DNA of 64,000 nt from Anaerolinea sp. (GTDB taxonomy: Bacteria > Chloroflexota > Limnocylindria > Limnocylindrales > CSP1-4), in NCBI GenBank assembly GCA_013822395.1, contig PNKK01000008.1:1-64000 (forward strand), read 5' to 3'. A program made the translations under genes and the position numbers. This document shows, piece by piece, positions 1-64,000 of this stretch. Position 1 is the stretch's first letter, and each line of letters opens with the position of its first letter. A model generated the notes under the pieces. That model did no database searches and was not told where the DNA came from. It was given only the letters and a program-made list of their open reading frames with translations.

Positions 1-19
1 TGATGAACGAGATCGATCA
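1..19 (+). repeat. Dispersed 19-bp repeat, copy 1
   Basis: The 19-mer TGATGAACGAGATCGATCA opens the window and recurs exactly at 61606-61624. About 60-75 bp downstream both copies are followed by a GGCACAGGAAAT-like motif. Related sequences (ATGAACGAGCGTGATCC) occur at 27.3 and 30.3 kb. It looks like a genomic dispersed repeat or the worn end of a small mobile element. No transposase is visible. Confidence 0.5.
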
Positions 20-69
20 CGGGGCGGGGACCGGCGGGGGGACGGGGGATCAGCGGTCGGCTGGCACAG

Positions 70-115
70 GAAGTGGGATCTGGCACAGGAAATGGGATGC
101 TTCCGCAAGACCGGG
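70..115. repeat. Tandem GGCACAGGAA(G/A)TGGGAT motif
   Basis: Two near-identical copies of a motif reading TGGCACAGGAARTGGGATC stand head to tail, and a third diverged copy lies near 61680. Tandem short repeats of this kind are typical of IS ends such as IS21-type terminal repeats, but no transposase reading frame is recognisable in the remaining 1-271 stretch. I see no convincing gene between 1 and 271. Confidence 0.3.
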
Positions 116-271
116 CGATGTGGACGAGTTCGACACCGTGGTCGAGCTGTCGATCGGCCCTGGCCCCGGTGCGGTCGCGGGCGGATCGGTAGATCGCCGG
201 CGACCAGATCGACACCCGCTTCCCCCGGCGACCGCGCTCGCACCGGGCCTCCAGCCCGGTGTCGAATGCGA

Positions 272-2016
272 TCAGCCGTCCGGTGCGGCGCGGCGATAGC
301 GAACGGACCGTCCCCTGCGGGCGCCGGTGTTCGCGAGATGGCCGGTGGTTTCGAGGGCTGCGAGAACCTGCGTGGCCCGCGTCGGCCCGAGGTCGAGCAG
401 CATCATCGCATCCTCGCGACCAATGTCGGCGTGCGTGTCCAGGTAGGCGCGCACGAGGTCCACGTGCCGATCGAGGGCGGAGCGGGTCCGGTACATGATC
501 CGGTCGCCAAGGGCGTCGCGAGCGGTCCGTGTCAGCCGGTAGGCACGGCTTCCGTCGAGCAGGCGTTCGAGCGCCCCGGCGCGAACCAGAGCGTCGAGCG
601 TCTGGTCGGCGTCGGCCTGCATGGATTGGGCGGCCGCGGCGAGCGCCTCGGCGCGAAGCACGGGAGAGCGGAGGAGCGTGGCGATCGCGATGACCACCCG
701 GACCTCGTCCTTCAGGCCCGGCTGTCTGGCGGCGAGGTCGTCGAAGAAGGCGCGCAGCCGGAGATCCGGGTCGCCGCCGCTCAGCCGCACGACAACCTCA
801 CCGTCTCGCTCATCGATCTCCGGTTCGGCGTGGCCATCGCGAAGCATGAGCCGGTAGATGGTGTCGATCCCGACGCCCTCACGCTCTGCCAGGCCAAGCA
901 CGCGCATCGCTTCTGCCAGGGCAGGGTTGCGCGGCACCGACCTCGTGGCGATCAGCCTGGCCGCGGACACGCCGGGCGGGAAGCCGCCGGGCGACTGGAC
1001 CTTGAGCACCTGCGCCGGCACCCCGACGGCCGTTCCGACGATCGTCGCCCGATCGAGCCGGTAGTCGCGGTGCATGATCGCGTTGACGAGCGTCTCACGA
1101 ACGGCGACCTCCGGCATGGCACGTACCGCCTGACGCTGGGTCCCGACGAGTCTGGCGCTGCTCGGAAAGGCGTCGCGTAACAGGAGGGCGAGGGCGGCGT
1201 CGAGGAGCGGAAGCAGTGGCGCCGGCCCTCGCACGCTGCGACGGGATGCGACCCCCTCCGCGTCGGCGATCAGCACCACCAACTGCTCGACGTTCGGCTC
1301 GAACGCGCCCAGCAGCAGCGCACCAGCCCGCGACAGCTCGGGATCGGTGTCGTGGTTGCGGATCAGCAGGCCGAGGCGGCGCGCGATCTCGAGGTCGCTG
1401 CCGGGCGCCGCGCCGTGCTCCTCTTCGTAGTGCCGACGTGCCGACGCGCGGGCCTCGGGTGTGGTCTCCGAGAAGCGCATGGCCGACGGCTGGGCGCTCC
1501 AGTCGAAGCCGCGGCGAGCCTCGAGGAATTCGCGAGCGCGATCGCCGCTCATCTCCTCACAGTCGCGCCCGATCCGGGTGCGGAGCCTGCCGCCTGATCG
1601 CACCTCTTCGAGGGCGTCAGGCACGTTGATCAGCAACAGCCGGACGCCACCTCTGATGACCTCCTCGATGTCCACGGTGAGGTTGGGCACGGTCAGTGCC
1701 CAGATTCGCCGTCGGAGCCAGTCCGTGTCCGACTGCGCGCCGACGAGCGCCGGGGGTCCGGAGGCCTTGCCGTCGACGCCCACCACGAGCACACCGCCCG
1801 TCGTCGTGTTTGCGAGGCGGCTTCCGCTGCCAGCATCGCGGCAGCGCGCTCGTGTTGTGGCGAGATCCGTACCCGTACGCCGGTTCGAGCGTCGACCGAA
1901 TCGGCCTCTTCCTTGAAGTCGATGAGGTCGCTCTCCTGGTCCTCCGACCGCGCGCCGGCCAGTACGGCATCGAGGGCGGCGATGGCTGCGCGGCGGCGCT
2001 CAAGCGCACTCGGCAT
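272..2016 (-). pseudogene. AlbA_2/Schlafen-type putative DNA-binding ATPase-like regulator, frameshifted
   Basis: This looks like an AlbA_2 (Schlafen-like, COG2865) protein of about 580 residues. The N-terminal part (2016 to about 1815) has the family's acidic/lysine motif, DLIDFKEEAD. The rest continues in another frame with GGVLVVGVDG, the GHKL-like ETLVNAIMHRDY segment near residue 290, and a winged-helix-like C-terminus ending in a basic GARRGRSVRYRR tail. The two halves are out of register by one base somewhere around 1805-1830, where the expected ANTTTGGV stretch is split between frames. It could be a true pseudogene or a base-calling error; three other small genes in this island show the same defect. 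A long near-perfect palindrome lies just before the start, so autoregulation is likely if the gene is functional. Members of this family are often phage-defence or toxin-antitoxin regulators; the role here is not known. Confidence 0.75.
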
Positions 2017-2022
2017 GGCAGG

Positions 2023-2061
2023 AATACTACACTAACGTTGGTCCAACGCAAGTGTAGTATT
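2023..2061. promoter_or_regulatory. 39-bp near-perfect palindrome overlapping the promoter of the AlbA_2 gene
   Basis: An inverted repeat is centred on base 2042. The outer arms AATACTACACT (2023-2033) and AGTGTAGTATT (2051-2061) match 11 of 11, and the inner arms CGTTGG (2036-2041) and CCAACG (2043-2048) match 6 of 6, with only two mismatched pairs between them. On the minus strand it contains a TTGCGT/TAGTAT promoter-like pair with 16 bp spacing, and TAGTAT ends 7 nt before the ATG at 2016, implying a leaderless mRNA. It fits an operator for a dimeric or tetrameric repressor, plausibly the downstream protein itself. Confidence 0.75.
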
Positions 2062-2140
2062 GCGGTGACGCTCTCCGTGCTCCCGTCACGATGGCTCGAC
2101 TACCAGGGCAATCGGCCGCGACTGCATGGGGTTCGAATCT

Positions 2141-2228
2141 GACTCCTGATTGACATTACGGCACCGACTTCGGATACTGACTTCTGAGCCATATTCGCTC
2201 CTCAGGCGAAGAATCGTGATCAGGAGTC
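2141..2228 (+). promoter_or_regulatory. hipBA promoter with flanking inverted operator arms
   Basis: A consensus-like promoter reads TTGACA (2150-2155), 17 bp, GATACT (2173-2178). GACTCCTGAT (2141-2150) overlaps the -35 box, and its exact inverse ATCAGGAGTC (2219-2228) overlaps the Shine-Dalgarno AGGAG of hipB. The left arm lies upstream of the expected transcription start, so the pair cannot be an RNA hairpin. It is more likely two HipB operator sites that could be bridged. Confidence 0.65.
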
Positions 2229-2231
2229 AAG

Positions 2232-2489
2232 ATGTCGATCCTCGAGGTTCTGGACGCCGCGGATCTCGGCCGCGCGGTCCGCCGGCTTCGAAAGGAGCGT
2301 GGCTGGACCCAGGTCGATCTGGCCGAGTGGCTGGACGTCAACCCGGTCACGGTCGGACGGATGGAGCATGGGCGCCCCGTGGCCATCACGGTCGCCATGC
2401 GCGCGCTCACCCTCCTCGGCGCCAAGGCGGTTGTCATTCCCAAGTGGGCGTCGGTCGATGTTGCCGGCGAGGAACCGCCGCGTGGATGA
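2232..2489 (+). CDS. hipB: HipB-like XRE antitoxin/repressor
   Basis: An 85-residue helix-turn-helix protein. The segment LRKERGWTQVDLAEWLDVNP followed by VTVGRMEHG is a canonical XRE/Cro fold (residues about 15-60). In the HipBA family this protein binds operators upstream of its own operon and neutralises HipA. The start is supported by AGGAG six bases before the ATG. It overlaps hipA by 8 nt, a normal antitoxin-first arrangement. Regulation is probably autogenous through the inverted arms described at 2141-2228. Confidence 0.85.
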   Translation: MSILEVLDAADLGRAVRRLRKERGWTQVDLAEWLDVNPVTVGRMEHGRPVAITVAMRALTLLGAKAVVIPKWASVDVAGEEPPRG

Positions 2490-3696
2490 GCCGCTCGCCG
2501 TCTGGCTCGGCGACGAGATCGTCGGCGAGCTGCGGGCGACCGGTCGGCGCTCGGCACGGTTCTACCCGGCGCGGCCACGGATCCGTCTCGCGGTCGGGGC
2601 CCCGGACGACGGTTCACCCTGGTCGCCCGAGTTCACCCGCGCGTGGTTCGAGAACCTCCTCCCCGAAGAGGAGCCACGAGTCAGGATCGCCGCCCGTTTC
2701 GGCCTTCGCTCGGATGACACCTGGGGCCTCCTCGAGCAGATCGGCTGGGAGTGCGCGGGCGCCGTCGCGGTGCTGCCCCAGGGCCGCTCGCCGCAGCTTG
2801 GCACCTACCAGGCGCTGACCGACGCCGAGCTCTGGAAGCGCATCGACGAGCTGCCCGCGCGACCATATGACGCCGATGCGGCAGTCCGCATGTCGCTCGG
2901 AGGCGGCCAGTCCAAGCTCCTGCTGTCCCTCCGTGGTGGTCGCTGGCACCTGCCCATCGATGGCGCGCCGAGCACGCACATCCTGAAGCCCGAGCCGGTC
3001 TACCATCCGGGCCTGGCGCTCGCGGAGGCGTGGGCACTGCGGGTCGCCGCCGCCTCCACATCCGCCGCAGAGGCGCGAGTGCTGATCGCCGAAGGCCACC
3101 CGCCGACCCTGGTCGTCACGCGGTTCGACCGGCAGATGGAGACGAACGGTGGTGTGCTGCGAACCCATCAGGAGGACATGTGCCAGGTCCTCGGGATCCC
3201 GCCCGACATCAAGTACGCGGGCCATCCGGCGAACGACCGACAACCGTCGTACGCGCGGTTTGCCGCCGCCCTGGAGCGCGGTGCGTTCGATCCGCGCGTC
3301 GAGCTCGTGCGCCTGCTCGAGCACGTCACGGTCAACCTCGCGCTCGGCAACACGGACGCGCATGCCAAGAACACGTCGGTCTTCCACGATCCGTCGGGAG
3401 GCCTGCGGCTCACCCCGATCTACGACATCGCGCCGACCTTGGCGTTCATCCCCCAGCGCCACTTCGGGATGTCGGTGGCCGGCAGGTTCCTGATCACCGA
3501 GATCACACGGGAACACCTCGTTCGCGAGGCCCGCACGTGGGGCATCCCTGAGCGGGTCGCCCGTGGGGCGATCGAGCAGACGCTCGACGCGATCCGGACG
3601 ACCGGCGTCCCGGCTGCGGATGACACGTACCCGGGGGTGCCCGTTCCCGTTCGGGATGCTGCCGTCGCGCAGATCGAGCGGCTCGCACGCGCCTGA
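2482..3696 (+). CDS. hipA: HipA-like serine/threonine kinase toxin
   Basis: A 404-residue protein read from a GTG inside the hipB 3' end, the start that places the HipA N-terminal domain (EPLAVWLGDEIVGELR) directly after the initiator. In E. coli, HipA phosphorylates glutamyl-tRNA synthetase and causes persistence. The catalytic core is intact: a GGGQSKLLL nucleotide-binding loop near residue 138, GNTDAHAKN near residue 289 (catalytic Asp and Asn) and YDIAPT near residue 314 (metal-binding Asp). The target in this organism is unknown. Unlike several neighbours, this toxin shows no frameshift. Confidence 0.9.
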   Translation: MDEPLAVWLGDEIVGELRATGRRSARFYPARPRIRLAVGAPDDGSPWSPEFTRAWFENLLPEEEPRVRIAARFGLRSDDTWGLLEQIGWECAGAVAVLPQGRSPQLGTYQALTDAELWKRIDELPARPYDADAAVRMSLGGGQSKLLLSLRGGRWHLPIDGAPSTHILKPEPVYHPGLALAEAWALRVAAASTSAAEARVLIAEGHPPTLVVTRFDRQMETNGGVLRTHQEDMCQVLGIPPDIKYAGHPANDRQPSYARFAAALERGAFDPRVELVRLLEHVTVNLALGNTDAHAKNTSVFHDPSGGLRLTPIYDIAPTLAFIPQRHFGMSVAGRFLITEITREHLVREARTWGIPERVARGAIEQTLDAIRTTGVPAADDTYPGVPVPVRDAAVAQIERLARA

Positions 3697-3815
3697 CGCG
3701 TGCGGCGCCGCGGCCGAAGCCAAGAAGTGTCGACGCGTCTCGGTGCTCATGGCCGAGGCGGTCGCCAGCCGGCGAGCTGGCTGGACCGACGTGCGTGTGA
3801 CACGATGAGCTGACG

Positions 3816-4064
3816 ATGGACCACCGGCATCTCACCCACCGCCGACATACGCTCGCCGCTCTCGATGATGTCCTGGAGAATGGCACGCTCGCGGACTGGC
3901 GTCCGCTGCTGGCCCGGGTGCGTCGGGACCCGTACGGCGATGTCGCTGAGCGCGTGCTGCACCTTGTGCGCTCGCGCGATCTCGAAGAGACGGGGGCGTT
4001 CTGGCTCGCCTACGTCGAGAAGGCCCGAGCGCGGCGCGCATCCACGATCCGGGTCGCGGGGTAG
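3816..4064 (+). CDS. Small hypothetical protein
   Basis: An 82-residue, mostly helical protein with the core LAALDDVLENGTLADWRPLL. No family is recognised. A CACGAT hexamer lies 9 nt before the ATG and could be a leaderless -10. Its place right after hipBA within the accessory island makes an accessory role plausible, but nothing in the sequence shows one. Composition and clean coding of both termini favour a real gene. Confidence 0.5.
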   Translation: MDHRHLTHRRHTLAALDDVLENGTLADWRPLLARVRRDPYGDVAERVLHLVRSRDLEETGAFWLAYVEKARARRASTIRVAG

Positions 4065-4103
4065 CCAGGGCCGCATCCGCTCCCAGCTGCTCGGCGCCGG
4101 CAA

Positions 4104-5180
4104 TCAGTAGCCGGTCGCGCCGATCAGCGCCGCGATGGCGTCCACCGTGACCGGCTTCGAGAGGATGGAGTCGTGGGCCGCGCCCTCGACCGTGGTCACG
4201 GTGACATCGATCCCGGCCTCGCGCAGCAGGGCGGCGAACTCGTCCGCGGTCGCGACCGGAGCGACCCGGTCGTCGGTCCCGGCGAGGAGCCGGACGGGGG
4301 GTGTTCGATGTCCGGGGGTTCGGGCCAGGACGGCGATGTCGGTGGCGTCCCAGACGTCGGGGACTTCGTCGCGCGTGCCGCCCAGCATCTGGGCCAGGAA
4401 GTCCGGCCCGATGTGGTCGAAGCCGTAGATCGATGCCACGCCGACGAGCGCGTCCGGTCGGCCGTCGCCGGCGGCCGCCAGGCACTCGGGTGCGTCCACG
4501 GCGAAGTCGCGCGCGGACAGCGCGAGGACGGAGCCTGGGAAGCCGCCGAACGAGTGGGTCACGAGGGTGACGCGGGCGGGATCGCCGCCGAGGGCCGGGG
4601 CACGGTCGCGGGCGAAGTTGATGGCACACGCCACGTCCGCGAACGTCTGGGGATAGCCGCCGCCCCACTGCGGGCCGGAGCGATAGTCCGCCGTGAAGAC
4701 GACGGCACCGCGCCAGGCGACGACCCGGGCGAGCGTCCAGAGGTACTCGCGTGTGCCGGGGGCGACCGGACCGCCCGGGATCATCACGACCACCGGCAGG
4801 CGCTTCGTGGTCGGCGGAGCGAAGGTGTCGAGCCTCAGGGGGCAGGTTGCGCCATCCGGGCCACAGGCGACGGGACGCGTGAACTCGATCCCCTGCTGCA
4901 TGACCACGGCGAGGCTCTGGCACTGCGGGTCGCCCTCGCCGCACGGGAACTGGGGGATGCCGGGTGACGGGGTGGGGCTGTCTGTGGGGTTTGGGTTCGG
5001 GGCTGGTGCCTCCGACGCGAGCGTCGGGACAGGGATCGTCGCGACCGGTCCCGACGTCGTGGCGGGGGGCGTAGGTACCGTTTCGGCCGTGCAGGCACCG
5101 AAGACGAGCGCCGAGACGGCCAGAATCGGAACGCGGCGCGCCCGAGGGCGAGCGGCGTGGACGAAAGGCATCGAGCGCAT
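4104..5180 (-). CDS. Putative lipoprotein alpha/beta hydrolase
   Basis: About 358 residues with a basic N-terminus, a hydrophobic segment and a lipobox-like ALVFGAC (Cys about residue 30), then a Pro/Thr-rich linker and an alpha/beta-hydrolase fold. Catalytic triad candidates are Ser in THSFGG (about residue 208), Asp in GTDDRVAP and His in GAAHDS near the C-terminus. The VMIPGGPV oxyanion-hole segment and DYRSGPQWGGGYPQTFADV resemble dienelactone-hydrolase/prolyl-oligopeptidase-like enzymes. It is probably exported and tethered outside the membrane; the substrate cannot be read from sequence. The start is uncertain: an in-frame codon at 5231 adds 17 poorly conserved residues, and the ATG at 5171 is also possible. 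Part of the island but not obviously linked to the toxin-antitoxin genes. Confidence 0.75.
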   Translation of the reverse strand: MRSMPFVHAARPRARRVPILAVSALVFGACTAETVPTPPATTSGPVATIPVPTLASEAPAPNPNPTDSPTPSPGIPQFPCGEGDPQCQSLAVVMQQGIEFTRPVACGPDGATCPLRLDTFAPPTTKRLPVVVMIPGGPVAPGTREYLWTLARVVAWRGAVVFTADYRSGPQWGGGYPQTFADVACAINFARDRAPALGGDPARVTLVTHSFGGFPGSVLALSARDFAVDAPECLAAAGDGRPDALVGVASIYGFDHIGPDFLAQMLGGTRDEVPDVWDATDIAVLARTPGHRTPPVRLLAGTDDRVAPVATADEFAALLREAGIDVTVTTVEGAAHDSILSKPVTVDAIAALIGATGY

Positions 5181-5291
5181 GACGGTCGGCCCACGGTAGC
5201 GGAGGGCCCCGGATCGTGCCGCGGGAACCATTCGGGATCGATTGGCGTCCGTCGTGGGTCGGCGTCACTTCGCCTGTCACCGGCCCGTCCT

Positions 5292-5320
5292 TTGAGTTTC
5301 CCGGCCCCGAGGTCCAGAAT
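5292..5320 (+). promoter_or_regulatory. Candidate promoter for the Ig-like repeat protein
   Basis: TTGAGT (5292-5297), 17 bp, CAGAAT (5315-5320). Transcription from here would give a 5' leader of roughly 110 nt before the ATG at 5436. The rest of the 5181-5435 gap shows nothing else I can name. Confidence 0.35.
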
Positions 5321-5435
5321 GGTCGATGGAGCGGTACCCGGGCCGGCGAGATAACCGGCCGATGAGCGAACGCTGTCATGATGGGTGGCCTCGACACCCG
5401 AACCGGACCCGTGCAACCTCCGAAAGGGGAGCGTC

Positions 5436-7931
5436 ATGAACGTTGCGACCAGTCGATCTCAGCGCGCAGGGCGTCTCGTATCCCTGGCCACCATCGGCGC
5501 CATGCTGGCGGTCCTGCTGCCCGCGGGCCAGGTGGCGTTCGTCCTCGCGGCCAACTCGGTCACACCGGCATCCGGCACGGCGATCTCCGCCGATACGACA
5601 ACTGCTGCCGGCGGATCGGGCGCCTGGACGACCCTGACCGGCCCGCAACTCAACGGCACCGGGGGAACGTTGGTGGCGGGAACCCAAACGTTCACCATTG
5701 CTGATCCATCCGCGTTCGAGTTCCGAGCCGGCGTCGGAAGCGCGAGCCGTACCGGGAGTGGTTGCGACACGCTTGCGATCAGCGGCACTCCGACCGTCCT
5801 CGCCGCAAGCGTCTCGGTGACACTAACAGGCGGCCCATCTATCGGAGACTGCAACATCACCCTGTCAGGACTCCAGGTCCGACCCAAACTGGCCGGCGCG
5901 GCGCCCCTCGAGTCGAGCGCCATCGATGCCGGCGGCATCGTGGTCGGAGCCGGTCTTGGTGGGACCTTGACCACGGTGCCCGGGGCTGCCCTTCTCAGCT
6001 TCACGAATGCCCCGATTGCCAACGCGGCCGCCGGGGTCAATCTCGTACCCCAGCCCGTGGTTCACAGCCAGGACGTGTTCAGCAACGCCCGAGCGGGAGA
6101 TTCGATCGCATTGACGATCAAGGCCGGCACCGGAGCGGTGGGCGGAGCCCTTGACTGCACGACGACTGTTTTAACGGACGCTGGTGGGAACGCCAATTTC
6201 GCGGACTGCGACATCGACGAGGCTGGAACGGGGTACGTTCTTCGCGCAACGACGGGCAGCTCATCCGCCGAATCGAACGCCTTCAACATCACGGCGGGGG
6301 CCGCAACCAAGCTCGCGTTCCAGACACAGCCATCCCGCGGCACGCCGAACGGGGCGTTTGCGGCGCAGCCGGTCGTGGAGATCCAGGATGCCCTCGGCAA
6401 CCGCGTCAACGACACGACAACCGTCGTGACGCTCGCCCTTCAGACCGGCACCGGAACCTTGAGCTGCACAGGCGGATTGACGAAGACGGCCGGCACCGGC
6501 GGCAGCGGGACGCCCGGCCTGGCCAGCTTCACCGGGTGCGCAGTGTCGACCGCAGGGATTGGCAAAGTCATCAGAGCGACGGCCCCGGGGCTGACGCAGA
6601 TTGACAGCAGTGCCTTCGATGTCGTCGATCAGGTCGTCTTCACGACCCAGCCGAGTACGACGGCCACCGCCGGCACGGTGTTCGCTGCCCAGCCGGTCGT
6701 CGCCGTTCGCGCAGGCTCCACGACGGCCGTCAACGACGACGTCTCCGTTGTCACGCTCTCGCTCAAGACCGGCACCGGAGCGACCGGCGCGACCCTGAGC
6801 TGCACGGGCGGCCTGTCCAAGACCGTCGTCGACGGTGTGGCGACCTTCGCGGGCTGCATGATCGACAAGATCAGCCCAGCCTCTCCGGCCAACCCGTACA
6901 GGATCCTGGCTTCAACGACGGGTCTCACGAACGCTGAGAGCGGCACCGTTGCCATTACGCCTGGTGTGGCTTCGAGGCTGACGTTCGTGACCCAGCCGGC
7001 CGGTGCGGCTGCCGGCACGGCGTTCACGACCCAGCCGATCGTCGCGATCACGGATGCCGGCGGAAACATCGTTACGTCAGGTGTCAGCGCCAATGTCTCG
7101 CTCACGATCGGGACGAATCCCGGCGTGCCGGCGGGCGTCCTGAGCTGCGTGCCGTCGATCACGGTCGCGACGGCGACGAGCGGAGCGAATGCCGGGAAGG
7201 CCGTCTTCTCTGGCTGCAAGATCACCAACAGTGGCGTGGGCTACACCCTGAACGCGATCGCGACGAACGTCGTGGGCGTCGCCTCGCTCACGGCGGCCAC
7301 GTCCACTCCGTTCACGGTTACCGCACCCGGGGCGCAGATCACGGTGACGCCCTCGGCGAGCACGATCACGTGGGGTCAGTACGTCACCGTGACGACGGCC
7401 TTCGCTGTGAACGGGGCGGGCAAGACCTTCACGCTCCAGGGGTCCCGCGACGGCCTCACCTGGTCGACGCTGGCTACGCTCACGGCCGGCGCCGGCGGAA
7501 CCGCATCATTCCTCTACAAGCCCGCGACCAACCTGTACTACAAGGCGGTCTTTGCCGGCACCTCCGATCTGCTGCCCGGGACGAGCAACACGGCCCGGAC
7601 CGTGGTCCGCCAGATCGCGCTCCTCCGGCCGACCAACGGAGGACTCGTCAAGTCGATTGCTCGGAACACCTCGATCACGTTCACCACGACGGTCCGCCCG
7701 GCGCGGGCGGACCTGCCGGCGGCGAAGGTCACGTTCCGGTTCTACCGCCTCTCCGGCGGGAGCTGGACGCTCGTCACCACGCGCGACGTGATCATCGACG
7801 TCTTCGGCAAGGCCGCCACGACATTCAGGTTCACGAGCGGCGGGAGCTGGTACGTCCGGAGCATCGCCAACCCGACTTCGTACAACGCCAACAGCGTCTG
7901 GAGCCCGGTCGAGCGGTACAACGTCCGCTGA
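5436..7931 (+). CDS. Large secreted protein with bacterial Ig-like repeats
   Basis: 831 residues. The start is fixed by GGGGAG 5 nt before the ATG. A signal peptide spans about residues 1-37 (hydrophobic core LATIGAMLAVLLP, cleavage near VLAANS). At least four degenerate repeats of about 100 residues follow, each with a TQPS...AAQPVV(E/A)I.D..GN signature, a long TLSCTGGL segment and a conserved Cys pair; they lie at roughly nt 6000-6290, 6310-6620, 6640-6960 and 6980-7320. A separate C-terminal beta domain (FTLQGSRDGLTWSTLATLTA onward) ends the protein. There is no LPxTG motif, C-terminal TM or catalytic motif, so it is probably a surface or matrix adhesin-like stalk. The repeats match invasin/Big-type folds only by pattern. 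It is followed directly by a strong hairpin and appears to be a single-gene unit. Confidence 0.75.
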   Translation: MNVATSRSQRAGRLVSLATIGAMLAVLLPAGQVAFVLAANSVTPASGTAISADTTTAAGGSGAWTTLTGPQLNGTGGTLVAGTQTFTIADPSAFEFRAGVGSASRTGSGCDTLAISGTPTVLAASVSVTLTGGPSIGDCNITLSGLQVRPKLAGAAPLESSAIDAGGIVVGAGLGGTLTTVPGAALLSFTNAPIANAAAGVNLVPQPVVHSQDVFSNARAGDSIALTIKAGTGAVGGALDCTTTVLTDAGGNANFADCDIDEAGTGYVLRATTGSSSAESNAFNITAGAATKLAFQTQPSRGTPNGAFAAQPVVEIQDALGNRVNDTTTVVTLALQTGTGTLSCTGGLTKTAGTGGSGTPGLASFTGCAVSTAGIGKVIRATAPGLTQIDSSAFDVVDQVVFTTQPSTTATAGTVFAAQPVVAVRAGSTTAVNDDVSVVTLSLKTGTGATGATLSCTGGLSKTVVDGVATFAGCMIDKISPASPANPYRILASTTGLTNAESGTVAITPGVASRLTFVTQPAGAAAGTAFTTQPIVAITDAGGNIVTSGVSANVSLTIGTNPGVPAGVLSCVPSITVATATSGANAGKAVFSGCKITNSGVGYTLNAIATNVVGVASLTAATSTPFTVTAPGAQITVTPSASTITWGQYVTVTTAFAVNGAGKTFTLQGSRDGLTWSTLATLTAGAGGTASFLYKPATNLYYKAVFAGTSDLLPGTSNTARTVVRQIALLRPTNGGLVKSIARNTSITFTTTVRPARADLPAAKVTFRFYRLSGGSWTLVTTRDVIIDVFGKAATTFRFTSGGSWYVRSIANPTSYNANSVWSPVERYNVR

Positions 7932-7960
7932 CGCCGGGCCGTCAACCTCGCCGCGCCTTT

Positions 7961-7989
7961 GGGGTCTCCCTCCCACGGAGGGGGACCCC
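7961..7989 (+). terminator. Strong hairpin after the Ig-like gene
   Basis: A 13-bp stem with a 3-nt loop: left arm GGGGTCTCCCTCC (7961-7973), right arm GGAGGGGGACCCC (7977-7989), one G-U pair. It starts 29 nt after the stop codon. No T-tract follows, so it may be an intrinsic-like or Rho-assisted terminator, or a 3'-end stabiliser. Confidence 0.6.
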
Positions 7990-8034
7990 GATCATGAGCA
8001 CTCGACCATCTCATGCACCGGCACGAAACTCAAA

Positions 8035-8062
8035 CTGACACAGCGAACTCACACGTTATGGT
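8035..8062 (+). promoter_or_regulatory. Promoter for the AbrB-type antitoxin (leaderless)
   Basis: CTGACA (8035-8040), 16 bp, TATGGT (8057-8062). The -10 ends 7 nt before the ATG at 8070, which puts the transcription start at or next to the start codon. Confidence 0.5.
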
Positions 8063-8069
8063 GCGATAC

Positions 8070-8321
8070 ATGAAGTCCACCACGACCATCTCCAAGGGCG
8101 GCCAGATCTCCATCCCAGCCGCCGTTCGGCGGCGCTGGCAGACGCGGCAGCTTCTCGTCGAGGATCAGGGCGATGCGCTCGTGCTTGGGCCGATCCCGGC
8201 CGACCCAATCGCGGCAGCCGTCGGGTCGTTGGTCGGCCCGGGACCGAGCAGCGCCGAGGTGCGTTCGCTCGTGCGTGCGGAAGAGGCGACCGCGAACGAG
8301 CGCCGGCGCAGCCCCGCTTGA
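8070..8321 (+). CDS. AbrB/MazE-type (SpoVT-fold) antitoxin
   Basis: 83 residues with an N-terminal swapped-hairpin AbrB domain, TTTISKGGQISIPAAVRRRW, followed by a VLGPIP strand and an acidic C-terminal tail that would wrap the toxin. Such proteins are VapB-type antitoxins. In-frame ATGs upstream (8013, 8058) are less likely because the promoter -10 box overlaps the one at 8058. The stop overlaps the TTG start of a downstream PIN-domain gene, so the two were translationally coupled. The partner is frameshifted, leaving this antitoxin possibly orphaned. Confidence 0.75.
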   Translation: MKSTTTISKGGQISIPAAVRRRWQTRQLLVEDQGDALVLGPIPADPIAAAVGSLVGPGPSSAEVRSLVRAEEATANERRRSPA

Positions 8322-8772
8322 GCGTCCTCGACGCACCGGCGATCATCGCGGTCCTGATTGGGGAGCCTGCGGCCGTGGAGGTCGAGCTGCTTCTGTGTCG
8401 GGCTGCTTCTGCGGGATCGGCGTGACCCGCCCCGCATCAGCGCCGTGAACCTCGGCGAAGCTCTCGACGTCCTGGGCGCGCCATCGGGGTCTGCGCGTCG
8501 AGGCGATCTCCGAGAAGCTCAGCTGGCTCACGGTCGGGGGCCTTGACGTGGTCGCGGTCGACGAGCGGACAGGGCTCCTCGCCGGAGAGCTTCACGCGCG
8601 CCACTACGATCGCGCGACGCGGGCGGTCTCGATGGCCGACTGCCTGGCCCTCGCGACCGCCAGCCTGCTCGGCGAGCGGCTGGCGACCTCGGATCCGCCG
8701 CTCGCGGAGGTCGCTCGCACGGAAGGCTGCGAGGTGATCGCGCTGCCCGACGCACGCGGCCGGCGACCCTGA
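8318..8772 (+). pseudogene. PIN-domain toxin (VapC-like), broken by frameshifts
   Basis: PIN-domain pieces are found in order but in different frames. The first reads SVLDAPAIIAVLIGEPAAVE from the TTG at 8318 (first catalytic Asp). Next comes PRISAVNLGEALDVL near 8430-8475 (the conserved Asn/Glu segment), and then LDVVAVDERTGLLAGELHAR through MADCLALATASLLGERLATS and the PDARGRRP tail from 8545 onward. At least two single-base indels lie between about 8390-8430 and 8475-8490. All conserved acidic positions are still present in the pieces, so the loss is recent or the sequence has errors. It is coupled to the AbrB-type antitoxin in a VapBC-like arrangement. Confidence 0.75.
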
Positions 8773-8851
8773 TCTGGGCCGAGGACACGCGCGGGGGACG
8801 GCCTCCTCAGACGGCCAGTAGATGCCACCGCACCGCCCGCGGTGGCGTTGA

Positions 8852-8881
8852 TTGACCTTTTCTGGCATGTCATGGCATGAT
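8852..8881 (+). promoter_or_regulatory. Promoter with CATG triplicate for the excisionase-like antitoxin
   Basis: TTGACC (8852-8857), 18 bp, CATGAT (8876-8881), ending 7 nt before the ATG at 8889. Three CATG words spaced 5 bp apart (GGCATGTCATGGCATGAT) cover the spacer and -10. The first two form CATG-T-CATG, an odd-centred palindrome, which suggests an operator for the encoded DNA-binding protein. Confidence 0.45.
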
Positions 8882-8888
8882 CGCGACC

Positions 8889-9263
8889 ATGAACGACCGC
8901 CCGTACCGAACGGCCTCAGAAGTGGCTTTGGAGCTCGGAGTCAGCCTTCGGACGGTGCGACGCTGGGTGGCCGATGGCAGGCTGCCCGCCACCCGTGTCG
9001 GCCGGTCCGTGCGGATCCCGACCGATGCGTATCGCCAGGCGCCGCGTGTCGGTGAGGTCGCCGCCGACTATGTCGCGAGGAGCATCGCGAGCGCGTGGCC
9101 TGACACTCCGGAGCGACTCGCCGAGCAGCGGCGCACCGCCGCCGAGCTCATGGATCGTCTGGCCGCGCAGGGCCGGCCTTCAACCGGACCGTCCGATACG
9201 GCAGACGCCCTCCTGGACGCGGTCCGTGACGAGTTCGGGGCCGACCGACCCCCGGCTCGATGA
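8889..9263 (+). CDS. Excisionase/MerR-type HTH antitoxin
   Basis: 124 residues. Residues about 4-48 form an HTH_17/excisionase domain (RTASEVALELGVSLRTVRRW then GRLPATRVGRSVRIP), followed by a helical, Pro-rich C-terminal tail typical of antitoxins that bind a PIN toxin. The stop overlaps the vapC start as ATGA. I prefer the ATG at 8889 over 8877 because the promoter overlaps the latter. It probably represses its own operon through the CATG sites. Confidence 0.75.
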   Translation: MNDRPYRTASEVALELGVSLRTVRRWVADGRLPATRVGRSVRIPTDAYRQAPRVGEVAADYVARSIASAWPDTPERLAEQRRTAAELMDRLAAQGRPSTGPSDTADALLDAVRDEFGADRPPAR

Positions 9264-9694
9264 GCGCCGTCGTCATCGACGCCAGCATCGTCCTTCGCTG
9301 GATGCTCCAGGACGAGGCGGAACGGGCGCCAGCCCTGGCCGTGCGCGATCGAATCGTGGCCGGCCAGTTCGGGCCGTGCCAGCCACCGCACTTCGCGCTG
9401 GAGGTCGCATCGGCGCTCGTCAGAGCCACGCGTGCTGGGCGCCTTCGGCCGTCGGCCGTCTCCCCGCTGATCCGCACGCTCGAATCGCTGCGCCTCGGTG
9501 CGACCGACTTCGACGATTTCGCGTCCGCGGCGGCCGACGCCGCCCTCGAGCTGGGGCTGCGGGTTCCGGACGCGGGCTATGTCGTCTGTGCGCGGCGGAC
9601 CGGGGCCACCCTGATCACCGCCGACCGCCGGCTCCACGATGCGGCAGCTGCCTCGGGCATCGCTGTGGCGCTGCTCGGCGAGCTCGGACCCTGA
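9260..9694 (+). CDS. vapC: VapC-type PIN-domain ribonuclease toxin
   Basis: 144 residues, a complete PIN domain. The acidic quartet that binds Mg2+ or Mn2+ is visible as Asp7 (VVIDAS), Glu48 (FALEVAS), Asp104 (RVPDAGY) and Asp122 (ITADRRL). VapC toxins usually cleave tRNA or rRNA; the target is not predictable. It is translationally coupled to the upstream HTH antitoxin by a 4-nt overlap. In contrast to the PIN gene at 8318, this copy is intact. Confidence 0.88.
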   Translation: MSAVVIDASIVLRWMLQDEAERAPALAVRDRIVAGQFGPCQPPHFALEVASALVRATRAGRLRPSAVSPLIRTLESLRLGATDFDDFASAAADAALELGLRVPDAGYVVCARRTGATLITADRRLHDAAAASGIAVALLGELGP

Positions 9695-9697
9695 ACC

Positions 9698-9945
9698 GTG
9701 CGGTTTCGTGGCGAGTTCAGCCCGAGCCTCCTGAGCCGACATGCTCGGCGGGAGGCCGAGCGAGAGCGGATACCGCTCGACATGATCAGGCTGACGTATG
9801 TAGATCACGACGAGATGCGACCTTCCGTCCACGACGATCTCCGCGAAGTTCGCACGCGGTGGTTTGGCGAGGAAGGATCGAGGTCGTTGTGGACACCGAC
9901 GATGGCCGGATCGTGACGGTCTGGCGCACAGGATCGAGGCCATGA
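9698..9945 (+). pseudogene. DUF4258-like small toxin candidate, frameshifted
   Basis: Starts at GTG 9698, three bases after vapC. The N-terminal part contains LSRHARREAERERIPLDMI and the conserved RPSVHDDLREVRTRWFGEEG. The expected C-terminus (IEVVVDTDDGRIVTVWRTGS) continues in the next frame, so a single base is missing near 9875-9880 and the open frame ends early at 9916. With that base restored, the gene would end at 9945 with an ATGA overlap to the next gene. DUF4258 proteins are commonly paired with DUF2283 proteins, as here, and are suspected toxin-antitoxin partners. Confidence 0.65.
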
Positions 9946-10197
9946 CAAACCTGCTCCTCGAATACGACGAATCGGTCGATGCGGCCTACCTGACGCTGAC
10001 TGACGAACCATGGGACCACCAGGTTCGGCTCCGACGATGCCCGTGGCATCAACTACGCAGCCGATGGCTCGGTGATCGGCATCGAGATCCTATCCCCTCG
10101 TCGGAAGGGTGTGCTCCTCGACGGGCTGCCATATCGCGATGACATCCTCCGTGTCATGCGGTCTGTCGGCTTTCGAATCGTCGAGACGGCGCGCTGA
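9942..10197 (+). pseudogene. DUF2283-like antitoxin candidate, frameshifted
   Basis: Starts at ATG 9942 with the DUF2283 signature LLLEYDESVDAAYLTLTDE. The remainder (DDARGINYAADGSVIGIEIL, then SPRRKGVLLDGLPYRDDIL) is in the next frame; one extra base lies near 10027-10034. The total span is one base longer than a multiple of three, consistent with a single insertion. It overlaps the upstream DUF4258-like gene by ATGA, so the two form a coupled pair and both now carry one-base defects. Confidence 0.65.
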
Positions 10198-10240
10198 GAT
10201 CAACCAGCTGGTCGCGGACTCCGAATCATCCAGGCTCGAT

Positions 10241-10990
10241 CTACTTCGCGCTCCCTACCGGTCCAGTTGCGGACGGAGGCCGACTCGCCGATAGCCAGAG
10301 GATCCCGTTGCCCGGCCAGGCGCCGGGCTCGTTGGTGAGGGCGTCGTGGAGGACTCGGTCGGGCACCGGGAACGCGGCCTGGACGGTGGCCGCCAGCGAG
10401 CGGATGACGGCTCGGTTCCGGTGGGTCGGCGGCAGGACGAGGACAGCATGAACCTGGACGCCGACCGCGGCCGACGCCTGGACGGCCGCCTGCTTGTCGT
10501 GACACTCGCGTGCGAGCTCCTCCCAGCGCTGGATTCGCGACTCAACTTCGAGGAGCACGATCTGCCGAGCTCCGTCCATGCGCACGTCGGTGGATCGGTG
10601 ACCTGGACCCGCGAGCGTGGTCGGGACGGGCGCCTCGATCGTGGCCCGCCATCCTGGGTGGCGCAGCCGGAGCAGGGCTTCGATGAGACGGGCATGTGCC
10701 GCATCGCGGATCATCGGCTCGGCGTCCGCGTAGAGGGCCATCTTGAACGTGGCCCCGAGGGCCGCCGAGGCTCGGGCACGGATCCGTGGCCCGACGTCCT
10801 CATCGCCGGCCTCGAGCTGGCAGATGACCGAGCGACTGACACCGATGGAGCGGGCGACGGCGGCCTGGGTGACGCCGAAACGGAGGCGGAGCTCCCGGAA
10901 GTCCTCCCCGAACCTCGTCGCCGTTCGCCGGAGCGCACGATCGCCTTCGTTGGTCGCCTTGCGAGTGATCCCCGTGTGCGTCGCGGCCAT
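10241..10990 (-). CDS. XRE-family regulator with a restriction-nuclease-like C-terminal domain
   Basis: 249 residues. The start is fixed by a perfect AGGAGG 6 nt before the ATG. The N-terminal XRE helix-turn-helix (about residues 27-82) contains FGVTQAAVARSIGVSRSVIC. The C-terminal half has a PD-(D/E)XK-like spacing: Asp135 (STDVRMDG), then Glu148 and Glu150 in VLLEVESRIQRW and Lys166. This is known from family comparison of HTH proteins with endonuclease-like tails, whose catalytic activity is usually unproven. It closes the accessory island and faces the other genes. A role in defence or self-regulation is inference. Confidence 0.7.
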   Translation of the reverse strand: MAATHTGITRKATNEGDRALRRTATRFGEDFRELRLRFGVTQAAVARSIGVSRSVICQLEAGDEDVGPRIRARASAALGATFKMALYADAEPMIRDAAHARLIEALLRLRHPGWRATIEAPVPTTLAGPGHRSTDVRMDGARQIVLLEVESRIQRWEELARECHDKQAAVQASAAVGVQVHAVLVLPPTHRNRAVIRSLAATVQAAFPVPDRVLHDALTNEPGAWPGNGILWLSASRPPSATGPVGSAK

Positions 10991-11260
10991 GCCGCACCTC
11001 CTGATGCGCGGCGGGCCTGGGCCAGGGTTCGTTGGCGGGCTTGACGCGGCGACCCACGGGTGGAGTCGGTCATCCCGGGGCGTGCCGTTCTCCGTAGGAA
11101 ACCAAACGGCGGTTATCGGCGGATCACCTGGAAGAGCTTCCAAGCCTGGGCGCCCGCGAACGGCCGGAATCCGGGGGCCTGTTCGCGGGCAGCGAACAAC
11201 AGGGCTGAATGCGCTCGCGTGCCTGAAGGCGTGTGGGGGCACGGGCCGCCGGGCACGGCC

Positions 11261-11566
11261 CGATTCAGGCGATCGGTTCGCCGGGCGAGAACAACCGGGC
11301 GACCGGCCCGGCCGGGCGAGCGGGGAGCGTTCGATTCAGGCGATCGGTTCGCGTGCGGAGAGCGGATCGCCTGGACGGCCGACCTGGGCCGCCGGGCACG
11401 GCCCGATTCAGGCGATCGGTTCGCCGGGCGAGAACAACCGGGCGACCGGCCCGGCCGGGCGAGCGGGGAGCGTTCGATTCAGGCGATCGGTTCGCCGGGC
11501 GAGAACAACCGGGCGACCGGCCCGGCCGGGCGAGCGGGGAGCGTTCGATTCAGGCGATCGGTTCGC
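11261..11566. repeat. Minisatellite with 71-bp period, five anchors
   Basis: The 20-mer CGATTCAGGCGATCGGTTCG starts at 11261, 11332, 11404, 11475 and 11546 (offsets 71, 72, 71, 71). Units 1, 3 and 4 are essentially identical over all 71 bp. Unit 2 differs in its second half and ends with GGGCCGCCGGGCACGGCC, which also precedes unit 1, so a two-unit block was duplicated again. Each unit can fold (GTTCGCC with GGCGAGAAC). The intervening sequences are identical, which excludes a CRISPR array. The 10991-11610 interval has no convincing gene; the repeat lies downstream of the NRAMP gene. Confidence 0.8.
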
Positions 11567-11610
11567 CGGGCGGAGAACAAGGATGGGGCGGACGGACGGG
11601 CGCGGGACCC

Positions 11611-12951
11611 TCAGCCCACGCGGACCCCGAAGACGCCCAGGGCCGTCACTCCAAGCAGGACGGCATCCAGGGCAATCACCAGGCCCACGGCACCCCAGGC
11701 CAGGGCGTTGGCAACGCGCCCGTTCCGGTGGCGGCCCATGATCCGGCCGTCGTTGACGAGCAGGACCATGAACACGAGGACCACCGGTAGCAGAAGACCC
11801 TGGAGGTTCTGCGAGGCGACGATCAGCGGCAGCAGATCCAGGCCTGGGATCAGCACCACGAGCGCCCCCAACCCCAGAACGAAGGTGTAGATCCCGAAGA
11901 ACGCGCGGGCGTCCTCGAACCGCTTATCGACGCCGGACTCCCAGCCGAACGCCTCGCAGATCACGAACGCGGTCGAGATCGGCATGATCGTCGCGGCGAG
12001 GACGGACGCTCCGAACAGCCCGATCGCGAAGAGGGTGCTCGACAGCTCGCCGGCGACCGGTCCCAGCGCCAGGGCGGCGTCCTCGGCGGTCTCGATCGAG
12101 CCGCCGGTAGCGTAGATGGTGGTGGCCGTGGCGACGACCACGAAGACTGCGATGACGTTCGTCCAGATCGCCCCACCGACGGCGTCGGCCTGCTCGAGGC
12201 GGAGCTCCTCCTCGCCGATGCCCTTCTCCGCGACCGCGCTCTGGAGGTAGAACTGCATGTACGGGGTGATCGTGGTGCCGACGACGGCGACCATCAGGAG
12301 CACCACCGACGGCGAGAGGTCGATCGAGGGCCGGACGAGCGCCGTCCCCACGGCCCCCCAGTCCGGTCCGGCCAGGAGCGCCGAGGCGACGTAGGCGACG
12401 AAGACGGCCATCACGGACAGGAAGACCCGCTCGACCGTCCGGTAGCTGGCGAACAGGACGAGCGCCCAGATCGCGACGCCCACGACCGGCACGGTGAGCC
12501 AGCGCGGGACGCCGAAGATCTCCAGCGCGGCCGCCGCTCCCGAGAACTCGGCGACGGTGTTGGCGATGTTCGCGACGAGGAGGACGAGCATTGCGAAGGC
12601 CGTCCAGCGCACGCCGAAGCGGTCCCGGATCAGGTCGGACAGGCCCTGGCCGGTGACGACGCCGAGGCGCGCCGCCATCTCCTGGACGATCGCGAGGATG
12701 ACGATCGTGATCGGGAAGATCCACAGCAGCCCCAGCCCGGTCCGGGACCCCATGACGCTGTAGGTGGTGATCCCGCCGGCGTCGTTCCCGGCCACCCCGG
12801 CGATGAGCCCCGGCCCCATGACCGCGAGGAAGGCAAGGAGCCCGCGCCGACCCCGGAACCGGCCTCGGAGCCGGAGCCAGCCGCCGCTGCCGCGAATCCG
12901 CGCGCGGGCGCGCTGCGCGACCTCGGGGAGGGGCGGGACGGTCGGGCGCAA
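11611..12951 (-). CDS. NRAMP-family divalent metal transporter with atypical metal site
   Basis: 446 residues from a TTG start (initiation codon uncertain), with about 11 transmembrane segments in the LeuT-like NRAMP fold. The family TM1 motif DPGN is replaced by DAGG (residues 57-60, in AGNDAGGITTY), and the TM6 MPH motif that supplies the metal-binding Met is replaced by TPY (229-231, in TTITPYMQFYLQSA). Loss of that Met is the reported hallmark of NRAMP relatives that carry Mg2+ rather than Mn2+/Fe2+. It lies 38 bp downstream of a soluble MgtE_N/CBS protein on the same strand, which also points to magnesium. The 3' side borders the minisatellite. A canonical MntH function is less likely but not excluded. 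Confidence 0.85.
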   Translation of the reverse strand: MRPTVPPLPEVAQRARARIRGSGGWLRLRGRFRGRRGLLAFLAVMGPGLIAGVAGNDAGGITTYSVMGSRTGLGLLWIFPITIVILAIVQEMAARLGVVTGQGLSDLIRDRFGVRWTAFAMLVLLVANIANTVAEFSGAAAALEIFGVPRWLTVPVVGVAIWALVLFASYRTVERVFLSVMAVFVAYVASALLAGPDWGAVGTALVRPSIDLSPSVVLLMVAVVGTTITPYMQFYLQSAVAEKGIGEEELRLEQADAVGGAIWTNVIAVFVVVATATTIYATGGSIETAEDAALALGPVAGELSSTLFAIGLFGASVLAATIMPISTAFVICEAFGWESGVDKRFEDARAFFGIYTFVLGLGALVVLIPGLDLLPLIVASQNLQGLLLPVVLVFMVLLVNDGRIMGRHRNGRVANALAWGAVGLVIALDAVLLGVTALGVFGVRVG

Positions 12952-12988
12952 CGGTCCGGGCCTCGGGGACTGCGCGGCCGCTCGCGGC

Positions 12989-14260
12989 CTAGGCCCGGCC
13001 GGCGAGGCGCGGCAGCCGCTTCCGCCAGGCGTCGGGGAGGATCGCGTCCATCGCGTCGTCCACGGTCACGATGCCTACGAGGTGCCCGCTCGCGTCGACG
13101 ACCGGGACCGCGAGCAGGTTGTAGTGGGCGACGACCTCGGCGACCTCGTCCTCGTCGGCGAGCACGCCGACGGTGACCGGCTCCGGGATCATGACCTCGG
13201 CCACGGGGGCATCGGCCCGCGAAACGATGAGGTCGCGCAGCGACAGGACGCCGACCAGGCGATCCTCGTCGTCGGTGACGTAGACGTAGTAGATCGTCTC
13301 GGCGTCCGGCTCGAGCTCTCGGAGCCGATCGATCGCCTGACCACACGTCAGCGATGCCGGCACGGCCACGAACTCGGTGGTCATCATGCCGCCCGCAGTG
13401 TCCTCCGGGTAGGCGAGCAGCTCGCCGAGCTCCTCGGCCTCGTCCCGCTCCATGAGCGCGAGGATCTCCTCCCGCGTCTCGTCGGACAGGTCGGCCACGA
13501 GGTCGGCGGCGTCGTCCGGGGACATCTCCTCGAGGATGTCCGCCGCGCGCGCCGGGTCGAGGTCCTCGAGGACTTCGACCTGCGTCTCGGGCTCCATCTC
13601 CTCGAAGACATCTGCCGCCGCCTCGTCGTCGAGCGACGCGAGGACGCCGGCGCGATCCTTCGGGGCGAGCTGGTCGATGATCGTGGCCAGGTCGGCCGGA
13701 TGGAGCTCGGCCAGGCCGGCGTGGGGCACCCGCAGCTTGATCGAGGCGATCGAGGTCTCGACCGGATCGACGTCCTCCCAGTCGATGTACCGATCGGGGA
13801 CGGGCATCTTCAGGTTCCGGGCGAGCGTGCGGTAGCCGCGCTCCAGGCCGAGTCGCCGGAGGAGCCCGGCCGCCCCCACGTCAACCGCGACGAGATGAAG
13901 CCGACCCTCGATCTCGTCGAGGCGCAGGTCGTTGACGCGGACGACCTTCCGGCCATCGATGTCCACGATCTGCTTGTCCATGAGGTCGGCGCGCAGGAGA
14001 ATCTCGTTCGGGCGCTGCTGGAACTTCCCGATGTCGATGGTCTGCGTCCGGAGCCGGGCACCGGCCGCATCGAGGTGGTCGACCGAGGTCCAGGGCAGGA
14101 AGATCCGTCGCCGATCGGTCTCCGCGACGAGGCCGGTGACGGGCGGGTAGCGGTCGCCGACGGCGACGATCAGATCGGCGACCTTGCCGATCGGGTCGCC
14201 GTTGCCGTCGAGCACGGGCCGGCCGATCGCCTGACTCAGGAAGAGCATCTGCCACCTCAC
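12989..14260 (-). CDS. Soluble PRC-barrel / MgtE_N / CBS-pair protein (detached MgtE sensor)
   Basis: 423 residues with no membrane segment. Order: one or two PRC-barrel-like domains (PVLDGNGDPIGKVADLIV, then VDIDGRKVVRVNDLRLDE), an MgtE N-terminal superhelical domain about residues 175-285 (repeated acidic helices, LAELHPADLATIIDQLAP), then two CBS motifs to the end (AGGMMTTEFVAVPASLT, AEVMIPEPVTVGVLADED). In MgtE these cytosolic domains sense Mg2+ and gate the channel. Here the channel domain is absent, and the next gene is an NRAMP transporter, so a sensor-transporter pair is inferred. It starts at GTG 14260 or ATG 14248; the latter has GAGGTG just upstream. Confidence 0.85.
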   Translation of the reverse strand: MRWQMLFLSQAIGRPVLDGNGDPIGKVADLIVAVGDRYPPVTGLVAETDRRRIFLPWTSVDHLDAAGARLRTQTIDIGKFQQRPNEILLRADLMDKQIVDIDGRKVVRVNDLRLDEIEGRLHLVAVDVGAAGLLRRLGLERGYRTLARNLKMPVPDRYIDWEDVDPVETSIASIKLRVPHAGLAELHPADLATIIDQLAPKDRAGVLASLDDEAAADVFEEMEPETQVEVLEDLDPARAADILEEMSPDDAADLVADLSDETREEILALMERDEAEELGELLAYPEDTAGGMMTTEFVAVPASLTCGQAIDRLRELEPDAETIYYVYVTDDEDRLVGVLSLRDLIVSRADAPVAEVMIPEPVTVGVLADEDEVAEVVAHYNLLAVPVVDASGHLVGIVTVDDAMDAILPDAWRKRLPRLAGRA

Positions 14261-14468
14261 GGGCGGTCCGACCGCCGCCGGGTGGCACGGGCCCCGGAGG
14301 GCCCCGCGTCACACGCGGGAGGCGGGCTGGACCTTCGGGTCGGGCGCCTGTCTGGCGCCCGCGGGACTGGGTCCGGTCTCCACGATGGGAGCGATCCTCC
14401 GAAGCGGATTGTGCGGTCCGGGCGCGGCATCGCCGATGGCGGGGGCGCGGGGAACCGGGGCGAGTGTA
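14261..14468 (-). promoter_or_regulatory. Structured leader upstream of the MgtE-like/NRAMP operon
   Basis: On the minus strand TACACT (14468-14463) could be a -10 box, giving a leader of about 195 nt. The leader contains two perfect 7-bp hairpins with short loops (GGGCGCC/GGCGCCC at 14342-14360 and CCCGCGT/ACGCGGG at 14303-14319) and a GC-rich GGGCCC inverted pair near 14289-14305. A metal-sensing riboswitch would be expected here, but I could not match the M-box or yybP-ykoY consensus. The rest of the interval to 14712 shows nothing clear except a GGTACTTCTGCC motif at 14640. Confidence 0.35.
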
Positions 14469-14712
14469 GAGGCCGCTCGTGGCCCCGGTCAACGCGAAGG
14501 TCAGCGCGAGGTGTCAACGGCGAGGTCAACGCGAGGACCACGCGAGGTACGCGTCTGGTCTCTCCGTGGCGGCCTCCGTGGCGGCCTCGCCCCGGCGTCC
14601 AGACCGGGAAGGTGCGGTAACGGTGCCGCCAGGGGGCGGCTGGTACTTCTGCCGAGGCCACCGGTACCTCTGAGCGCTGCCCCGGCGCACCGGGGACTGC
14701 CACAGTTCGACC

Positions 14713-16878
14713 GTGCGCGTGCAGGCCTCCTCGGAGCGAGAGACCTCGGCCGGTCCCGGCCGGGGTTTGGCGGTGACTGCGCGCGAGCCGCGCCTCGTTC
14801 GTCCCCGGGGCGAGCCGCGTTCCGATCGCTACCGGTCGCTCGTGGAGGTGGCGGAGCGTCTCTCGACATCCTTCGACCGGGCGGATCTGCACCAGACCGT
14901 CGTCGACGCGGCAATGTCGCTCTCGCGCGCGGATTCGGTCCTCCTCCGGACGGCGCACGGCGATGTCCTCGAACTCGTCGGCTGGTCTGGACTGGACGAC
15001 GCCAGGGCGCGTCGCCAGCCCGAGGTGTCGCCCCGCGACGGCTGGGTCGGCGAGGTCCTGACCGGCGGCCGCGTGTGGGCGTGCGCGGACGTTCGGACCC
15101 TGGCCGCCGGGCTATGGCGTGACAGATCGGACGACACCCAGCCGGTGCGCGGTGTCATGCTCGTCCCGCTCATCCACGGCGGGCGGCTCATCGGGTCCGT
15201 CACCGTGACGACGTTCGAGCCGCGCGCCTGGACGGACGAGGACGTCGAGATCATGACGGCCCTCGGCGCCCATGCCGCGCTCGCCCTCCGGAACGCGGAG
15301 CTCTTCGAGCGCCTCGACGCGCGGGCTGCCCAGATGGCGGTCGTCCAGGCGGCGTCCGCGCGGATGAGCCGGGCGAAGAGCGTCGACTCGGTCGGCCGGG
15401 CGATCGTGGAGGAGGTCGGCGCGATCGTCGACTACCATAACGCACAGGTCTACATCGTGGAGCCCGGCGACGAGCTCGTCCCGATCGCCTTTCAGGGCAA
15501 GGTCGGAGCCTACGAGATCATGGACTGGGACCTCCTCCGGTTGAAGGTCGGCGAGGGCTTCACCGGCTGGGTCGCCGCAAACGGGACGCCGCTCTGCATT
15601 CCCGACGCGAGCGCCGACCCGCGGGGGGTCCAGATCCCGGGCACGGACGTCGTCACGGAGTCGATGCTCGTCGTACCGATGCGTCACGACGACGCGGTCA
15701 TCGGCGTCATCACGCTCTCCAAGCTCGGCCTCCGCCAGTTCGACGACGACGACCTCCAGGTTCTCACGATCCTGGCGGACCAGGCTGCGACCGCCCTGGA
15801 GTCGGCGCGGCTGCTCGCCCGGACCCAATCGATGGCCGTTGAGCTCCGCCGACTCCTCGAGATGAGCCAGGACCTGACCCAGACGCTCGACCCGAAGCAG
15901 GTCGGCGCACTCATCGCGCGCCACCTGACGGTGGCCCTGGGGCTGGACTCCTGCGTGATCAGCTCGTGGGACGTCGCCGGCGATCGGCTTATCTCCCTCG
16001 GCGAGTACCCGGACCTCGGTCTCGTCACGAACCACCCGGTCTATCTTCTCTCGGAGTACCCGGAGACCCGCCGCGTGCTCGAGACACAGGCGACGGTGAT
16101 CGTCGATGCCGAGGATCCCGCGGCCGACCAGGCGGAGACGGCCATCCTTCGAGAGGAGGGTCACCGCCTGCTGGCGATGATCCCGCTCATCGCCAAGGGC
16201 CAGTCGGTCGGGCTCGTGGAGCTGGCGTCAGCCGATCTCGTGCCCCTCGACGAGGGCCGGCTGGCCCTCGCCCGAACGATGGCGAACGAGGCGGCGATGG
16301 CGCTCGAGAACGCGCGCCTGTACGAGGCCGCCCGCTCGCTTGCGGACCGCGACCCGCTGACCGGCTTCTTCAACCACCGGTTCATCTACGAGCGGCTGGG
16401 GGAGGAGATCGTCCGGGCGCGCCGTGCCCGCCGCCCGCTGAGCCTTCTCATGCTCGACCTCGACGACTTCAAGCTGGTCAACGACACGTTCGGTCACCAG
16501 TTCGGCGATCGCTGCCTGGTCCACCTGGCCGAGGTCGTGCGGTCCACGCTCCGGGCCTCGGACGTGCCTGCTCGGTACGGCGGCGACGAGTTCGTCGTGA
16601 TCCTCCCCGACGCCGACGAGGACGCGGCGGCGGCCGTTGCGGACCGGATCACCGAGGAGCTCGCCGGGAACCCGCTCGTCGCCGACGGCCGCGGACCGGT
16701 TCCGGTGAGCGTCTCGATCGGAGTGGCGTCGGTGGGACCGGACGTCCGGACGCCGACCGAGCTCGTGGGCGCGGCCGACACCCGGATGTACGCGGCGAAG
16801 GTCGGCGGGGCCCACGACCTGGGGCTTCATCGGATCGCGAAGGCGATCGCGGTCGAAGCGGTGGAAGCGGTCGAATAG
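14713..16878 (+). CDS. Diguanylate cyclase with three GAF domains
   Basis: 721 residues from GTG, cytosolic. Three GAF modules (about residues 40-190, 205-370, 385-540) are joined by helical linkers and followed by a GGDEF domain. The catalytic motif YGGDEF is intact near residue 622, and RASD lies five residues before it, matching the RxxD inhibitory site that binds c-di-GMP. It should make c-di-GMP from two GTP, controlled by ligands bound to the GAF domains; which ligands cannot be told. The next gene is a second cyclase on the same strand. The exact start is uncertain because the first 35 residues are low-complexity. Confidence 0.92.
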   Translation: MRVQASSERETSAGPGRGLAVTAREPRLVRPRGEPRSDRYRSLVEVAERLSTSFDRADLHQTVVDAAMSLSRADSVLLRTAHGDVLELVGWSGLDDARARRQPEVSPRDGWVGEVLTGGRVWACADVRTLAAGLWRDRSDDTQPVRGVMLVPLIHGGRLIGSVTVTTFEPRAWTDEDVEIMTALGAHAALALRNAELFERLDARAAQMAVVQAASARMSRAKSVDSVGRAIVEEVGAIVDYHNAQVYIVEPGDELVPIAFQGKVGAYEIMDWDLLRLKVGEGFTGWVAANGTPLCIPDASADPRGVQIPGTDVVTESMLVVPMRHDDAVIGVITLSKLGLRQFDDDDLQVLTILADQAATALESARLLARTQSMAVELRRLLEMSQDLTQTLDPKQVGALIARHLTVALGLDSCVISSWDVAGDRLISLGEYPDLGLVTNHPVYLLSEYPETRRVLETQATVIVDAEDPAADQAETAILREEGHRLLAMIPLIAKGQSVGLVELASADLVPLDEGRLALARTMANEAAMALENARLYEAARSLADRDPLTGFFNHRFIYERLGEEIVRARRARRPLSLLMLDLDDFKLVNDTFGHQFGDRCLVHLAEVVRSTLRASDVPARYGGDEFVVILPDADEDAAAAVADRITEELAGNPLVADGRGPVPVSVSIGVASVGPDVRTPTELVGAADTRMYAAKVGGAHDLGLHRIAKAIAVEAVEAVE

Positions 16879-16909
16879 GACACCCGCGCCCGGACGGCGG
16901 GCTGTAGTA

Positions 16910-16950
16910 CGGAAGTACCAGTCCGCGCTGGGACGCCGGTACCACCGGTG
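16910..16950. promoter_or_regulatory. GTACC-containing intergenic motif between the two cyclases
   Basis: CGGAAGTACCAGTCCG (16910-16925) followed by CCGGTACCACCGGTGCC. Related words occur at 14638 (inverted), 35856, 35929, 36001 and 37526 (inverted), always between genes. Function unknown; a shared regulator or structured RNA end is possible. Confidence 0.3.
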
Positions 16951-16992
16951 CCGCTGGACGCCGACGGCTGATCGGCCGCATGCTTCTCTCAC

Positions 16993-18546
16993 GTGAATGC
17001 CGGAACGCCACGTCCGTACCAGCCGCCGGCGGAGGACCGTCCCACCCGCCGGACGTGGTGGCTCCTCTCCGGCGCGTTCCTCCTCCTCGGACTGATCACC
17101 GGTGTCCGGGCACTCACGTCCGGCAATGCCCTCGACTGGATTCCCGTCGGAGCGGTCGCGTTCGCGGCGCTGGCAGCCTTCCTCCACCGGAACGCGGTCG
17201 TGAGTCTGGAGGCGCGCGGACGGGAGGAGGCCGAGAATTTCGCACGGATCCTTCAGGGCCTCTCGCGGTCCGTCTCCGTGGATGCGATCGTGGGCGCGAT
17301 CGTCGACGACCTGGCCGATGGGACCGGCGCGGACCACGTGGTCGTCGTCCGGCGCCGGCCGGAGGGCCAGGCGCTCGAGGCAACGATCGTCACGCGCCGG
17401 CCGGGCGTGCCGAGCTCGACCACGGTGCTTCCGCTCACGGACCTTGAATCACCGCTCGACCGGGAGCCGCCGCCCGCGATCCCGGTGCCGATCGAGGTGT
17501 CCGAGGATGGACGCGAACGGGAGCTCGTCGGGGTCGGGGTCGGGGTGGGGTGGCGCACCGCGTCCGTCGACGGTCTGGCGCAGGTCGGGCGAGGGGAGGC
17601 GGGGCCGGCGGTCAGTCCCGTCGGTCCACGCCAGGGTCCGCACGCCTACCGCGGCGGGGCCGGGCCCCGTCCCGCGATCTCGACCGGGCTCCTGGCGGCG
17701 GCCGCCGGTCGCGCGATGGAGCGCGGTACGGCCTGGCTCGCCGGCTTCCTGGACGATCTGGGGGTGGCGCACCCGTTCGGCTCGGCAGGCCCGCTCCCTG
17801 CGCCGCGCTCCGAGGTCATGGGAACGGGTCCCACCGCGGCCGTCACGGCGCGGATCGCGGATCGCGTCCGGAGTGTGTACGGCCTGAGCCACACGCTCGC
17901 GGCGCCGCTCCGGACGGAGACCGGCGTCATCGGGGCGATCGTCCTCTCGCGCCGGGACCGTGAGCCGTGGCCGGAGGGGGCGCGACGGCTCCTCGAGGGC
18001 GCCGCGGTGGAGGCGGCCGCCGCGATGGCCCGTGCCTACTCGTATCGCGAGGTCGCCGCCCACGCCTCCACGGACCCGCTCACCAGCCTGCCGAACCGCC
18101 GCTACTTCGACGAGTTCTGTGGACTCCTCGCGCGCCGGCGACGCGCCGGCGACGCCGTCGCGGTCCTCATGGTCGACATCGACAGGTTCAAGGCTCTCAA
18201 CGACACCTACGGCCACCCGGTGGGCGATGAGGTGCTCAAGGCGGTCGCCGGTGCGATCGTCACCGCCGTCCGCGAGGAGGATGTCCCGGCGCGCGTCGGT
18301 GGCGAGGAGTTTGCCGTGCTTCTCCGCAACCCGGGCCCGGACGTCGCGGTCGAGGTGGGGGAGCGGGTCCGGCATGCCGTCCGGACACTGGACCTGAGCC
18401 GGCGGGGGGTGCCCGCGGTCAGCGTGTCGGTGGGCGTCGCGATCGCCCGCGGGGCGGACGAGCCGATTCCCGAGATCGTGGACCGCGCCGATCAGGCGCT
18501 CCTCCGGGCGAAGCGGGCCGGCCGGGACCGGGTCGTCGCGGGCTGA
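16993..18546 (+). CDS. Membrane-anchored GAF-like/GGDEF diguanylate cyclase
   Basis: 517 residues from GTG. Two N-terminal transmembrane helices (WWLLSGAFLLLGLITGV and IPVGAVAFAALAAFL) are followed by a degenerate GAF-like sensor interrupted by a Gly/Pro-rich insertion (about residues 170-230), then a GGDEF domain. The motif is GGEEF near residue 436 with REED five residues upstream, so both the active site and the RxxD inhibitory site are present. It lies 114 bp after the three-GAF cyclase. The two probably feed one c-di-GMP pool with soluble and membrane inputs; no phosphodiesterase is seen in the window. Confidence 0.9.
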   Translation: MNAGTPRPYQPPAEDRPTRRTWWLLSGAFLLLGLITGVRALTSGNALDWIPVGAVAFAALAAFLHRNAVVSLEARGREEAENFARILQGLSRSVSVDAIVGAIVDDLADGTGADHVVVVRRRPEGQALEATIVTRRPGVPSSTTVLPLTDLESPLDREPPPAIPVPIEVSEDGRERELVGVGVGVGWRTASVDGLAQVGRGEAGPAVSPVGPRQGPHAYRGGAGPRPAISTGLLAAAAGRAMERGTAWLAGFLDDLGVAHPFGSAGPLPAPRSEVMGTGPTAAVTARIADRVRSVYGLSHTLAAPLRTETGVIGAIVLSRRDREPWPEGARRLLEGAAVEAAAAMARAYSYREVAAHASTDPLTSLPNRRYFDEFCGLLARRRRAGDAVAVLMVDIDRFKALNDTYGHPVGDEVLKAVAGAIVTAVREEDVPARVGGEEFAVLLRNPGPDVAVEVGERVRHAVRTLDLSRRGVPAVSVSVGVAIARGADEPIPEIVDRADQALLRAKRAGRDRVVAG

Positions 18547-18563
18547 CCCGCCGACGCCCGTCC

Positions 18564-18612
18564 CGCCGCCGTGGCGCGTCACCTCGGCGCGCCGCCGTGG
18601 CGCGTCACCTCG
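18564..18612. repeat. Short tandem duplication
   Basis: GCCGTGGCGCGTCACCTCG occurs twice about 26 bp apart just after the second cyclase gene. Probably a slippage product; no function visible. Confidence 0.55.
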
Positions 18613-18695
18613 CGGCCGCGGCAATGCATCTCGGCGACATGCCCTGATCGCAACCGCATCCAGGATGCGGCACCATATTCCGCCGAGGTGCATAC

Positions 18696-20612
18696 GTGAC
18701 GGACGGACTTTCCGACGAGCCTTCCCACGGGGCCCCACAGCCAGCCAGCCATCCGGCCACTCCGGACGACGATCCCCCGGCGGACCTCCGCGCTGACGAC
18801 GAGCCGGGGCTGCCCTCGAACAGCGAGCTCGCCCGGATCCTCCACGAGATCGGCGACCTCCTCGAGGTCAAGGGCGAGCTGGTCTTCAAGACCGTCGCAT
18901 ACCATCGCGCGGCCGATGCCATCGGGCGGTCGCCGGTCGAGGTCGCGCGGGCGTACCGCGGGGGCCACCCACCGGAGATCGCGGGCGTCGGAACCGCGAT
19001 TGCGGACAAGCTCGCCGAGCTCGCGAGCACCGGTCGCCTCGGATACCACGAGCGCCTCCTCGCCGAGTTCCCGCCGACGCTGCTCGACCTGCTGCGGGTG
19101 CCGGGCCTCGGCCCGAAGACCGTTCGCCAGCTGTACACGACGCTCGGGATTGCGACGCTGCCGGAGCTCCGCGCGGCGGCGGAGTCCGGTCGCCTGCGCG
19201 GTCTTCGCGGCCTGTCCGCCCGGACCGAGCAGCTGATCCTCGAAGGGATCGCCGGGCTCGAGTCACGAGACCGGCGCCTGCTCCTCCACGAGGCCCGGGC
19301 GATCGTCGACGAGCTCGTCGCCCACCTCGCGGCCGTGCCGGGCGTCCGGAGCGTCCGGCCGGCCGGCTCCTTCCGCCGGAGGCGCGAGACGATCGGCGAC
19401 CTGGACCTCCTCGTGGAGGCGGACGACCCGGCGATCGTGGTCGAGCGATTCACGAGTCTGCCGAGCGTCGCCTCGGTGATCAACCGCGGGCTGGCGAAGG
19501 CAGCGGTCACGTTCGGCGGGGGCGGGCCACAGGTCGATCTCATGCTCATGCCGCCGGGCGAGGCCGGGACGTACCTCGTCCATTTCACCGGTTCGAAGGA
19601 GCACAACGTCCGGCTTCGCGCGCGGGCGCGCGACCGTGGATGGAGCCTGTCCGAGAAGGGCTTCCACCGGATCGGGGAGGACGGCGAGCCACTCACCGGG
19701 GAGGCGGCCGAGCTGCGGACGTTCGCCACCGAGGCGGAGGTGTACGCGTTCCTCGACCTGCCGTTCATGGAGCCGGAGATCCGCGAGGACCGCGGCGAGA
19801 TCGAGGCGGCGCTCACCGGGCGGCTGCCCACCCTCATCGAGGTCGACGACCTCCGCGGCGACCTTCACTCGCATTCGGACTGGTCCGATGGGTCGGAGCC
19901 GATCGAGGTCATGGCCGAGGCGGCGCGCCGGCGGGGGCACGCCTACCAGGTCATCACGGATCACTCGATCTCGCTCGCGATCGCCCGGGGCCTGTCGCCG
20001 GAGCGGGTCGCCTTGCAGCGGCGGGTGATCGCCTCGCTCAACCGTCGCTTTGAGGACGAGGAGGCGGCCGGGACCGCGCCGCCAGGGACGTCGCCGGAAG
20101 GCTTCCGACTCCTCCATGGCTGCGAGCTCGAGATCCGGGCCGACGGGCGCCTCGATTACGAGGACGAGCTCTTGGCCTCGTTCGATCTCGTCGTCGCGTC
20201 GCTCCACGTGAGCCGCCGACAGTCGCGCGCCGAGCTGACCGCCCGAGTCCTTGGAGCGATTCGGAACCCGCACGTCGATGTCATCGCCCACCCGGCCGGC
20301 CGGATGATCGGCACGCGCGACGACCTCGACCTCGATTGGGACGCCGTCTACGCCGAGGCCGCGCGCACCGGCACCGCCGTCGAGATGAACGGATCGCCCC
20401 ACCGGCTCGATCTCACGGTCGAGCGGGCGCGCCACGCCGCGGAGGTGGGCTGCCTGCTCGCGATCGATTCCGACGCCCACCGGGCGCGTGAGCTCGAGCA
20501 TCTCGACTGGGGCATCTCGCAGGCTCGGCGCGCGTGGGTGGAGCCGAGGGTCGTCCTCAACTCGCGCTCCCGTGCGGACCTCCTCGCGTGGGTCCGGCGC
20601 AATGACGCCTGA
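18696..20612 (+). CDS. polX: Family X DNA polymerase with PHP domain (PolX)
   Basis: 638 residues from GTG, with GAGGTG upstream. Domains in order: an HhH DNA-binding region about residues 40-200 (LLRVPGLGPKTVRQLY), a pol beta-like nucleotidyltransferase about 205-380 and a C-terminal PHP domain about 385-635. The polymerase Asp pair sits in TIGDLDLL (about residue 234), with the third Asp in QVDLML. PHP metal ligands are seen in DLHSHSDWSDG, VITDHS, HGCELEI and AIDSDAHR. In bacteria PolX fills gaps and removes 3' ends during base-excision repair. The first 40 residues are a disordered, acidic extension. All catalytic residues look intact. Confidence 0.93.
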   Translation: MTDGLSDEPSHGAPQPASHPATPDDDPPADLRADDEPGLPSNSELARILHEIGDLLEVKGELVFKTVAYHRAADAIGRSPVEVARAYRGGHPPEIAGVGTAIADKLAELASTGRLGYHERLLAEFPPTLLDLLRVPGLGPKTVRQLYTTLGIATLPELRAAAESGRLRGLRGLSARTEQLILEGIAGLESRDRRLLLHEARAIVDELVAHLAAVPGVRSVRPAGSFRRRRETIGDLDLLVEADDPAIVVERFTSLPSVASVINRGLAKAAVTFGGGGPQVDLMLMPPGEAGTYLVHFTGSKEHNVRLRARARDRGWSLSEKGFHRIGEDGEPLTGEAAELRTFATEAEVYAFLDLPFMEPEIREDRGEIEAALTGRLPTLIEVDDLRGDLHSHSDWSDGSEPIEVMAEAARRRGHAYQVITDHSISLAIARGLSPERVALQRRVIASLNRRFEDEEAAGTAPPGTSPEGFRLLHGCELEIRADGRLDYEDELLASFDLVVASLHVSRRQSRAELTARVLGAIRNPHVDVIAHPAGRMIGTRDDLDLDWDAVYAEAARTGTAVEMNGSPHRLDLTVERARHAAEVGCLLAIDSDAHRARELEHLDWGISQARRAWVEPRVVLNSRSRADLLAWVRRNDA

Positions 20613-20643
20613 GCGGGTACGGCGCCCCGGCCGGCGGCTCGCG

Positions 20644-20649
20644 TACCAT
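20644..20649 (+). promoter_or_regulatory. Leaderless -10 box
   Basis: TACCAT, 8 nt before the ATG at 20658. The same word sits 6-7 nt before the starts at 60095 and 62000. Confidence 0.4.
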
Positions 20650-20657
20650 CCGGTCCG

Positions 20658-21470
20658 ATGGGCATCCGCGGCGCTTCCCGAGAGCTGGTGGTCGCCGCCG
20701 CGGCGGTGATCCTCATCGCGCGCCTCGTGGACGGTCCGATCGTCTGGGCCGTGGGGGTTCTTCTCCTCGTCGGTGTTGCGCTCGGCACGCTCCAGATCCT
20801 CGGAGAGAGCGAAGCTCCGGCGGCCGCGGCGGGCGTCCCTGTCGAGTCGCTTGTCATGCCCGCTGCGGCCGCGTTCGCGGTCTTCGGCACCGTCCGGCTC
20901 GTGCCGGTGGGCATCCTCCTCGCGCCGGCGCTCCTCGCCGGCACCTGGCTCATCGCCCGCGTCCTCGCGACCGAGACGCGGATCCTCAGCGGCCCGACCG
21001 GTCCGTCCGGCGCCGACCGGACGGCGATCCTCGTCGGGACCCTCATCGTCGCATTCCTCGGCTTCACCGGCATCGCCGGCCTCGTGCCGGGCGGACTGCC
21101 GGAGCCCGGGCCCGTCGTCACCTCGCCGCCGACCGGGCCCGAGCTGGCGGGGCTCGCGGCCGCCGACGCGCTTCTCGCGTTTCTGCTCGGCTACCGGGCT
21201 GCGGCCCTCCGCTCGTCGAACATCCGCGACGTCGCGTGGTTCGCCCTGGCGAGCGCCATCATCGTCGCAATCGCCGCGGTGGCGCTCCGGGCGATGGAGA
21301 TCCCGCGGCTGCTGGGTCCGGCGCTCCTCGTCCTCGTCTTCTTCCTGTGGGACGCCGTCCACGACATGCCGCCGTCGCGGCGGCGTGATCCACGGCGGAT
21401 CTGGGAGACGGTCCTCCTGGTGGTCCTCGGGATCATCGTCGTCGCCTGGACCCTCCGCCTCCGATCCTGA
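20658..21470 (+). CDS. Hypothetical integral membrane protein
   Basis: 270 residues, about eight hydrophobic segments, with a Gly-Pro-rich periplasmic-type loop in the middle (GLVPGGLPEPGPVVTSPPTG) and an Arg-rich cytosolic loop before the last helix. No transporter motif is recognised. It is transcribed with the TPR gene that follows, but a separate promoter lies between them. Function unknown. Confidence 0.7.
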   Translation: MGIRGASRELVVAAAAVILIARLVDGPIVWAVGVLLLVGVALGTLQILGESEAPAAAAGVPVESLVMPAAAAFAVFGTVRLVPVGILLAPALLAGTWLIARVLATETRILSGPTGPSGADRTAILVGTLIVAFLGFTGIAGLVPGGLPEPGPVVTSPPTGPELAGLAAADALLAFLLGYRAAALRSSNIRDVAWFALASAIIVAIAAVALRAMEIPRLLGPALLVLVFFLWDAVHDMPPSRRRDPRRIWETVLLVVLGIIVVAWTLRLRS

Positions 21471-21509
21471 CGGGCCAGATGGCCCATCAACAGCCAGATG
21501 GCCCCGCAT

Positions 21510-21538
21510 TTGACGGGTGGCGGCACCGGTGCTAGAAA
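21510..21538 (+). promoter_or_regulatory. Promoter for the TPR protein gene
   Basis: TTGACG (21510-21515), 17 bp, TAGAAA (21533-21538), giving a leader of about 25 nt before the GTG at 21572. Confidence 0.5.
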
Positions 21539-21571
21539 CCATTGCCCTCCTCCCTTGAAAGGATCTCCTCC

Positions 21572-22426
21572 GTGACCTTCCCCGACATTGACAACGCGGC
21601 CAGTCCCATCGTCGCCACCCGCTTGAAGCGGCAGCTCGCCGAGCAGGCGATTGCCCTTGCCGCCAACGGTCGCTGGGCCGACGCGGCCGAGACGAACCGC
21701 CGCCTCCTCGACCTGGGTGCCGACGCCGAGGCCGAGAATCGCCTCGCCAAGGCGCTCTGGGAGCAGGGCGAGCTCGGCGCCGCCCGCGAGCACTACCAGG
21801 CCGCCCTCGCACTCGATCCCACGAACCGGATCGCGGAGCGGAACATCGACCGCCTGAAGACGCTCCTCGTGGCCGCAGGCGAGAAGACCGTCCCCGCCGC
21901 CGACGGCAGCAAAGCTCCGGTCCGGATCTTCGTCGAGGAGACCGGCAAGACCGGCTTCGCTTTCCTCCTCGACCTCGCCGACCCGCGGAAGCTCGCCCAG
22001 GTGAACCCCGGCGACGCGGTCGAGCTGACGCCCGAGGGCAACCGCCTCGTCGCGTTCAGCAACGGCATCCGGATCGGGGTCGTGGAGCCCCGGGTGGCCG
22101 CCCGGCTCCTCAAGCTCATGGCGGACGGCAACAAGTACTCGGCCGGCGTCACCTCGCTCGGCGCGGTCGACGTCCGGATCATCATCCGGGAGATCTACCA
22201 GGACCCGCGGAACTACGGAAAGGTCAGTTTCCCGACCGCCGCGAAGTCGACCGACCTCCGCCCGTACACGAAGGGCACGCTCGTCCGCGAGGACGAGGAG
22301 CTCGAGGAGGACCTCGAGGACGACGTCGAGGACGAGGAGATCGAGGATCTCGACCGGGTCCTGCCGCCGGAGGACACGACGGACGAGGCGTTCGTCGAGG
22401 AGCCGGACGAGCTCGACGAGGCATAA
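21572..22426 (+). CDS. TPR-containing hypothetical protein with acidic tail
   Basis: 284 residues. The GTG is preceded by AAAGGA; an in-frame TTG at 21542 is a weaker alternative. Residues about 10-95 form two or three TPR helices (AIALAANGRWADAAETNRRL, AREHYQAALALDPTNRIAER). A central beta-rich domain (VRIFVEETGKTGFAFLLDLA) follows, then a strongly acidic tail (long Glu/Asp runs, residues about 235-284). Acidic tails of this type often mediate weak protein or ribosome contacts. No enzyme motif is seen. Strong SD, own promoter and short leader suggest good expression. Confidence 0.75.
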   Translation: MTFPDIDNAASPIVATRLKRQLAEQAIALAANGRWADAAETNRRLLDLGADAEAENRLAKALWEQGELGAAREHYQAALALDPTNRIAERNIDRLKTLLVAAGEKTVPAADGSKAPVRIFVEETGKTGFAFLLDLADPRKLAQVNPGDAVELTPEGNRLVAFSNGIRIGVVEPRVAARLLKLMADGNKYSAGVTSLGAVDVRIIIREIYQDPRNYGKVSFPTAAKSTDLRPYTKGTLVREDEELEEDLEDDVEDEEIEDLDRVLPPEDTTDEAFVEEPDELDEA

Positions 22427-22511
22427 GCCACCGGAGGGCACCACGAGAGGTAGGCGACCATGTTGCCGCCCTCGACCATGCTCGACGAGACATAAGCCAC
22501 CGGAGGGCACC
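22411..22511. repeat. 69-bp-offset duplication of the TPR gene 3' end
   Basis: The 32-bp segment starting GCTCGACGAGGCATAAGCCA at 22411 (including the TPR stop codon) recurs at 22480-22511 with one mismatch. The second copy sits at the end of an 11-codon open frame (MLPPSTMLDET). Probably a local duplication. Confidence 0.7.
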
Positions 22512-22586
22512 GCCGATCGCGCCGGGCTGGCCGCGAGGACAGGAGTCCCCACCGGCAGTGCTCTCCGGCTCATATGACCGTCGCCG

Positions 22587-22640
22587 TCATGTGGGTCTGT
22601 GGCGCGATGGGTCTGTGGGCGCGATGGGTCTGTGGCGCGA
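22587..22640. repeat. Tandem GGGTCTGTGG(G)CGCGAT, three copies
   Basis: Three head-to-tail copies of a 17-18 bp unit lie in the promoter region of the next gene, before its GACAAT box (22661-22666). Confidence 0.7.
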
Positions 22641-22660
22641 GGGATCCCGGCGACGTCTGC

Positions 22661-22666
22661 GACAAT
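22661..22666 (+). promoter_or_regulatory. Leaderless -10 box
   Basis: GACAAT, 6 nt before the ATG at 22673; it supports that start over the upstream in-frame ATG at 22574. Confidence 0.4.
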
Positions 22667-22672
22667 CGAGCC

Positions 22673-25474
22673 ATGGTCGGACGCGCCATCCTGTCCCGCG
22701 CCGAGCCCGGGTTCACGCTTCCGGCGTTCGACCGCCTGGCTCCGCCGCCGCCGCCGGAGCTCGTGGCGGCGCGGATCGAGGCGGGGGCGGGCCCGGGCGA
22801 CATCGTGGCCGACCTCCATGGCCGTGGCGGCTGGGTCGCCCGGACCGCGATCGATCGCCAGCGCCGCGCCTATTCCCTGGAGAGCAACCCACTCACGAGG
22901 CTCCTCGCCGAGGTCGTGCTCCGACCGCCGGACCTCCGCCACCTCGACGCGGCGTTCTCGACCCTGTCCGCGTCGCCCCGCGGCGAGTCCAGCCTGAAGC
23001 TGTCGGTCGGAGCGCTCTTCGCAACCCGGTGCGCGACGTGCGGGCGGACGCTCGTCGCCGACGAGTTCCAGTGGGCCCGCGGCGACGGGCCGATCGAGGC
23101 CGCCCGCCCGGTCCGGAAGCACTACCGCTGCTCGCTCTGCCGTGACCAGCAGGGCGGGCTGGAGCAGCGCCAGGCGCCGCCGGACGACGCGGACCTGGAG
23201 CGCGCGACCGCCGACGTGGGCGTGGACGCGGTCCGGCAGCGCCTCCGCGAGCGCTTCCCGACACCGGACGGCGGCGGCGACCTGGTCGACGCGATCCTCG
23301 GGCTCCACACGGACCGGCAGCTCCTGGGGCTCGCCGCGATCCTCGAGCGGATCGAGCGCGAGCTGCGCGCCGCGCCGGTGGAGTCGGCGCTCCGGCTGGC
23401 CTTCCTCCACGCGGTCCTCCCCGCCAGCCGCCTCGGTGCCGGGCAGGGACGGATGCCGGGGATCCGGATCTCGGGCGGGACCGTGCGCTCGCCGATCCCG
23501 GACCCGTTCCGGGAGCGAAACCCGTGGCTCGCCTTCGAAGAGGGGTTCCGGATTGTCCGGTCGTTCGTCCAACGCCTCGAGGGCGGGGCACTCGGCCCGC
23601 TCGACGCGAGGATCGCCGCGGACCTGTGGGGCCTCGCCGAGGGCGCGGGCACGGTCGTGCTCCGGATCGCGACTCCCGACACACTCGATGCGCTCGCGGG
23701 TGAGGCACGTCCCCCGGGGCGCGAGTCCGGCCGGGACGGCCCGCGCCCCCGCATCCGCCTCGTCCTGGGCCAGCCGCCGCTCCGGTTCAATCAGGAACGG
23801 CTGGCGGCGGCCTACCACGGGACGTGCTGGGCGATCGGCCGGGAGGCCGCCGCCCTCCTCCCGCTCGAGCCGCTGGTAGGGTCCGCGATCCGCGCGCCGT
23901 GGTCGTGGCAGGCAGCCGCGCTGCGCCGCTCGCTGGCGGCCGTGGCACCTCTGATGGCGCGCGACGGTCGCGTTGTGCTGCTCCTCGAGGGCGCCGGGCC
24001 AGAGGCGCTCGTGGCGGCCGTGCTCGGCGGCATCGGCGCGGGATACCGGCTCACGGAGGCCCGGCTCGCGGAGGTGGACGAGGACGTCGGCGGGATCGTG
24101 GAGCTCCTCCCACCCGGTGTCGCCCTGCCACCCGGCCCACGCTCGAGGGCCAACCGCCCACTCGCTCCGATCCCGGGCGGGAGCGGCGATCCGGAGATGG
24201 TTCCCGGTCCGGGCCTGTTCGCGCCGCCGGAGCGCCCCGAGGCCCGGCCGTTCTCCCACGCCGAGGCCGCCCGGTCGATTGCCGAGACGGCCGTGGAGGT
24301 GCTCCGCGAACGGGGTGAGCCGGCCCGTTACGAGCGGCTTCTCGGGGAGATCCTCGTTGGTCTGGACCGGGCGGGCCACCTTCGACGGCTCGTGGCGACG
24401 ACCGATGCGCCGTCCGACGGCGATGTCCCTCCCGACGGTCCGTCGAGCGAGCCACCCGCCGCGCACGTGGGGGACCGACTCGGGGGCGCGGAGACGACGT
24501 CCGTGGACGCGGGTGGCAGCGCCGGCCCGCCGATCGGGACGTGGGCCGCAACGCGCACCGGGCCCGCCGATCGCGACCCCGTCGAGCGCGTGCTCGCTCT
24601 CGTCCGCGACGAGCTCACCCGCCCGACGCAGCACCGGGTCGAGGAGATCGAGCCGGGGCGCTGGTGGCTCGGCGACCGGCGGGACCGGGATGCCGCGGCG
24701 GTGCCGCTCGCCGACCGGGTGGAGTGGGCCGTGTACAGCCTCCTGTCCACGGCCGGACCGCTCGCGGAGCGGGCCTTCTTCGAGCGGGTCGCGGCCCTCT
24801 TCTCCGGTCACGACCTGCCGGACGAGGCGCTCGTCCGGGTCTGCCTGGCCAGCTACCGGAGCCCGGCGTCCACCGCGGATCAGCTCGTCACCGGCGAGGA
24901 CGTTCGGCGGCGCACGACGGAGCACGCCGAGCTCCTCGCGCTCCTCGCGAACGGCGGGCACCGCCTCGGGATGTCGGTCTGGCTCGGGCGCCGCGAGCAG
25001 GGCCGGCGGGTCGGCGATCGGACGCTCGGCGACTTCCTCGACGAGCGCGAGCGGACCGCCTGGCTGTCGTCGATTGTCCGCGCCCCGGCGGAGGATCTCG
25101 AGGCGGTCGACTGCATCTGGTATCTCCGCGGTCGAGCAGCCTTCCTGTTTGAGGTCGAGTGGACGGCGATGCTCGGCGACGTGCTCCTCCGCCGCCACGC
25201 CCGCATTCCCGCCGACGAGCACCTCGTCCGGATCCTGGCCGCCGCCCCCGAGCGTGCCGATCTCATCCGCCACAGGCTGGAGGCGTCGCCGCTCCTCCGC
25301 ACGGCGATGGCGGATGGGAACTGGCACATCATCCTGTGGCCGTACCTGCGCGCCTGGCTCGAGCGAGAGCCGTTTGAGCTCACCGCTCTCGAACCGTATC
25401 TCGGCCTGGAGCCCGCGGTCGAACGGCGTGGCGAGCAGCTCGGGCTGTTCGACCGTCCTGACGCGGTACCCTAG
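22673..25474 (+). CDS. Large DNA-methyltransferase-like protein with zinc ribbon, possibly inactive
   Basis: 933 residues. The N-terminus resembles the SAM-binding part of DNA amino-methyltransferases: GDIVADLHGRGGWVARTA (DPFxGxG-like) and a RRAYSLESNPLTRLLAEVVL helix. An inserted four-Cys zinc ribbon (CATCGRTL about residue 119, YRCSLC about residue 155) follows. Near residue 365 GQPPLRF sits where a (D/N/S)PPY catalytic motif would be, so the key acidic or polar residue and aromatic are altered. The C-terminal 400 residues are helical with no recognised family. It resembles zinc-ribbon N4/N6 methylases such as the DUF1156 group, but it may have lost catalysis and serve as a DNA- or RNA-binding scaffold. 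No restriction gene is adjacent. The DUF885 peptidase gene follows after 58 bp. Confidence 0.6.
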   Translation: MVGRAILSRAEPGFTLPAFDRLAPPPPPELVAARIEAGAGPGDIVADLHGRGGWVARTAIDRQRRAYSLESNPLTRLLAEVVLRPPDLRHLDAAFSTLSASPRGESSLKLSVGALFATRCATCGRTLVADEFQWARGDGPIEAARPVRKHYRCSLCRDQQGGLEQRQAPPDDADLERATADVGVDAVRQRLRERFPTPDGGGDLVDAILGLHTDRQLLGLAAILERIERELRAAPVESALRLAFLHAVLPASRLGAGQGRMPGIRISGGTVRSPIPDPFRERNPWLAFEEGFRIVRSFVQRLEGGALGPLDARIAADLWGLAEGAGTVVLRIATPDTLDALAGEARPPGRESGRDGPRPRIRLVLGQPPLRFNQERLAAAYHGTCWAIGREAAALLPLEPLVGSAIRAPWSWQAAALRRSLAAVAPLMARDGRVVLLLEGAGPEALVAAVLGGIGAGYRLTEARLAEVDEDVGGIVELLPPGVALPPGPRSRANRPLAPIPGGSGDPEMVPGPGLFAPPERPEARPFSHAEAARSIAETAVEVLRERGEPARYERLLGEILVGLDRAGHLRRLVATTDAPSDGDVPPDGPSSEPPAAHVGDRLGGAETTSVDAGGSAGPPIGTWAATRTGPADRDPVERVLALVRDELTRPTQHRVEEIEPGRWWLGDRRDRDAAAVPLADRVEWAVYSLLSTAGPLAERAFFERVAALFSGHDLPDEALVRVCLASYRSPASTADQLVTGEDVRRRTTEHAELLALLANGGHRLGMSVWLGRREQGRRVGDRTLGDFLDERERTAWLSSIVRAPAEDLEAVDCIWYLRGRAAFLFEVEWTAMLGDVLLRRHARIPADEHLVRILAAAPERADLIRHRLEASPLLRTAMADGNWHIILWPYLRAWLEREPFELTALEPYLGLEPAVERRGEQLGLFDRPDAVP

Positions 25475-25532
25475 GCCCAACCACTTGCTGCCGCGCCCAG
25501 TGGACCGTGGCCTCGAACCCCCGAAGGCATCC

Positions 25533-27212
25533 GTGACCGTAGCCCTGTCCGCCGTCGACCAGCTCGCCGACGCCTTCTGGGACCGCTTCCTCGAGCTCGC
25601 CCCGATCAGTGCCACCGTCAACGGCGACCACCGTTGGGACGACCGGCTCCCGGACCCGGGTCCGGAGGGACGGGCGAAGGCCCGCTCGCTCGCCGCGTGG
25701 GTCCGGGACGAGGCGGTGGCGATCGCCGCCGACGGACTGTCGGTGGAGGAGCGGATCACCCGGGACATGCTCCGGGTCGTCGGCGAGGTCGTCCTCGAGG
25801 ACGATCTGCAGCGGATCGATGTGCTCCAGGTGGTCGACCATATGGCCGGTCCACAGACCCTGCTGCCCCAGCTTGCCCAGCTCCAGCCGGCCGACACCCC
25901 GGAGCGGTTCGAGGCGTTCATGAGCCGCCTCCGCGCCTACCCGGCGTTCATGGCGGCGAACCGGGAGCTCCTGCGCGAGGCACTCGCGAGCGGCCTCACC
26001 GCACCGCGGATCGTGGTCGAGCGGACGATCGCCCAGCTCGAGCGGATGCTGGCCATCCCGATTGACGAGGCGGTCGTGCCGGCGATGGCCCAGGTCGCAT
26101 CCAACGCCGACCGTGAGGCCATTCGAGCCGCCGTCCGCGACGAGGTCTACCCGGCCGATGCCGCGTTCCTGGAGGCGCTCGAGGGCGACTACGGCGCCGC
26201 GGTGCGCCTCGAGCCGGGGATCTGGTCGGCCCCGAACGGGGAGGCGATCTACCGCAGCCAGATCCGGCACTGGACGACGCTCGATCTCGACCCCGCCGAG
26301 GTTCACCAGATCGGCCTGGAGGAGCTCGCGTCGATCGATGCGGAGCGGAGGGTGATCGCCCGCGCTGCCGGCTTCGGTGACGACACGGCGGCGTACCGGC
26401 AGTCCCTGACCGTCGATCCGCGGAACATCCCGGCGTCGCGCCAGGCGCTGGTCGACCGGGCAATGGAGGATATCGACCGCGCGAACGCGGCTGCCGCCGT
26501 GGCGTTCGGACAGACGCCGAGGTCCGCCTGCCGGGTCATGCCGGTCGAGGAGTACAAGGAGAAGGACGCGCCCTTCGCCTACTACTACCCGCCCACGCCG
26601 GACGGCAGCCGGCCAGGCACGTACTACGTGAACACGTATGACCTCGAGACCCGCCTCTTCTCGCGGCTGGCCGCGACGACCTACCACGAGGCGACGCCTG
26701 GCCATCACTTCCAGATCGCGCTCGAGGTCGAGAGCACGGACCTGAACCGGTTCCGGCGCTTCGGTTCCCGGATCGTCGGCGGGGCCTACGTGGAGGGCTG
26801 GGGCCTCTACGCCGAGCGGCTCGCCGACGAGTTGGGCCTCTATCGCGATGAGGCGGAGCGCTTCGGGATGCTGGACGGCCAGGCCTGGCGAGCGGGCCGG
26901 CTCGTCGTGGACACGGGACTGCACGCCCTCCGCTGGGGTCGCCAGCGGTCGATCGACTACCTCCTCAACGAGGTCGGCCTGTCGCCGACCGACGCCACGA
27001 TCGAAACCGACCGCTACATCTGCTGGCCGGCCCAGGCCCTCACCTACAAGGTCGGCCAGCGCGAGATCGAGCGCCTCCGCCGCGAGCTGGCCGAGCGCGA
27101 CGGGGCCGCGTTCGACCTCCGCTCGTTCCATGACGAGCTTCTCGCCCACGGCTCGCTGCCGCTCGCGACGCTCGCCCGGGAGCTCCCGGGCTGGGTGTCC
27201 GCCCGGGTCTGA
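25533..27212 (+). CDS. DUF885 family zinc-peptidase-like protein
   Basis: 559 residues from GTG, no signal peptide. The diagnostic YHEATPGHHFQ near residue 385 carries an HExxxGH-type metal site, and EGWGLYAERLADELGLY about 35 residues later supplies the third ligand, as in DUF885/M3-like metallopeptidases. Length and order (helical N-terminus, catalytic C-terminal half) match the family. The substrate is unknown; relatives are annotated as oligopeptidases. It follows the methyltransferase-like gene on the same strand. Confidence 0.85.
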   Translation: MTVALSAVDQLADAFWDRFLELAPISATVNGDHRWDDRLPDPGPEGRAKARSLAAWVRDEAVAIAADGLSVEERITRDMLRVVGEVVLEDDLQRIDVLQVVDHMAGPQTLLPQLAQLQPADTPERFEAFMSRLRAYPAFMAANRELLREALASGLTAPRIVVERTIAQLERMLAIPIDEAVVPAMAQVASNADREAIRAAVRDEVYPADAAFLEALEGDYGAAVRLEPGIWSAPNGEAIYRSQIRHWTTLDLDPAEVHQIGLEELASIDAERRVIARAAGFGDDTAAYRQSLTVDPRNIPASRQALVDRAMEDIDRANAAAAVAFGQTPRSACRVMPVEEYKEKDAPFAYYYPPTPDGSRPGTYYVNTYDLETRLFSRLAATTYHEATPGHHFQIALEVESTDLNRFRRFGSRIVGGAYVEGWGLYAERLADELGLYRDEAERFGMLDGQAWRAGRLVVDTGLHALRWGRQRSIDYLLNEVGLSPTDATIETDRYICWPAQALTYKVGQREIERLRRELAERDGAAFDLRSFHDELLAHGSLPLATLARELPGWVSARV

Positions 27213-27639
27213 TCATTCGGCCGCAGCCCCGAGCTTCGATCCTCGCTCGACGCTGCTCAGAGACACGAGGTGCTCACGAACGAGCGTGACGGCGTGCCGG
27301 GTCCGACGCCAGACTGCAGGAACTGGCCTTGGATCACGCTCGTTCATTCGGTTCGCGTATCTCACAGTTGCGTGCAGTTGCTTGCAGTTGCGTGCTCGCA
27401 ACACCGCTGCGCGCCGAGCGGCTCCGTTTCGCCTGTGGCTCAGTCACGTATCGAGCTATGAGTGGGGCGCGAGCGTGCGGATTTCGCACGACAACCCCGA
27501 TCAAGAGACGAATCTCGCGTTGACGCTCAGTCGCGGCTGTGGCACGATGGATGCCCGCGCTTCGCCCACCTGCAGCGGGCCGCCGCGCGCCTCGGGCTCC
27601 GGTGGGCGTGCCGTCACCGCCATGTCCGGGAGAGACATC
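27213..27639. other. 427-bp gene-free interval with an inverted repeat element
   Basis: GAACGAGCGTGA (27278-27289) and its exact inverse TCACGCTCGTTC (27334-27345) flank 44 bp. Read from the minus strand, the right arm begins ATGAACGAGCGTGATCC, which is also found at 30289. Further right are three GCAGTTGCGTG-like words (27369-27392). No gene is supported; the short open frames here share only this repeat. Confidence 0.55.
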
Positions 27640-29004
27640 ATGACCAGCTCCGTCGACCACCCGCAGCTCGCTCGATCCCGCCAGCTGGATCTCTACCGGC
27701 GCGCCCTCAGGACCCTGCCCGGCGGGACGGACTCGAATTTCCGCGCCTGGGGCGAGGACACGATCTACGTCGACCGTGGGCGGGGTGGTCGTGTCTGGGA
27801 TGTCGACGGCAATGAGTTCGTGGATCTCCGGATGGGCTACGGGCCGGTGATCCTCGGCCACGGCGACGAGCGCATCGATGACTACGTCAACGAGCGGATG
27901 CGGCGCGGGGTGAGCTTTTCGCTGACGAGCGAGGACGAGGTCCGCGCGATGGAGCTCGTGTGCGAGCTCACGGGCTGGGTCGAGATGGCCCGGATGACCG
28001 TCTCCGGCACGGAGGCGACGATGCACCTGATGCGCCTCGCCCGCGCGTTCACCGGCCGCGACAAGATCGTCAAGTTCGAGGGCCAGTACCACGGCGTCCA
28101 CGACTACGCGCTGATCAGCGTCTCGCCCAACGACATGGCCGACCTCGGCGATGCGGACAACCCGGTGCGCCTCGCCTGGGGGCGCGGCATCCCGGACGCG
28201 GTGGCGGACACGATCATCCCGGCCCGCTTCAACAACATCGAGCGCCTTCGCCGCCTCTTCGAGCGCCAGGGCCACGAGATCGCGGCCGTCATCGTGGAGC
28301 CGGTCCTCGGCAATGCCCAGGGGATCCTGCCGCAGGAGGGGTTCCACAAGGCGATGCGCGAGCTCACCGAGGAGTTTGGAATCCTTGAGATCTTCGACGA
28401 GGTGAAGACCGGCTTCCGGTTCGCCCGCGGTGGGGCTGCGGAATACTTCGGGATCAGGCCGGACCTCGCGTCCTTCGCGAAGGCGATGGGCAACGGCTAT
28501 CCCGCCGCGGCGTTCGGGGGACGGCGGGAGATCATGAGCCTGCTGCCGGACAAGGTGAGCCACGGCGGCACGTACGCCGGCAACCGCGTGGCTGCCGCGG
28601 CGGCCGTCAGGACCCTCGAGATCATCCGCGACACGGACGCCCTCGACACGATCCATCGGACCGGCCGGCGGATCCAGGACGGGTTGCGCGAGGTGATCAA
28701 CGAGGCTGGTCTGCCGTTCCATTTCACCGGCCACCCGTCGATGTTCGGGATCATGTTCACGGACAAGATCGCGACCGAGTACCGTGACTGGGCGGACACG
28801 GATCACGCCCTCTACGACGCGATCGCGGTCGGGATGCACGCCCGTGGCGCGATGCCTGAGCCGGACAGTCGCGAGCCGTGGTTCATCTGCGAGGCCCACG
28901 CGAGCGACGACTCCGTCGACCGGGCGGTGACCGCGTTCGAGGCGTCGCTTCGGGCCGCCCTGGACGCCCGCGCCCGCGGCGAGCTCCCCGAGGCGGGGCA
29001 GTAA
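27640..29004 (+). CDS. Class III pyridoxal-phosphate aminotransferase (GSA-aminomutase-like)
   Basis: 454 residues, fold type I PLP enzyme. Cofactor residues are visible: the SGTEATMHLMRLARAF loop, IFDEVKTGFR (Asp to the PLP ring nitrogen) and SFAKAMGNGYPAAAFGG (Schiff-base Lys). GGTDSNFRAWG at the N-terminus and the SHGGTYAGNRVAAAAA segment resemble glutamate-1-semialdehyde 2,1-aminomutase, but no heme genes are nearby, so an omega-aminotransferase or other 2,1-aminomutase is equally possible. It starts at ATG 27640; ATG 27622 is an alternative. It stands alone and meets mscS head-on. Confidence 0.85.
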   Translation: MTSSVDHPQLARSRQLDLYRRALRTLPGGTDSNFRAWGEDTIYVDRGRGGRVWDVDGNEFVDLRMGYGPVILGHGDERIDDYVNERMRRGVSFSLTSEDEVRAMELVCELTGWVEMARMTVSGTEATMHLMRLARAFTGRDKIVKFEGQYHGVHDYALISVSPNDMADLGDADNPVRLAWGRGIPDAVADTIIPARFNNIERLRRLFERQGHEIAAVIVEPVLGNAQGILPQEGFHKAMRELTEEFGILEIFDEVKTGFRFARGGAAEYFGIRPDLASFAKAMGNGYPAAAFGGRREIMSLLPDKVSHGGTYAGNRVAAAAAVRTLEIIRDTDALDTIHRTGRRIQDGLREVINEAGLPFHFTGHPSMFGIMFTDKIATEYRDWADTDHALYDAIAVGMHARGAMPEPDSREPWFICEAHASDDSVDRAVTAFEASLRAALDARARGELPEAGQ

Positions 29005-29116
29005 GGCGACGCGCCGGGACCCCCGCGGCTCGGCGCGGATCGACTCGGCGCGGATCGACTCGGTCCCGCTTGCCGGCGGCTCATCACCCGTGCTCACGCC
29101 CGGACCTGTGGTACCC

Positions 29117-30061
29117 CTACTCGTCCGGCGTGAGGTCCTCGTCGGTCGGGCCGCCCGCCGTCCCGTCGTCGGCGCCGGAGAGCGTCGGCGTCTCGCGGGC
29201 GAGCACGACGCGCTGCGGCCGCGGGATCTCGATGCCGTGAGCCTTGAACGCTGCGAGCAGGCGCTTGCGGAGCTCGCCGGCGGCAGCCCACTGCTCCGTG
29301 GCTCGGACGGTGCCGAGGATCTTCAGGGTGACGCCATACTCACCCAGGGCGGCGACCCGGTCCACGCGTGGCGTCTCGAGGACCCGTCGCTTCCAGGCCG
29401 GGTCGGAGGCCATCTCGCGGCCGACGTTGTCGACGACCTCGATCGCCCTGTCGATGTCGGTTCCGTAGGCAACCGTGACGTCCTGGTTGATCCGCGACCA
29501 GACGCGGGTCAGGTTGCTGGCCACGGCGATCTCGCCGTTCGGGACGGTGTGGACGACGCCGTCGAGGTCGCGCAGCGTTGTCCGCCGGAGGCTGAAGTCC
29601 TCGACCGTGCCGGCAACGCCGGCGATGCGGACGACATCGCCCTTGCTGAACTGGTTCTCGATCAGGATGAGCGCCCCGTTCAGATAGTCCTTCACGAGGT
29701 TCTGCGCGCCGAAGCCGACCGCTACGCCGACGATCCCGAGCCCGGCGATCGCCGGCCCGATCTCGAGACCGACCGACTGCAGGATCATCAGCCCGCCGAT
29801 GATCACCACGAAGAAGCGGAGGACGTTGCCGCCCAACTGGTCGAGGGTGTTCATGCGCTTTGTCAGCTCGACCGCGGACAGCTCCTGGGCCGTCCCCTCT
29901 GTCGCCTCCCGGTCCATGAGCGCCTTCACGATGCCGCGGACGAACAGCCGCGAGGCGCGGATCAGGACGACGACGACCACGACGATGATCAAAATCGGGA
30001 GCACGGGGTCCCGGAGGAAGGGCAGGATCCCGTCCCAGGGCGCCTTCGTGAGGTCCGGCAT
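29117..30061 (-). CDS. mscS: MscS-type mechanosensitive channel
   Basis: 314 residues. Three transmembrane helices: TM1 (LPILIIVVVVVVLIRASRLF), TM2 and the pore-lining TM3, which has the family's small-residue pattern (AIAGLGIVGVAVGFGAQNLV). The beta domain starts with ENQFSKGDVVRIAGVAGTVE, and the alpha/beta domain extends to the end, with a disordered acidic tail. It releases solutes on hypo-osmotic shock. TACGCT lies 6 nt before the ATG, suggesting leaderless transcription. Confidence 0.9.
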   Translation of the reverse strand: MPDLTKAPWDGILPFLRDPVLPILIIVVVVVVLIRASRLFVRGIVKALMDREATEGTAQELSAVELTKRMNTLDQLGGNVLRFFVVIIGGLMILQSVGLEIGPAIAGLGIVGVAVGFGAQNLVKDYLNGALILIENQFSKGDVVRIAGVAGTVEDFSLRRTTLRDLDGVVHTVPNGEIAVASNLTRVWSRINQDVTVAYGTDIDRAIEVVDNVGREMASDPAWKRRVLETPRVDRVAALGEYGVTLKILGTVRATEQWAAAGELRKRLLAAFKAHGIEIPRPQRVVLARETPTLSGADDGTAGGPTDEDLTPDE

Positions 30062-30148
30062 CCCCGCAGCGTAGCGGATGGCGCCGCGACCGTCGGCCGC
30101 GGCGCAGCGGGCAGCGTGGTGGGAAGCGAGCGGCCGGGTGGCATCGCC

Positions 30149-30273
30149 CGTTCCCCCCGCCAGGCCGGGCGGTCAGTCCCGTTCCCCCCGCCAGGCCGGG
30201 CGGTCAGTCCCGTTCCCCCCCGCCAGGCCGGGCGGCATCGCCCCGTCCGGCCGCCAGGCTGGCGGTCAGTCCC
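30149..30273. repeat. 31-bp tandem repeat, four copies
   Basis: Copies at 30149, 30180, 30211 and about 30243. The unit begins CGTTCCCCCCGCCAGGCCGG and includes a CCGCC-GGCGG hairpin. It lies 90 bp upstream of the mscS start, outside any gene. Confidence 0.8.
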
Positions 30274-30288
30274 GGACACACATTCGGC

Positions 30289-30361
30289 ATGAACGAGCGT
30301 GATCCTGGGCCCAATCAAGTGATTCCGCGCAAGATCTCGGACCCCGTCACGTTCATTCATC
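30289..30361. repeat. Dispersed ATGAACGAGCGTGATCC element, second copy
   Basis: ATGAACGAGCGTGATCC at 30289 is matched 57 bp later by the partly inverse GTCACGTTCATTCATC. The arrangement parallels the element at 27278-27345 (read in reverse), suggesting a small palindromic repeat family. Confidence 0.5.
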
Positions 30362-30445
30362 TGGATCGTGTCTCAGGCTGGCACGACGGCCGGGGCACCT
30401 GCGGGATTCGGCAGGGGATCGTCAGCCGTGGAACCGCGGGCATCC

Positions 30446-30513
30446 GCATTGGGGGAGGCACGGCATTGGGGGAGTCACGGCATTGGGGGAGTCACGGCAT
30501 TGGGGGAGGCATA
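30446..30513 (+). repeat. 17-bp tandem repeat, four copies, upstream of acs
   Basis: GCATTGGGGGAGKCACG repeats head to tail at 30446, 30463, 30480 and 30497. It lies about 140 bp before the acs start and could hold repeated regulator sites, although a 17-bp period does not keep sites on one helix face. The rest of 30062-30652 holds only the repeats listed. Confidence 0.8.
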
Positions 30514-30652
30514 GCTCCGGCGCGAGCACAGGTGCCGCATCGGGTGCAGCAGGCGCGGCCGAGGCGCTACGATGCAACGACGCCGCCAATGGCGGTCCGT
30601 CGCCATCATGGCCAGCCGCTCGTCGTGAACACGTTCAGACCGGAGTCGTTTC

Positions 30653-32620
30653 GTGAGCGTCGAACCGTCCCAGGGCGCCGGGCCCGCGATCGAGAATCTT
30701 CTCGCCGAGCGTCGCACGTTTCCGCCCGACCCCGCCTTCACGGCGAGGGCGAATGCGAGGGCCGCGATCTACGACGAGGCCGAGCGTGACCACGTCGCCT
30801 TCTGGGAGCGCCTCGCGCGGGAGCGGATCTCGTGGTCGAGGCCGTTCGAGACGACACTCGAGTGGGAGCTTCCGTTTGCGAAGTGGTTCGTCGGCGGCCA
30901 GCTGAACGTCAGCTACAACTGCGTCGACCGGCATGTCGAGAACGGGCTGGGCGACAAGGTCGCCTACCACTGGATCGGCGAGCCGGGCGACACCCGGACG
31001 CTCACCTACGCCAACCTCCAGCGCGAGGTCGGCAAGGCCGCGAACGCCCTCCTCGAGCTGGGCGTCCGGACCGGTGACCGGGTCGCGATCTACATGCCGA
31101 TGATCCCCGAGCTTCCGATCGCGATGCTCGCCTGCGCCCGGATCGGCGCCCCCCATACGGTGGTCTTCGGCGGGTTCTCCGCCGAGGCTCTCGCCGGCCG
31201 GATCAACGACTGCGGCGCGAGAGTCCTGATCACCGCGGACGGCGGCTACCGGAGGGGCAAGGAGGTCGGACTCAAGCACCACGCCGACGAGGCGCTCGCG
31301 TCCACTCCCTCGATCGAGCATGCGATCGTCGTCAATCGGACCGGTCGCGGGGTCCACATGGTCGACGGCCGCGACCACTGGTGGCACGACATCGTGGAGC
31401 GCCAGTCGCCCGACTGCCCGCCCGTCCCGGTCGACTCGGAGCACATGCTCTACCTGCTCTACACGTCGGGGACCACCGCGAAGCCGAAGGGGATCCTCCA
31501 CACGACGGCCGGGTATCTGCTCGGGACGAGCTTCACCCACGAGATGATCTTCGACCTGAAGCCGGACGATGTGTACTGGTGCGCCGCCGACATCGGCTGG
31601 GTGACCGGCCACAGCTACATCGTCTACGGCCCGCTCGCGAATGCCGCCACCGGGATCATCTACGAGGGGGCCCCGGACACGCCGACCTGGGATCGCTGGT
31701 GGCAGATCATCGAGCGGTACAAGGTCACGATCCTGTACACGGCGCCGACGGCGATCCGGGCGTGCATGAAGCAGGGTCCCCAGTACCCGGCGGCACACGA
31801 CCTGTCATCGCTCCGGGTCCTGGGCTCGGTCGGCGAGCCGATCAACCCGGAGGCCTGGCTCTGGTACCACGAGCACATCGGCCGCGGGCGCACTCCCATC
31901 GTCGATACGTGGTGGCAGACGGAGACCGGGATGATCCTCATCACCCCGCTCCCCGGTGTGACGACGACGAAGCCCGGCTCGGCCACCTTCCCGTTCCCCG
32001 GCATCGAGGCGGACATCGTCGACGGCGACGGCAGGTCGGTGCCGTTCGGGGGCGGCGGATACCTCGTCCTGAAGCGGCCGTGGCCGGCCATGCTCCGCGG
32101 CATCTACGGCGACCCGGAGCGCTACCGGCAGACCTACTGGAGCCGGTTCCCTGGGATGTACTTCGCCGGGGACGGCGCGAAGCGCGATGAGGACGGCTAC
32201 TTCTGGCTCCTTGGCCGGGTGGACGACGTCATGAACGTCGCCGGCCACCGGATCAGCACCACCGAGGTGGAGTCGGCCCTCGTCGACCACCGGTCCGTGG
32301 CGGAGGCGGCGGTCGTCGGGGTGAAGGACGAGGTCTCCGGACAGGCGATCTACGCGTTCGTCATCCTCAAGGCCGGCGGAGAGCCGACGGACGCGCTCGC
32401 CGTCCAGCTCCGGGAGCACGTGGCCTACGTCATCGGCCCGATCGCCCGCCCGAAGTACCTGATGTTCGTGCCCGACCTCCCGAAGACCCGATCCGGCAAG
32501 ATCATGCGCCGGCTCCTCCGCGACATCGCCGAGGGCCGGACGCTGGGTGACACCACCACGCTCGCCGACGCGACGGTCGTCGAGACGATCCGGGAGAATA
32601 CGGGCCGGTCGGAGGAGTAG
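30653..32620 (+). CDS. acs: Acetyl-CoA synthetase
   Basis: 655 residues, full length for the family, GTG start. It makes acetyl-CoA from acetate, ATP and CoA in two steps through acetyl-AMP. Adenylation motifs: [11 protein letters not shown] (A3), DTWWQTETG with Trp/Thr that set the acetate pocket, [20 protein letters not shown] (A7-A8) and the C-terminal TRSGKIMRR whose Lys is catalytic and is the usual site of acetylation control. The N-terminal SYNCVDRHV segment is also typical. It has its own long upstream region with 17-bp repeats. The small gene after it, 5 bp away, is probably co-transcribed. Confidence 0.96.
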
Positions 32621-32625
32621 GCAGG

Positions 32626-33276
32626 ATGCCGTTCGGGTTCGGACGGAAGAAGGAGACGCAGCCGGCGGTGTCGGACGCCACGGTCGCGGCCGCCGACAGC
32701 CGCGGGCCGCGGCCGGTCCGGTTCCACGGCCTGACCGAGGAGTGGCGACTCCGCGGTTCCATGGCGGTCACCGGGCGATTGCTCGACACGCTCAACAGGC
32801 GCGACGCGATTGGCCTGTCGGACGTCACCTGGGCGCCGCTCGACGGCAGCGGGCCGTTCGAGCCGGCGCCGGGCATCAGGACGGTGGATCCGTACGACCT
32901 CATCGTCGTGATCGCCGGCCCGGAGACGCTCGCGACCCTCGACGAGGACGAGCGATCTGCCCACCGGATCCACAAGATCTCGTTCGACGTGGCGCTCCAG
33001 GTCCCGCCGCTGCGCGTCGTCGGGACGGTGCAGCTCCACCCGGGGTCGGAGCCTGACGGGCTCCTCGATCGGTCAACCCAGATGTTCGTCGCGGTGACCA
33101 ACCCGACCGTCTGGCTTGGCGGCGTGGAGGTCGAGGTCGACGAGGATGCCGACGCCGCCCTCGTCAACCGCTTCTACCTGCGCGGCGTGGAGCAGGTGGA
33201 CCTGGCGACGGGCGAGCGCCACGTGCGACTGCCGGGGACCCCGCTCGGCGGGACGACCTGGCGGGAGCGGACCTGA
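32626..33276 (+). CDS. Conserved-looking hypothetical protein
   Basis: 216 residues, soluble, no signal peptide. A basic N-terminus (GFGRKKETQP) is followed by an alpha/beta domain starting RPVRFHGLTEEWRLRGSMAV. I do not recognise the family. The 5-bp gap after acs implies an operon. A GGACCTG-AG-CAGGTCC hairpin overlaps its stop codon and may end transcription before the convergent ATPase gene. Confidence 0.65.
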   Translation: MPFGFGRKKETQPAVSDATVAAADSRGPRPVRFHGLTEEWRLRGSMAVTGRLLDTLNRRDAIGLSDVTWAPLDGSGPFEPAPGIRTVDPYDLIVVIAGPETLATLDEDERSAHRIHKISFDVALQVPPLRVVGTVQLHPGSEPDGLLDRSTQMFVAVTNPTVWLGGVEVEVDEDADAALVNRFYLRGVEQVDLATGERHVRLPGTPLGGTTWRERT

Positions 33277-33356
33277 GCAGGTCCGGGCCGCCCGGGTCCG
33301 TCGGGCTCCGGGATGGTGTGATCAGGACCTGTCGCGGCACGGCGAGGAGCGGGGCG

Positions 33357-34610
33357 TCAGGCCCGAATCGGCTCCTTGCGGCCGCTGAACAGGCCGCCGA
33401 AGAGCGAGCGTGGCTCGCCGCCGCGAGTGGCGGTCGCCGGGTGGGGATCGCCGATCCCGAGGATGCGGTCCGCGAGTGCCTCGAAGTCGGCCGAGACCTT
33501 CTCGCGCGGGAAGAGATCGATGACGGTCCGGCCCACGTTCGCGGCCTTCACGAAGAGCATGCCACCGGACCGGATCTGGGCGATGGCCGGCACCCCGACC
33601 GCGCGCTCGATATCGGCTACCGTCACGCCGCTGTTCGCCCGATTGACGACGGTCGCGAGTCGGTCGCGGATCCCGAGCTCCGTCGCGACCTCGGTGAGTT
33701 GAACCGCAGCGCGGATCGCGGGCAGGTCCGGGGTCACCGGGACGAGGATGCGGTCGGCGACGCTGAAGATGACCTGGTTGACCTCGCTGTACGACGGGTG
33801 GAGGTCGACGACCATGACGTCGACGCCCCAGCGTGCCGCGAGGAGCGCCTCGCCGACGCGCTCGGGATCGAGACGCGTCATCGCCAGCGGGCTCGAGACG
33901 AGCGCCGCCACACGGACGCCGGATTCGTGGACCGCGGCGACGTCGAGCAGCCCCTCCGCAGGTCCCCCCTCCTCCTCGTCCAGCCAGGCGTCCGCGATCG
34001 TGCGACCGGCGTCCATGCCCAGTGACATCGTCACATGACCGGTCACGGTATCGGCGTCCACGAGGAGGACCCGTCGATCCTTCCGGATCTGGAGGGCCGC
34101 GGCGAGGTTCGTGGCAATCGTCGTCTTCCCGACGCCGCCCTTCGGATTGAAGATCGCGACGATCGGGGAGCGGGCCGCCCAGTCGGCCTCGACGCGCCCG
34201 CGCGTCAGCACCGAGCCCTCCGTGTGCTCGGCCGCGACCTGGGCCCGGATGAGCATCGCCTCGGCACGCCAGCGGAGAACGTCCGGATCGACGGGTCGGA
34301 GGACGACCTCGTCGTCCGCCGCAAGTCCGCCGTCGCCATGGAGGATGTCGAGCTGGATCTCGTCGGCGAGGACGAGGAGCGGGATCGAGCGCTCGTTCAG
34401 GCGGAGGCGCCCGACGGCCTCGAGCAGCGCCGCCGGGTCGTCACCGGCGTCGAGCACCGCGAGCCCGATCGGCAGCTCGGCCACGAGGATGGCGGCCAGA
34501 TCGGCGGGCGTCTCGAGCACAACCGTGCCGAACTCCGCCGCGGCAAGGGTCTCGAGGACGGCCTCGCGTTCGGGTGCGGGCAGGCCGACGGCGATGGTCG
34601 GGCGGCTCAT
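33357..34610 (-). CDS. ParA/MinD-superfamily ATPase, CpaE-like, with pseudo-receiver N-terminus
   Basis: 417 residues. The start is set by GGAGGA just before the ATG. Residues about 1-130 form a response-regulator-like alpha/beta domain. The deviant Walker A NPKGGVGKTTIATNLAAAL is near residue 157, followed by LLVDADTVTGHV (Walker A') and VMVVDLHPSYSEVNQ (Walker B-like). CpaE proteins use this layout to place pilus or secretion machinery at a cell pole. No other pilus gene is present. It is encoded 13 bp after a coiled-coil protein on the same strand, which may be its partner. The C-terminal RSLFGGLFSGRKE looks like an amphipathic membrane-targeting tail. Confidence 0.8.
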   Translation of the reverse strand: MSRPTIAVGLPAPEREAVLETLAAAEFGTVVLETPADLAAILVAELPIGLAVLDAGDDPAALLEAVGRLRLNERSIPLLVLADEIQLDILHGDGGLAADDEVVLRPVDPDVLRWRAEAMLIRAQVAAEHTEGSVLTRGRVEADWAARSPIVAIFNPKGGVGKTTIATNLAAALQIRKDRRVLLVDADTVTGHVTMSLGMDAGRTIADAWLDEEEGGPAEGLLDVAAVHESGVRVAALVSSPLAMTRLDPERVGEALLAARWGVDVMVVDLHPSYSEVNQVIFSVADRILVPVTPDLPAIRAAVQLTEVATELGIRDRLATVVNRANSGVTVADIERAVGVPAIAQIRSGGMLFVKAANVGRTVIDLFPREKVSADFEALADRILGIGDPHPATATRGGEPRSLFGGLFSGRKEPIRA

Positions 34611-34623
34611 TGGTTCCTCCGAT

Positions 34624-35742
34624 TCAGTGGGCGCTCTCGGGATCGGTGGCGGTGACCGCGATGACGCCGTCGGCGTCGCCGGTGACCAGGGCCGCGAATC
34701 CTTCGAGGGTGGGGACGGCCGACCGAAGGTCTGTGTCGGGGTCATGGGAGACGGCGAAGACGAAGTCTCCGTTCGGGCCGGATGCGACGGAGACGGAGCG
34801 GACGCCATGGGTCTTGGCGAGGGCTCGCTTGAACCCGGCGATGCTGGCGACGCTGACGAGGCCGACGACCGCGAGGCGGCTCACGGCTGCTTCCGGCAGG
34901 GTGGTGGCCGGACCGGTGAATGCCGCGAGCCGCCGGACCACATCCGCGTCTCCGGCATCATCGGCGCCGTCGGTCGCGGCCGGCGGGTCCGCCCCGGCGT
35001 CCTGCGTGTCGTTCGCGTCCAGTCCGGCGAGCGCCTCGGCCTCCGCCGCGGCAGCGCCGTGGGCATCGAGAGCCTCGGTGGGAAACGCCGGCACGGGATC
35101 GTCGAGGTCGACGGCGTCGAGGGACGGGGGCTCGGGGAGCTGTTCGGCGAGGCCGGCGAGACGCGCCGGATCCTCCTCGGCGAGGAGCTCCTCGAAGAAG
35201 GCGTCCATCCGGTGCTCGAACTCACTGATCGTCGCCTGGACGCGCTCGATCCGGCGCTCGACGCGGGCCGCATGGGCCTCCACCTCGGATTCGAGGCGGC
35301 GGCGGCGGTCGGCGATCCGCTGGTCGGTCTCCTCGCGGATCCGGGCCATCTCGGCCTTGGACCACTCGCGGATCTCGACGATCTCGGCGTCCGATTGCCT
35401 GCGCATCTCGGTGGCCTCATCGGCCGATTGAGCGTGGATCGTCTCGACGCGGGCCTTCGCCTCCTCCGCGAAACGCGCGGCAGTCTCTTCGCGCGCCGCA
35501 CCGGTGGCATCGCGCATCGCCCGGACGAGGCCGGTGACGAGCGGGTTGTCGCGACGTGGGCGGGCCGGCGCGGAAGCGACGGGGGCGGCTGCAGGCGGAG
35601 ACGATGGCGTGGCGCCCGTCGGTTCGGGATCGGTTGCCTCGCCGTCGGCGGCGGGCGGTGTCTCGTCGTCCGCGGGCGCGCCGGGGCGAGCGTCGGAGAC
35701 CCACGGGAGACGGAAGCCGCTGCGCTGCTCGGTGGTGGTCAT
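34624..35742 (-). CDS. Coiled-coil protein, likely partner of the ParA-like ATPase
   Basis: 372 residues. A Pro/Ala-rich disordered N-terminus (1-75) is followed by a charged coiled coil about residues 85-200 (EETAARFAEEAKARVETI, EMARIREETDQRIADRRRR), an acidic linker and a compact C-terminal alpha/beta domain (about 290-372) resembling a ferredoxin-like fold (RLAVVGLVSVASIAGFKRAL). No known family is assigned. ParA-type ATPases are often stimulated by coiled-coil or disordered partners encoded beside them, so a polar or pole-organising role is inferred. Confidence 0.7.
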   Translation of the reverse strand: MTTTEQRSGFRLPWVSDARPGAPADDETPPAADGEATDPEPTGATPSSPPAAAPVASAPARPRRDNPLVTGLVRAMRDATGAAREETAARFAEEAKARVETIHAQSADEATEMRRQSDAEIVEIREWSKAEMARIREETDQRIADRRRRLESEVEAHAARVERRIERVQATISEFEHRMDAFFEELLAEEDPARLAGLAEQLPEPPSLDAVDLDDPVPAFPTEALDAHGAAAAEAEALAGLDANDTQDAGADPPAATDGADDAGDADVVRRLAAFTGPATTLPEAAVSRLAVVGLVSVASIAGFKRALAKTHGVRSVSVASGPNGDFVFAVSHDPDTDLRSAVPTLEGFAALVTGDADGVIAVTATDPESAH

Positions 35743-35843
35743 CGGTACGATCCTTCAGACACGGCCCGGCTGCCGGCCGGGTTTCGGGCGTCATCCCGAT
35801 GGTGGTCGGTCGGCCCCTCGCGGGGCAGCCCGCTAGACGTACT

Positions 35844-36024
35844 CTCCCGCCGGGACGGAGGTACCAGCCGGCGCCTGCCACGCCACCGGGACCTGCTCGT
35901 GGAAACGGCTTGAGCGCTCCCGCCGGGACGGAGGTGCCAGCCGGCGCCTGCGACGCCGGCGCTCTGACCTGCAGCTGGGTCGGGGGGGGGCTCGCCGGGA
36001 CGGAGGCACCAGGTCGGCGCCTGC
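35844..36024. repeat. Three direct repeats of GGGACGGAGGTACCAG type
   Basis: Copies start at 35844, 35917 and 35991 (offsets 73 and 74). Each contains CCGGGACGGAGGTACCAGCC and GGCGCCTGC with small changes. They fill the divergent gap (35743-36060) between the coiled-coil gene and moaA. The core overlaps the CGGARGTACC motif seen at 14.6, 16.9 and 37.5 kb. Confidence 0.75.
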
Positions 36025-36048
36025 GCGCCCCTCCGCGATCGCCCGAGG

Positions 36049-36054
36049 TACGAT
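36049..36054 (+). promoter_or_regulatory. Leaderless -10 box of moaA
   Basis: TACGAT, 6 nt before the GTG start of moaA. Confidence 0.4.
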
Positions 36055-36060
36055 CGGCGT

Positions 36061-37179
36061 GTGACTCACGCTGCGGCCAGTGCTCAGCGATCCCAGGTCG
36101 CCGACCCGGGCCCCGATCCGACCGGCGCCGGGGCGCCGAATGCCGCCTTCGACGGGCGGCCGGGCATCCTCGATCGGCGAGGCCGCGCCCTCCGGGATCT
36201 CCGGATCTCGGTCACCGATCGGTGCAACTTCCGGTGCACGTACTGCATGCCCGCCGAGGTGTTCGGGCGCGACTATGCGTTCCTGCCGCACTCGGAGGTC
36301 CTGACCTACGAGGAGATCCGGCGCCTCGCTGAGATCGCAGTGGAGCTCGGCGTCCGGAAGCTCCGGATCACCGGTGGCGAGCCGCTCGTCCGGAAGGAGC
36401 TGCCCGACCTCGTCGCGATGCTCGCCGAGCTGCGGACGCCCGACGGCGACCCGGTGGACCTCACGCTCACGACGAACGGGTCGGCGCTCCGCTCGCTGGC
36501 GCGGCCGCTCGCCGAGGCCGGCCTGGGGCGGATCACGGTGTCGCTCGACTCGCTCGACGACGCGACGTTCCGGCGGATGAACGGCGTGGACTTCCCGGTC
36601 TCGCGCGTCCTCGACTCGATCGCGGCCGCCCGCGAGGCGGGCCTCAGCCCGATCAAGGTGAACATGGTCGTGAAGCGTGGCGAGAACGAGGCGAGCATCG
36701 TGCCGATGGCACGCTGGGCGCGTGACGAGGGGCTCGTCCTCCGGTTCATCGAATACATGGACGTCGGGACGGCGAACGGCTGGCGCCTGGACGACGTCGT
36801 CTCCGCGGCCGAGATCGTCGGCGCGATCCACGCCGAGCTGCCACTCGAGCCCGCTGCGCCGTCGTATCGCGGCGAGGTGGCCGGGCGCTGGCGCTATCGC
36901 GACGGCTCCGGCGAGATCGGGGTCATCTCGTCCGTGACCCAGCCGTTCTGCGGTGACTGCACGCGTGCCCGGCTGTCCGCAGAGGGAAAGCTCTATACGT
37001 GCCTGTTCAGCGCGGTGGGGACGGATCTGCGGGCGCCACTGCGCTCCGGGGCTTCCGACACGGATCTCCGCGCGGTCCTCGAGCGCGTCTGGAACGCCCG
37101 GACCGACCGATACTCAGAGCTGCGCACGGAGGCGACGAGCCATCTCCCGCGGGTGGAGATGTTTGCCCTCGGAGGCTGA
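36061..37179 (+). CDS. moaA: GTP 3',8-cyclase MoaA (molybdenum cofactor biosynthesis)
   Basis: 372 residues from GTG, radical-SAM enzyme. The N-terminal cluster motif CNFRCTYCMP binds the SAM [4Fe-4S]; the C-terminal FCGDCTRARL and YTCLF supply the second cluster that holds GTP. ITGGEPLVRKELPDL is the SAM GGE motif, and the protein ends in the conserved Gly-Gly dipeptide. It converts GTP to 3',8-cyclo-GTP with MoaC. The first 40 residues are an extension. No other moa/moe gene is in the window, so the pathway is scattered. It is monocistronic, with GTACC repeats upstream. Confidence 0.96.
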   Translation: MTHAAASAQRSQVADPGPDPTGAGAPNAAFDGRPGILDRRGRALRDLRISVTDRCNFRCTYCMPAEVFGRDYAFLPHSEVLTYEEIRRLAEIAVELGVRKLRITGGEPLVRKELPDLVAMLAELRTPDGDPVDLTLTTNGSALRSLARPLAEAGLGRITVSLDSLDDATFRRMNGVDFPVSRVLDSIAAAREAGLSPIKVNMVVKRGENEASIVPMARWARDEGLVLRFIEYMDVGTANGWRLDDVVSAAEIVGAIHAELPLEPAAPSYRGEVAGRWRYRDGSGEIGVISSVTQPFCGDCTRARLSAEGKLYTCLFSAVGTDLRAPLRSGASDTDLRAVLERVWNARTDRYSELRTEATSHLPRVEMFALGG

Positions 37180-37599
37180 CTCGTGGCGCCGGCTCGGCCG
37201 TTCTGCGACCTCTCCGGCGCCGCTGCCACCCATGCTTCGCAGGCGGAGCCGGGTTATCCACCGTCGGTCCACAGGTGTCGAAAACTCGTGGACACGGCGC
37301 GATCCCGCTCCGGCGACTTCGTGGATAACCACGTTGCTCGCCCGGAAATGCGGCGGTTACAGTTGGTCTTGCCCGAAGGGGCCGTCAGGGGACGAGGAAC
37401 CGAGATCACATCAAGGGACCCTGTTCCGGACCGGTCGCTTCGGGCGCTTCGTTACCCGGTCGCGACGGGCCCTCGGTCCGTCCCCGGGTTGGCCGCCCGG
37501 CGGGACGTGACCGGCATCCCGGTGTCGGTACTTCCGTCGGGCGACTGAAGCCCGCGGGCCTCGGTCGTCGACCCCCCTGGACGCACTCTGGAGGCCCGC
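37180..37599. other. 420-bp intergenic region with DnaA-box-like inverted pair
   Basis: GGTTATCCAC (37252-37261) and its exact inverse GTGGATAACC (37321-37330) each contain TTATCCAC, 8 of 9 bases of the DnaA box. GTCCACAGG and CGTGGACAC lie between them. CGGTACTTCCGTCGG at 37526-37540 is an inverted GTACC motif, and CGGGC-GCCCG forms a hairpin shortly after. No gene is supported here. Confidence 0.45.
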
Positions 37600-38472
37600 A
37601 TGACCACGGATCGCCCGGTGATCGATCCCTCGGCCCGCCTCTTTCCCGTGGACCAGCCGGCCCGCCTCGACGCGCTCGAGGCCGCCGTGCGTGCCCGTTC
37701 GTCGCTCGTGCCGGAGATCGGGATCGTCCTGGGGTCTGGGCTCGGCGGCCTCGCCGACGACCTGGCGGATGCGGTCACCATCCCGTTCGGGGAGCTGCCG
37801 GGCTGGCCGGCCGCGACCGCGCCGGGTCACGTCGGGCGGCTGCTCCTGGGCCGCCTGGGCGGGCGGCCCGTCGCCATGCTCCAGGGCCGGTTTCACCTGT
37901 ACGAGGGCAACGACCCGGGGCTCGTCGTCCAGCCGGTGCTCCTCTTCGGCCGGCTCGGCGCGAAGGCCATCATCCTGACGAACGCGGCCGGCGGGCTGGA
38001 TTCGAGCTTCGGGCCGGGCACGCTCATGGCCATTCGCGACCACATCAACCTGACCGGACAGAATCCGCTGATCGGTCCGAACGCGGACGAGATGGGGCCA
38101 CGGTTCCCGGACCTCACCGAGGCGTGGAGCCCACGGCTTCGCGCCCGCCTCCACGCCGCCGCCGCGGTCGAGGGCGTCCCGCTCGCCGAGGGGGTCTATG
38201 TGGGCCTCATGGGCCCGAACTACGAGACCCCGGCCGAGGTGCGGATGCTCGCGGCGCTCGGCGGGCACGCCGTGGGGATGTCCACGGTCCTCGAGTCCAT
38301 CGCCGCCCGCTGGGCCGGCCTGGAGGTCGCCGGCGTGTCCCTTGTCACGAACTCGGGCGCCGGGTACAGCGGCGAGCCGCTCACCCACGAGGAGGTCCTT
38401 GCGGCGGGCCTCGAAGCGGGCCCGCGCCTCGCCCGCGTCATCCGCCGGTTCGTCGCCGACCTGGAGCTCTGA
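37600..38472 (+). CDS. punA: Purine-nucleoside phosphorylase (PunA/PNP type)
   Basis: 290 residues. It cleaves purine nucleosides with phosphate to base and ribose-1-phosphate. Trimeric low-molecular-mass PNP motifs are present: VLGSGLGGLADDL (phosphate loop), GRFHLYEG, LTNAAGGLDSSF, GLMGPNYETPAEVRML and the base-site Asn in VTNSGAGYSGEPL. The start ATG is preceded by GGAGG. A family-typical length with a short N-terminal extension. It stands alone between intergenic repeat regions. Confidence 0.93.
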   Translation: MTTDRPVIDPSARLFPVDQPARLDALEAAVRARSSLVPEIGIVLGSGLGGLADDLADAVTIPFGELPGWPAATAPGHVGRLLLGRLGGRPVAMLQGRFHLYEGNDPGLVVQPVLLFGRLGAKAIILTNAAGGLDSSFGPGTLMAIRDHINLTGQNPLIGPNADEMGPRFPDLTEAWSPRLRARLHAAAAVEGVPLAEGVYVGLMGPNYETPAEVRMLAALGGHAVGMSTVLESIAARWAGLEVAGVSLVTNSGAGYSGEPLTHEEVLAAGLEAGPRLARVIRRFVADLEL

Positions 38473-38799
38473 CCTCGTCTCCGGCGCCTGCGCGTCAGGC
38501 GGCCGGGGAGCCATGCTTCCGGCGGTAGCACACCGCATCGCGATCACGCTGGTTGATCACACAGGAGCTGTGCGCAGCAGCCCGCGAGCATGGAGACGGC
38601 CCCGAACAGCGCGATCACGCTGGTTGATCACACAGGAGCTGTGCGAGCGTGGCCGGCCTCGACTTCCGGAAGATTCGCTGGGTGGCCGAGCGTGCAAACC
38701 CGAGTGATGAGTGAGGTCGATCGCCACAGGCTGCGATCGCAGCAGGCTGCTCGAGGTGGGTCGCCGCAGGCTGCTGGGGGGTCGCCCCGCCTCAGTCCC
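38473..38799. repeat. Convergent gap with a 36-bp direct repeat at 71-bp offset
   Basis: A 36-bp repeat occurs exactly at 38539-38574 and 38610-38645. It contains GATCACGCTGGTTGATC (a stem with a 7-nt loop) and CACAGGAGCTGTG (5-bp stem, 3-nt loop). It lies between the convergent punA and cupin genes, so the hairpins may act as terminators. The remainder to 38799 is Gly/Ala-codon-like but has no convincing gene. Confidence 0.75.
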
Positions 38800-39477
38800 T
38801 CACGCATCCAGGCGGCGGCGGGGAGCCTCAGCGGTCTCGCGGTCCTCGAGCGGGTCCAGGCCGGGCGACGAGCAGACGTAGTAGCGGAGGGTGGTCCGGC
38901 CGGTGTTCTCGACTCGATGCGGCCGGCCCTCCTCGACGCGGATGCCCTTGAGCGGTTCGAGCGTCTCGGTCTCATCGCCGACGGTCACCACGCCCCGGCC
39001 CTCGAAGACCACGATGGCGTGCTCCGCCCGGGGATGGCGATGCCAGGCGTCGGCGATCCCCGGCGTCATCTCGACCTCGGTGATCGTGAATGCGGCCGAC
39101 CCGAAGTCGCCCGGGCCAACGATGCGCCGGCGGCGGATCCCGTCCGCTTCAGTGACGGGCGCATCGTCGCCGCGCCGGACCGGCTCGTCGTCATTCTCCC
39201 AGCGGCGGAGCATCGTCCCGATCCGGCGCGGGTCCGGGTCCGTCGAGGCGAGGAGCGCGAGGGCGTCGACCCTGCCTTCGTTCCGGACGAGGTGGTACTC
39301 CGCGGGCGCTTCGTACAGGACGTCGCCGGCTCGCACGACCGCCTGCCGCTCGAGTCCCTCTCCGTGCTCGAAGACGAGCTCGCCGCCCGCGAGATAGACG
39401 ACGGTCTCGACGCCGTGCCGGTGCGGCCCGATCTCCACCCCCGGCGCGATCCGGTCGAACTGGAGCCGGATCCTCAC
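38800..39477 (-). CDS. Two-domain cupin protein (bicupin)
   Basis: 225 residues, GTG start that overlaps the thyX stop as GTGA, so translation is coupled. The first cupin has GPHRHGVETVVYLAGG and GDVLYEAPAEYH; the second has DAWHRHPRAEHAIVVFEGRG and EEGRPHRVEN. Each carries the His/Glu ligands of a metal-binding beta barrel. Bicupins include dioxygenases and isomerases; the substrate is not evident. A link to thymidylate synthesis is not known and may be only positional. Confidence 0.8.
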   Translation of the reverse strand: MRIRLQFDRIAPGVEIGPHRHGVETVVYLAGGELVFEHGEGLERQAVVRAGDVLYEAPAEYHLVRNEGRVDALALLASTDPDPRRIGTMLRRWENDDEPVRRGDDAPVTEADGIRRRRIVGPGDFGSAAFTITEVEMTPGIADAWHRHPRAEHAIVVFEGRGVVTVGDETETLEPLKGIRVEEGRPHRVENTGRTTLRYYVCSSPGLDPLEDRETAEAPRRRLDA

Positions 39478-40331
39478 GACTGGACCGGCAGCTCGCGTCC
39501 TGCTGCTCGCGCGGCCTTCGCTTTCTCGGCCCAAGCCTCGAGCACGCGATCCTTGTGCGGTCGGATGGGGCAGTGCCCATCCCGGTTGTTCATCTCGTCG
39601 CAGTAGCCGAGCGGCACGCACTTCGGGGCGAGGAACGAGCCGAGGAACGGGCTGACACCGAAGATCTCGTGGCGGATCAGCTGGAAGAGGCGGCGGATCT
39701 CCCACTGGGCCATCGTGCACAGGCGTAGCCCGGACATGTGGATGAGCGCCCGGAGGTTCGTCGTCATGACCAGGTTCGTGCGCGTGCCGTTCGGGAAGAC
39801 GAACCGCGCGTCCTCCCCGGGGATGCCCGCGGCCACCAGCTCGCCGTACAGCTCCATCGACGACTCGACCTGGTCCTGGTACCGCTCGCGGAGCTCCGGG
39901 TCCGCATCCGCGATCGTCTGGGGGAGCATCGTCGCCGCGTTCTTGTAGGTGACGTAGCGCTGGCTCTGCTGGTCGAACGCGACCCCGGCGCGATGGCGGA
40001 CGAGCTGGTGCGACAGCGTCCGCGAGACCCCGGTGATCCCGAACGTGAAGACGATGTGCTCGATCGTGCTGCCGTGTCCGGACTCGATCACCCCACTGAT
40101 GAGCCGCTGCATCTTCGCGACATCGATCTCGCCGGCGGTCGCGCGGCGAAAGATCTCCTCCGGCGGGAGCTCGGAGTAGCAGGTCCGGCAGGCGGTGTAG
40201 ATGATCGGGACGTAGTACTGCTCGACGATCTCCCGATTCGGAAAGAGGAGCGTCGCCTTCATCCCGAGGTCGGCCCGCCCCGGGTTTTTGGGGATCGCGG
40301 TTCTCTCGCGCTGGGACGCCTCGACGGTCAT
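39474..40331 (-). CDS. thyX: Flavin-dependent thymidylate synthase ThyX
   Basis: 285 residues. It methylates dUMP to dTMP using FAD, NADPH and methylene-tetrahydrofolate. The signature RHR-x7-S appears as RHRAGVAFDQQSQRY, with the FPNGTRTNLVMTTNLRAL substrate/FAD segment and the C-terminal MAQWEIRRLFQLI helix. The start at ATG 40331 is favoured by TAGACT 7 nt upstream (leaderless); ATG 40262 would also give a full catalytic core. A C-terminal extension with CPIRPHKDRV is seen in actinobacterial/chloroflexal forms. Coupled to the bicupin gene. Confidence 0.95.
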   Translation of the reverse strand: MTVEASQRERTAIPKNPGRADLGMKATLLFPNREIVEQYYVPIIYTACRTCYSELPPEEIFRRATAGEIDVAKMQRLISGVIESGHGSTIEHIVFTFGITGVSRTLSHQLVRHRAGVAFDQQSQRYVTYKNAATMLPQTIADADPELRERYQDQVESSMELYGELVAAGIPGEDARFVFPNGTRTNLVMTTNLRALIHMSGLRLCTMAQWEIRRLFQLIRHEIFGVSPFLGSFLAPKCVPLGYCDEMNNRDGHCPIRPHKDRVLEAWAEKAKAARAAGRELPVQS

Positions 40332-40338
40332 GGGGCGG

Positions 40339-40344
40339 AGTCTA
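40339..40344 (-). promoter_or_regulatory. Leaderless -10 box of thyX
   Basis: TAGACT on the minus strand, 7 nt before the ATG at 40331. Confidence 0.4.
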
Positions 40345-40870
40345 GTCCGTCGTCGCGAGGACCGCCGGTTGCGGTCCGGTTGCAGCGCCCCGCGGCTCGG
40401 CGGCGCGGAGCCAGCCGAGGTGTGCCCATGCTTCCCCACAGGAGCTCGTGGTGGCTCTCCTGGATGACGGGGTAGGCGGCCGTACCGTGGGTACATGCCC
40501 GCAGAACGGCGATTTGCCAAAGCAAGCGGGGGGTGTACGGGACTGGAAGACCAACGACGCGTCCGGCGTCGAGGCCCAGAGGGAGAGTCATACCCTGAGG
40601 GCATGAGTCCGACCGCCTGTGCGGTACCGGCGCACGTGTTCATCCCCGGCGGGCATGAAGCTCGACATCCGAGTCCGTGAGGGACTGAGAAGAGGGGCCG
40701 CCTCGGCCCGGACGACAATCCTCATGCCGTTTGTGCATGACCGACCCGGCGGTTCGCCTTTGCCAGCTCGCGCACGAACGTGCTCATGCGGCTCACTTCT
40801 CCCCCTTGTGCATGTCCGACCCCGCGGTGCACCGCGGTCGATGCCGGAGGTTGCGCTAGACGAGGTTGCG
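40345..40870. other. 526-bp gene-poor interval with short repeats
   Basis: TTGTGCATGWCCGACCC occurs at 40731 and 40806 (offset 75). A 15-bp tandem GAGGTTGCGCTARAC runs across about 40850-40885 beside the hydrolase stop. Short minus-strand frames (for example 40328-40591) have no family resemblance or clear start signal, so I call no gene. Confidence 0.45.
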
Positions 40871-42943
40871 CTAAACGAGGTCGCGAGGGATCGACTCCGT
40901 GGTACGGGCGGCATGGAAGGGCTCGCCGTCGAGGCGGACGACGAGCCGCAGGTCCAAGTGGAAGGTCGTGGCGTCCGAGGTCGTGTCGCCGTCGACGTCG
41001 ACCTCCATGACGTGCCCGTCACGCTCAAGACGATACCGGATCCGACTCACCATCCGGGCTCGTGCCGGGTCGGCGTCCGAGGCGGTCAGGTCATGGGATT
41101 CCGCGCTGTACAGGCGCGCGCCGTCGGGGAGGACCGTGTCGCCGCCGTCATGGGTGGACACCGTGACCGTTCCGGCCATGACGTCCTCGGTCACCCGCCA
41201 GATCGGGGTATCGGACGAGCCGCCGCCGACCTCATCGAGCGCCGGGAGCTCCGTTCGGAAGGTCGGGACCGTGGCGTCGTCGTGGGCCGGTGCCAGCGGG
41301 AGGTCAAGCCGGGAGGCTGCAGCCGGCTCGCCGCCGTGGTGGAGCGTCAGCCACCCGGCATCCGGCGACGGCCAGATGACGGGCCAGCAGGCCGACGCGA
41401 CGGAGACACGGATCCGGTGGCCGGGCGCGAAGCGGTAGCCGGCAGCGCGGAGTGGCACGCGGACGGTCTCGACGGTGCCGGGCATGAGCGGCTCCGGCGT
41501 GGCGTGGGAGCGACGGTGGGTGAGGTTGAGGATCCCCATCGTGACCTGGCCGGAGGTTCCGTCCGGGGCGACGTCCGAGAGCCGCGCCACGAGCGTCGCG
41601 ACCGGCATCTCGGTCGAGACCTGCACCACCAGCTCGGCCATGCCGAGGATCTCGAGGGCGGCCTCGAGCGGCTCGGACGTGTAGGTCGGCGCGCCGGCCT
41701 CGTCCGGGCGGATGTCGCGCGCGAGTCCGTTCGGCGCGCCGCCGGCGCCCCAGGAGAGGCCGCCGCGCAGGCCGGCCGTCGGGCGGTGGGGGAAGCGCAT
41801 CGCTCCACCCGCCGAAGGTGGCGCCCCGGCCAGACCTCCGCGAAGCGGCTCGTCCCCGCCGGCGAGCCAGAGAGAGCGCCGTCCGGCGCCGGCCGGCGGG
41901 TAGGCGGCGACCGCCCGCCAGCGACCGGGCCACGCCGCCGGGAACGGCTCGGGCGGGGCGAAGTCTCGCTGAAACCAGGTCAGCGCGGGCTCGTCCATCG
42001 TCCCGTTCGGCTCGCCCTTCAGCCAGTGGTCGTAGAACCGAACGAGCTCGTGGAGCCAGTCCAGGTTCGGGCCGGGGTAGCCGTCGTCGGGGAATTCGTG
42101 GGACCAGTTCCCGACGATCGCGCGGCGTGGCGCGGGGCAGCGCTCCAGCATCCGGAGGGCTGGGTCCACGTATGCGTCCATCCACCCGCCGACGAGGAGC
42201 ACCGCCGCCTCGATCCGCTCGTAGGCCGGGGCGAGCGAGCCCTGGCGCCAGTACGCGCCGTCCCGCTGATGACGCAGCCAGGGGAGGAGCCAGACGGGCG
42301 TCGCCTCGAGGCGCCGGCGCCAGGCGGCGATCCAGTCCTCGCCCTCGCGCGCCGGCAGGGCCGGCAGGGCGTTCGACGCCACCTGACTCACCGCGTACTG
42401 GGTCAGCTCGGATGCGGTGACGCAGCCGCCGATGTAGTGAACGTCGTCCGTGTACCGGTCGTCGGTGGCGTACATCGGGACGATCGCCCGGAGGTGCGGC
42501 GGTCGGAGCGCCGCGACCTGGATGGACGTGAATCCGCCGTACGAGATGCCCCACATCCCGACGCGCCCGGTGCACCACGGCTGCGCCGCGAGCCACTCCA
42601 CGAGGTCGTAGCCGTCCCGGGTCTCGTCGGCCGTGTACTCGTCGAAAGCGATCCCGTCGGACCGCCCGGTGCCGCGGACGTCGACCCGGCAGAGGACGTA
42701 GCCGCGCGCGGCGAGGTAGCGGCCGCGCGACTCGTCGGCATTCGCGCGCCAGTCGTCTTTGCGATACGGGATCAGTTCCAGGATCGCCGGGGCCGGCGAT
42801 GCCGGCGAGGCATCATCGGGGAGCCACAGGTTCGCAGACAGCTCGGTGCCGTCGCGGACCGGGATCCGGACGTCGCGCTCGCTCCGGACGCCGTGCACGG
42901 GATCGCTCGCCGGGCGCTCGTCGGACACAGGAGAGGGTGGCAC
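40871..42943 (-). CDS. CocE/NonD family alpha/beta hydrolase
   Basis: 690 residues from GTG, no signal peptide. The N-terminal alpha/beta-hydrolase domain has WGISYGGFTS (nucleophile Ser), an Asp in GGWMDAYVDPAL and His in GNWSHEFPDD. The C-terminal beta-rich jelly-roll domain is typical of the X-Pro dipeptidyl-peptidase C-terminal module (FRIRVSVASACWPVIWPSPD-like region). Family members include cocaine esterase and acyl or dipeptidyl hydrolases. The neighbouring peptide ABC transporter makes a peptidase role plausible, but the substrate cannot be read from sequence. Confidence 0.88.
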   Translation of the reverse strand: MPPSPVSDERPASDPVHGVRSERDVRIPVRDGTELSANLWLPDDASPASPAPAILELIPYRKDDWRANADESRGRYLAARGYVLCRVDVRGTGRSDGIAFDEYTADETRDGYDLVEWLAAQPWCTGRVGMWGISYGGFTSIQVAALRPPHLRAIVPMYATDDRYTDDVHYIGGCVTASELTQYAVSQVASNALPALPAREGEDWIAAWRRRLEATPVWLLPWLRHQRDGAYWRQGSLAPAYERIEAAVLLVGGWMDAYVDPALRMLERCPAPRRAIVGNWSHEFPDDGYPGPNLDWLHELVRFYDHWLKGEPNGTMDEPALTWFQRDFAPPEPFPAAWPGRWRAVAAYPPAGAGRRSLWLAGGDEPLRGGLAGAPPSAGGAMRFPHRPTAGLRGGLSWGAGGAPNGLARDIRPDEAGAPTYTSEPLEAALEILGMAELVVQVSTEMPVATLVARLSDVAPDGTSGQVTMGILNLTHRRSHATPEPLMPGTVETVRVPLRAAGYRFAPGHRIRVSVASACWPVIWPSPDAGWLTLHHGGEPAAASRLDLPLAPAHDDATVPTFRTELPALDEVGGGSSDTPIWRVTEDVMAGTVTVSTHDGGDTVLPDGARLYSAESHDLTASDADPARARMVSRIRYRLERDGHVMEVDVDGDTTSDATTFHLDLRLVVRLDGEPFHAARTTESIPRDLV

Positions 42944-43235
42944 TCACCGGAGTCTACGGGGCGCTGCGACCGTCGACACCCGGGTCCTGTCGTGCGGACC
43001 GCGCTGCGGCTCGACAACCCGCACCCGGCCGGCGAGGTGCTGGCGTCCCGACACGGTGCGCCTTCGAGGCTGAGCCAGGCCGCCGGGTGAGCCTCCCGCC
43101 CGGGTAGGCACCCGAGCCCCCGGCGCCCATCGGGAGCGGTTCGCGCCACGGGCCGGTGTGCGCCGCGACCTTGCGAGCGGGCACCGGGGTATGGGACCCT
43201 GCGCGCACGACCTGCGTGTCGCAGGAGGAGGAGCC

Positions 43236-45131
43236 ATGCGATCGTCCATCCGCGCCCGTCTGACGGCCGCCGCGGCCGCAGCCGGTCTGATCCTCGGCGG
43301 GCTCGCCCCGTCCGGCCCGGTCGTCGCCGCCGACCCGCTCGTGCTGCGGGCGGGGACGGACCAGGACCTGCAGGTCCTGAATCCGTTCAATTCCATCCTC
43401 GTCGTCGACTTCGAGGTCTTCACCCTCAACTACGACCTGCTCGTCAACTTCGGGCCGGACCTCGAGCCGACGCCTGGCTTTGCCGACCAGTGGAGCGTCT
43501 CCGACGACGGGCTGACGTGGACCTTCCGCATCCGCGAGGGCATGAAATGGTCCGACGGGACCCCAGCCACGAGCGAAGACGCCCGGTACACGTACCAGCT
43601 GGCCCTCGACGCGGATGCGAAGAGCCAGGCGAGTGCGGACGGCTACTACCTCGGCGCCGGCTACCTGGAGCCGTACCTCCTCAACGCCGGGGTCACCGCG
43701 GTGAGTGCACCGGATCCCCGGACGCTCGTCGTCGAGACGAGCTTCGCGAGCACCCTCCTGCTCCAGGCATACGTGCCGATCCTGCCCAAGCACATCTGGT
43801 CGAAGTACACGCTCGACGACATCGCCAACGTGAGCGCCACCCCGTTCCTCAACGAGCCACCGGTCGTGGGCACGGGCCCATATCAGGCCGTCGAGTGGAA
43901 GCCTGGCGAGTTCATCCGCTTCACCCGGAACCCGAACTACTGGGGCCCGCAGGGGGCCGCGGACGAGGTGATCATCCTCACATTCGACAACGCGGACACC
44001 ATGGTCCAGGCGCTCAAGACCGGCGAGCTGGACTATGTTCGCGGGGTCCAGCCGGCGCAGTTCGACGCGCTGAAGACCGAGCCGAACATCGTGACGGTGG
44101 CCGGAGTCTCCAACGGCTTCTCGGAGATCGCCTTCAACACGAAGGGCAACACGGAGGGCTACGGCGGCTCGACCTCCGCCCTGACCGACCCCGGATTCCG
44201 GGACGCGCTCGGCTGGGCGGTGGACCAGGCGAAGCTCGTCGAGGTCACCCTCGGCGGCTACGGGACGCCGGGCGACAGCATCGTCCCGCCGTTCCACACC
44301 CGCTGGTACACCAGGCCGGACAACCCGCGCAGCTTCAATCTCGATGAGGCGAATCGGCGCCTCGACGCCGCCGGCTACACGCGCGGCACCGACGGCAGGC
44401 GCCTCGACAAGGAGGGCCAGCCAATCGTCCTTCGGGTCACCTGGCCGAGCTCCGAGGCGGAGAACGAGACGAACGCCCAGTTCATCAAGGAGTGGTGGGG
44501 CCAGGTCGGGATCGGGGTGGACGCGTACGTCACGGAGGAGGGCAAGCTCCTCGAGGACGTCGTGCCTCCGGTTGCCGGCGGCCCGGCGAACTTCGACGTC
44601 CAGCTGTGGGGCTGGGTCGGCGATCCCGATCCAACCTCGCTCCTCAACGTCCTCCGGACCGAGGAGATCGGCAGCTTCAGCGACAGCTTCTGGTCGAACG
44701 CGCGCTACGACGAGCTCTTCCTCCAGCAGCGCGCGGAGGCGGACACGGCGAAGCGGTTCGACATGATCAAGGAGATGCAGAACCTCGCCTATGACGAGGC
44801 GCCGTACATCGTCATGTACTACGACGCCGAGCTCCACGCGTACCGGACCGACAAGTTCGCGGGCTGGCGGAGCCAGCCCTCGGAGGGCGGCACGCCGCTG
44901 TTTGGCTACGGCTCGGGCGGGTACACGGTCCTGACCGACGTGAACGCCGTTCCCACGCCCGGACCGACCGACGTCACGGCACCCACCGCTGGCTCGTCAC
45001 CGACGCCCTCCGGGACCGGCGGAGGTGGCGACTCGCTGCCGCTGATCCTCGGGGCCGGGGGCCTCGTCGTGATCGTCGCGGTCGCCATCATCCTCCTGCG
45101 TCGCCGCCCGGCCGCCGCCGAGGACGAGTGA
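43236..45131 (+). CDS. Peptide/nickel ABC transporter substrate-binding protein, C-terminally anchored
   Basis: 631 residues. The start is fixed by AGGAGGAGGAG just before the ATG. It has a signal peptide (about 1-33, ending VVAADP) without a lipobox Cys, then an SBP_bac_5 domain (LTWTFRIREGMKWSDGTPAT, GTGPYQAVEWKPGEFIRF, RNPNYWG). A Thr/Pro/Gly-rich linker (TPGPTDVTAPTAGSSPTPS) leads to a C-terminal TM helix (LPLILGAGGLVVIVAVAIIL) with an RRR stop-transfer. The binding protein is therefore held by its C-terminus rather than by lipid. First gene of a five-gene Dpp/Opp-type operon. Confidence 0.93.
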   Translation: MRSSIRARLTAAAAAAGLILGGLAPSGPVVAADPLVLRAGTDQDLQVLNPFNSILVVDFEVFTLNYDLLVNFGPDLEPTPGFADQWSVSDDGLTWTFRIREGMKWSDGTPATSEDARYTYQLALDADAKSQASADGYYLGAGYLEPYLLNAGVTAVSAPDPRTLVVETSFASTLLLQAYVPILPKHIWSKYTLDDIANVSATPFLNEPPVVGTGPYQAVEWKPGEFIRFTRNPNYWGPQGAADEVIILTFDNADTMVQALKTGELDYVRGVQPAQFDALKTEPNIVTVAGVSNGFSEIAFNTKGNTEGYGGSTSALTDPGFRDALGWAVDQAKLVEVTLGGYGTPGDSIVPPFHTRWYTRPDNPRSFNLDEANRRLDAAGYTRGTDGRRLDKEGQPIVLRVTWPSSEAENETNAQFIKEWWGQVGIGVDAYVTEEGKLLEDVVPPVAGGPANFDVQLWGWVGDPDPTSLLNVLRTEEIGSFSDSFWSNARYDELFLQQRAEADTAKRFDMIKEMQNLAYDEAPYIVMYYDAELHAYRTDKFAGWRSQPSEGGTPLFGYGSGGYTVLTDVNAVPTPGPTDVTAPTAGSSPTPSGTGGGGDSLPLILGAGGLVVIVAVAIILLRRRPAAAEDE

Positions 45132-45207
45132 TCGCCGGAGCCGTCGGCACCGCGCGTCGGGGGGCGGCCACCGGGCGGCCCCCCGACATGATTCGCGGCT
45201 GACACCG

Positions 45208-46218
45208 ATGCGCGGCGGCTACGTGCTGCGGCGGCTCGGCGTCGCTGGCGCGACGATCGTCGCCATCGTCCTGTTCAACTTCGTCCTCTTCCGGCTCATG
45301 CCGGGCTCGCCGGAGCGGATCCTCCTGCGGGGCGTCCCGAACGTCTCCGCCGAGCGGCTCGAGGCGACACGGCAGCGGTGGGGCCTGAACGACCCCGTCC
45401 TCCCGATCGTGATCGACGACGGCGGGCCTCGCCTGGCTCTCGAGAACCAGCTCTTCAAGTACCTCGCCGCCACGGTCGGGGGCGATCTCGGCTTCTCGTT
45501 CGTGGCGCGCGGCCAGGAGGTCACGGACGTCCTGGCGCAGCGGCTCTGGCCGACGCTGCTCCTGTTCGGGCTCGGCGAGCTCGTCGCGATCGTGCTCGGG
45601 CTGGCGCTCGGCGCCTACTCGGGCTGGCGGCGCGGCGGTCCCATCGACTATCTCGGCAACGGCGTCTCGCTCTTTCTGTACGCGACGCCGTACTTCTTGC
45701 TCGGCATGGTCCTGCTGCTCCTCGGCGCGGCCGTGGGCCTGCCGACGTTCGGGATGCTCACCGCCGGGGCCGTCTACGCGGACGTCTGGGCTCGGCTGGG
45801 CGACCTGGGGGCCCACCTGGTGCTCCCGCTGGCGACGGTCTCGTTGGGCCTGGTGGGCCAGTACGCGATCGTCATGCGAAGCTCGATCATGGAGACGCTC
45901 TCCGAGGACTACGTCACGACGGCCCGGGCGATGGGCCTTCCCGACGGTCGCATCCTCCGCGCGCACGCCCTGCCGAATGCCCTCCTGCCGACCGTCTCGC
46001 TGATCGCCATCAACCTCGGCTATGTCATCGCCGGCGCAGTGACGGTGGAGGTTGTGTTCAACTGGCCCGGTCTCGGGACACTCACGGTCGATGCCCTGAC
46101 GGCCCGCGACTACCCGGTCCTGCAGGGGGTCTTCCTGCTCCTGTCGATCACGGTCGTGCTGGGGAACCTCGTCGCCGACCTCGTGTACGGGCTCCTGGAC
46201 CCGCGGGTGCGGACGTGA
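45208..46218 (+). CDS. dppB: Peptide ABC transporter permease, DppB-like
   Basis: 336 residues, six transmembrane helices. An N-terminal TM (VAGATIVAIVLFNFVLFRLM) followed by PGSPERIL and the ATPase-contact EAA loop (EDYVTTARAMGLPDGRILRAHALPNALLP) identify a DppB/OppB permease. Its stop overlaps the next start as GTGA. It pairs with the DppC-like permease to form the channel. Confidence 0.94.
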   Translation: MRGGYVLRRLGVAGATIVAIVLFNFVLFRLMPGSPERILLRGVPNVSAERLEATRQRWGLNDPVLPIVIDDGGPRLALENQLFKYLAATVGGDLGFSFVARGQEVTDVLAQRLWPTLLLFGLGELVAIVLGLALGAYSGWRRGGPIDYLGNGVSLFLYATPYFLLGMVLLLLGAAVGLPTFGMLTAGAVYADVWARLGDLGAHLVLPLATVSLGLVGQYAIVMRSSIMETLSEDYVTTARAMGLPDGRILRAHALPNALLPTVSLIAINLGYVIAGAVTVEVVFNWPGLGTLTVDALTARDYPVLQGVFLLLSITVVLGNLVADLVYGLLDPRVRT

Positions 46219-47165
46219 CGCCGGACTCGCTCACGGTGGTCGGCGGGGGAGCTCAGGCGCGCTCCCGCCGGGGCGCGTTGGGGGCGTTCCTGGGTCGCTA
46301 CGCTCGCCGGCGGGACGGGATGCTGGGGGCGGTCATCCTGGCGTTCTTCACCGTCCTGGCCATCGCGCCCGAGCTATTCGTGGGCCCGCTCGAGACGGTC
46401 GTGACCGCGACCGGCGGGCGCCTCCAGCCGCCGAGCGCGGAGTTTCCGTTCGGTACGGACCAGGTGGGTCGCGACGTGCTCAACCTGACCGTCCACGGGG
46501 CGCGAGTGTCGATGGTCATCGGGCTTCTCGCAACCGTCGTGACCGTGGTGATCGGGGCGGTGATCGGGGTCGTGTCAGGGTTCGTGGGCGGACGCCTCGA
46601 CGGGATCCTGATGCGGATCACCGACTTCTTCCTCGTCCTGCCGACGTTCGTCCTCGCCCTGATCCTGACGCCGATCATCCAGGATCTCGTGGGGTCCAGC
46701 TCGCGCGAGATTCTCGGCATCCGGATGACGCTCATCGTCATCGTCGTGGTGATCGGGATCACGAGCTGGTCGTCCACCGCCCGGATCATCCGCGGCCAGA
46801 CGCTCTCGCTGCGCGAGCGCGCGTTCGTGGATCGTGCCCGGGTCATCGGCGCCGGGCCGGGACACATCATGGTCAGGCACATCCTCCCGAACGTCCTGAA
46901 CCTCATCGTCGCGAACGCCGTGCTCGTGTTCGCCGGGGCGGTCCTGACCGAGACGACGCTCTCGTTCGTGGGTCTGGGCGACCCATTCCAGCCGTCGTGG
47001 GGCCAGCTCCTCGACGCCGCCCGTGAGGCCGGCGCGCCCGGCCTCCTCGCCTGGTGGGACTTCGTGCCACCCGGGCTGAGCATCGTGCTCGTGGTCTTCG
47101 CATTCACGCTCGTCGGCGGCGCGCTCGACGACCTCCTCAACCCCCGCCGCCGATCCCGCCCGTGA
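46215..47165 (+). CDS. dppC: Peptide ABC transporter permease, DppC-like
   Basis: 316 residues from a GTG that overlaps the dppB stop. It has an N-terminal OppC_N segment (RDGMLGAVILAFFTVLAI), FPFGTDQVGRDVLNLTVHGA and the EAA loop ERAFVDRARVIGAGPGHIMV. Six helices. The GTGA overlap with the next ATPase gene indicates coupled translation through the operon. Confidence 0.94.
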   Translation: MTPDSLTVVGGGAQARSRRGALGAFLGRYARRRDGMLGAVILAFFTVLAIAPELFVGPLETVVTATGGRLQPPSAEFPFGTDQVGRDVLNLTVHGARVSMVIGLLATVVTVVIGAVIGVVSGFVGGRLDGILMRITDFFLVLPTFVLALILTPIIQDLVGSSSREILGIRMTLIVIVVVIGITSWSSTARIIRGQTLSLRERAFVDRARVIGAGPGHIMVRHILPNVLNLIVANAVLVFAGAVLTETTLSFVGLGDPFQPSWGQLLDAAREAGAPGLLAWWDFVPPGLSIVLVVFAFTLVGGALDDLLNPRRRSRP

Positions 47166-48220
47166 CCGCCCCGGCCGATCGCCAGCTGCCGAAGCAGGCG
47201 GATCCGTCCGCTCCGCTCCTGGAGGTCCAGGGGCTGCGAACACAGTTCCGGCTCGGGAGCGAGGTGGTCCACGCCGTGGACGGGGTCAGCTTCCGGCTGG
47301 AGCGAGGCGAGTCGCTCGGGATCGCGGGCGAGTCGGGCTGCGGCAAGACGACGACGGCGCTCTCGCTCGTTGGGCTCCTGCCCGCCAACGCCCGGGTCCT
47401 CGAGGGCAGCGTCCGGCTCTACGGGATCGAGCTCGCCGGCCGTTCCGAGATCGGTCTGCGCCGCTACCGGTGGCGCGAGATCGCGATCGTCTTCCAGGGC
47501 GCGATGAACGCCCTGAACCCGGTCCGCCGCATCCGCGACCAGATCGCCGAGCCGATCGTCCAGCGGTTGCAGGTGGACGAGGGTGCCGCGCGCCGGAAGG
47601 CGGGCGACCTGCTGGAGCTCGTCGGCATCCCGCGTGCCCGCGACCGTGCCTACCCGCACGAGCTCTCGGGCGGGATGCGCCAGCGGGCGATGATCGCGAT
47701 GGCCCTCGCCTGCGACCCGGCGATCCTTATCGGCGACGAGCCGACGACCGCCCTCGACGTGATGATCCAGGCGCAGATCCTGGAGCTGCTCGAGCGCCTG
47801 CGGTCCCAGCTGGGCCTCTCGCTCATCCTGATCACTCACGACCTGGCGGTCATCGCCGAGACATGCGATCGGGTCATGGTGATGTACGCGGGCCGGGTTG
47901 CCGAGGAGGGCCGGGTCGCAGACGTCTTCGCGCGGCCGCGCCATCCGTACACGCAGCGGCTGCTGGGGTCGATCCCCAACCTCCGGGTGGATCGGCGGGC
48001 CCTCGACATCATCCCCGGCTCGCCCCCGGACCTCCGGGACCCGCCACCCGGCTGCCGGTTCGCCCCGCGCTGCCCGGTCGTGATGGAGATCTGCCGGACG
48101 GAGATACCGCCCGAGGTCCGTTTTGCCGACGGCGTCCGCGTCGCCTGTCACCAGTACCCCGAGAGCAGCGACGGCAGGCCGGTGATCCTGCCCACCAAAG
48201 AGCCCGGAACGTCGCGGTGA
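47162..48220 (+). CDS. dppD: Peptide ABC transporter ATPase, DppD-like
   Basis: 352 residues. Walker [12 protein letters not shown]-loop [11 protein letters not shown], signature LSGGMRQR, Walker [13 protein letters not shown] and H-loop ITHDLAV are intact. The C-terminal oligopeptide-transporter domain has [16 protein letters not shown] and ACH, the Cys set that binds an Fe-S cluster in characterised DppD/DppF proteins. Confidence 0.95.
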
Positions 48221-49332
48221 CGGATCGAGCCGGCCGCCAGGACCCGCCGACCGGCACTGACGTCCTGCGCCTGGAGGCCATCGAGGTCCATTTCCCCGTC
48301 CGCGGGGGATGGGGCGATCGCCTGTCGGGTCGCCCGGCGAGCGTCGTCCGGGCGGTGGATGGGGTCGACCTCTCCATTCGGACCGGGGAGGTCCTCGCCC
48401 TCGTCGGCGAGTCCGGCAGCGGGAAGACGACGATCGGCCGGGTCATCGTCAAGCTGACCCGTCAGACCGCGGGCCGGATCTGGCTGGACGGGCAGGACGT
48501 CTCCGGCCTGTGGGGCATCCGGGCGCTCGGCGCCTATCGTCGCCGGGTCCAGATCGTCTTCCAGGATCCGTATGAGACGCTCAACCCCCGCCAGTCGATC
48601 TTCGATTTCGTCGCCGAGCCGCTCGTCGTCAACAGGATGGTTGGGTCCGAGGCCGAGCGCCGGCAGCGCGTGCTGGCCGCCCTGGACGCGGCCGGGCTTC
48701 GGCCCGCCGAGGAGATTGCGGCGCGGTTCCCGCATGAGCTGTCGGGCGGCCAGCGCCAGCGGGTCGTGATCGCTGGCGCGCTCGTCATGGGGCCGCAGAT
48801 CGTGGTCGCGGACGAGCCGGTCTCCATGCTCGACGTCTCGATCCGGACGGAGCTCCTTCGGCTGATGCTCGATCTCCGGGCCGAGCGGAACCTCGCCTAC
48901 CTGTTCATCACCCACGACCTGTCGCTGGCGTGGGTGATCGCGGACCGGATCGCGGTTCTCTATCTCGGGAAGGTCATGGAGATCGGGCCGGCCGAGGCCG
49001 TCATCCGGCATCCGCATCACCCGTACACGGCGGCGCTCGTGAGCGTCTCGCCGTCGCCGGACCCGCTCGCGGAGGGCAGCGCCCGGTCGCGGACCATCCT
49101 GGTGGGCGAGACGCCCGATGCCGTGCACATCCCGACCGGCTGCCGGTTCCACCCGCGCTGCCCGCTCGCGTTCGATCGCTGCCGGACCGAGGCGCCGCCG
49201 CTCTTCGACGTTGGCGGCGGACAGGCGGCCGCGTGCTGGCTCGCCGAGGGCGGACGTGAGTTGCCGGTCCTGCCGGCCACCCGACCCACGCCGGAGCTGG
49301 ACACGGCGTCCGATCCGGCTCGAGCTCGTTGA
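48217..49332 (+). CDS. dppF: Peptide ABC transporter ATPase, DppF-like
   Basis: 371 residues. Walker [11 protein letters not shown]-loop [13 protein letters not shown], signature LSGGQRQR, Walker [14 protein letters not shown]-loop ITHDLS. The C-terminal [16 protein letters not shown] and a further Cys form the oligopeptide/dipeptide domain. Last gene of the operon, followed by a 12-bp-stem terminator. Confidence 0.95.
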
Positions 49333-49364
49333 GGTTCGGTGCCGGTCGTAGCGCAGGTGCGCTG

Positions 49365-49394
49365 CTGATCCGCGGCTCCCGGGCCGCGGATCAG
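49365..49394. terminator. Bidirectional terminator between dppF and catalase
   Basis: Perfect 12-bp stem CTGATCCGCGGC / GCCGCGGATCAG with a 6-nt loop, centred between convergent genes. No T-tract on either side. Confidence 0.7.
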
Positions 49395-49407
49395 CGTGGA
49401 GCGAGCT

Positions 49408-50940
49408 TCAGACGCTCGCCGCCGTCACCGGGGATGGGATGCCGAGACCGTCGGCCACGCGGGTCCCGTAGTCCGGGTCGCATTGCGCGAACAGGCCGAC
49501 CAGGCGGTCCTGGATCTGGCGCTCGCACCGTCCGAGCAGCGCGACCATGTTGGCGACGAGATCCTCGCGCTCCCAGTCAGGCATCGTCCGGTAGCGCTCT
49601 CCGGCCTGGGCGAAGTCATTGGTCCGCTCGATCTTCGAGCGGGTCAGACGGCCGTGGATCTCGGGCGCATAGTCGGGGCCGGAGCGGTCCGCCTCACGGA
49701 GGCCACCCGTCGAGCTCGGCTCGTAGTTCACGTGCGGGTTCGGGCCGGTGGCATCCACCGCGTACGCCATCTGGCCATCACGCTGGTTCGTGGCCGGCCT
49801 CGCGAGCGGCTGGTTGATCGGCAGCTGGAGGTAGTTCGGCCCGACGCGATAGCGCTGCGTGTCGGAGTACGAGAACGTCCGTCCCACGAGCATCTTGTCG
49901 TCGGAGAAGTCGAGCCCATCGACGAGCACGCCGGTGCCGAAGGCGGCCTGCTCGTTCTCGGCGAAGAAGTTCTCGACATTCCGGTCGAGCGTCATCATCC
50001 CGACCGGACGGAGCGGGAAGACGTCCTCGGGCCACGTCTTGGTATCGTCGAGCGGGTCGAAGTCGAGCTCCGGGTGCTCGCCGTCCGACATGATCTGGAC
50101 ATTCAGCTCCCAGCGCGGGTAGTCGCCACGCTCGATGGCCTCGTGCAGGTCCCTGGACGCGCTGCCGAGCTCGGTCGCCTGGATGGCGTCGGCCTGGGCC
50201 TGCGTCAGGGATTCGATTCCCTGCTGCGTCTTCCAGTGGTACTTGACGAGGACACCGTCGCCGGCCGCGTTGACCATCCGGTACGTGTTCACCCCGAAGC
50301 CGTCCATGTGGCGGTAGTCCTTCGGGATGCCGCGCGGGCTGAACAGCCAGGTGAGCATATGCATCGATTCGGGCGTCAGGCCCATGAAGTCGAAGATCCG
50401 GTTGGGCTCCTGGCGGAAGGTGACCGGGTCCGGCTTGAGGGCGTGGATGACATCCGGGAACTTGATCGCGTCGCGGATGAAGAAGACCGGCAGGTTGTTG
50501 CCCACCAGGTCCCAGTTGCCGTCCTCGGTCTTGAACTTGACGGCGAAGCCGCGCGGATCGCGGGCGACCTCGGACGAATCGCGCCCGCCGATGACCGTCG
50601 AGAACCTGACGACGACCGGGGTGCGCTTGCCCCTGGTCTGGAACAGCTTGGCCCGGGTGTAGGTAGAGGCGGGCTCGTCGCCGATGGTCCCGTACGCCTC
50701 GAAAAAGCCGTGGGCGACGAAGCCGCGCGCGTGGACGACCCGCTCGGGGATCCGCTCGCGATCGAAGTGGCTGATCTTCTCGAGGAAATGGTAGTTCTCG
50801 AGCGTCGCCGGCCCGCGACTGCCGACGGTCCGCTGGTTCTGATTGTCTGCAACGGGATGACCCTGTCGGGTGGTCAGTCGTGGGTCACCGGACGGCGATC
50901 GGCCGTTGCCGTCATGTCCGTTGGAGGTCCTGTCGCCCAT
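49408..50940 (-). CDS. katA: Monofunctional small-subunit heme catalase
   Basis: 510 residues from ATG 50940, with GGGGAG upstream (a GTG at 50955 lies inside that SD). It splits H2O2 to water and O2. The catalytic His (about residue 70) is in [15 protein letters not shown], the distal Asn in [12 protein letters not shown] and the proximal heme Tyr in [15 protein letters not shown] disordered N-terminal extension of about 30 residues precedes the catalase core. It indicates an oxygen-exposed lifestyle. An AT-rich patch at 50980-51010 may contain its promoter; no clear PerR/Fur box is seen. Confidence 0.95.
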
Positions 50941-50997
50941 GGAAGTGCTCCCCACTCTGCCGGTGCGTTGCCGGCGACGAATACATCGTGACTCCCA

Positions 50998-51765
50998 TTA
51001 TCTCACTGGCCGGTCTCGCCCCACACCTGACGGATCGTCCGGCGCTGCCCAGGCGCCGGCGGGGCGGATCGGGCCGGTCCGCCCGAGTGCCGCGCGGACG
51101 AGGACCGCGTCCCGCCAGGCGCGGCAGAGCACCTCGACCAGCTCGAGCCGGTCCACCGCCCGGGCGAGCGCCTCCAGGACGGCGAGCGGCTCATCCGCCC
51201 GCCCGCCGCCCGCCCGCCCGTCATCCGTCGTGCCCACCGTGACCGCGCCGTGCCGCTCCAGGAGGACGGCGCCGGGGAGCGGTGGCTCCGGCGGTGTGAG
51301 CGCCGCGGAGATCCGGCCCGCCATCTCCTCGCTGCCCATCGCGCCGAAGGACACGAACGGGAGGACCGGCAGGAGATGCGCCGTTTCGGGGAGTGCCGCC
51401 GGGTTGGGGATCTCGCCGGCGAGGGTGAGCGCCATCGAGGCGGGGAGATGGGCGTGGGCAATCGCGACGGCGTCCGGACGGGCGCGGTAGATCGCCCGGT
51501 GGATCGCGATGTCCGAGCTGGGGCGCGGCCCAGCGGCGGGCGGCCCGGCAGCCGGGTCCAGCGGCACGATCGGCAGGTCGTCCGGACGCAGCTCGTCCTT
51601 GCGCCGCCCACTCGGGGTCGTGAGCAGGGCGCCGTCGCCGAGGCGGATGGACAGGTTGCCCTCGGCGGCGCTGATCAAGCCGCGGCCACCCAAGCGTCGA
51701 CCGGCCGCGCAAATGGCGGCGCGCAGCGCGGCCTCGACAGGATCCGTGTCTCGCTGGTGCTTCAT
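50998..51765 (-). CDS. Class II aldolase/adducin family protein
   Basis: 255 residues. The zinc site is visible as AHAHLPAS (two His) and LLERHGAVTVG (third His), with the catalytic acid in ISAAEGNLSIR. It resembles L-fuculose- or ribulose-phosphate aldolases. The start ATG overlaps the stop of a small zinc-ribbon gene (ATGA), so the two are coupled. Substrate not evident. Confidence 0.88.
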   Translation of the reverse strand: MKHQRDTDPVEAALRAAICAAGRRLGGRGLISAAEGNLSIRLGDGALLTTPSGRRKDELRPDDLPIVPLDPAAGPPAAGPRPSSDIAIHRAIYRARPDAVAIAHAHLPASMALTLAGEIPNPAALPETAHLLPVLPFVSFGAMGSEEMAGRISAALTPPEPPLPGAVLLERHGAVTVGTTDDGRAGGGRADEPLAVLEALARAVDRLELVEVLCRAWRDAVLVRAALGRTGPIRPAGAWAAPDDPSGVGRDRPVR

Positions 51766-51965
51766 CCCGTCGATGGTATCGCCGGAGCCCATGCTCGCCA
51801 CTGCCCGTTCCGGGTCAGGCGGCGAGGGCGGCAGGGGCGAAAGAGCTCGGGTTCCGGGTCCGACACGGTCCAGCCGATGGCGCACCCGTCGCAGCGGAGC
51901 ACGTCCGGCAGTGGGAGCTCGACGGCCAGCGAGGCATCGCAACAGGGACGCTCGATGGTGACCAT
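51762..51965 (-). CDS. Small zinc-ribbon-like protein coupled to the aldolase
   Basis: 67 residues, MVTIERPCCDASLAVELPLP followed by DVLRCDGCAIGWTVSD. Two Cys pairs (CC and CDGC) suggest a zinc knuckle. The ATGA overlap with the aldolase start supports a real gene. Its first 12 codons are duplicated 71 bp upstream (52006-52042), where the copy runs out of frame. Confidence 0.65.
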   Translation of the reverse strand: MVTIERPCCDASLAVELPLPDVLRCDGCAIGWTVSDPEPELFRPCRPRRLTRNGQWRAWAPAIPSTG

Positions 51966-52042
51966 GCCGGGGATGCGAAGGCCCGCGCCGTCGTCGACTG
52001 CTCCACATCGCAACAGGAACACTCGATGGTGACCATGCTGGG
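51935..52042. repeat. 71-bp-offset duplication of the zinc-ribbon gene start
   Basis: A 37-bp segment containing CTCGATGGTGACCATGC occurs at 51935-51971 and 52006-52042 with three or four mismatches. The upstream copy encodes MVTIECSCCD, then leaves frame. Same offset as the repeats at 11.3 and 38.5 kb. Confidence 0.75.
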
Positions 52043-52343
52043 AGCGTCGCCGGGCATCGTGCCAGCTCTCATGGCACGATGCGGACGACCGCAGGAGATC
52101 TCGTCGCCCCTCGGCGATCGGGAGGCCCGCCGCCGGATCGGCTACCTGCCGGAGCTGTTTCGCGTGATCTACGGCCTGGAGCCGCCGATCCTCATCCCGG
52201 CCGCGCAGGGCCAGCCGCTCGCCGAGGCAAACCCGTTCTTCGCGGCGACACCGCCGCCCGTCGGGTTCCTGGTCTGGGTCGTCACCTGGACGGTGATCGT
52301 CCTCTCGCTCGCAGCCCTGTCCCTGCGGCGCCGGGAGCTCTGA
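52026..52343 (+). pseudogene. C-terminal fragment of an ABC-2-type permease
   Basis: The last two thirds read like a permease C-terminus: a loop LEPPILIPAAQGQPLAEANP, a single TM helix (VGFLVWVVTWTVIVLSLAAL) and a basic end SLRRREL. The first 30 codons overlap the zinc-ribbon repeat and do not fit. There is no ATP-binding gene or full permease nearby, so this appears to be a truncated relic joined to the duplicated repeat. Confidence 0.5.
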
Positions 52344-52385
52344 CGGTGACGGCTCGCGTCGCGTGCCGGCGGCGACGCAGGGTCA

Positions 52386-52961
52386 TCAGCCGCGGTACCG
52401 GAAGCAGCCGGGCAGGTGGTCGTCGACGAGGCCGACGCTCTGCATGAAGGCGTAGACGACCGTCGAGCCGACGAACCGGAAGCCGCGCCGGCGCAGATCG
52501 TTCGAGAGCACGTCAGAGACCGGGGTGGTCGCCGGGATGTCGGCCATCGTCGCGGTCGCCGGGAGGCGGGCGGGCGGCCACGGGACGATCGAGCCGAGGT
52601 AGGCGTCGAACGAGCCGAGCTCCCCGACGACCGCCAGGAACGCGCGCGCGTTGCCGATGGTCGCGTCGATCTTGGCCCGGTTCCGGACGATCCCCGCATC
52701 GGCCAGGAGCCGGTTCCGGTCGGCGCCGTCGAATGACGCGACCACCGCGGGGTCGAAGCCGCGGAACGCGGTCCGAAAGGCGTCGCGCTTGTTGAGGATC
52801 GTCTGCCACGACAGGCCGGCCTGGAAGGCCTCGAGTGTCAGCCGCTCGAAGAGCTCGGTGTCGTCCGTGACCGGGATGCCCCACTCGGTATCGTGGTAGG
52901 CCTGCATCCGGGGATTCGGTCGGTCGCCACCGCCCCACCAGCACCGCTGCACGTCATCCAT
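52386..52961 (-). CDS. tag: DNA-3-methyladenine glycosylase I
   Basis: 191 residues. It removes 3-methyladenine from alkylated DNA. Family hallmarks: RCWWGGG near the N-terminus, YHDTEWGIPV with the catalytic Glu region, LEAFQAGLSWQTILNKR and the C-terminal zinc ligands with LPGCFRYRG. The ATG at 52961 is preceded by TATCCT 8 nt upstream (leaderless). Stands alone. Confidence 0.94.
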   Translation of the reverse strand: MDDVQRCWWGGGDRPNPRMQAYHDTEWGIPVTDDTELFERLTLEAFQAGLSWQTILNKRDAFRTAFRGFDPAVVASFDGADRNRLLADAGIVRNRAKIDATIGNARAFLAVVGELGSFDAYLGSIVPWPPARLPATATMADIPATTPVSDVLSNDLRRRGFRFVGSTVVYAFMQSVGLVDDHLPGCFRYRG

Positions 52962-52969
52962 GAGCCCGG

Positions 52970-52975
52970 AGGATA
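52970..52975 (-). promoter_or_regulatory. Leaderless -10 box of tag
   Basis: TATCCT on the minus strand, 8 nt before the ATG at 52961. Confidence 0.35.
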
Positions 52976-53218
52976 CGCGACGGACCCGCCACGCTGGCCG
53001 GGAGCATGGCAGCCACGCTCTTCCCTGACCACGGCGCGAGCGGGACGGCGGCGAGCATGACCCCATTCGTGGGGGGTCCCGTCCGCCGCGGCGTTCCCGC
53101 GGTTGTCGTGAGCGTGAGCGTGTCGTGAGCGTCCACATGTCGTGAGCGTGAGCGTTGCCCGATGCCACGGTCGCCGCTATCCTCCCGAATCCGCGCCGCC
53201 GGATGGAGGAGAGGACGA

Positions 53219-54097
53219 TTGCCCGACGCTGCCGGCCGCCTCCGTGCGGTCACCTCGGCCCTCGTGGCCGCCGTGCTTCTCGTCGGGCTCGTCGGCCCCG
53301 CCATCACCCGGGCGGTCGACCCGCCGAACCTCGATCGGTTCATGGACGCCCTCGGTGCGGTCGAGTCGAACGGCCGCTACGACGCGGTGAACGCCACGAG
53401 CGGCGCGATCGGGAAGTACCAGATCCTACCCTCGAACTGGCGCGCCTGGTCGCTCAGATACCTCGGCAATGCGAGCGCCGCGCCGACGCCGGACAACCAG
53501 GACACCGTCGCCCGGCGGAAGCTGACCGACCTCTACGACTGGCTCGGCGACTGGGCTTCGGTCGCCCACTGGTGGCTGACGGGGAACGGCGACCGAGACC
53601 CGAACCACTGGTCCGACTTCTCGCGATGGTACGTCGACAGGATCCTGGCGACGATGGGCGAGCCGCTCCTGCCGGCCCGCCGGGCGACGCCGCCGACGAC
53701 GCAGACGCCCGCCCAGCCCGCGGCCCAGAGCCAGATCTTCGATGATTCGAACCTCGCGATCGAATTCTCCGGCGGGTGGGACGAGGCGCAGTTCGCGCGC
53801 TACAACGGCGGCCAGGTGCGTTACGCCGTCCAGCCGGGCGCGACCGCATCGCTCGCGTTCACGGGCACGTCGATCGCCTGGATCGGCCCGAAGGGCCCCA
53901 CTCGAGGCCAGGCGAAGGTCTACGTCGACGAGGAGCTCGTCGCCACGGTCGACGTCTACGCGTCGCGCTTCCGCGCCCGGGCTGAGCTCTTCAGGATGAC
54001 GTTCGACCGGCAGGGGACGCATACGATCGCGATCGAGGTCGTGGGCACCCCCGGTCGGGAGGTGATCGCGGTGGACGAGCTCGTCGTCGGCGGCTGA
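53219..54097 (+). CDS. Secreted lysozyme-like (SLT-type) protein with C-terminal beta domain
   Basis: 292 residues from a TTG placed after a strong GGAGGAGAGG. A signal peptide about residues 9-32 (LVAAVLLVGLVGPAITRA) is followed by a transglycosylase-like domain about 35-150 with the Glu-Ser pair in GAVESNGRYDAVNATSGAIG and YQILPSNW. A Thr/Pro/Gln linker leads to a C-terminal beta-sandwich about 190-292 (IEFSGGWDEAQFARYNGGQV, IAWIGPKGPTRGQ), which resembles carbohydrate-binding modules. It probably cuts or binds peptidoglycan outside the cell. Upstream is a GTGAGC simple repeat at about 53108-53155. Confidence 0.78.
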   Translation: MPDAAGRLRAVTSALVAAVLLVGLVGPAITRAVDPPNLDRFMDALGAVESNGRYDAVNATSGAIGKYQILPSNWRAWSLRYLGNASAAPTPDNQDTVARRKLTDLYDWLGDWASVAHWWLTGNGDRDPNHWSDFSRWYVDRILATMGEPLLPARRATPPTTQTPAQPAAQSQIFDDSNLAIEFSGGWDEAQFARYNGGQVRYAVQPGATASLAFTGTSIAWIGPKGPTRGQAKVYVDEELVATVDVYASRFRARAELFRMTFDRQGTHTIAIEVVGTPGREVIAVDELVVGG

Positions 54098-54126
54098 CGT
54101 CGCTGCACGACGGGCAGGCGCCGGCC

Positions 54127-54507
54127 TCAGCGGGCGGCCACGACCTCGATCTCGACGCGGTAGTCGCTCGCCAGCGCGGTCACGCCGACGGTCGCACGGG
54201 TCGGGGGCTCGGTCGGGAAGAATTCGCGGTAGACGGCGTTCATCCGCGAGAACTCGCCGAAGTCGCGGAGGTAGATGGTCGCCTTCACGACGTCGCGGTG
54301 GTCCAGGCCCACCGCGCGGAGGAGCCGCCCGACGTTCTCGAGCATCTGCCTGGTCTCCGCCTCGATGCCGCCGGGAACCGGACCGGAGGAGCCAGGGGCG
54401 TCGCCGACCTGGCCGGCAAGGAAGACGAAGCCGTTCGCCTCCACGACCTGGCTGAACGGGTACGGGCCGGCCACGATGTCCGGACCGGCATGAACCTGCT
54501 TTGGCAT
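54127..54507 (-). CDS. ridA: RidA/YjgF family enamine deaminase
   Basis: 126 residues. It hydrolyses reactive 2-aminoacrylate and related enamines. The conserved PPTRATVGVTAL holds the substrate Arg, and VEIEVVA the conserved Glu. The ATG is preceded by GGGAG. A family-typical length. Confidence 0.93.
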   Translation of the reverse strand: MPKQVHAGPDIVAGPYPFSQVVEANGFVFLAGQVGDAPGSSGPVPGGIEAETRQMLENVGRLLRAVGLDHRDVVKATIYLRDFGEFSRMNAVYREFFPTEPPTRATVGVTALASDYRVEIEVVAAR

Positions 54508-54632
54508 GGTGGAGCTCCCGGGCGAGGGTTGATCGGCCCAGATGCTACCGCCGCCGCACCGGAGGAGGCCCGGTCACCCGCCACGAACAGTCCGCAGATC
54601 GCCACGGGCATCGTTCTCCGTCTCGTTCCCCG

Positions 54633-55019
54633 TCAGTTGGCGATCACGGTGCCCGTCATGAACGGGTGGGCCTCGCACAGGAAAAAGTAGGTTCCGGCGG
54701 GAATCGGACCGACCTCGAGGGTCACGGTGGAGGCCGAGATCGGGTCGAACCGGAAGACGAGATCACCCTCGAAGCCCTGCTCTGTCCGGATGGCGATGTT
54801 GTGCTGGGCCGAATCTCGGTTCACGAACACGAGTGTGAACGGCCTGCCCGCGGGCACGACGAGCTCCGCCGTGTCGAACGCCTGGCTCTCGGCGGTGACG
54901 ACGATTGCGCCGGGCGGGTAGCTTGCGGGTGCCGGATTGCCTCCCCCGCCGCACGCGGCGAAGACGAGGGCCGGGACGACCCCGAGAGCGACGAGGCGGC
55001 GAGCGAGCGATGGACGCAC
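54633..55019 (-). CDS. Cupredoxin-domain lipoprotein
   Basis: 128 residues from GTG. The N-terminal signal ends in the lipobox LVFAACGGGG. A plastocyanin-like fold follows, with copper ligands His in SAQHNIAIR and Cys, His and Met in FLCEAHPFMTG. It is probably an electron carrier or copper handler on the outer face of the membrane. Upstream residues in the longer open frame are not conserved-looking. A divergent small membrane protein lies on the other side. Confidence 0.88.
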   Translation of the reverse strand: MRPSLARRLVALGVVPALVFAACGGGGNPAPASYPPGAIVVTAESQAFDTAELVVPAGRPFTLVFVNRDSAQHNIAIRTEQGFEGDLVFRFDPISASTVTLEVGPIPAGTYFFLCEAHPFMTGTVIAN

Positions 55020-55135
55020 GGTAGAAAGGTCTCTCCAGATCGGGAGGTCTGGCCACAATCGGGAGGTCTGGCGCTGGGCTTCCCCCGGCGCAGACGGCAT
55101 CCTATCGTGAACCGGAGCGGCGAGGAGGCGAAGCG

Positions 55136-55312
55136 ATGCTGCAGACACAGGAACCGGAGCGGCGCGGGATGATGGTCCTGGGCGCCCTGTCGCTGGTGGT
55201 CGGCATCCTGGCCCTGGCCGGGCGGAGCTTGGGCCTCGATGTCTTCGAGGTCGGTTGGCCACTCCTCGTCATCGTGCCGGGCCTGCTCCTGCTCGCCGCC
55301 GCCGACGGCTGA
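55136..55312 (+). CDS. Small two-helix membrane protein (DUF5668/LiaI-like)
   Basis: 58 residues with an ideal SD (GAGGAGG, 7 nt before the ATG). Two hydrophobic segments, VLGALSLVVGILALAG and WPLLVIVPGLLLLAA, are joined by a short loop, the layout of LiaI/DUF5668 transmembrane modules. It contains VFEVGWPLLVIVPG, the family's FW-P-L-LI-G pattern in diverged form. Function is unknown; relatives sit in envelope-stress operons. Confidence 0.75.
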   Translation: MLQTQEPERRGMMVLGALSLVVGILALAGRSLGLDVFEVGWPLLVIVPGLLLLAAADG

Positions 55313-55331
55313 CGGATGTGGGGAGCGGCGG

Positions 55332-56615
55332 TCAGCGAACCTCCACGACGCGATAGTGAACGGTGCCGCGCGGCGTCCTGACCTCCACGTCCTCGCCGGC
55401 GACGGCCTTGAGCAGCGCGGCGCCGACGGGTGAGGCCACGCTGATTCGACCCGCCGCCGGGTCCGACTCGGTCGAGCCCACGAGGGTGTACGTGACTGTC
55501 TCGCCATCGTGCTCCACGACGACCGTCGAGCCGATGTGGGCGCGATCCCCGCCCGACTCGTCGATGAGCACGAAGTTCCGCTTGCGTTCCACGAGCAGCC
55601 GGATCCGGCCCTCCAGGAACGACTGCTCCTCCCGCGCGGCCTGATACTCCGCGTTCTCCCGCAGATCGCCGAGCTCGCGGGCCGCCTTGATCCGGGCAAC
55701 CACGTCGGGGCGTCGCACGCGGGTCAGCTCCCCCAGCTCCACCTCCAGGCGGGCGAGCGCGTCGGCGGTGAGCGGCACGGGGACTGCGCGCGCGGACGGG
55801 GGGACCACCGGCGGCGTGGCCGCGCGCACGGCCCTCGGCACCGGTTTGGCGTGCACCCTGTCGGATCCCGTGACCGTGGCCGGTGGGTGAGCCGGCCCGC
55901 GCCGCACAGTCCCGCTGCCGCGCTCCTCGACCCGCGCTCCGTCCGCGTCGCCGGGCGGGACCTCCACGAGCCGTGCCGGCGGCGCCGGCGGCGGCGAGTC
56001 GTCGGGCAGGATGGAGCCCGTGATCCCGTGGGCTTGCCGCTCGCCGGTGGGGCGGCGCAGGTTCGCCCACGGCAGGAGGAGCGCGCCGACGGGACGTCCC
56101 GGCGGGAGGGACGATAAGACCGCCGCCGCAAAGGCGTCGAGCACAGCGTCCAGGTGCTCCTCCGGGGCGTCCGTCTCGGCGAACCAGATCCGCGCCCGCT
56201 CGATCCCGGTCAGCAGGTGGAGCCAGTGTCCGTCCGCGTGCGGACGACGGTCCCCGACGACGTGGCGGGCGAGGGCGAGAACCCGCCCGCCGAGGCTGCC
56301 GGTCGTGGCGCCCGCGTACAGGACGGTGGACGAGGGCAGCCAGAGCGCCGCCAGGCGCGCCGCCAGCGCTCTGGACTTCGGGCGGACGCCGTCGAGGCGC
56401 AGGTTGGGAACGTGCTCAATCCACTTGCCGAGGCGGGCCAGCTCGATGCGTGGCGCGGCGAGCGGCTCGGCCAGCTCCACGATGTAGAGTCCCGGGGCGC
56501 GCGTCGTGAGCGGCCGTCCCCAGAGGACCGGGCCGTCGGGCCGGAGCCCGACCTCACGGAGGAGCTCAGCTGCACTCGTCGGGGTCCCGTCTACCACGCA
56601 ATCTCCGGCTGCCAT
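55332..56615 (-). CDS. GIY-YIG-like domain fused to a Gre transcript-cleavage factor
   Basis: 427 residues. Residues about 42-165 resemble a GIY-YIG nuclease-type domain: GLYIVELAE, an inserted segment GKWIEHVPNLRLDGVRPKSR, then VLYAGATTGSLGGRVLALAR and a His-rich PHADGHWLHLL with a later Glu (EEHLDAV). A Pro-rich linker (about 195-279) follows. Residues 280-427 are a complete GreA/GreB: the coiled-coil with RELGDLRENAEYQAAREEQS, whose Asp317 and Glu320 correspond to the catalytic tip, then the C-terminal FKBP-like domain with PVGAALLKAVAGEDVEV. Gre factors rescue backtracked RNA polymerase. The fusion suggests targeting of a nuclease-like module to stalled transcription. It starts at ATG 56615; a GTG at 56633 is possible. 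Confidence 0.8.
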   Translation of the reverse strand: MAAGDCVVDGTPTSAAELLREVGLRPDGPVLWGRPLTTRAPGLYIVELAEPLAAPRIELARLGKWIEHVPNLRLDGVRPKSRALAARLAALWLPSSTVLYAGATTGSLGGRVLALARHVVGDRRPHADGHWLHLLTGIERARIWFAETDAPEEHLDAVLDAFAAAVLSSLPPGRPVGALLLPWANLRRPTGERQAHGITGSILPDDSPPPAPPARLVEVPPGDADGARVEERGSGTVRRGPAHPPATVTGSDRVHAKPVPRAVRAATPPVVPPSARAVPVPLTADALARLEVELGELTRVRRPDVVARIKAARELGDLRENAEYQAAREEQSFLEGRIRLLVERKRNFVLIDESGGDRAHIGSTVVVEHDGETVTYTLVGSTESDPAAGRISVASPVGAALLKAVAGEDVEVRTPRGTVHYRVVEVR

Positions 56616-56685
56616 CACGCCCCGTCGTGTCACGTGACGGGTCGCGGTATCGTCGCACCATCGTTCTCAGGCCGCTGCGAAGGGT

Positions 56686-58020
56686 TTGCCGATCGTGCAC
56701 CGCCGCCTCCCGCTCGTTCTCGCTCCGGTCGTTGCGGCCGTCGCGTTCGCCACCGCGGCGCTGGGGACCGGCCTGCCCCTCGCCCCGTGGGGCGCGGCGC
56801 CGAGCCCGGGCGCGGTTGCCTCGATTGCCTCGGTCGCGCCGTCGCCCGCCCAGACCGCTGCGTCGAGGTCGGAGCCCCCACCAGCCCGCCCGACGGGGGC
56901 GCCGACCACCCCGTCGATCCTGGACCGGGCCAGGATCGCTCCGCGACTTCAGGCTGCCCTCGACGCGGGCCGAACCGACCTCGCCGCGCCGGGGATCGTG
57001 GCGAGCGTGCTCTTTCCCGACGGGTGGTTGTGGACGGGCGTCTCCGGCGTGGCCGACCTCGCGAGTGGCCGGGAGCTGACCCCGGAGACCCCGTTCCCGA
57101 TCGCCTCGGTGAGCAAGACGTTCCTGGCGGCGGAGATCCTGCTCCTCGTCGACGAGGGGAGGCTGAGTCTCGCCGATGCCGTCGCTCGCCTCCTCCCCTC
57201 CACGCTCGTCGGCGGGGCCGCGATCGACCCGCGGATCACCGTCCGGATGCTCCTCGACCACACGAGTGGTCTCCGAGACTTTCTCACCAACCCCAAGCTC
57301 GATCGCGCCGTCCGCGCCGATCCCCGCGCGGCCTGGACGCCCGAGCAGGCGCTCGCGTACGCGGGCCGGCCGGTCGCACCGCCAGGCGAGGGCTACCGCT
57401 ATGCGAACACGAACTACGTCCTCCTCGGGCTGATCGCCGAGCGACTCACCGGGCACACCCTCGCCGAGGAGTACCGCGCCCGGTTCTTCGAGCCCCTCGG
57501 CTTGTCGAGCGCCTCCTATCAGGGCGTCGAGCCACCGGCCGCGCAGCTTCCGACCGCCTACCGCTACAGCTCGCTCCGCCTGGGCGCCCCACCACAGGAC
57601 GTCACGGACGGGTCGGAGATCCGGCCGTTCACCTCGATCACGACGGCGGCCGGCGCGGCCGGCTCCGTAGCCGCGAGCGCCCGCGATCTCGCCCGCTGGG
57701 CCCGTGCCCTGTACGGCGGGTACGTCCTTCCGCCGGACCTCGTGGACCTGATGGTCGGCGACGCCGCCATCACCGAGACGCTCGATCCGCCCTACCCGTA
57801 CGGCCTGGGCGTCCAGGTGCTCACGATCGACGGTCGCGTGACCTACGGCCACTCCGGCCGGCTGGCCGGGGCGCGGACCGTCGTCCGCTGGTTCCCCGAG
57901 GAGCAGATTGCGATCGCGATCGCCACGAACCAGAGCCGGTTCGACCCGACGTCGCTTCTCATCGACCTCCTCGTGATCGCCGCGCCGAGACAGCTCGGGG
58001 AGGGGTGGAGGGGGAGCTGA
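56686..58020 (+). CDS. Exported serine beta-lactamase-like hydrolase (class C/DD-peptidase family)
   Basis: 444 residues. An N-terminal signal or anchor (LVLAPVVAAVAFATAAL), a Pro/Ala-rich stretch, then the beta-lactamase-related domain. The SxxK motif is ASVSKTF (Ser141 and Lys144), the YxN motif is in YRYANTNYVLLG, and HSGRLAG corresponds to the third (KTG-like) motif as in EstB/DD-peptidase relatives. Probably an esterase or peptidase rather than an antibiotic-resistance enzyme. Starts at TTG 56686 or GTG 56695. Confidence 0.88.
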   Translation: MPIVHRRLPLVLAPVVAAVAFATAALGTGLPLAPWGAAPSPGAVASIASVAPSPAQTAASRSEPPPARPTGAPTTPSILDRARIAPRLQAALDAGRTDLAAPGIVASVLFPDGWLWTGVSGVADLASGRELTPETPFPIASVSKTFLAAEILLLVDEGRLSLADAVARLLPSTLVGGAAIDPRITVRMLLDHTSGLRDFLTNPKLDRAVRADPRAAWTPEQALAYAGRPVAPPGEGYRYANTNYVLLGLIAERLTGHTLAEEYRARFFEPLGLSSASYQGVEPPAAQLPTAYRYSSLRLGAPPQDVTDGSEIRPFTSITTAAGAAGSVAASARDLARWARALYGGYVLPPDLVDLMVGDAAITETLDPPYPYGLGVQVLTIDGRVTYGHSGRLAGARTVVRWFPEEQIAIAIATNQSRFDPTSLLIDLLVIAAPRQLGEGWRGS

Positions 58021-58166
58021 TCGCCCGAGGCGGGGCCGCACGGTGCGCCCGGGAACCGGAGATCACGCCGCCGGTACGACTGCCTCGCCGCGCCCCGTAC
58101 GGATAGGACTGTCGCGCGGGCGCTTCCGGTTGGATGCTCGACCCCGGTATCGCGAGGGGGAGCGAC

Positions 58167-58679
58167 GTGCAGCAGATCGAGGCATTCACCGCCGGGGGGA
58201 TCGTCAGCGGGGCCGTCGCGCAGCCTTGGGCGCTGCGCGACGGCCTGGAGGCCGAGCGGTCCGTTGACCTCGATCGCGCGACCTGGTATCCGCTCGCAGG
58301 CGGCGCCGCCGAGCGCCGCAGCCGGGTCCACCTGGGGGTGGACGACCTGCTCGTCCTGTGCTCGGATGCGCAGGACCTCCCGATCCACGCGTCGTGGCAT
58401 GCCGTGGACCTCACCGCCGGGCCGTACCGGATCGTCGGTGAGCTGCCAACCCTGCCCGGCTTCGATCCGGGACGGGCACTGGCGCGGCCCGGCGGTCCGT
58501 TCATCCTCCTCCGCGACGTCCGGATCGACCTCGTGGACAGACCCGACGCCGGACACGTCGAGCGACCGCACGCGTTCGTGAACCGCTATGCGGTCGAGCA
58601 CGTGGCGGCCGACCTTGACCTCGGCTTCTACTTCCCGGGCGCGCGCTTCCTGTCCGCGACGGGGCGCCCGCTGGCCTGA
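58167..58679 (+). CDS. Hypothetical protein
   Basis: 170 residues from a GTG preceded by GGGGGAG. Beta-rich, acidic, no signal peptide. GPFILLRDVRIDLVDRP and LDLGFYFPGARFLSATG are notable segments. No family recognised. It sits between the hydrolase and the convergent helicase gene. Confidence 0.6.
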   Translation: MQQIEAFTAGGIVSGAVAQPWALRDGLEAERSVDLDRATWYPLAGGAAERRSRVHLGVDDLLVLCSDAQDLPIHASWHAVDLTAGPYRIVGELPTLPGFDPGRALARPGGPFILLRDVRIDLVDRPDAGHVERPHAFVNRYAVEHVAADLDLGFYFPGARFLSATGRPLA

Positions 58680-58713
58680 GCCATGACGGCCCGCGGGCGC
58701 GGGTCAACGCGGG

Positions 58714-59973
58714 TCAGCTGCGGGAGCCGCTCCCCGACCGCGTGCGGCCGGTGCTCCGGTGGGCGTAGTGGTGGGTGCGGACCGGCCGTCCGGCCGACGG
58801 TCCGCGGAGCGGGACGGGTTCGGCGTTCCGGTCAGGCACGAAGCCCTCCTCCACCGTCCAGGGGATCGCCTTCTTGAGGAGACGCTGCACACCGCGGAGG
58901 AGATCTGCCTCGTCGATCGAGACCAGGCTGACGGCGTCGCCGGTGGCCCCGGCTCGGCCCGTCCGACCGATCCGGTGGATGTAGTCCTGCGGCTCCCATG
59001 GGAGCTCGAAGTTGACGACGTGCGGGAGGTCCTCGATGTCGAGGCCGCGGGCGGCGACATCGGTCGCCACGAGGACCCGGATCTCGCCGCTCTTGAAGCC
59101 CTCGAGGGCGCGCGTCCGCTCGGGCTGCGTCCGGTCGGAGTGGATTGCCACGGCCTCCAGCCCGCGCCGGTCGAGGTACGTCGCCAGCCGTGACGCCCCG
59201 ATCTTCGTTCGGGTGAAGACGAGGACCTGGCGCCAGTCGTACTTCGAGACGAGATGCGCGAGGAGCGCCTCCTTCCGGTCGCGATCGACCGGGTAGACCA
59301 GCTGGCGGACCGACTCGGCGGCGGTGTTGCGGGCTGCGACCTCGACCGTTGCGGGATCCCGGAGGATGGAGCCGGACAGGCGCCGGATGTCGTCCGAGAA
59401 GGTCGCCGAGAACATGAGGTTCTGACGTCGCGGCGGGAGGAGCTCCAGGATGCGCCGGATATCGGGCAGGAAGCCCATGTCCAGCATCCGGTCCGCCTCG
59501 TCGAGGACCAGGATCTCCACCTGGCCCAGGTTGACCGTCTTCTGACCGACGTGGTCGAGCAGGCGCCCGGGCGTGGCGACGAGGATCTCGACACCGGCCC
59601 GGAGCGCCTTCGTCTGGGGTTCGATCGGGACCCCGCCGAAGACGACGGTGGGCCGGAGCGGTACCGTCCGGCCGTAGGTCCGGACGCTCTCGTCGACCTG
59701 CATGGCGAGCTCGCGGGTCGGCACCAGGATGAGGACCCGGACCGGGTGGCGCGCGGGCGAGAAGGACGTGTTCGCGTGACTGCGCAGGCGATCCAGGATC
59801 GGGAGGACGAAGGCGGCGGTCTTGCCGGTTCCCGTCTGGGCCGCCGCGAGAACGTCCCGGCCGGCGAGCACGTGCGGGATGGCGGCGGCCTGAACCGGCG
59901 TCGGCTCCGTATAGCCCTCCTCGGCCACCACCGCGACGAGATCGGCCGACAGGCCGAGCGATTCGAAGGTCAA
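58714..59973 (-). CDS. DEAD-box RNA helicase (RhlE-like)
   Basis: About 419 residues from a TTG preceded by GGAG; a longer open frame back to 60060 adds non-conserved residues. Motif Q ([10 protein letters not shown]), I (AQTGTGKT), Ia (PTRELAM), II (DEADRM), III (SATF), V ([14 protein letters not shown]) and VI ([10 protein letters not shown]) are all present. The C-terminal tail is basic and Gly/Arg/Ser-rich, for RNA binding. Likely involved in ribosome assembly or mRNA turnover. Confidence 0.94.
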
Positions 59974-60082
59974 GCTGTCTCCAGGTCTGCCATGGTCATC
60001 GTCCGCGCGCCGGGCGTCGGGACGACGGACGGGCGTCGCGAGGATACCGGATCGGCGCACAGCCGCGTTCCGGGCCCTCGAC

Positions 60083-60088
60083 TACCAT
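60083..60088 (+). promoter_or_regulatory. Leaderless -10 box of the YbaK gene
   Basis: TACCAT, 6 nt before the GTG at 60095. Confidence 0.4.
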
Positions 60089-60094
60089 GCCGCG

Positions 60095-60601
60095 GTGAGC
60101 GCACGGGGCACGCGGGCGACCGATGAGCTGCGGCGGCTCGGTATCGCGCATCGAGTTCACGAGTATGAGCCGCCGGAACGTCATGGAACTGCCCGGGACG
60201 GACGGCCGGCCTACGGGCGGGATGCGGCGGCAGCCCTCGACGTGGCGACCGACAGGGTCTGCAAGACCCTCGTCGCGATGGTCGACGGGAAGCCCGTTCT
60301 CGCGGTCGTGCCGGTCGATCGGATCCTCGACCTGAAGCGGCTGGCCGCCTCGCTGGGTGGGCGCCACGCCGACCTGGCCGACCCGGCGGAGGCCGAGCGC
60401 GCCACCGGCTACGTCATCGGCGGCATCAGCCCGATCGCCGGACGGCGGCGGCTGGCCGCCGTCCTCGACGAGGCCGTGACCGCTCATGCCACGATCCTCG
60501 TCTCGGCCGGCCGGCGCGGCCTCCAGGTGGAGCTCACGCCGGAGGATCTGCTGCGTGTCATCGGCGGGGTGGTCGCACCGATCGGGCGAGCTGGTGGATG
60601 A
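60095..60601 (+). CDS. ybaK: YbaK/EbsC-type aminoacyl-tRNA deacylase
   Basis: 168 residues from GTG. The YbaK/ProX editing fold has the key Lys in DRVCKTLVAMVDGKP and a conserved GYVIGGISPIAGRRRL loop. It hydrolyses Cys-tRNA(Pro). The stop codon overlaps the next gene's start as ATGA. Confidence 0.92.
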   Translation: MSARGTRATDELRRLGIAHRVHEYEPPERHGTARDGRPAYGRDAAAALDVATDRVCKTLVAMVDGKPVLAVVPVDRILDLKRLAASLGGRHADLADPAEAERATGYVIGGISPIAGRRRLAAVLDEAVTAHATILVSAGRRGLQVELTPEDLLRVIGGVVAPIGRAGG

Positions 60602-60991
60602 TTACCGCAAAGAGGCCTGAGGTGGGTCGAGCGCTCGATCGCGTCCTTCGCCTCGTCTCTGAGGGCCGGCTGACCGCCGACGAGGCCGGCCCGATCCTCG
60701 ACGCCCTCGGCGTCGCAGACCGGCGTCGAACCGATGCGGAGCGATGGCCGAAGCGTCGACGATGGGGAGTCGAGCCCGCGTTTCGCCCGCATCGAGGTCC
60801 GCGACGGCGGCACGCGGGTCGTCGATCTCCGCATCCCGGTCTCGCTCGGCAGGCTCGCCATGGGACGGGTCCCCGGACTCTCCGTGCAGCAGCTCGGGGA
60901 GATCGAGGCGGCGGTCGCGAGCGCGGCCCGCGGCCCGATCCTCGACGTGGAGGGTGCCGACGGGGACGGCGTCCGGATCATCCTCGAATGA
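60598..60991 (+). pseudogene. YvlB/LiaX/SHOCT-like protein, apparently frameshifted
   Basis: The N-terminal ALDRVLRLVSEGRLTADEAG is a SHOCT-like/YvlB helical hairpin. The C-terminal part, RVVDLRIPVSLGRLAMG through GVRIILE, is the matching beta domain but lies one base out of frame; the join is around 60740-60775, near a GGGG run. The full span is one base over a multiple of three. It could be a mutation, a sequencing error, or less likely a programmed shift. Coupled to ybaK by ATGA. Confidence 0.6.
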
Positions 60992-61072
60992 CCTCACGGC
61001 GACGGTAGCTGCCGCGCCGGACGCTGACGCCCGCCCGTCCGCGCGGGACTCCATCCGCAGCGGAAGAATCCG

Positions 61073-61104
61073 AAGACCCGCGCTTTCCAGCGGGCGCGGG
61101 TCTT
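61073..61104 (+). terminator. Perfect hairpin after the YvlB-like gene
   Basis: AAGACCCGCGC (61073-61083) and GCGCGGGTCTT (61094-61104), 11-bp stem, 10-nt loop, without a T-run. Confidence 0.6.
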
Positions 61105-61509
61105 GCCGTTGCGCTTTGTCGGTGAGACCGGGTCGGCCCGCTCGGGCCCACCCCCGGCTCACCCGGGACTGCCCGCGCGAGTATCGGTGCTGATGTTGCC
61201 CGCGCGGGGCACGGTGGCGAGGTTGCTGCAGCCGCGACTGACATCCGCGGTGATCGCCAGGCTCGGGACCCGAAGGGTCGCGCGCCTGCGTCCGGACTCG
61301 GGAGCCGGGGAGCGGAGCTGTCCCGTCATCGGTGGAGCGAACCTCCTGTCGGCCCAATCCTACGCCCGGACGCAACCGCTGTCGACCCTGGATCCCGTCC
61401 CTGGATCCCGTCCCGCTGTGAATGGCCGTGCGGACGGACGTATGCAAGCCCACCGTCTGGGCTGACTCCCCGGGGCCGCCGCTCCCGGCACTCCCGCCAC
61501 TCCGGCCCG

Positions 61510-61624
61510 TGATCGACGTCATTCATCAGATCCGAGGTAGCCACGCTCGGCCGGCCCGCGGATTCGACAGAATCGGTGTATGGCCACGCTCAGCTGTGGC
61601 CGGATTGATGAACGAGATCGATCA
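61510..61624. repeat. Inverted pair of the dispersed repeat, copy 2
   Basis: TGATCGACGTCATTCATCA (61510-61528) faces TGATGAACGAGATCGATCA (61606-61624) over 77 bp. The right arm is identical to bases 1-19 of the window. Confidence 0.55.
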
Positions 61625-61779
61625 GCGGGCAGGGCAGGGGGAGGACCAGCGCGAGGGCAGAGGATCAGCTGCCGACCTGCGGCACAGGAAATTCCCGTCG
61701 GAAGCGCACCAGTTCGAGTCCGAGCCGCGAATGCCGACCGGCGCCGCCGCCGGCGTCCGCGCCTCGTCAAACCGATGGC

Positions 61780-61957
61780 TCGTCGTGGGTTCGATGATCC
61801 GCGTCGGCTCGAGTTCTGCGTGGCGACGATCTGCAACGCGAGACGGCGTTCTGGGCGGCGGCTCTCGACACCGTGCTGGGCCAGGATCCGAGCGATGACG
61901 TCATCCTCCTGCGGCCAAGGGACGGCGTCGGTCCGAACCTCTCCTTCGATTGGCATC
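61780..61957 (+). pseudogene. Glyoxalase-like (VOC) domain remnant
   Basis: From 61828, DLQRETAFWAAALDTVLGQD then VILLRPRDGVGPNLSFD reads like a VOC/glyoxalase repeat. Upstream, FDDPRRLEFCVAT in another frame is another part of the same fold. There is no start codon, and the end merges into the promoter of the next gene, so it is a relic. Confidence 0.5.
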
Positions 61958-61986
61958 GCTCGTCGGTGCAGGTGCCGCCCCGGCGC

Positions 61987-61992
61987 TACCAT
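61987..61992 (+). promoter_or_regulatory. Leaderless -10 box of the HhH-GPD gene
   Basis: TACCAT, 7 nt before the ATG at 62000. Confidence 0.4.
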
Positions 61993-61999
61993 CGGGGCC

Positions 62000-62578
62000 A
62001 TGTCCACCACCGACCGCCTCCACTTCACCGGCGACGCCGCCGCGGACCGGTTCCTCGTCGAGGAGCCGCTCGCCCTGCTCATCGGGTTCGCGCTGGACCA
62101 GCAGGTGACCGTCCAGAAGGCATTCTCGGGGCCGTTCGAGCTCCGGAATCGCCTGGGCCACCTGGACGCGGCACGGATCGCGGCAATGGATCCGGCCGAC
62201 ATGGACCGCATCTTCCGGGAGCGGCCGGCCCTGCACCGGTTTCCCGGCTCGATGGCCGGCAAGGTGCACGAGCTCTGCCGCGTGGTCGCCGAGCGTTACG
62301 ACAACGACGCGCGGCGGATCTGGACCGAGGCCACGAACGGGGCGGACCTCCGGGATCGGCTCAAGGCGCTGCCCGGCTACGGAGACATGAAGGTCCGGGG
62401 CATGCTCGCGATCCTCGGCAAGCGCCTGGGCGTGACGGTCCCAGGGCTCGCGGAGGTCATGCCGTCCTACCCGACGCTGGGTGACGTCGACTCGCCCGAG
62501 GCGCTGGCCGAGTACCAGGCGCGGAAGCGGGCGTACAAGGTTCTTCTCCGCACAGCGAAGGGGGCGCCCCGGTCCTGA
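62000..62578 (+). CDS. HhH-GPD-type base-excision repair protein
   Basis: 192 residues, helical, with a helix-hairpin-helix segment LPGYGDMKVRGMLAILGKRL at about residues 130-150 and PLALLIGFALDQQVTVQKAF at the N-terminus, as in the HhH-GPD superfamily. No Fe-S Cys set and no clear catalytic Asp/Lys at the usual place, so glycosylase activity is unproven. Probably DNA repair. Confidence 0.8.
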   Translation: MSTTDRLHFTGDAAADRFLVEEPLALLIGFALDQQVTVQKAFSGPFELRNRLGHLDAARIAAMDPADMDRIFRERPALHRFPGSMAGKVHELCRVVAERYDNDARRIWTEATNGADLRDRLKALPGYGDMKVRGMLAILGKRLGVTVPGLAEVMPSYPTLGDVDSPEALAEYQARKRAYKVLLRTAKGAPRS

Positions 62579-62713
62579 CCCCAGCGCGCACCGGCACCGG
62601 GGCACGTTCGCCCAGCGGTGCGGCGTCGCAGGTGACGTCAGCGGACACGGGCTACCTCGGGTTCGGTGTCGCTGCCGATTGACGCCGGTCGCTGGGCAGG
62701 CGATGATGGACCC

Positions 62714-62752
62714 GTGCAGGCACATCTGACTCGAACAAAGGTGCATATGCCG
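62714..62752 (+). promoter_or_regulatory. Palindromic operator candidates upstream of the SorC gene
   Basis: GTGCAGGCAC (62714-62723) and GGTGCATATGCC (about 62740-62751) are short inverted repeats sharing a GTGCA core, about 26 bp apart. They suit a SorC-family repressor that controls itself and the kinase downstream. Confidence 0.4.
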
Positions 62753-62766
62753 CGGACTCGTCACCG

Positions 62767-63759
62767 GTGACCCCCGCGAGCGACCTGGCGAGGCTCGTCA
62801 GGGTCAGCCGGCTCTACTACGAGCTCGGCGAGACGCAGGCGGAGATCGCCCGGAGGATGGGCTTGACCCGAGCCCACGTCTCGAAGCTCCTCAGGCAGGC
62901 CCGCCTGGAGGGCGTCGTGGAGATTCGGATCCTCGACCGGACCGAGCCGCCCAATGACCTGGCCGCCGCCCTCCGGGACCGCTTCGGCCTCCGGGCTGCT
63001 CACCTGGCGCCCACGCTCGCCGAATCCGAGGAGTTGACACGGCGGCGCGTCGGGCGGATCGCCGCCCAGGTGCTCGCCACCACCGTCAGGAACGGCATGA
63101 TCGTGGGGGTCGGGGACGGATCGTCCGTCGGAGCGACCGCGGACGCGATGGAGGCGGCGGGCTCGCCGATCTCAGCGACGGTGGTGCCGCTGTGCGGCGG
63201 GTTCTGGGGGGCCGAGGGCGGGCGCGAACCGTATCGCCGGATCGCCGATGCGCTCGGGGCAACCGCCCACGGCCTCCTCGCGCCCGGCCTCCTCGACGAC
63301 GGCGCAACCCGTGACGCCCTGTGTGCGCACGCCGGAATCCGGGCGATCACCGAGCTGTGGGCTCGCCTGGACGTGGCGGTCTTCGGGATCGGCGGCCCGA
63401 GCTGGGGCGAGGGCGTGGTCGGCGCCAGCGCCCTCCGTGAGTTGGAGGCTGCTCAGGCGGTCGGCGAGGTGCTGATCGCCCCGTACGACATCGGCGGCCG
63501 CTTCGTCGGGGAGTTGCTCCGGCGCCGGACCATCGCGTTCGACGCCCGGCGCCTGTCCCTCGTCCCCACGGCGATCGGCGTTGCCAACGGGGCGGCCAAG
63601 GTCGTGCCCATCGTCGGAGCGCTCGGGGCGGGCGTGGTCGGCACCCTCGTCACCGACGTCGACACGGCCGCCCGCGTTCTCGAGTTCGCGGAACGGGCGC
63701 CCGCGAATGCCCGCCCGATCCCGACCTCGACGTCAACGCCCAGCGGCGGACGCCCCTGA
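62767..63759 (+). CDS. SorC/DeoR-type sugar-binding transcriptional regulator
   Basis: 330 residues from GTG. The N-terminal HTH (ELGETQAEIARRMGLTRAHV) is followed by the SorC sugar-phosphate-binding domain (about 60-315), with VGVGDGSSVGATADAM and VFGIGGPSWGEGVVGA-type loops. It normally senses a sugar phosphate. The stop overlaps the start of a FGGY kinase gene, pointing to an operon for a pentose or polyol. Confidence 0.9.
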   Translation: MTPASDLARLVRVSRLYYELGETQAEIARRMGLTRAHVSKLLRQARLEGVVEIRILDRTEPPNDLAAALRDRFGLRAAHLAPTLAESEELTRRRVGRIAAQVLATTVRNGMIVGVGDGSSVGATADAMEAAGSPISATVVPLCGGFWGAEGGREPYRRIADALGATAHGLLAPGLLDDGATRDALCAHAGIRAITELWARLDVAVFGIGGPSWGEGVVGASALRELEAAQAVGEVLIAPYDIGGRFVGELLRRRTIAFDARRLSLVPTAIGVANGAAKVVPIVGALGAGVVGTLVTDVDTAARVLEFAERAPANARPIPTSTSTPSGGRP

Positions 63760-64000
63760 TGCGCCCGCGGCCGACCGCCTTCCTCGGTGTGGACATCGGG
63801 TCCAGCGAGGTCCGGGCGGGCCTGATCACGACCGACGGGCGCCCGCTCGCGCTCGCCCGCCGGCGTCACGAGATGGCGGTGGACGCCGACCTCGGCATCG
63901 CCGAGCAGGACGCCGAGGCATGGTGGGCGGGCCTCGTGTCGGTCGTCCGCGCGCTCCTCGAGGAGGCTGACGCCGATGTGGCGGGAATCGCCGTGGACGG
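63759..64000 (+). CDS. FGGY-family carbohydrate kinase, N-terminal part
   Basis: Runs off the window. The first 80 codons include FLGVDIGSSEVRAGLITTDG, the phosphate-1 loop of the FGGY family, and IAEQDAEAWWAGLVSVVRAL, as in xylulokinases and related enzymes. It begins with an ATG that overlaps the upstream TGA. Substrate cannot be named from this part. Confidence 0.85.
   Translation, partial: MRPRPTAFLGVDIGSSEVRAGLITTDGRPLALARRRHEMAVDADLGIAEQDAEAWWAGLVSVVRALLEEADADVAGIAVD

Follow-up and report, generated by a model that had tools for sequence, protein, structure and literature searches.

The window, the whole 64,000-nucleotide stretch of DNA that was analysed, carries a gene in which a predicted GIY-YIG-like domain, a linker and a Gre factor are joined (Table 1). 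A GTG 18 bases upstream of the ATG is an alternative start and would give a protein of 433 aa. A sequence-only reading had proposed this fusion in a single frame at 55332-56615 without stating the strand. The single frame was confirmed, and it lies on the minus strand. The quoted motifs are all present, namely GLYIVEL (residues 42-48), VLYAGAT (98-104), RVLALAR (111-117) and PHADGHW (125-131), as are the Pro-rich linker and, after it, the full GreA with its GDLRENAEY tip. Nearby on the low side are genes for cupredoxin-like, RidA-like and transglycosylase-like proteins and for a Tag-type glycosylase. The high side encodes a protein of beta-lactamase fold and a DEAD-box helicase. The accessible text of PMC13212565 reports that Tag-mediated repair has been lost in the Limnocylindraceae.

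Table 1. Position of the fused gene, its parts and two neighbouring genes in the window.
Feature	Position	Strand	Description or basis
Complete fused gene	55332..56615	minus	ATG start, 427 aa; GIY-YIG-like domain (predicted), linker and GreA
GIY-YIG-like N-terminal domain (predicted), residues 14-203	56007..56576	minus	AlphaFold, VIA-align, profile-profile match
First strand, residues 42-47, with GIY-type Tyr44	56475..56492	minus	Predicted structure and alignment
Second strand, residues 98-104 (VLYAGAT), with YIG-type Tyr100	56304..56324	minus	Predicted structure and alignment
Helix, residues 108-116, with Arg111; Arg+4 is Leu115	56268..56294	minus	Predicted structure and alignment
Leu155 codon, column of the canonical GIY-YIG metal-binding Glu	56151..56153	minus	Alignments
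Residues 182-197, PWANLRRPTGERQAHG, including Asn185 of the GIY-YIG set	56025..56072	minus	Alignment
Pro/Ala-rich linker, residues 206-279	55779..56000	minus	Composition, pLDDT
GreA_GreB_N coiled coil (PF03449), residues 280-344	55584..55778	minus	Pfam
GDLRENAEY acidic tip, residues 316-324	55644..55670	minus	Alignment to 1grj
GreA_GreB C-terminal domain (PF01272), residues 357-426	55338..55547	minus	Pfam
DEAD-box helicase gene	58714..60060	minus	Recurring same-strand neighbour, context only
Tag-type methyladenine glycosylase gene	52386-53168	minus	Neighbour

For the whole protein Pfam returned only PF03449 (1.6e-22) and PF01272 (2.4e-22), both over cut-off. Two NCBIfam GreA models, TIGR01462 and NF001263, are just over theirs (145.6 bits against 145 for NF001263), and all 14 PDB matches of the full model at E <= 0.001 in Foldseek are Gre-type structures. 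By phmmer, residues 280-426 align to E. coli GreA (1grj), with Asp317 and Glu320 opposite positions 41 and 44, the residues of the acidic tip. Residues 280-427 share the coiled coil, acidic tip and C-terminal domain of that protein, whereas the fusion has 279 extra residues in front and belongs to a lineage apart from the solo GreA of its family. Residue counts were made over 57 distinct fusions, from 56 family genomes and the named record L048, with L043-L047 and L097-L126 left out. The acidic tip is intact in all 57 (53 by pattern, four by inspection). With both Gre domains over cut-off and the tip present, the proposal of an intact Gre factor is supported, and the retention of the tip throughout the fusions makes stimulation of transcript cleavage likely on the sequence evidence. 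It has been reported for Gfh1, in the available part of PMC4598747, that an acidic tip does not guarantee such stimulation.

With the limits applied, residues 1-279 went unmatched in Pfam, PADLOC and PHROGs; the latter two (defence and phage libraries) gave weak unrelated matches only. NCBIfam gave a single noise-level model (E 0.92). No PDB match to the N-domain model was found by Foldseek at E <= 0.001, and none of the solved GIY-YIG structures was matched by the full protein in a direct sequence search (phmmer). The AlphaFold model of the domain has a pLDDT of 93.5, and VIA-align aligns it to GIY-YIG structures. N-domain profile searches gave 131 and 371 matches, and among the best 120 of each were proteins without Gre, including a compact unfused family of about 202 aa. 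Proteins above about 360 aa lay outside the candidates of those searches, and the ‘no Gre’ class therefore takes in truncated fusions as well.

The sequence link to known GIY-YIG domains comes from this compact family, whose profile (A7) holds 13 rows, one of them (P0316) of 306 aa. It was compared by hhalign with 20 UvrC domains from genomes of the order, with 150 column shuffles and the reversed profile as controls. The score was 37.3, against a shuffle maximum of 19.8 and 17.7 for the reversed profile, and the pooled family scored 34.9 (18.5 and 20.2, respectively). The window clade alone (A3) scored 15.1, which was equalled or exceeded by 12 of the 150 shuffles, and 16.0 reversed. In the pooled alignment the YVG, the Arg, the Tyr at Arg+4 and the last Glu of EALLLE of UvrC pair with Y97, R108, Y112 and E152 of the compact protein P0231. 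The YVG-Arg-Tyr pairing is alike in an hmmsearch of the compact-family profile against UvrC 1yd6, at an E of only 1.2 and below unrelated rows. Two of the 13 compact rows match GIY_YIG_2 in Pfam (best E 0.003). A profile comparison with GIY_YIG_2 relatives, which included two sequences and from which six further relatives that missed the motif filter were absent, gave probabilities of 9.2, 6.0 and 0.8% and no useful alignment.

Taken with the profile match to UvrC, the predicted structure supports the suggested GIY-YIG-like fold for residues ~14-203. The unusually long interval between GLY and YAG is also borne out: 56 residues separate the two Tyr, with two predicted helices inside (59-68 and 81-90), against 27 in R.Eco29kI (Y49, Y76; accessible text of PMC1952068). 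A previously unrecognised GIY-YIG-like family is predicted as a by-product, pointing to a branch of the superfamily that lies below the cut-offs of the four protein-family libraries searched. The wider family aligns with the N-terminal domain of UvrC over the YIG, Arg, Arg+4 Tyr and Glu helix, whereas the fusion itself is unmatched by the Pfam GIY-YIG family. Other frames match that Pfam family in 74 of the 80 order genomes, and most of these frames have the length of a UvrC. In the window genome, 70% complete, neither a Pfam GIY-YIG match nor a UvrC above cut-off was seen. Its only uvrC match, on another contig (C18), scores 19.6 bits against a cut-off of 285.45, and the fusion is not among the matches. 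Replacement of UvrC by the fusion was rejected in view of the 74 genomes and the incompleteness of this one.

The joining of two separate genes by an assembly artefact was ruled out by recurrence of the fused frame. A search with residues 1-190 scored at least 7998 candidates, at least 511 of them at E <= 1e-3. Both Gre domains are present in 117 of the best 120 of 511 relatives, the remaining three having PF03449 only (one) or neither domain (two, of 249 and 264 aa). The order sample consisted of 80 genomes, each at least 80% complete except the window's own. A broad N-domain profile matches 65 of them, all within the window's family (f1, 69 of the 80); four f1 genomes (G016, G043, G050, G065) have no match. 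One match (G061) is weak (1.7e-10) and partial, and frames were read in the other 64. The N-domain and Gre share one frame in 56 of these. In five (G001, G023-G026) the N-domain is joined to a different C-terminal part. The other three are unassignable, two frames running off the contig end (G013, G021) and one (G042) containing an N run with a Gre match just downstream.

Searching for the fusion in other Chloroflexota placed the N-domain in f1 alone within the class and phylum samples. Matches to the compact-family profile were found in 77 of 151 class genomes and to the window-clade profile in 32 of 400 phylum genomes, all f1; the latter profile is the narrower, so distant unfused relatives could be missed in the phylum sample. 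A second family of the same order (f2; 11 genomes of 1.0-1.2 Mb) gave no N-domain match with the broad profile, and 10 of the 11 have one Gre frame. Judging from genome size and kinship, f1 and f2 appear to be the CSP1-4 and Limnocylindraceae of PMC13212565. Named records with the fusion are a Limnocylindrales MAG (L048) and a Chloroflexi MAG (L049). Three short frames with weak matches (E 1.7e-10 to 2e-7), G061:C61:73419-73655, G027:C12:26269-26505 and G017:C5:142736-142996, cover only positions ~75-156 of the 193-position N-domain profile and are possibly other GIY-YIG proteins.

In two alignments Y34, Y97, R108, Y112, E152 and N182 of P0231, all six invariant in the 13 compact rows, correspond to Y44, Y100, R111, L115, L155 and N185 of the window protein. 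Tyr44, Tyr100, Arg111 and Asn185 of the GIY-YIG set are therefore kept. The metal-binding Glu, its column fixed by hhalign to UvrC, is replaced by Leu155, and the Tyr or His at Arg+4 (Tyr in UvrC, Tyr112 in P0231) by Leu115. The ‘later Glu’ of the sequence-only reading does not fill this place: Glu152 and Glu153 exist, but the canonical column holds Leu155. Nuclease action by the window protein, as had been put forward, is unsupported given these two losses. Across the 57 fusions Arg111 is universal, Tyr100 is found in 37, Tyr44 in 30 (otherwise nearly always Phe) and Asn185 in 29. Residue 155 is Glu in 39, Leu in 12, Ala in 5 and Gln in 1. Among eight frames without Gre, all five core positions (Tyr44, Tyr100, Arg111, Glu155, Asn185) occur only in L042. 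In a larger set of 132 Gre rows, 113 have Leu and 7 have Glu at this position, an excess of Leu due to the listed matches being the nearest relatives of the window protein. A further acidic residue, Glu47 (codon 56475-56477), is invariant in the 57 fusions, is Ala or Thr in 11 of the 13 compact rows and is a possible substitute acid.

An active transcription-coupled nuclease, whose N-domain would nick DNA or RNA on docking of Gre and whose metal site would be rearranged in the window's clade, is quite unlikely. The four residues kept in the window protein, the Glu of 39 fusions and the eight fusions with all five core positions speak for it, and His118, present in all 12 Leu155 fusions and in 2 of the 45 others, could hint at a rewired site. 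Against it stand Leu155 and Leu115 in the window protein and the losses among the 57 fusions of Tyr44 (27), Tyr100 (20), Asn185 (28) and Glu (18). The Leu/Phe155 fusions also form one clade in the protein tree, so the His118 association does not amount to many independent events.

That clade was seen in a quick tree of 89 N-domains with a midpoint root and many short or truncated rows. Its 29 rows (support 99; 24 Gre, five short) have Leu or Phe at 155 and are nested in a 50-row clade (96) holding Glu-retaining Gre rows. On this tree 14 changes are needed for the architecture labels and 7 for the Gre label (5 or more by the starred branches); a single clean fusion event is not borne out. A second architecture, in which the N-domain precedes a C-terminal part of about 90 residues (roughly LxxLLRAGxIxxAxQxxxRWxIxC), is found in P0144, P0185, P0304 and P0316 and in L050, L051, L052, L075 and L033, and replaces the Gre fusion in G001 and G023-G026. 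This part has no Pfam or NCBIfam family, and winged-helix-like is a guess at its nature. Relatives retaining the Glu were also seen in Mycobacterium asiaticum (L043-L045), an uncultured actinobacterium (L046) and a deltaproteobacterial MAG (L047). In L043 the N-domain relative is followed by a protein-kinase-like frame (6758-8329).

The fusion is accompanied by further Gre genes. At least two Gre frames occur in 61 of the 69 family genomes, and all but one of the 56 fusion-bearing genomes have a further Gre frame, the exception being the window's own. As that genome is 70% complete, a solo GreA may lie in the missing part, and the fusion is not taken as a sole GreA. In a quick, midpoint-rooted tree of 89 Gre domains (149 columns), where many forks are unresolved, the fused label needs three changes, one forced by starred branches. 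Three rows are out of line: L042, in which N interrupts the frame, L158 (G025) and L162 (G023). The other 25 solo GreA copies of the family form one group (support 98) that joins the f2 copies (89). Outside this solo clade fall L158, a divergent unfused second GreA, and L162, an unfused GreA; possibly each is a split fusion, in genomes whose N-domain is unfused to Gre.

These copies bear on the simplest account, an ordinary GreA whose N-domain is a passenger adding little to a plain transcript-cleavage factor. The intact tip of all 57 fusions would fit, and the listed names of fused relatives with both Gre domains say GreA. It is nevertheless very improbable, given the further Gre frame in 55 of 56 genomes and an N-domain almost as conserved as Gre. 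Median pairwise identity over 1596 pairs is 0.47 for the N-domain and 0.53 for the Gre part. In 11 close, hand-chosen pairs dN/dS is 0.05-0.19 and 0.03-0.15, respectively, with the N-domain above Gre in nine. The N-domain is constrained despite the loss of catalytic positions.

This constraint could also reflect protein docking, the domain having lost nucleic-acid binding and attaching instead to RNA polymerase or a partner, such as the DEAD-box helicase, thereby giving the GreA paralog a distinct target or regulation. The near-neutral net charge is in keeping with this (+3 for the N-domain and +3 for the linker in the window protein; medians over the 57 fusions +1 and +7). So is the finding that 11 of 21 loci, counting that of the window, have a helicase relative on the same strand, 66-3730 bases from the N-domain gene and in 10 cases upstream of it. 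Docking is possible but doubtful, since Arg111 is kept in every fusion, opposite-strand genes stand between the fusion and the helicase in the window, and the helicase was not found in 10 of the 21 loci, of which some are truncated at a contig end. An operon with the helicase is not claimed.

The reading preferred, tentatively and at somewhat less than even confidence, is a GreA paralog to which a degenerate GIY-YIG module is tethered, the module likely binding DNA close to the stalled polymerase. With its acidic tip intact, the fusion would be able to promote RNA cleavage in backtracked RNA polymerase; it is the Gre domain that suggests a role at stalled polymerases. The N-domain, with its predicted fold and without the metal-binding Glu, would serve as a tethered DNA-binding module and not as a cutter. 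The acidic residue being missing at the expected metal site, it probably binds DNA without cutting. The DNA bound, perhaps forked or damaged, would lie near the stalled polymerase, and Gre activity would be concentrated there.

Precedent for binding without cutting is found in R.Eco29kI, for which the available text of PMC1952068 reports that E142A (the matching Glu changed to Ala), Y49A and H108F give no cleavage, R104A ~2% and N154L ~10%. DNA binding persists in E142A and Y49A, with a Kd of 45 and 49 nM, respectively, compared with 16 nM (bimolecular model), and is weaker in H108F (114 nM). A binding module could, by analogy, show just this pattern, with the Glu gone and the Arg and Asn retained. 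The missing Arg+4 residue and the near-neutral charge call for caution. Compared with R.Eco29kI (3nic, 3mx4, 3mx1) and R.Hpy188I (3oqg), the window protein has Leu both at the catalytic Glu and at Arg+4, and its GIY-YIG-like domain is fused to a Gre factor.

The established view of Gre factors is that they act on any backtracked polymerase. An extension of the preferred reading, judged unlikely, is that the GIY-YIG domain has become a sensor arm for DNA structure at stalled or damaged bubbles, delivering a dedicated GreA, and that Glu-retaining relatives also nick. If true, the fusion would rescue backtracked polymerase at lesions or forks, alongside the housekeeping GreA, and the family would cover the transition from a nuclease coupled to transcription to a sensor only. 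Transcript cleavage and DNA recognition would be linked physically and directly in a Gre factor whose attached module descends from a repair-type nuclease, and the family offers natural variants for testing, with or without the Glu and with or without the fusion.

Each of the elements, Gre factor, GIY-YIG domain and longer Gre protein, is already known singly. A literature search of openly accessible journal papers for GreA with GIY-YIG found none. The long GreA proteins NF004969 and NF011309, carried presumably by chlamydiae and spirochaetes, also have Gre at the C-terminus. They match the window protein only via the Gre part, and nothing in the remainder of these models, which are 718 and 906 positions long, matches residues 1-279. 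Plant GRXS16 (2lwf), which joins GIY-YIG to glutaredoxin, is reported in the accessible part of PMC5890173 to be an active nuclease whose halves regulate each other, whereas here the partner is Gre and the catalytic site is eroded.

The linker of the fusion is predicted to be disordered, with pLDDT under 50 at residues 226-228 and 230-272. Within this otherwise predicted-disordered region a stretch recurs at residues 219-239 (55899-55961, minus strand), VPPGDADGARVEERGSGTVRR; four of its residues, Gly222, Ala224, Gly226 and Arg239, do not vary among 25 aligned relatives.
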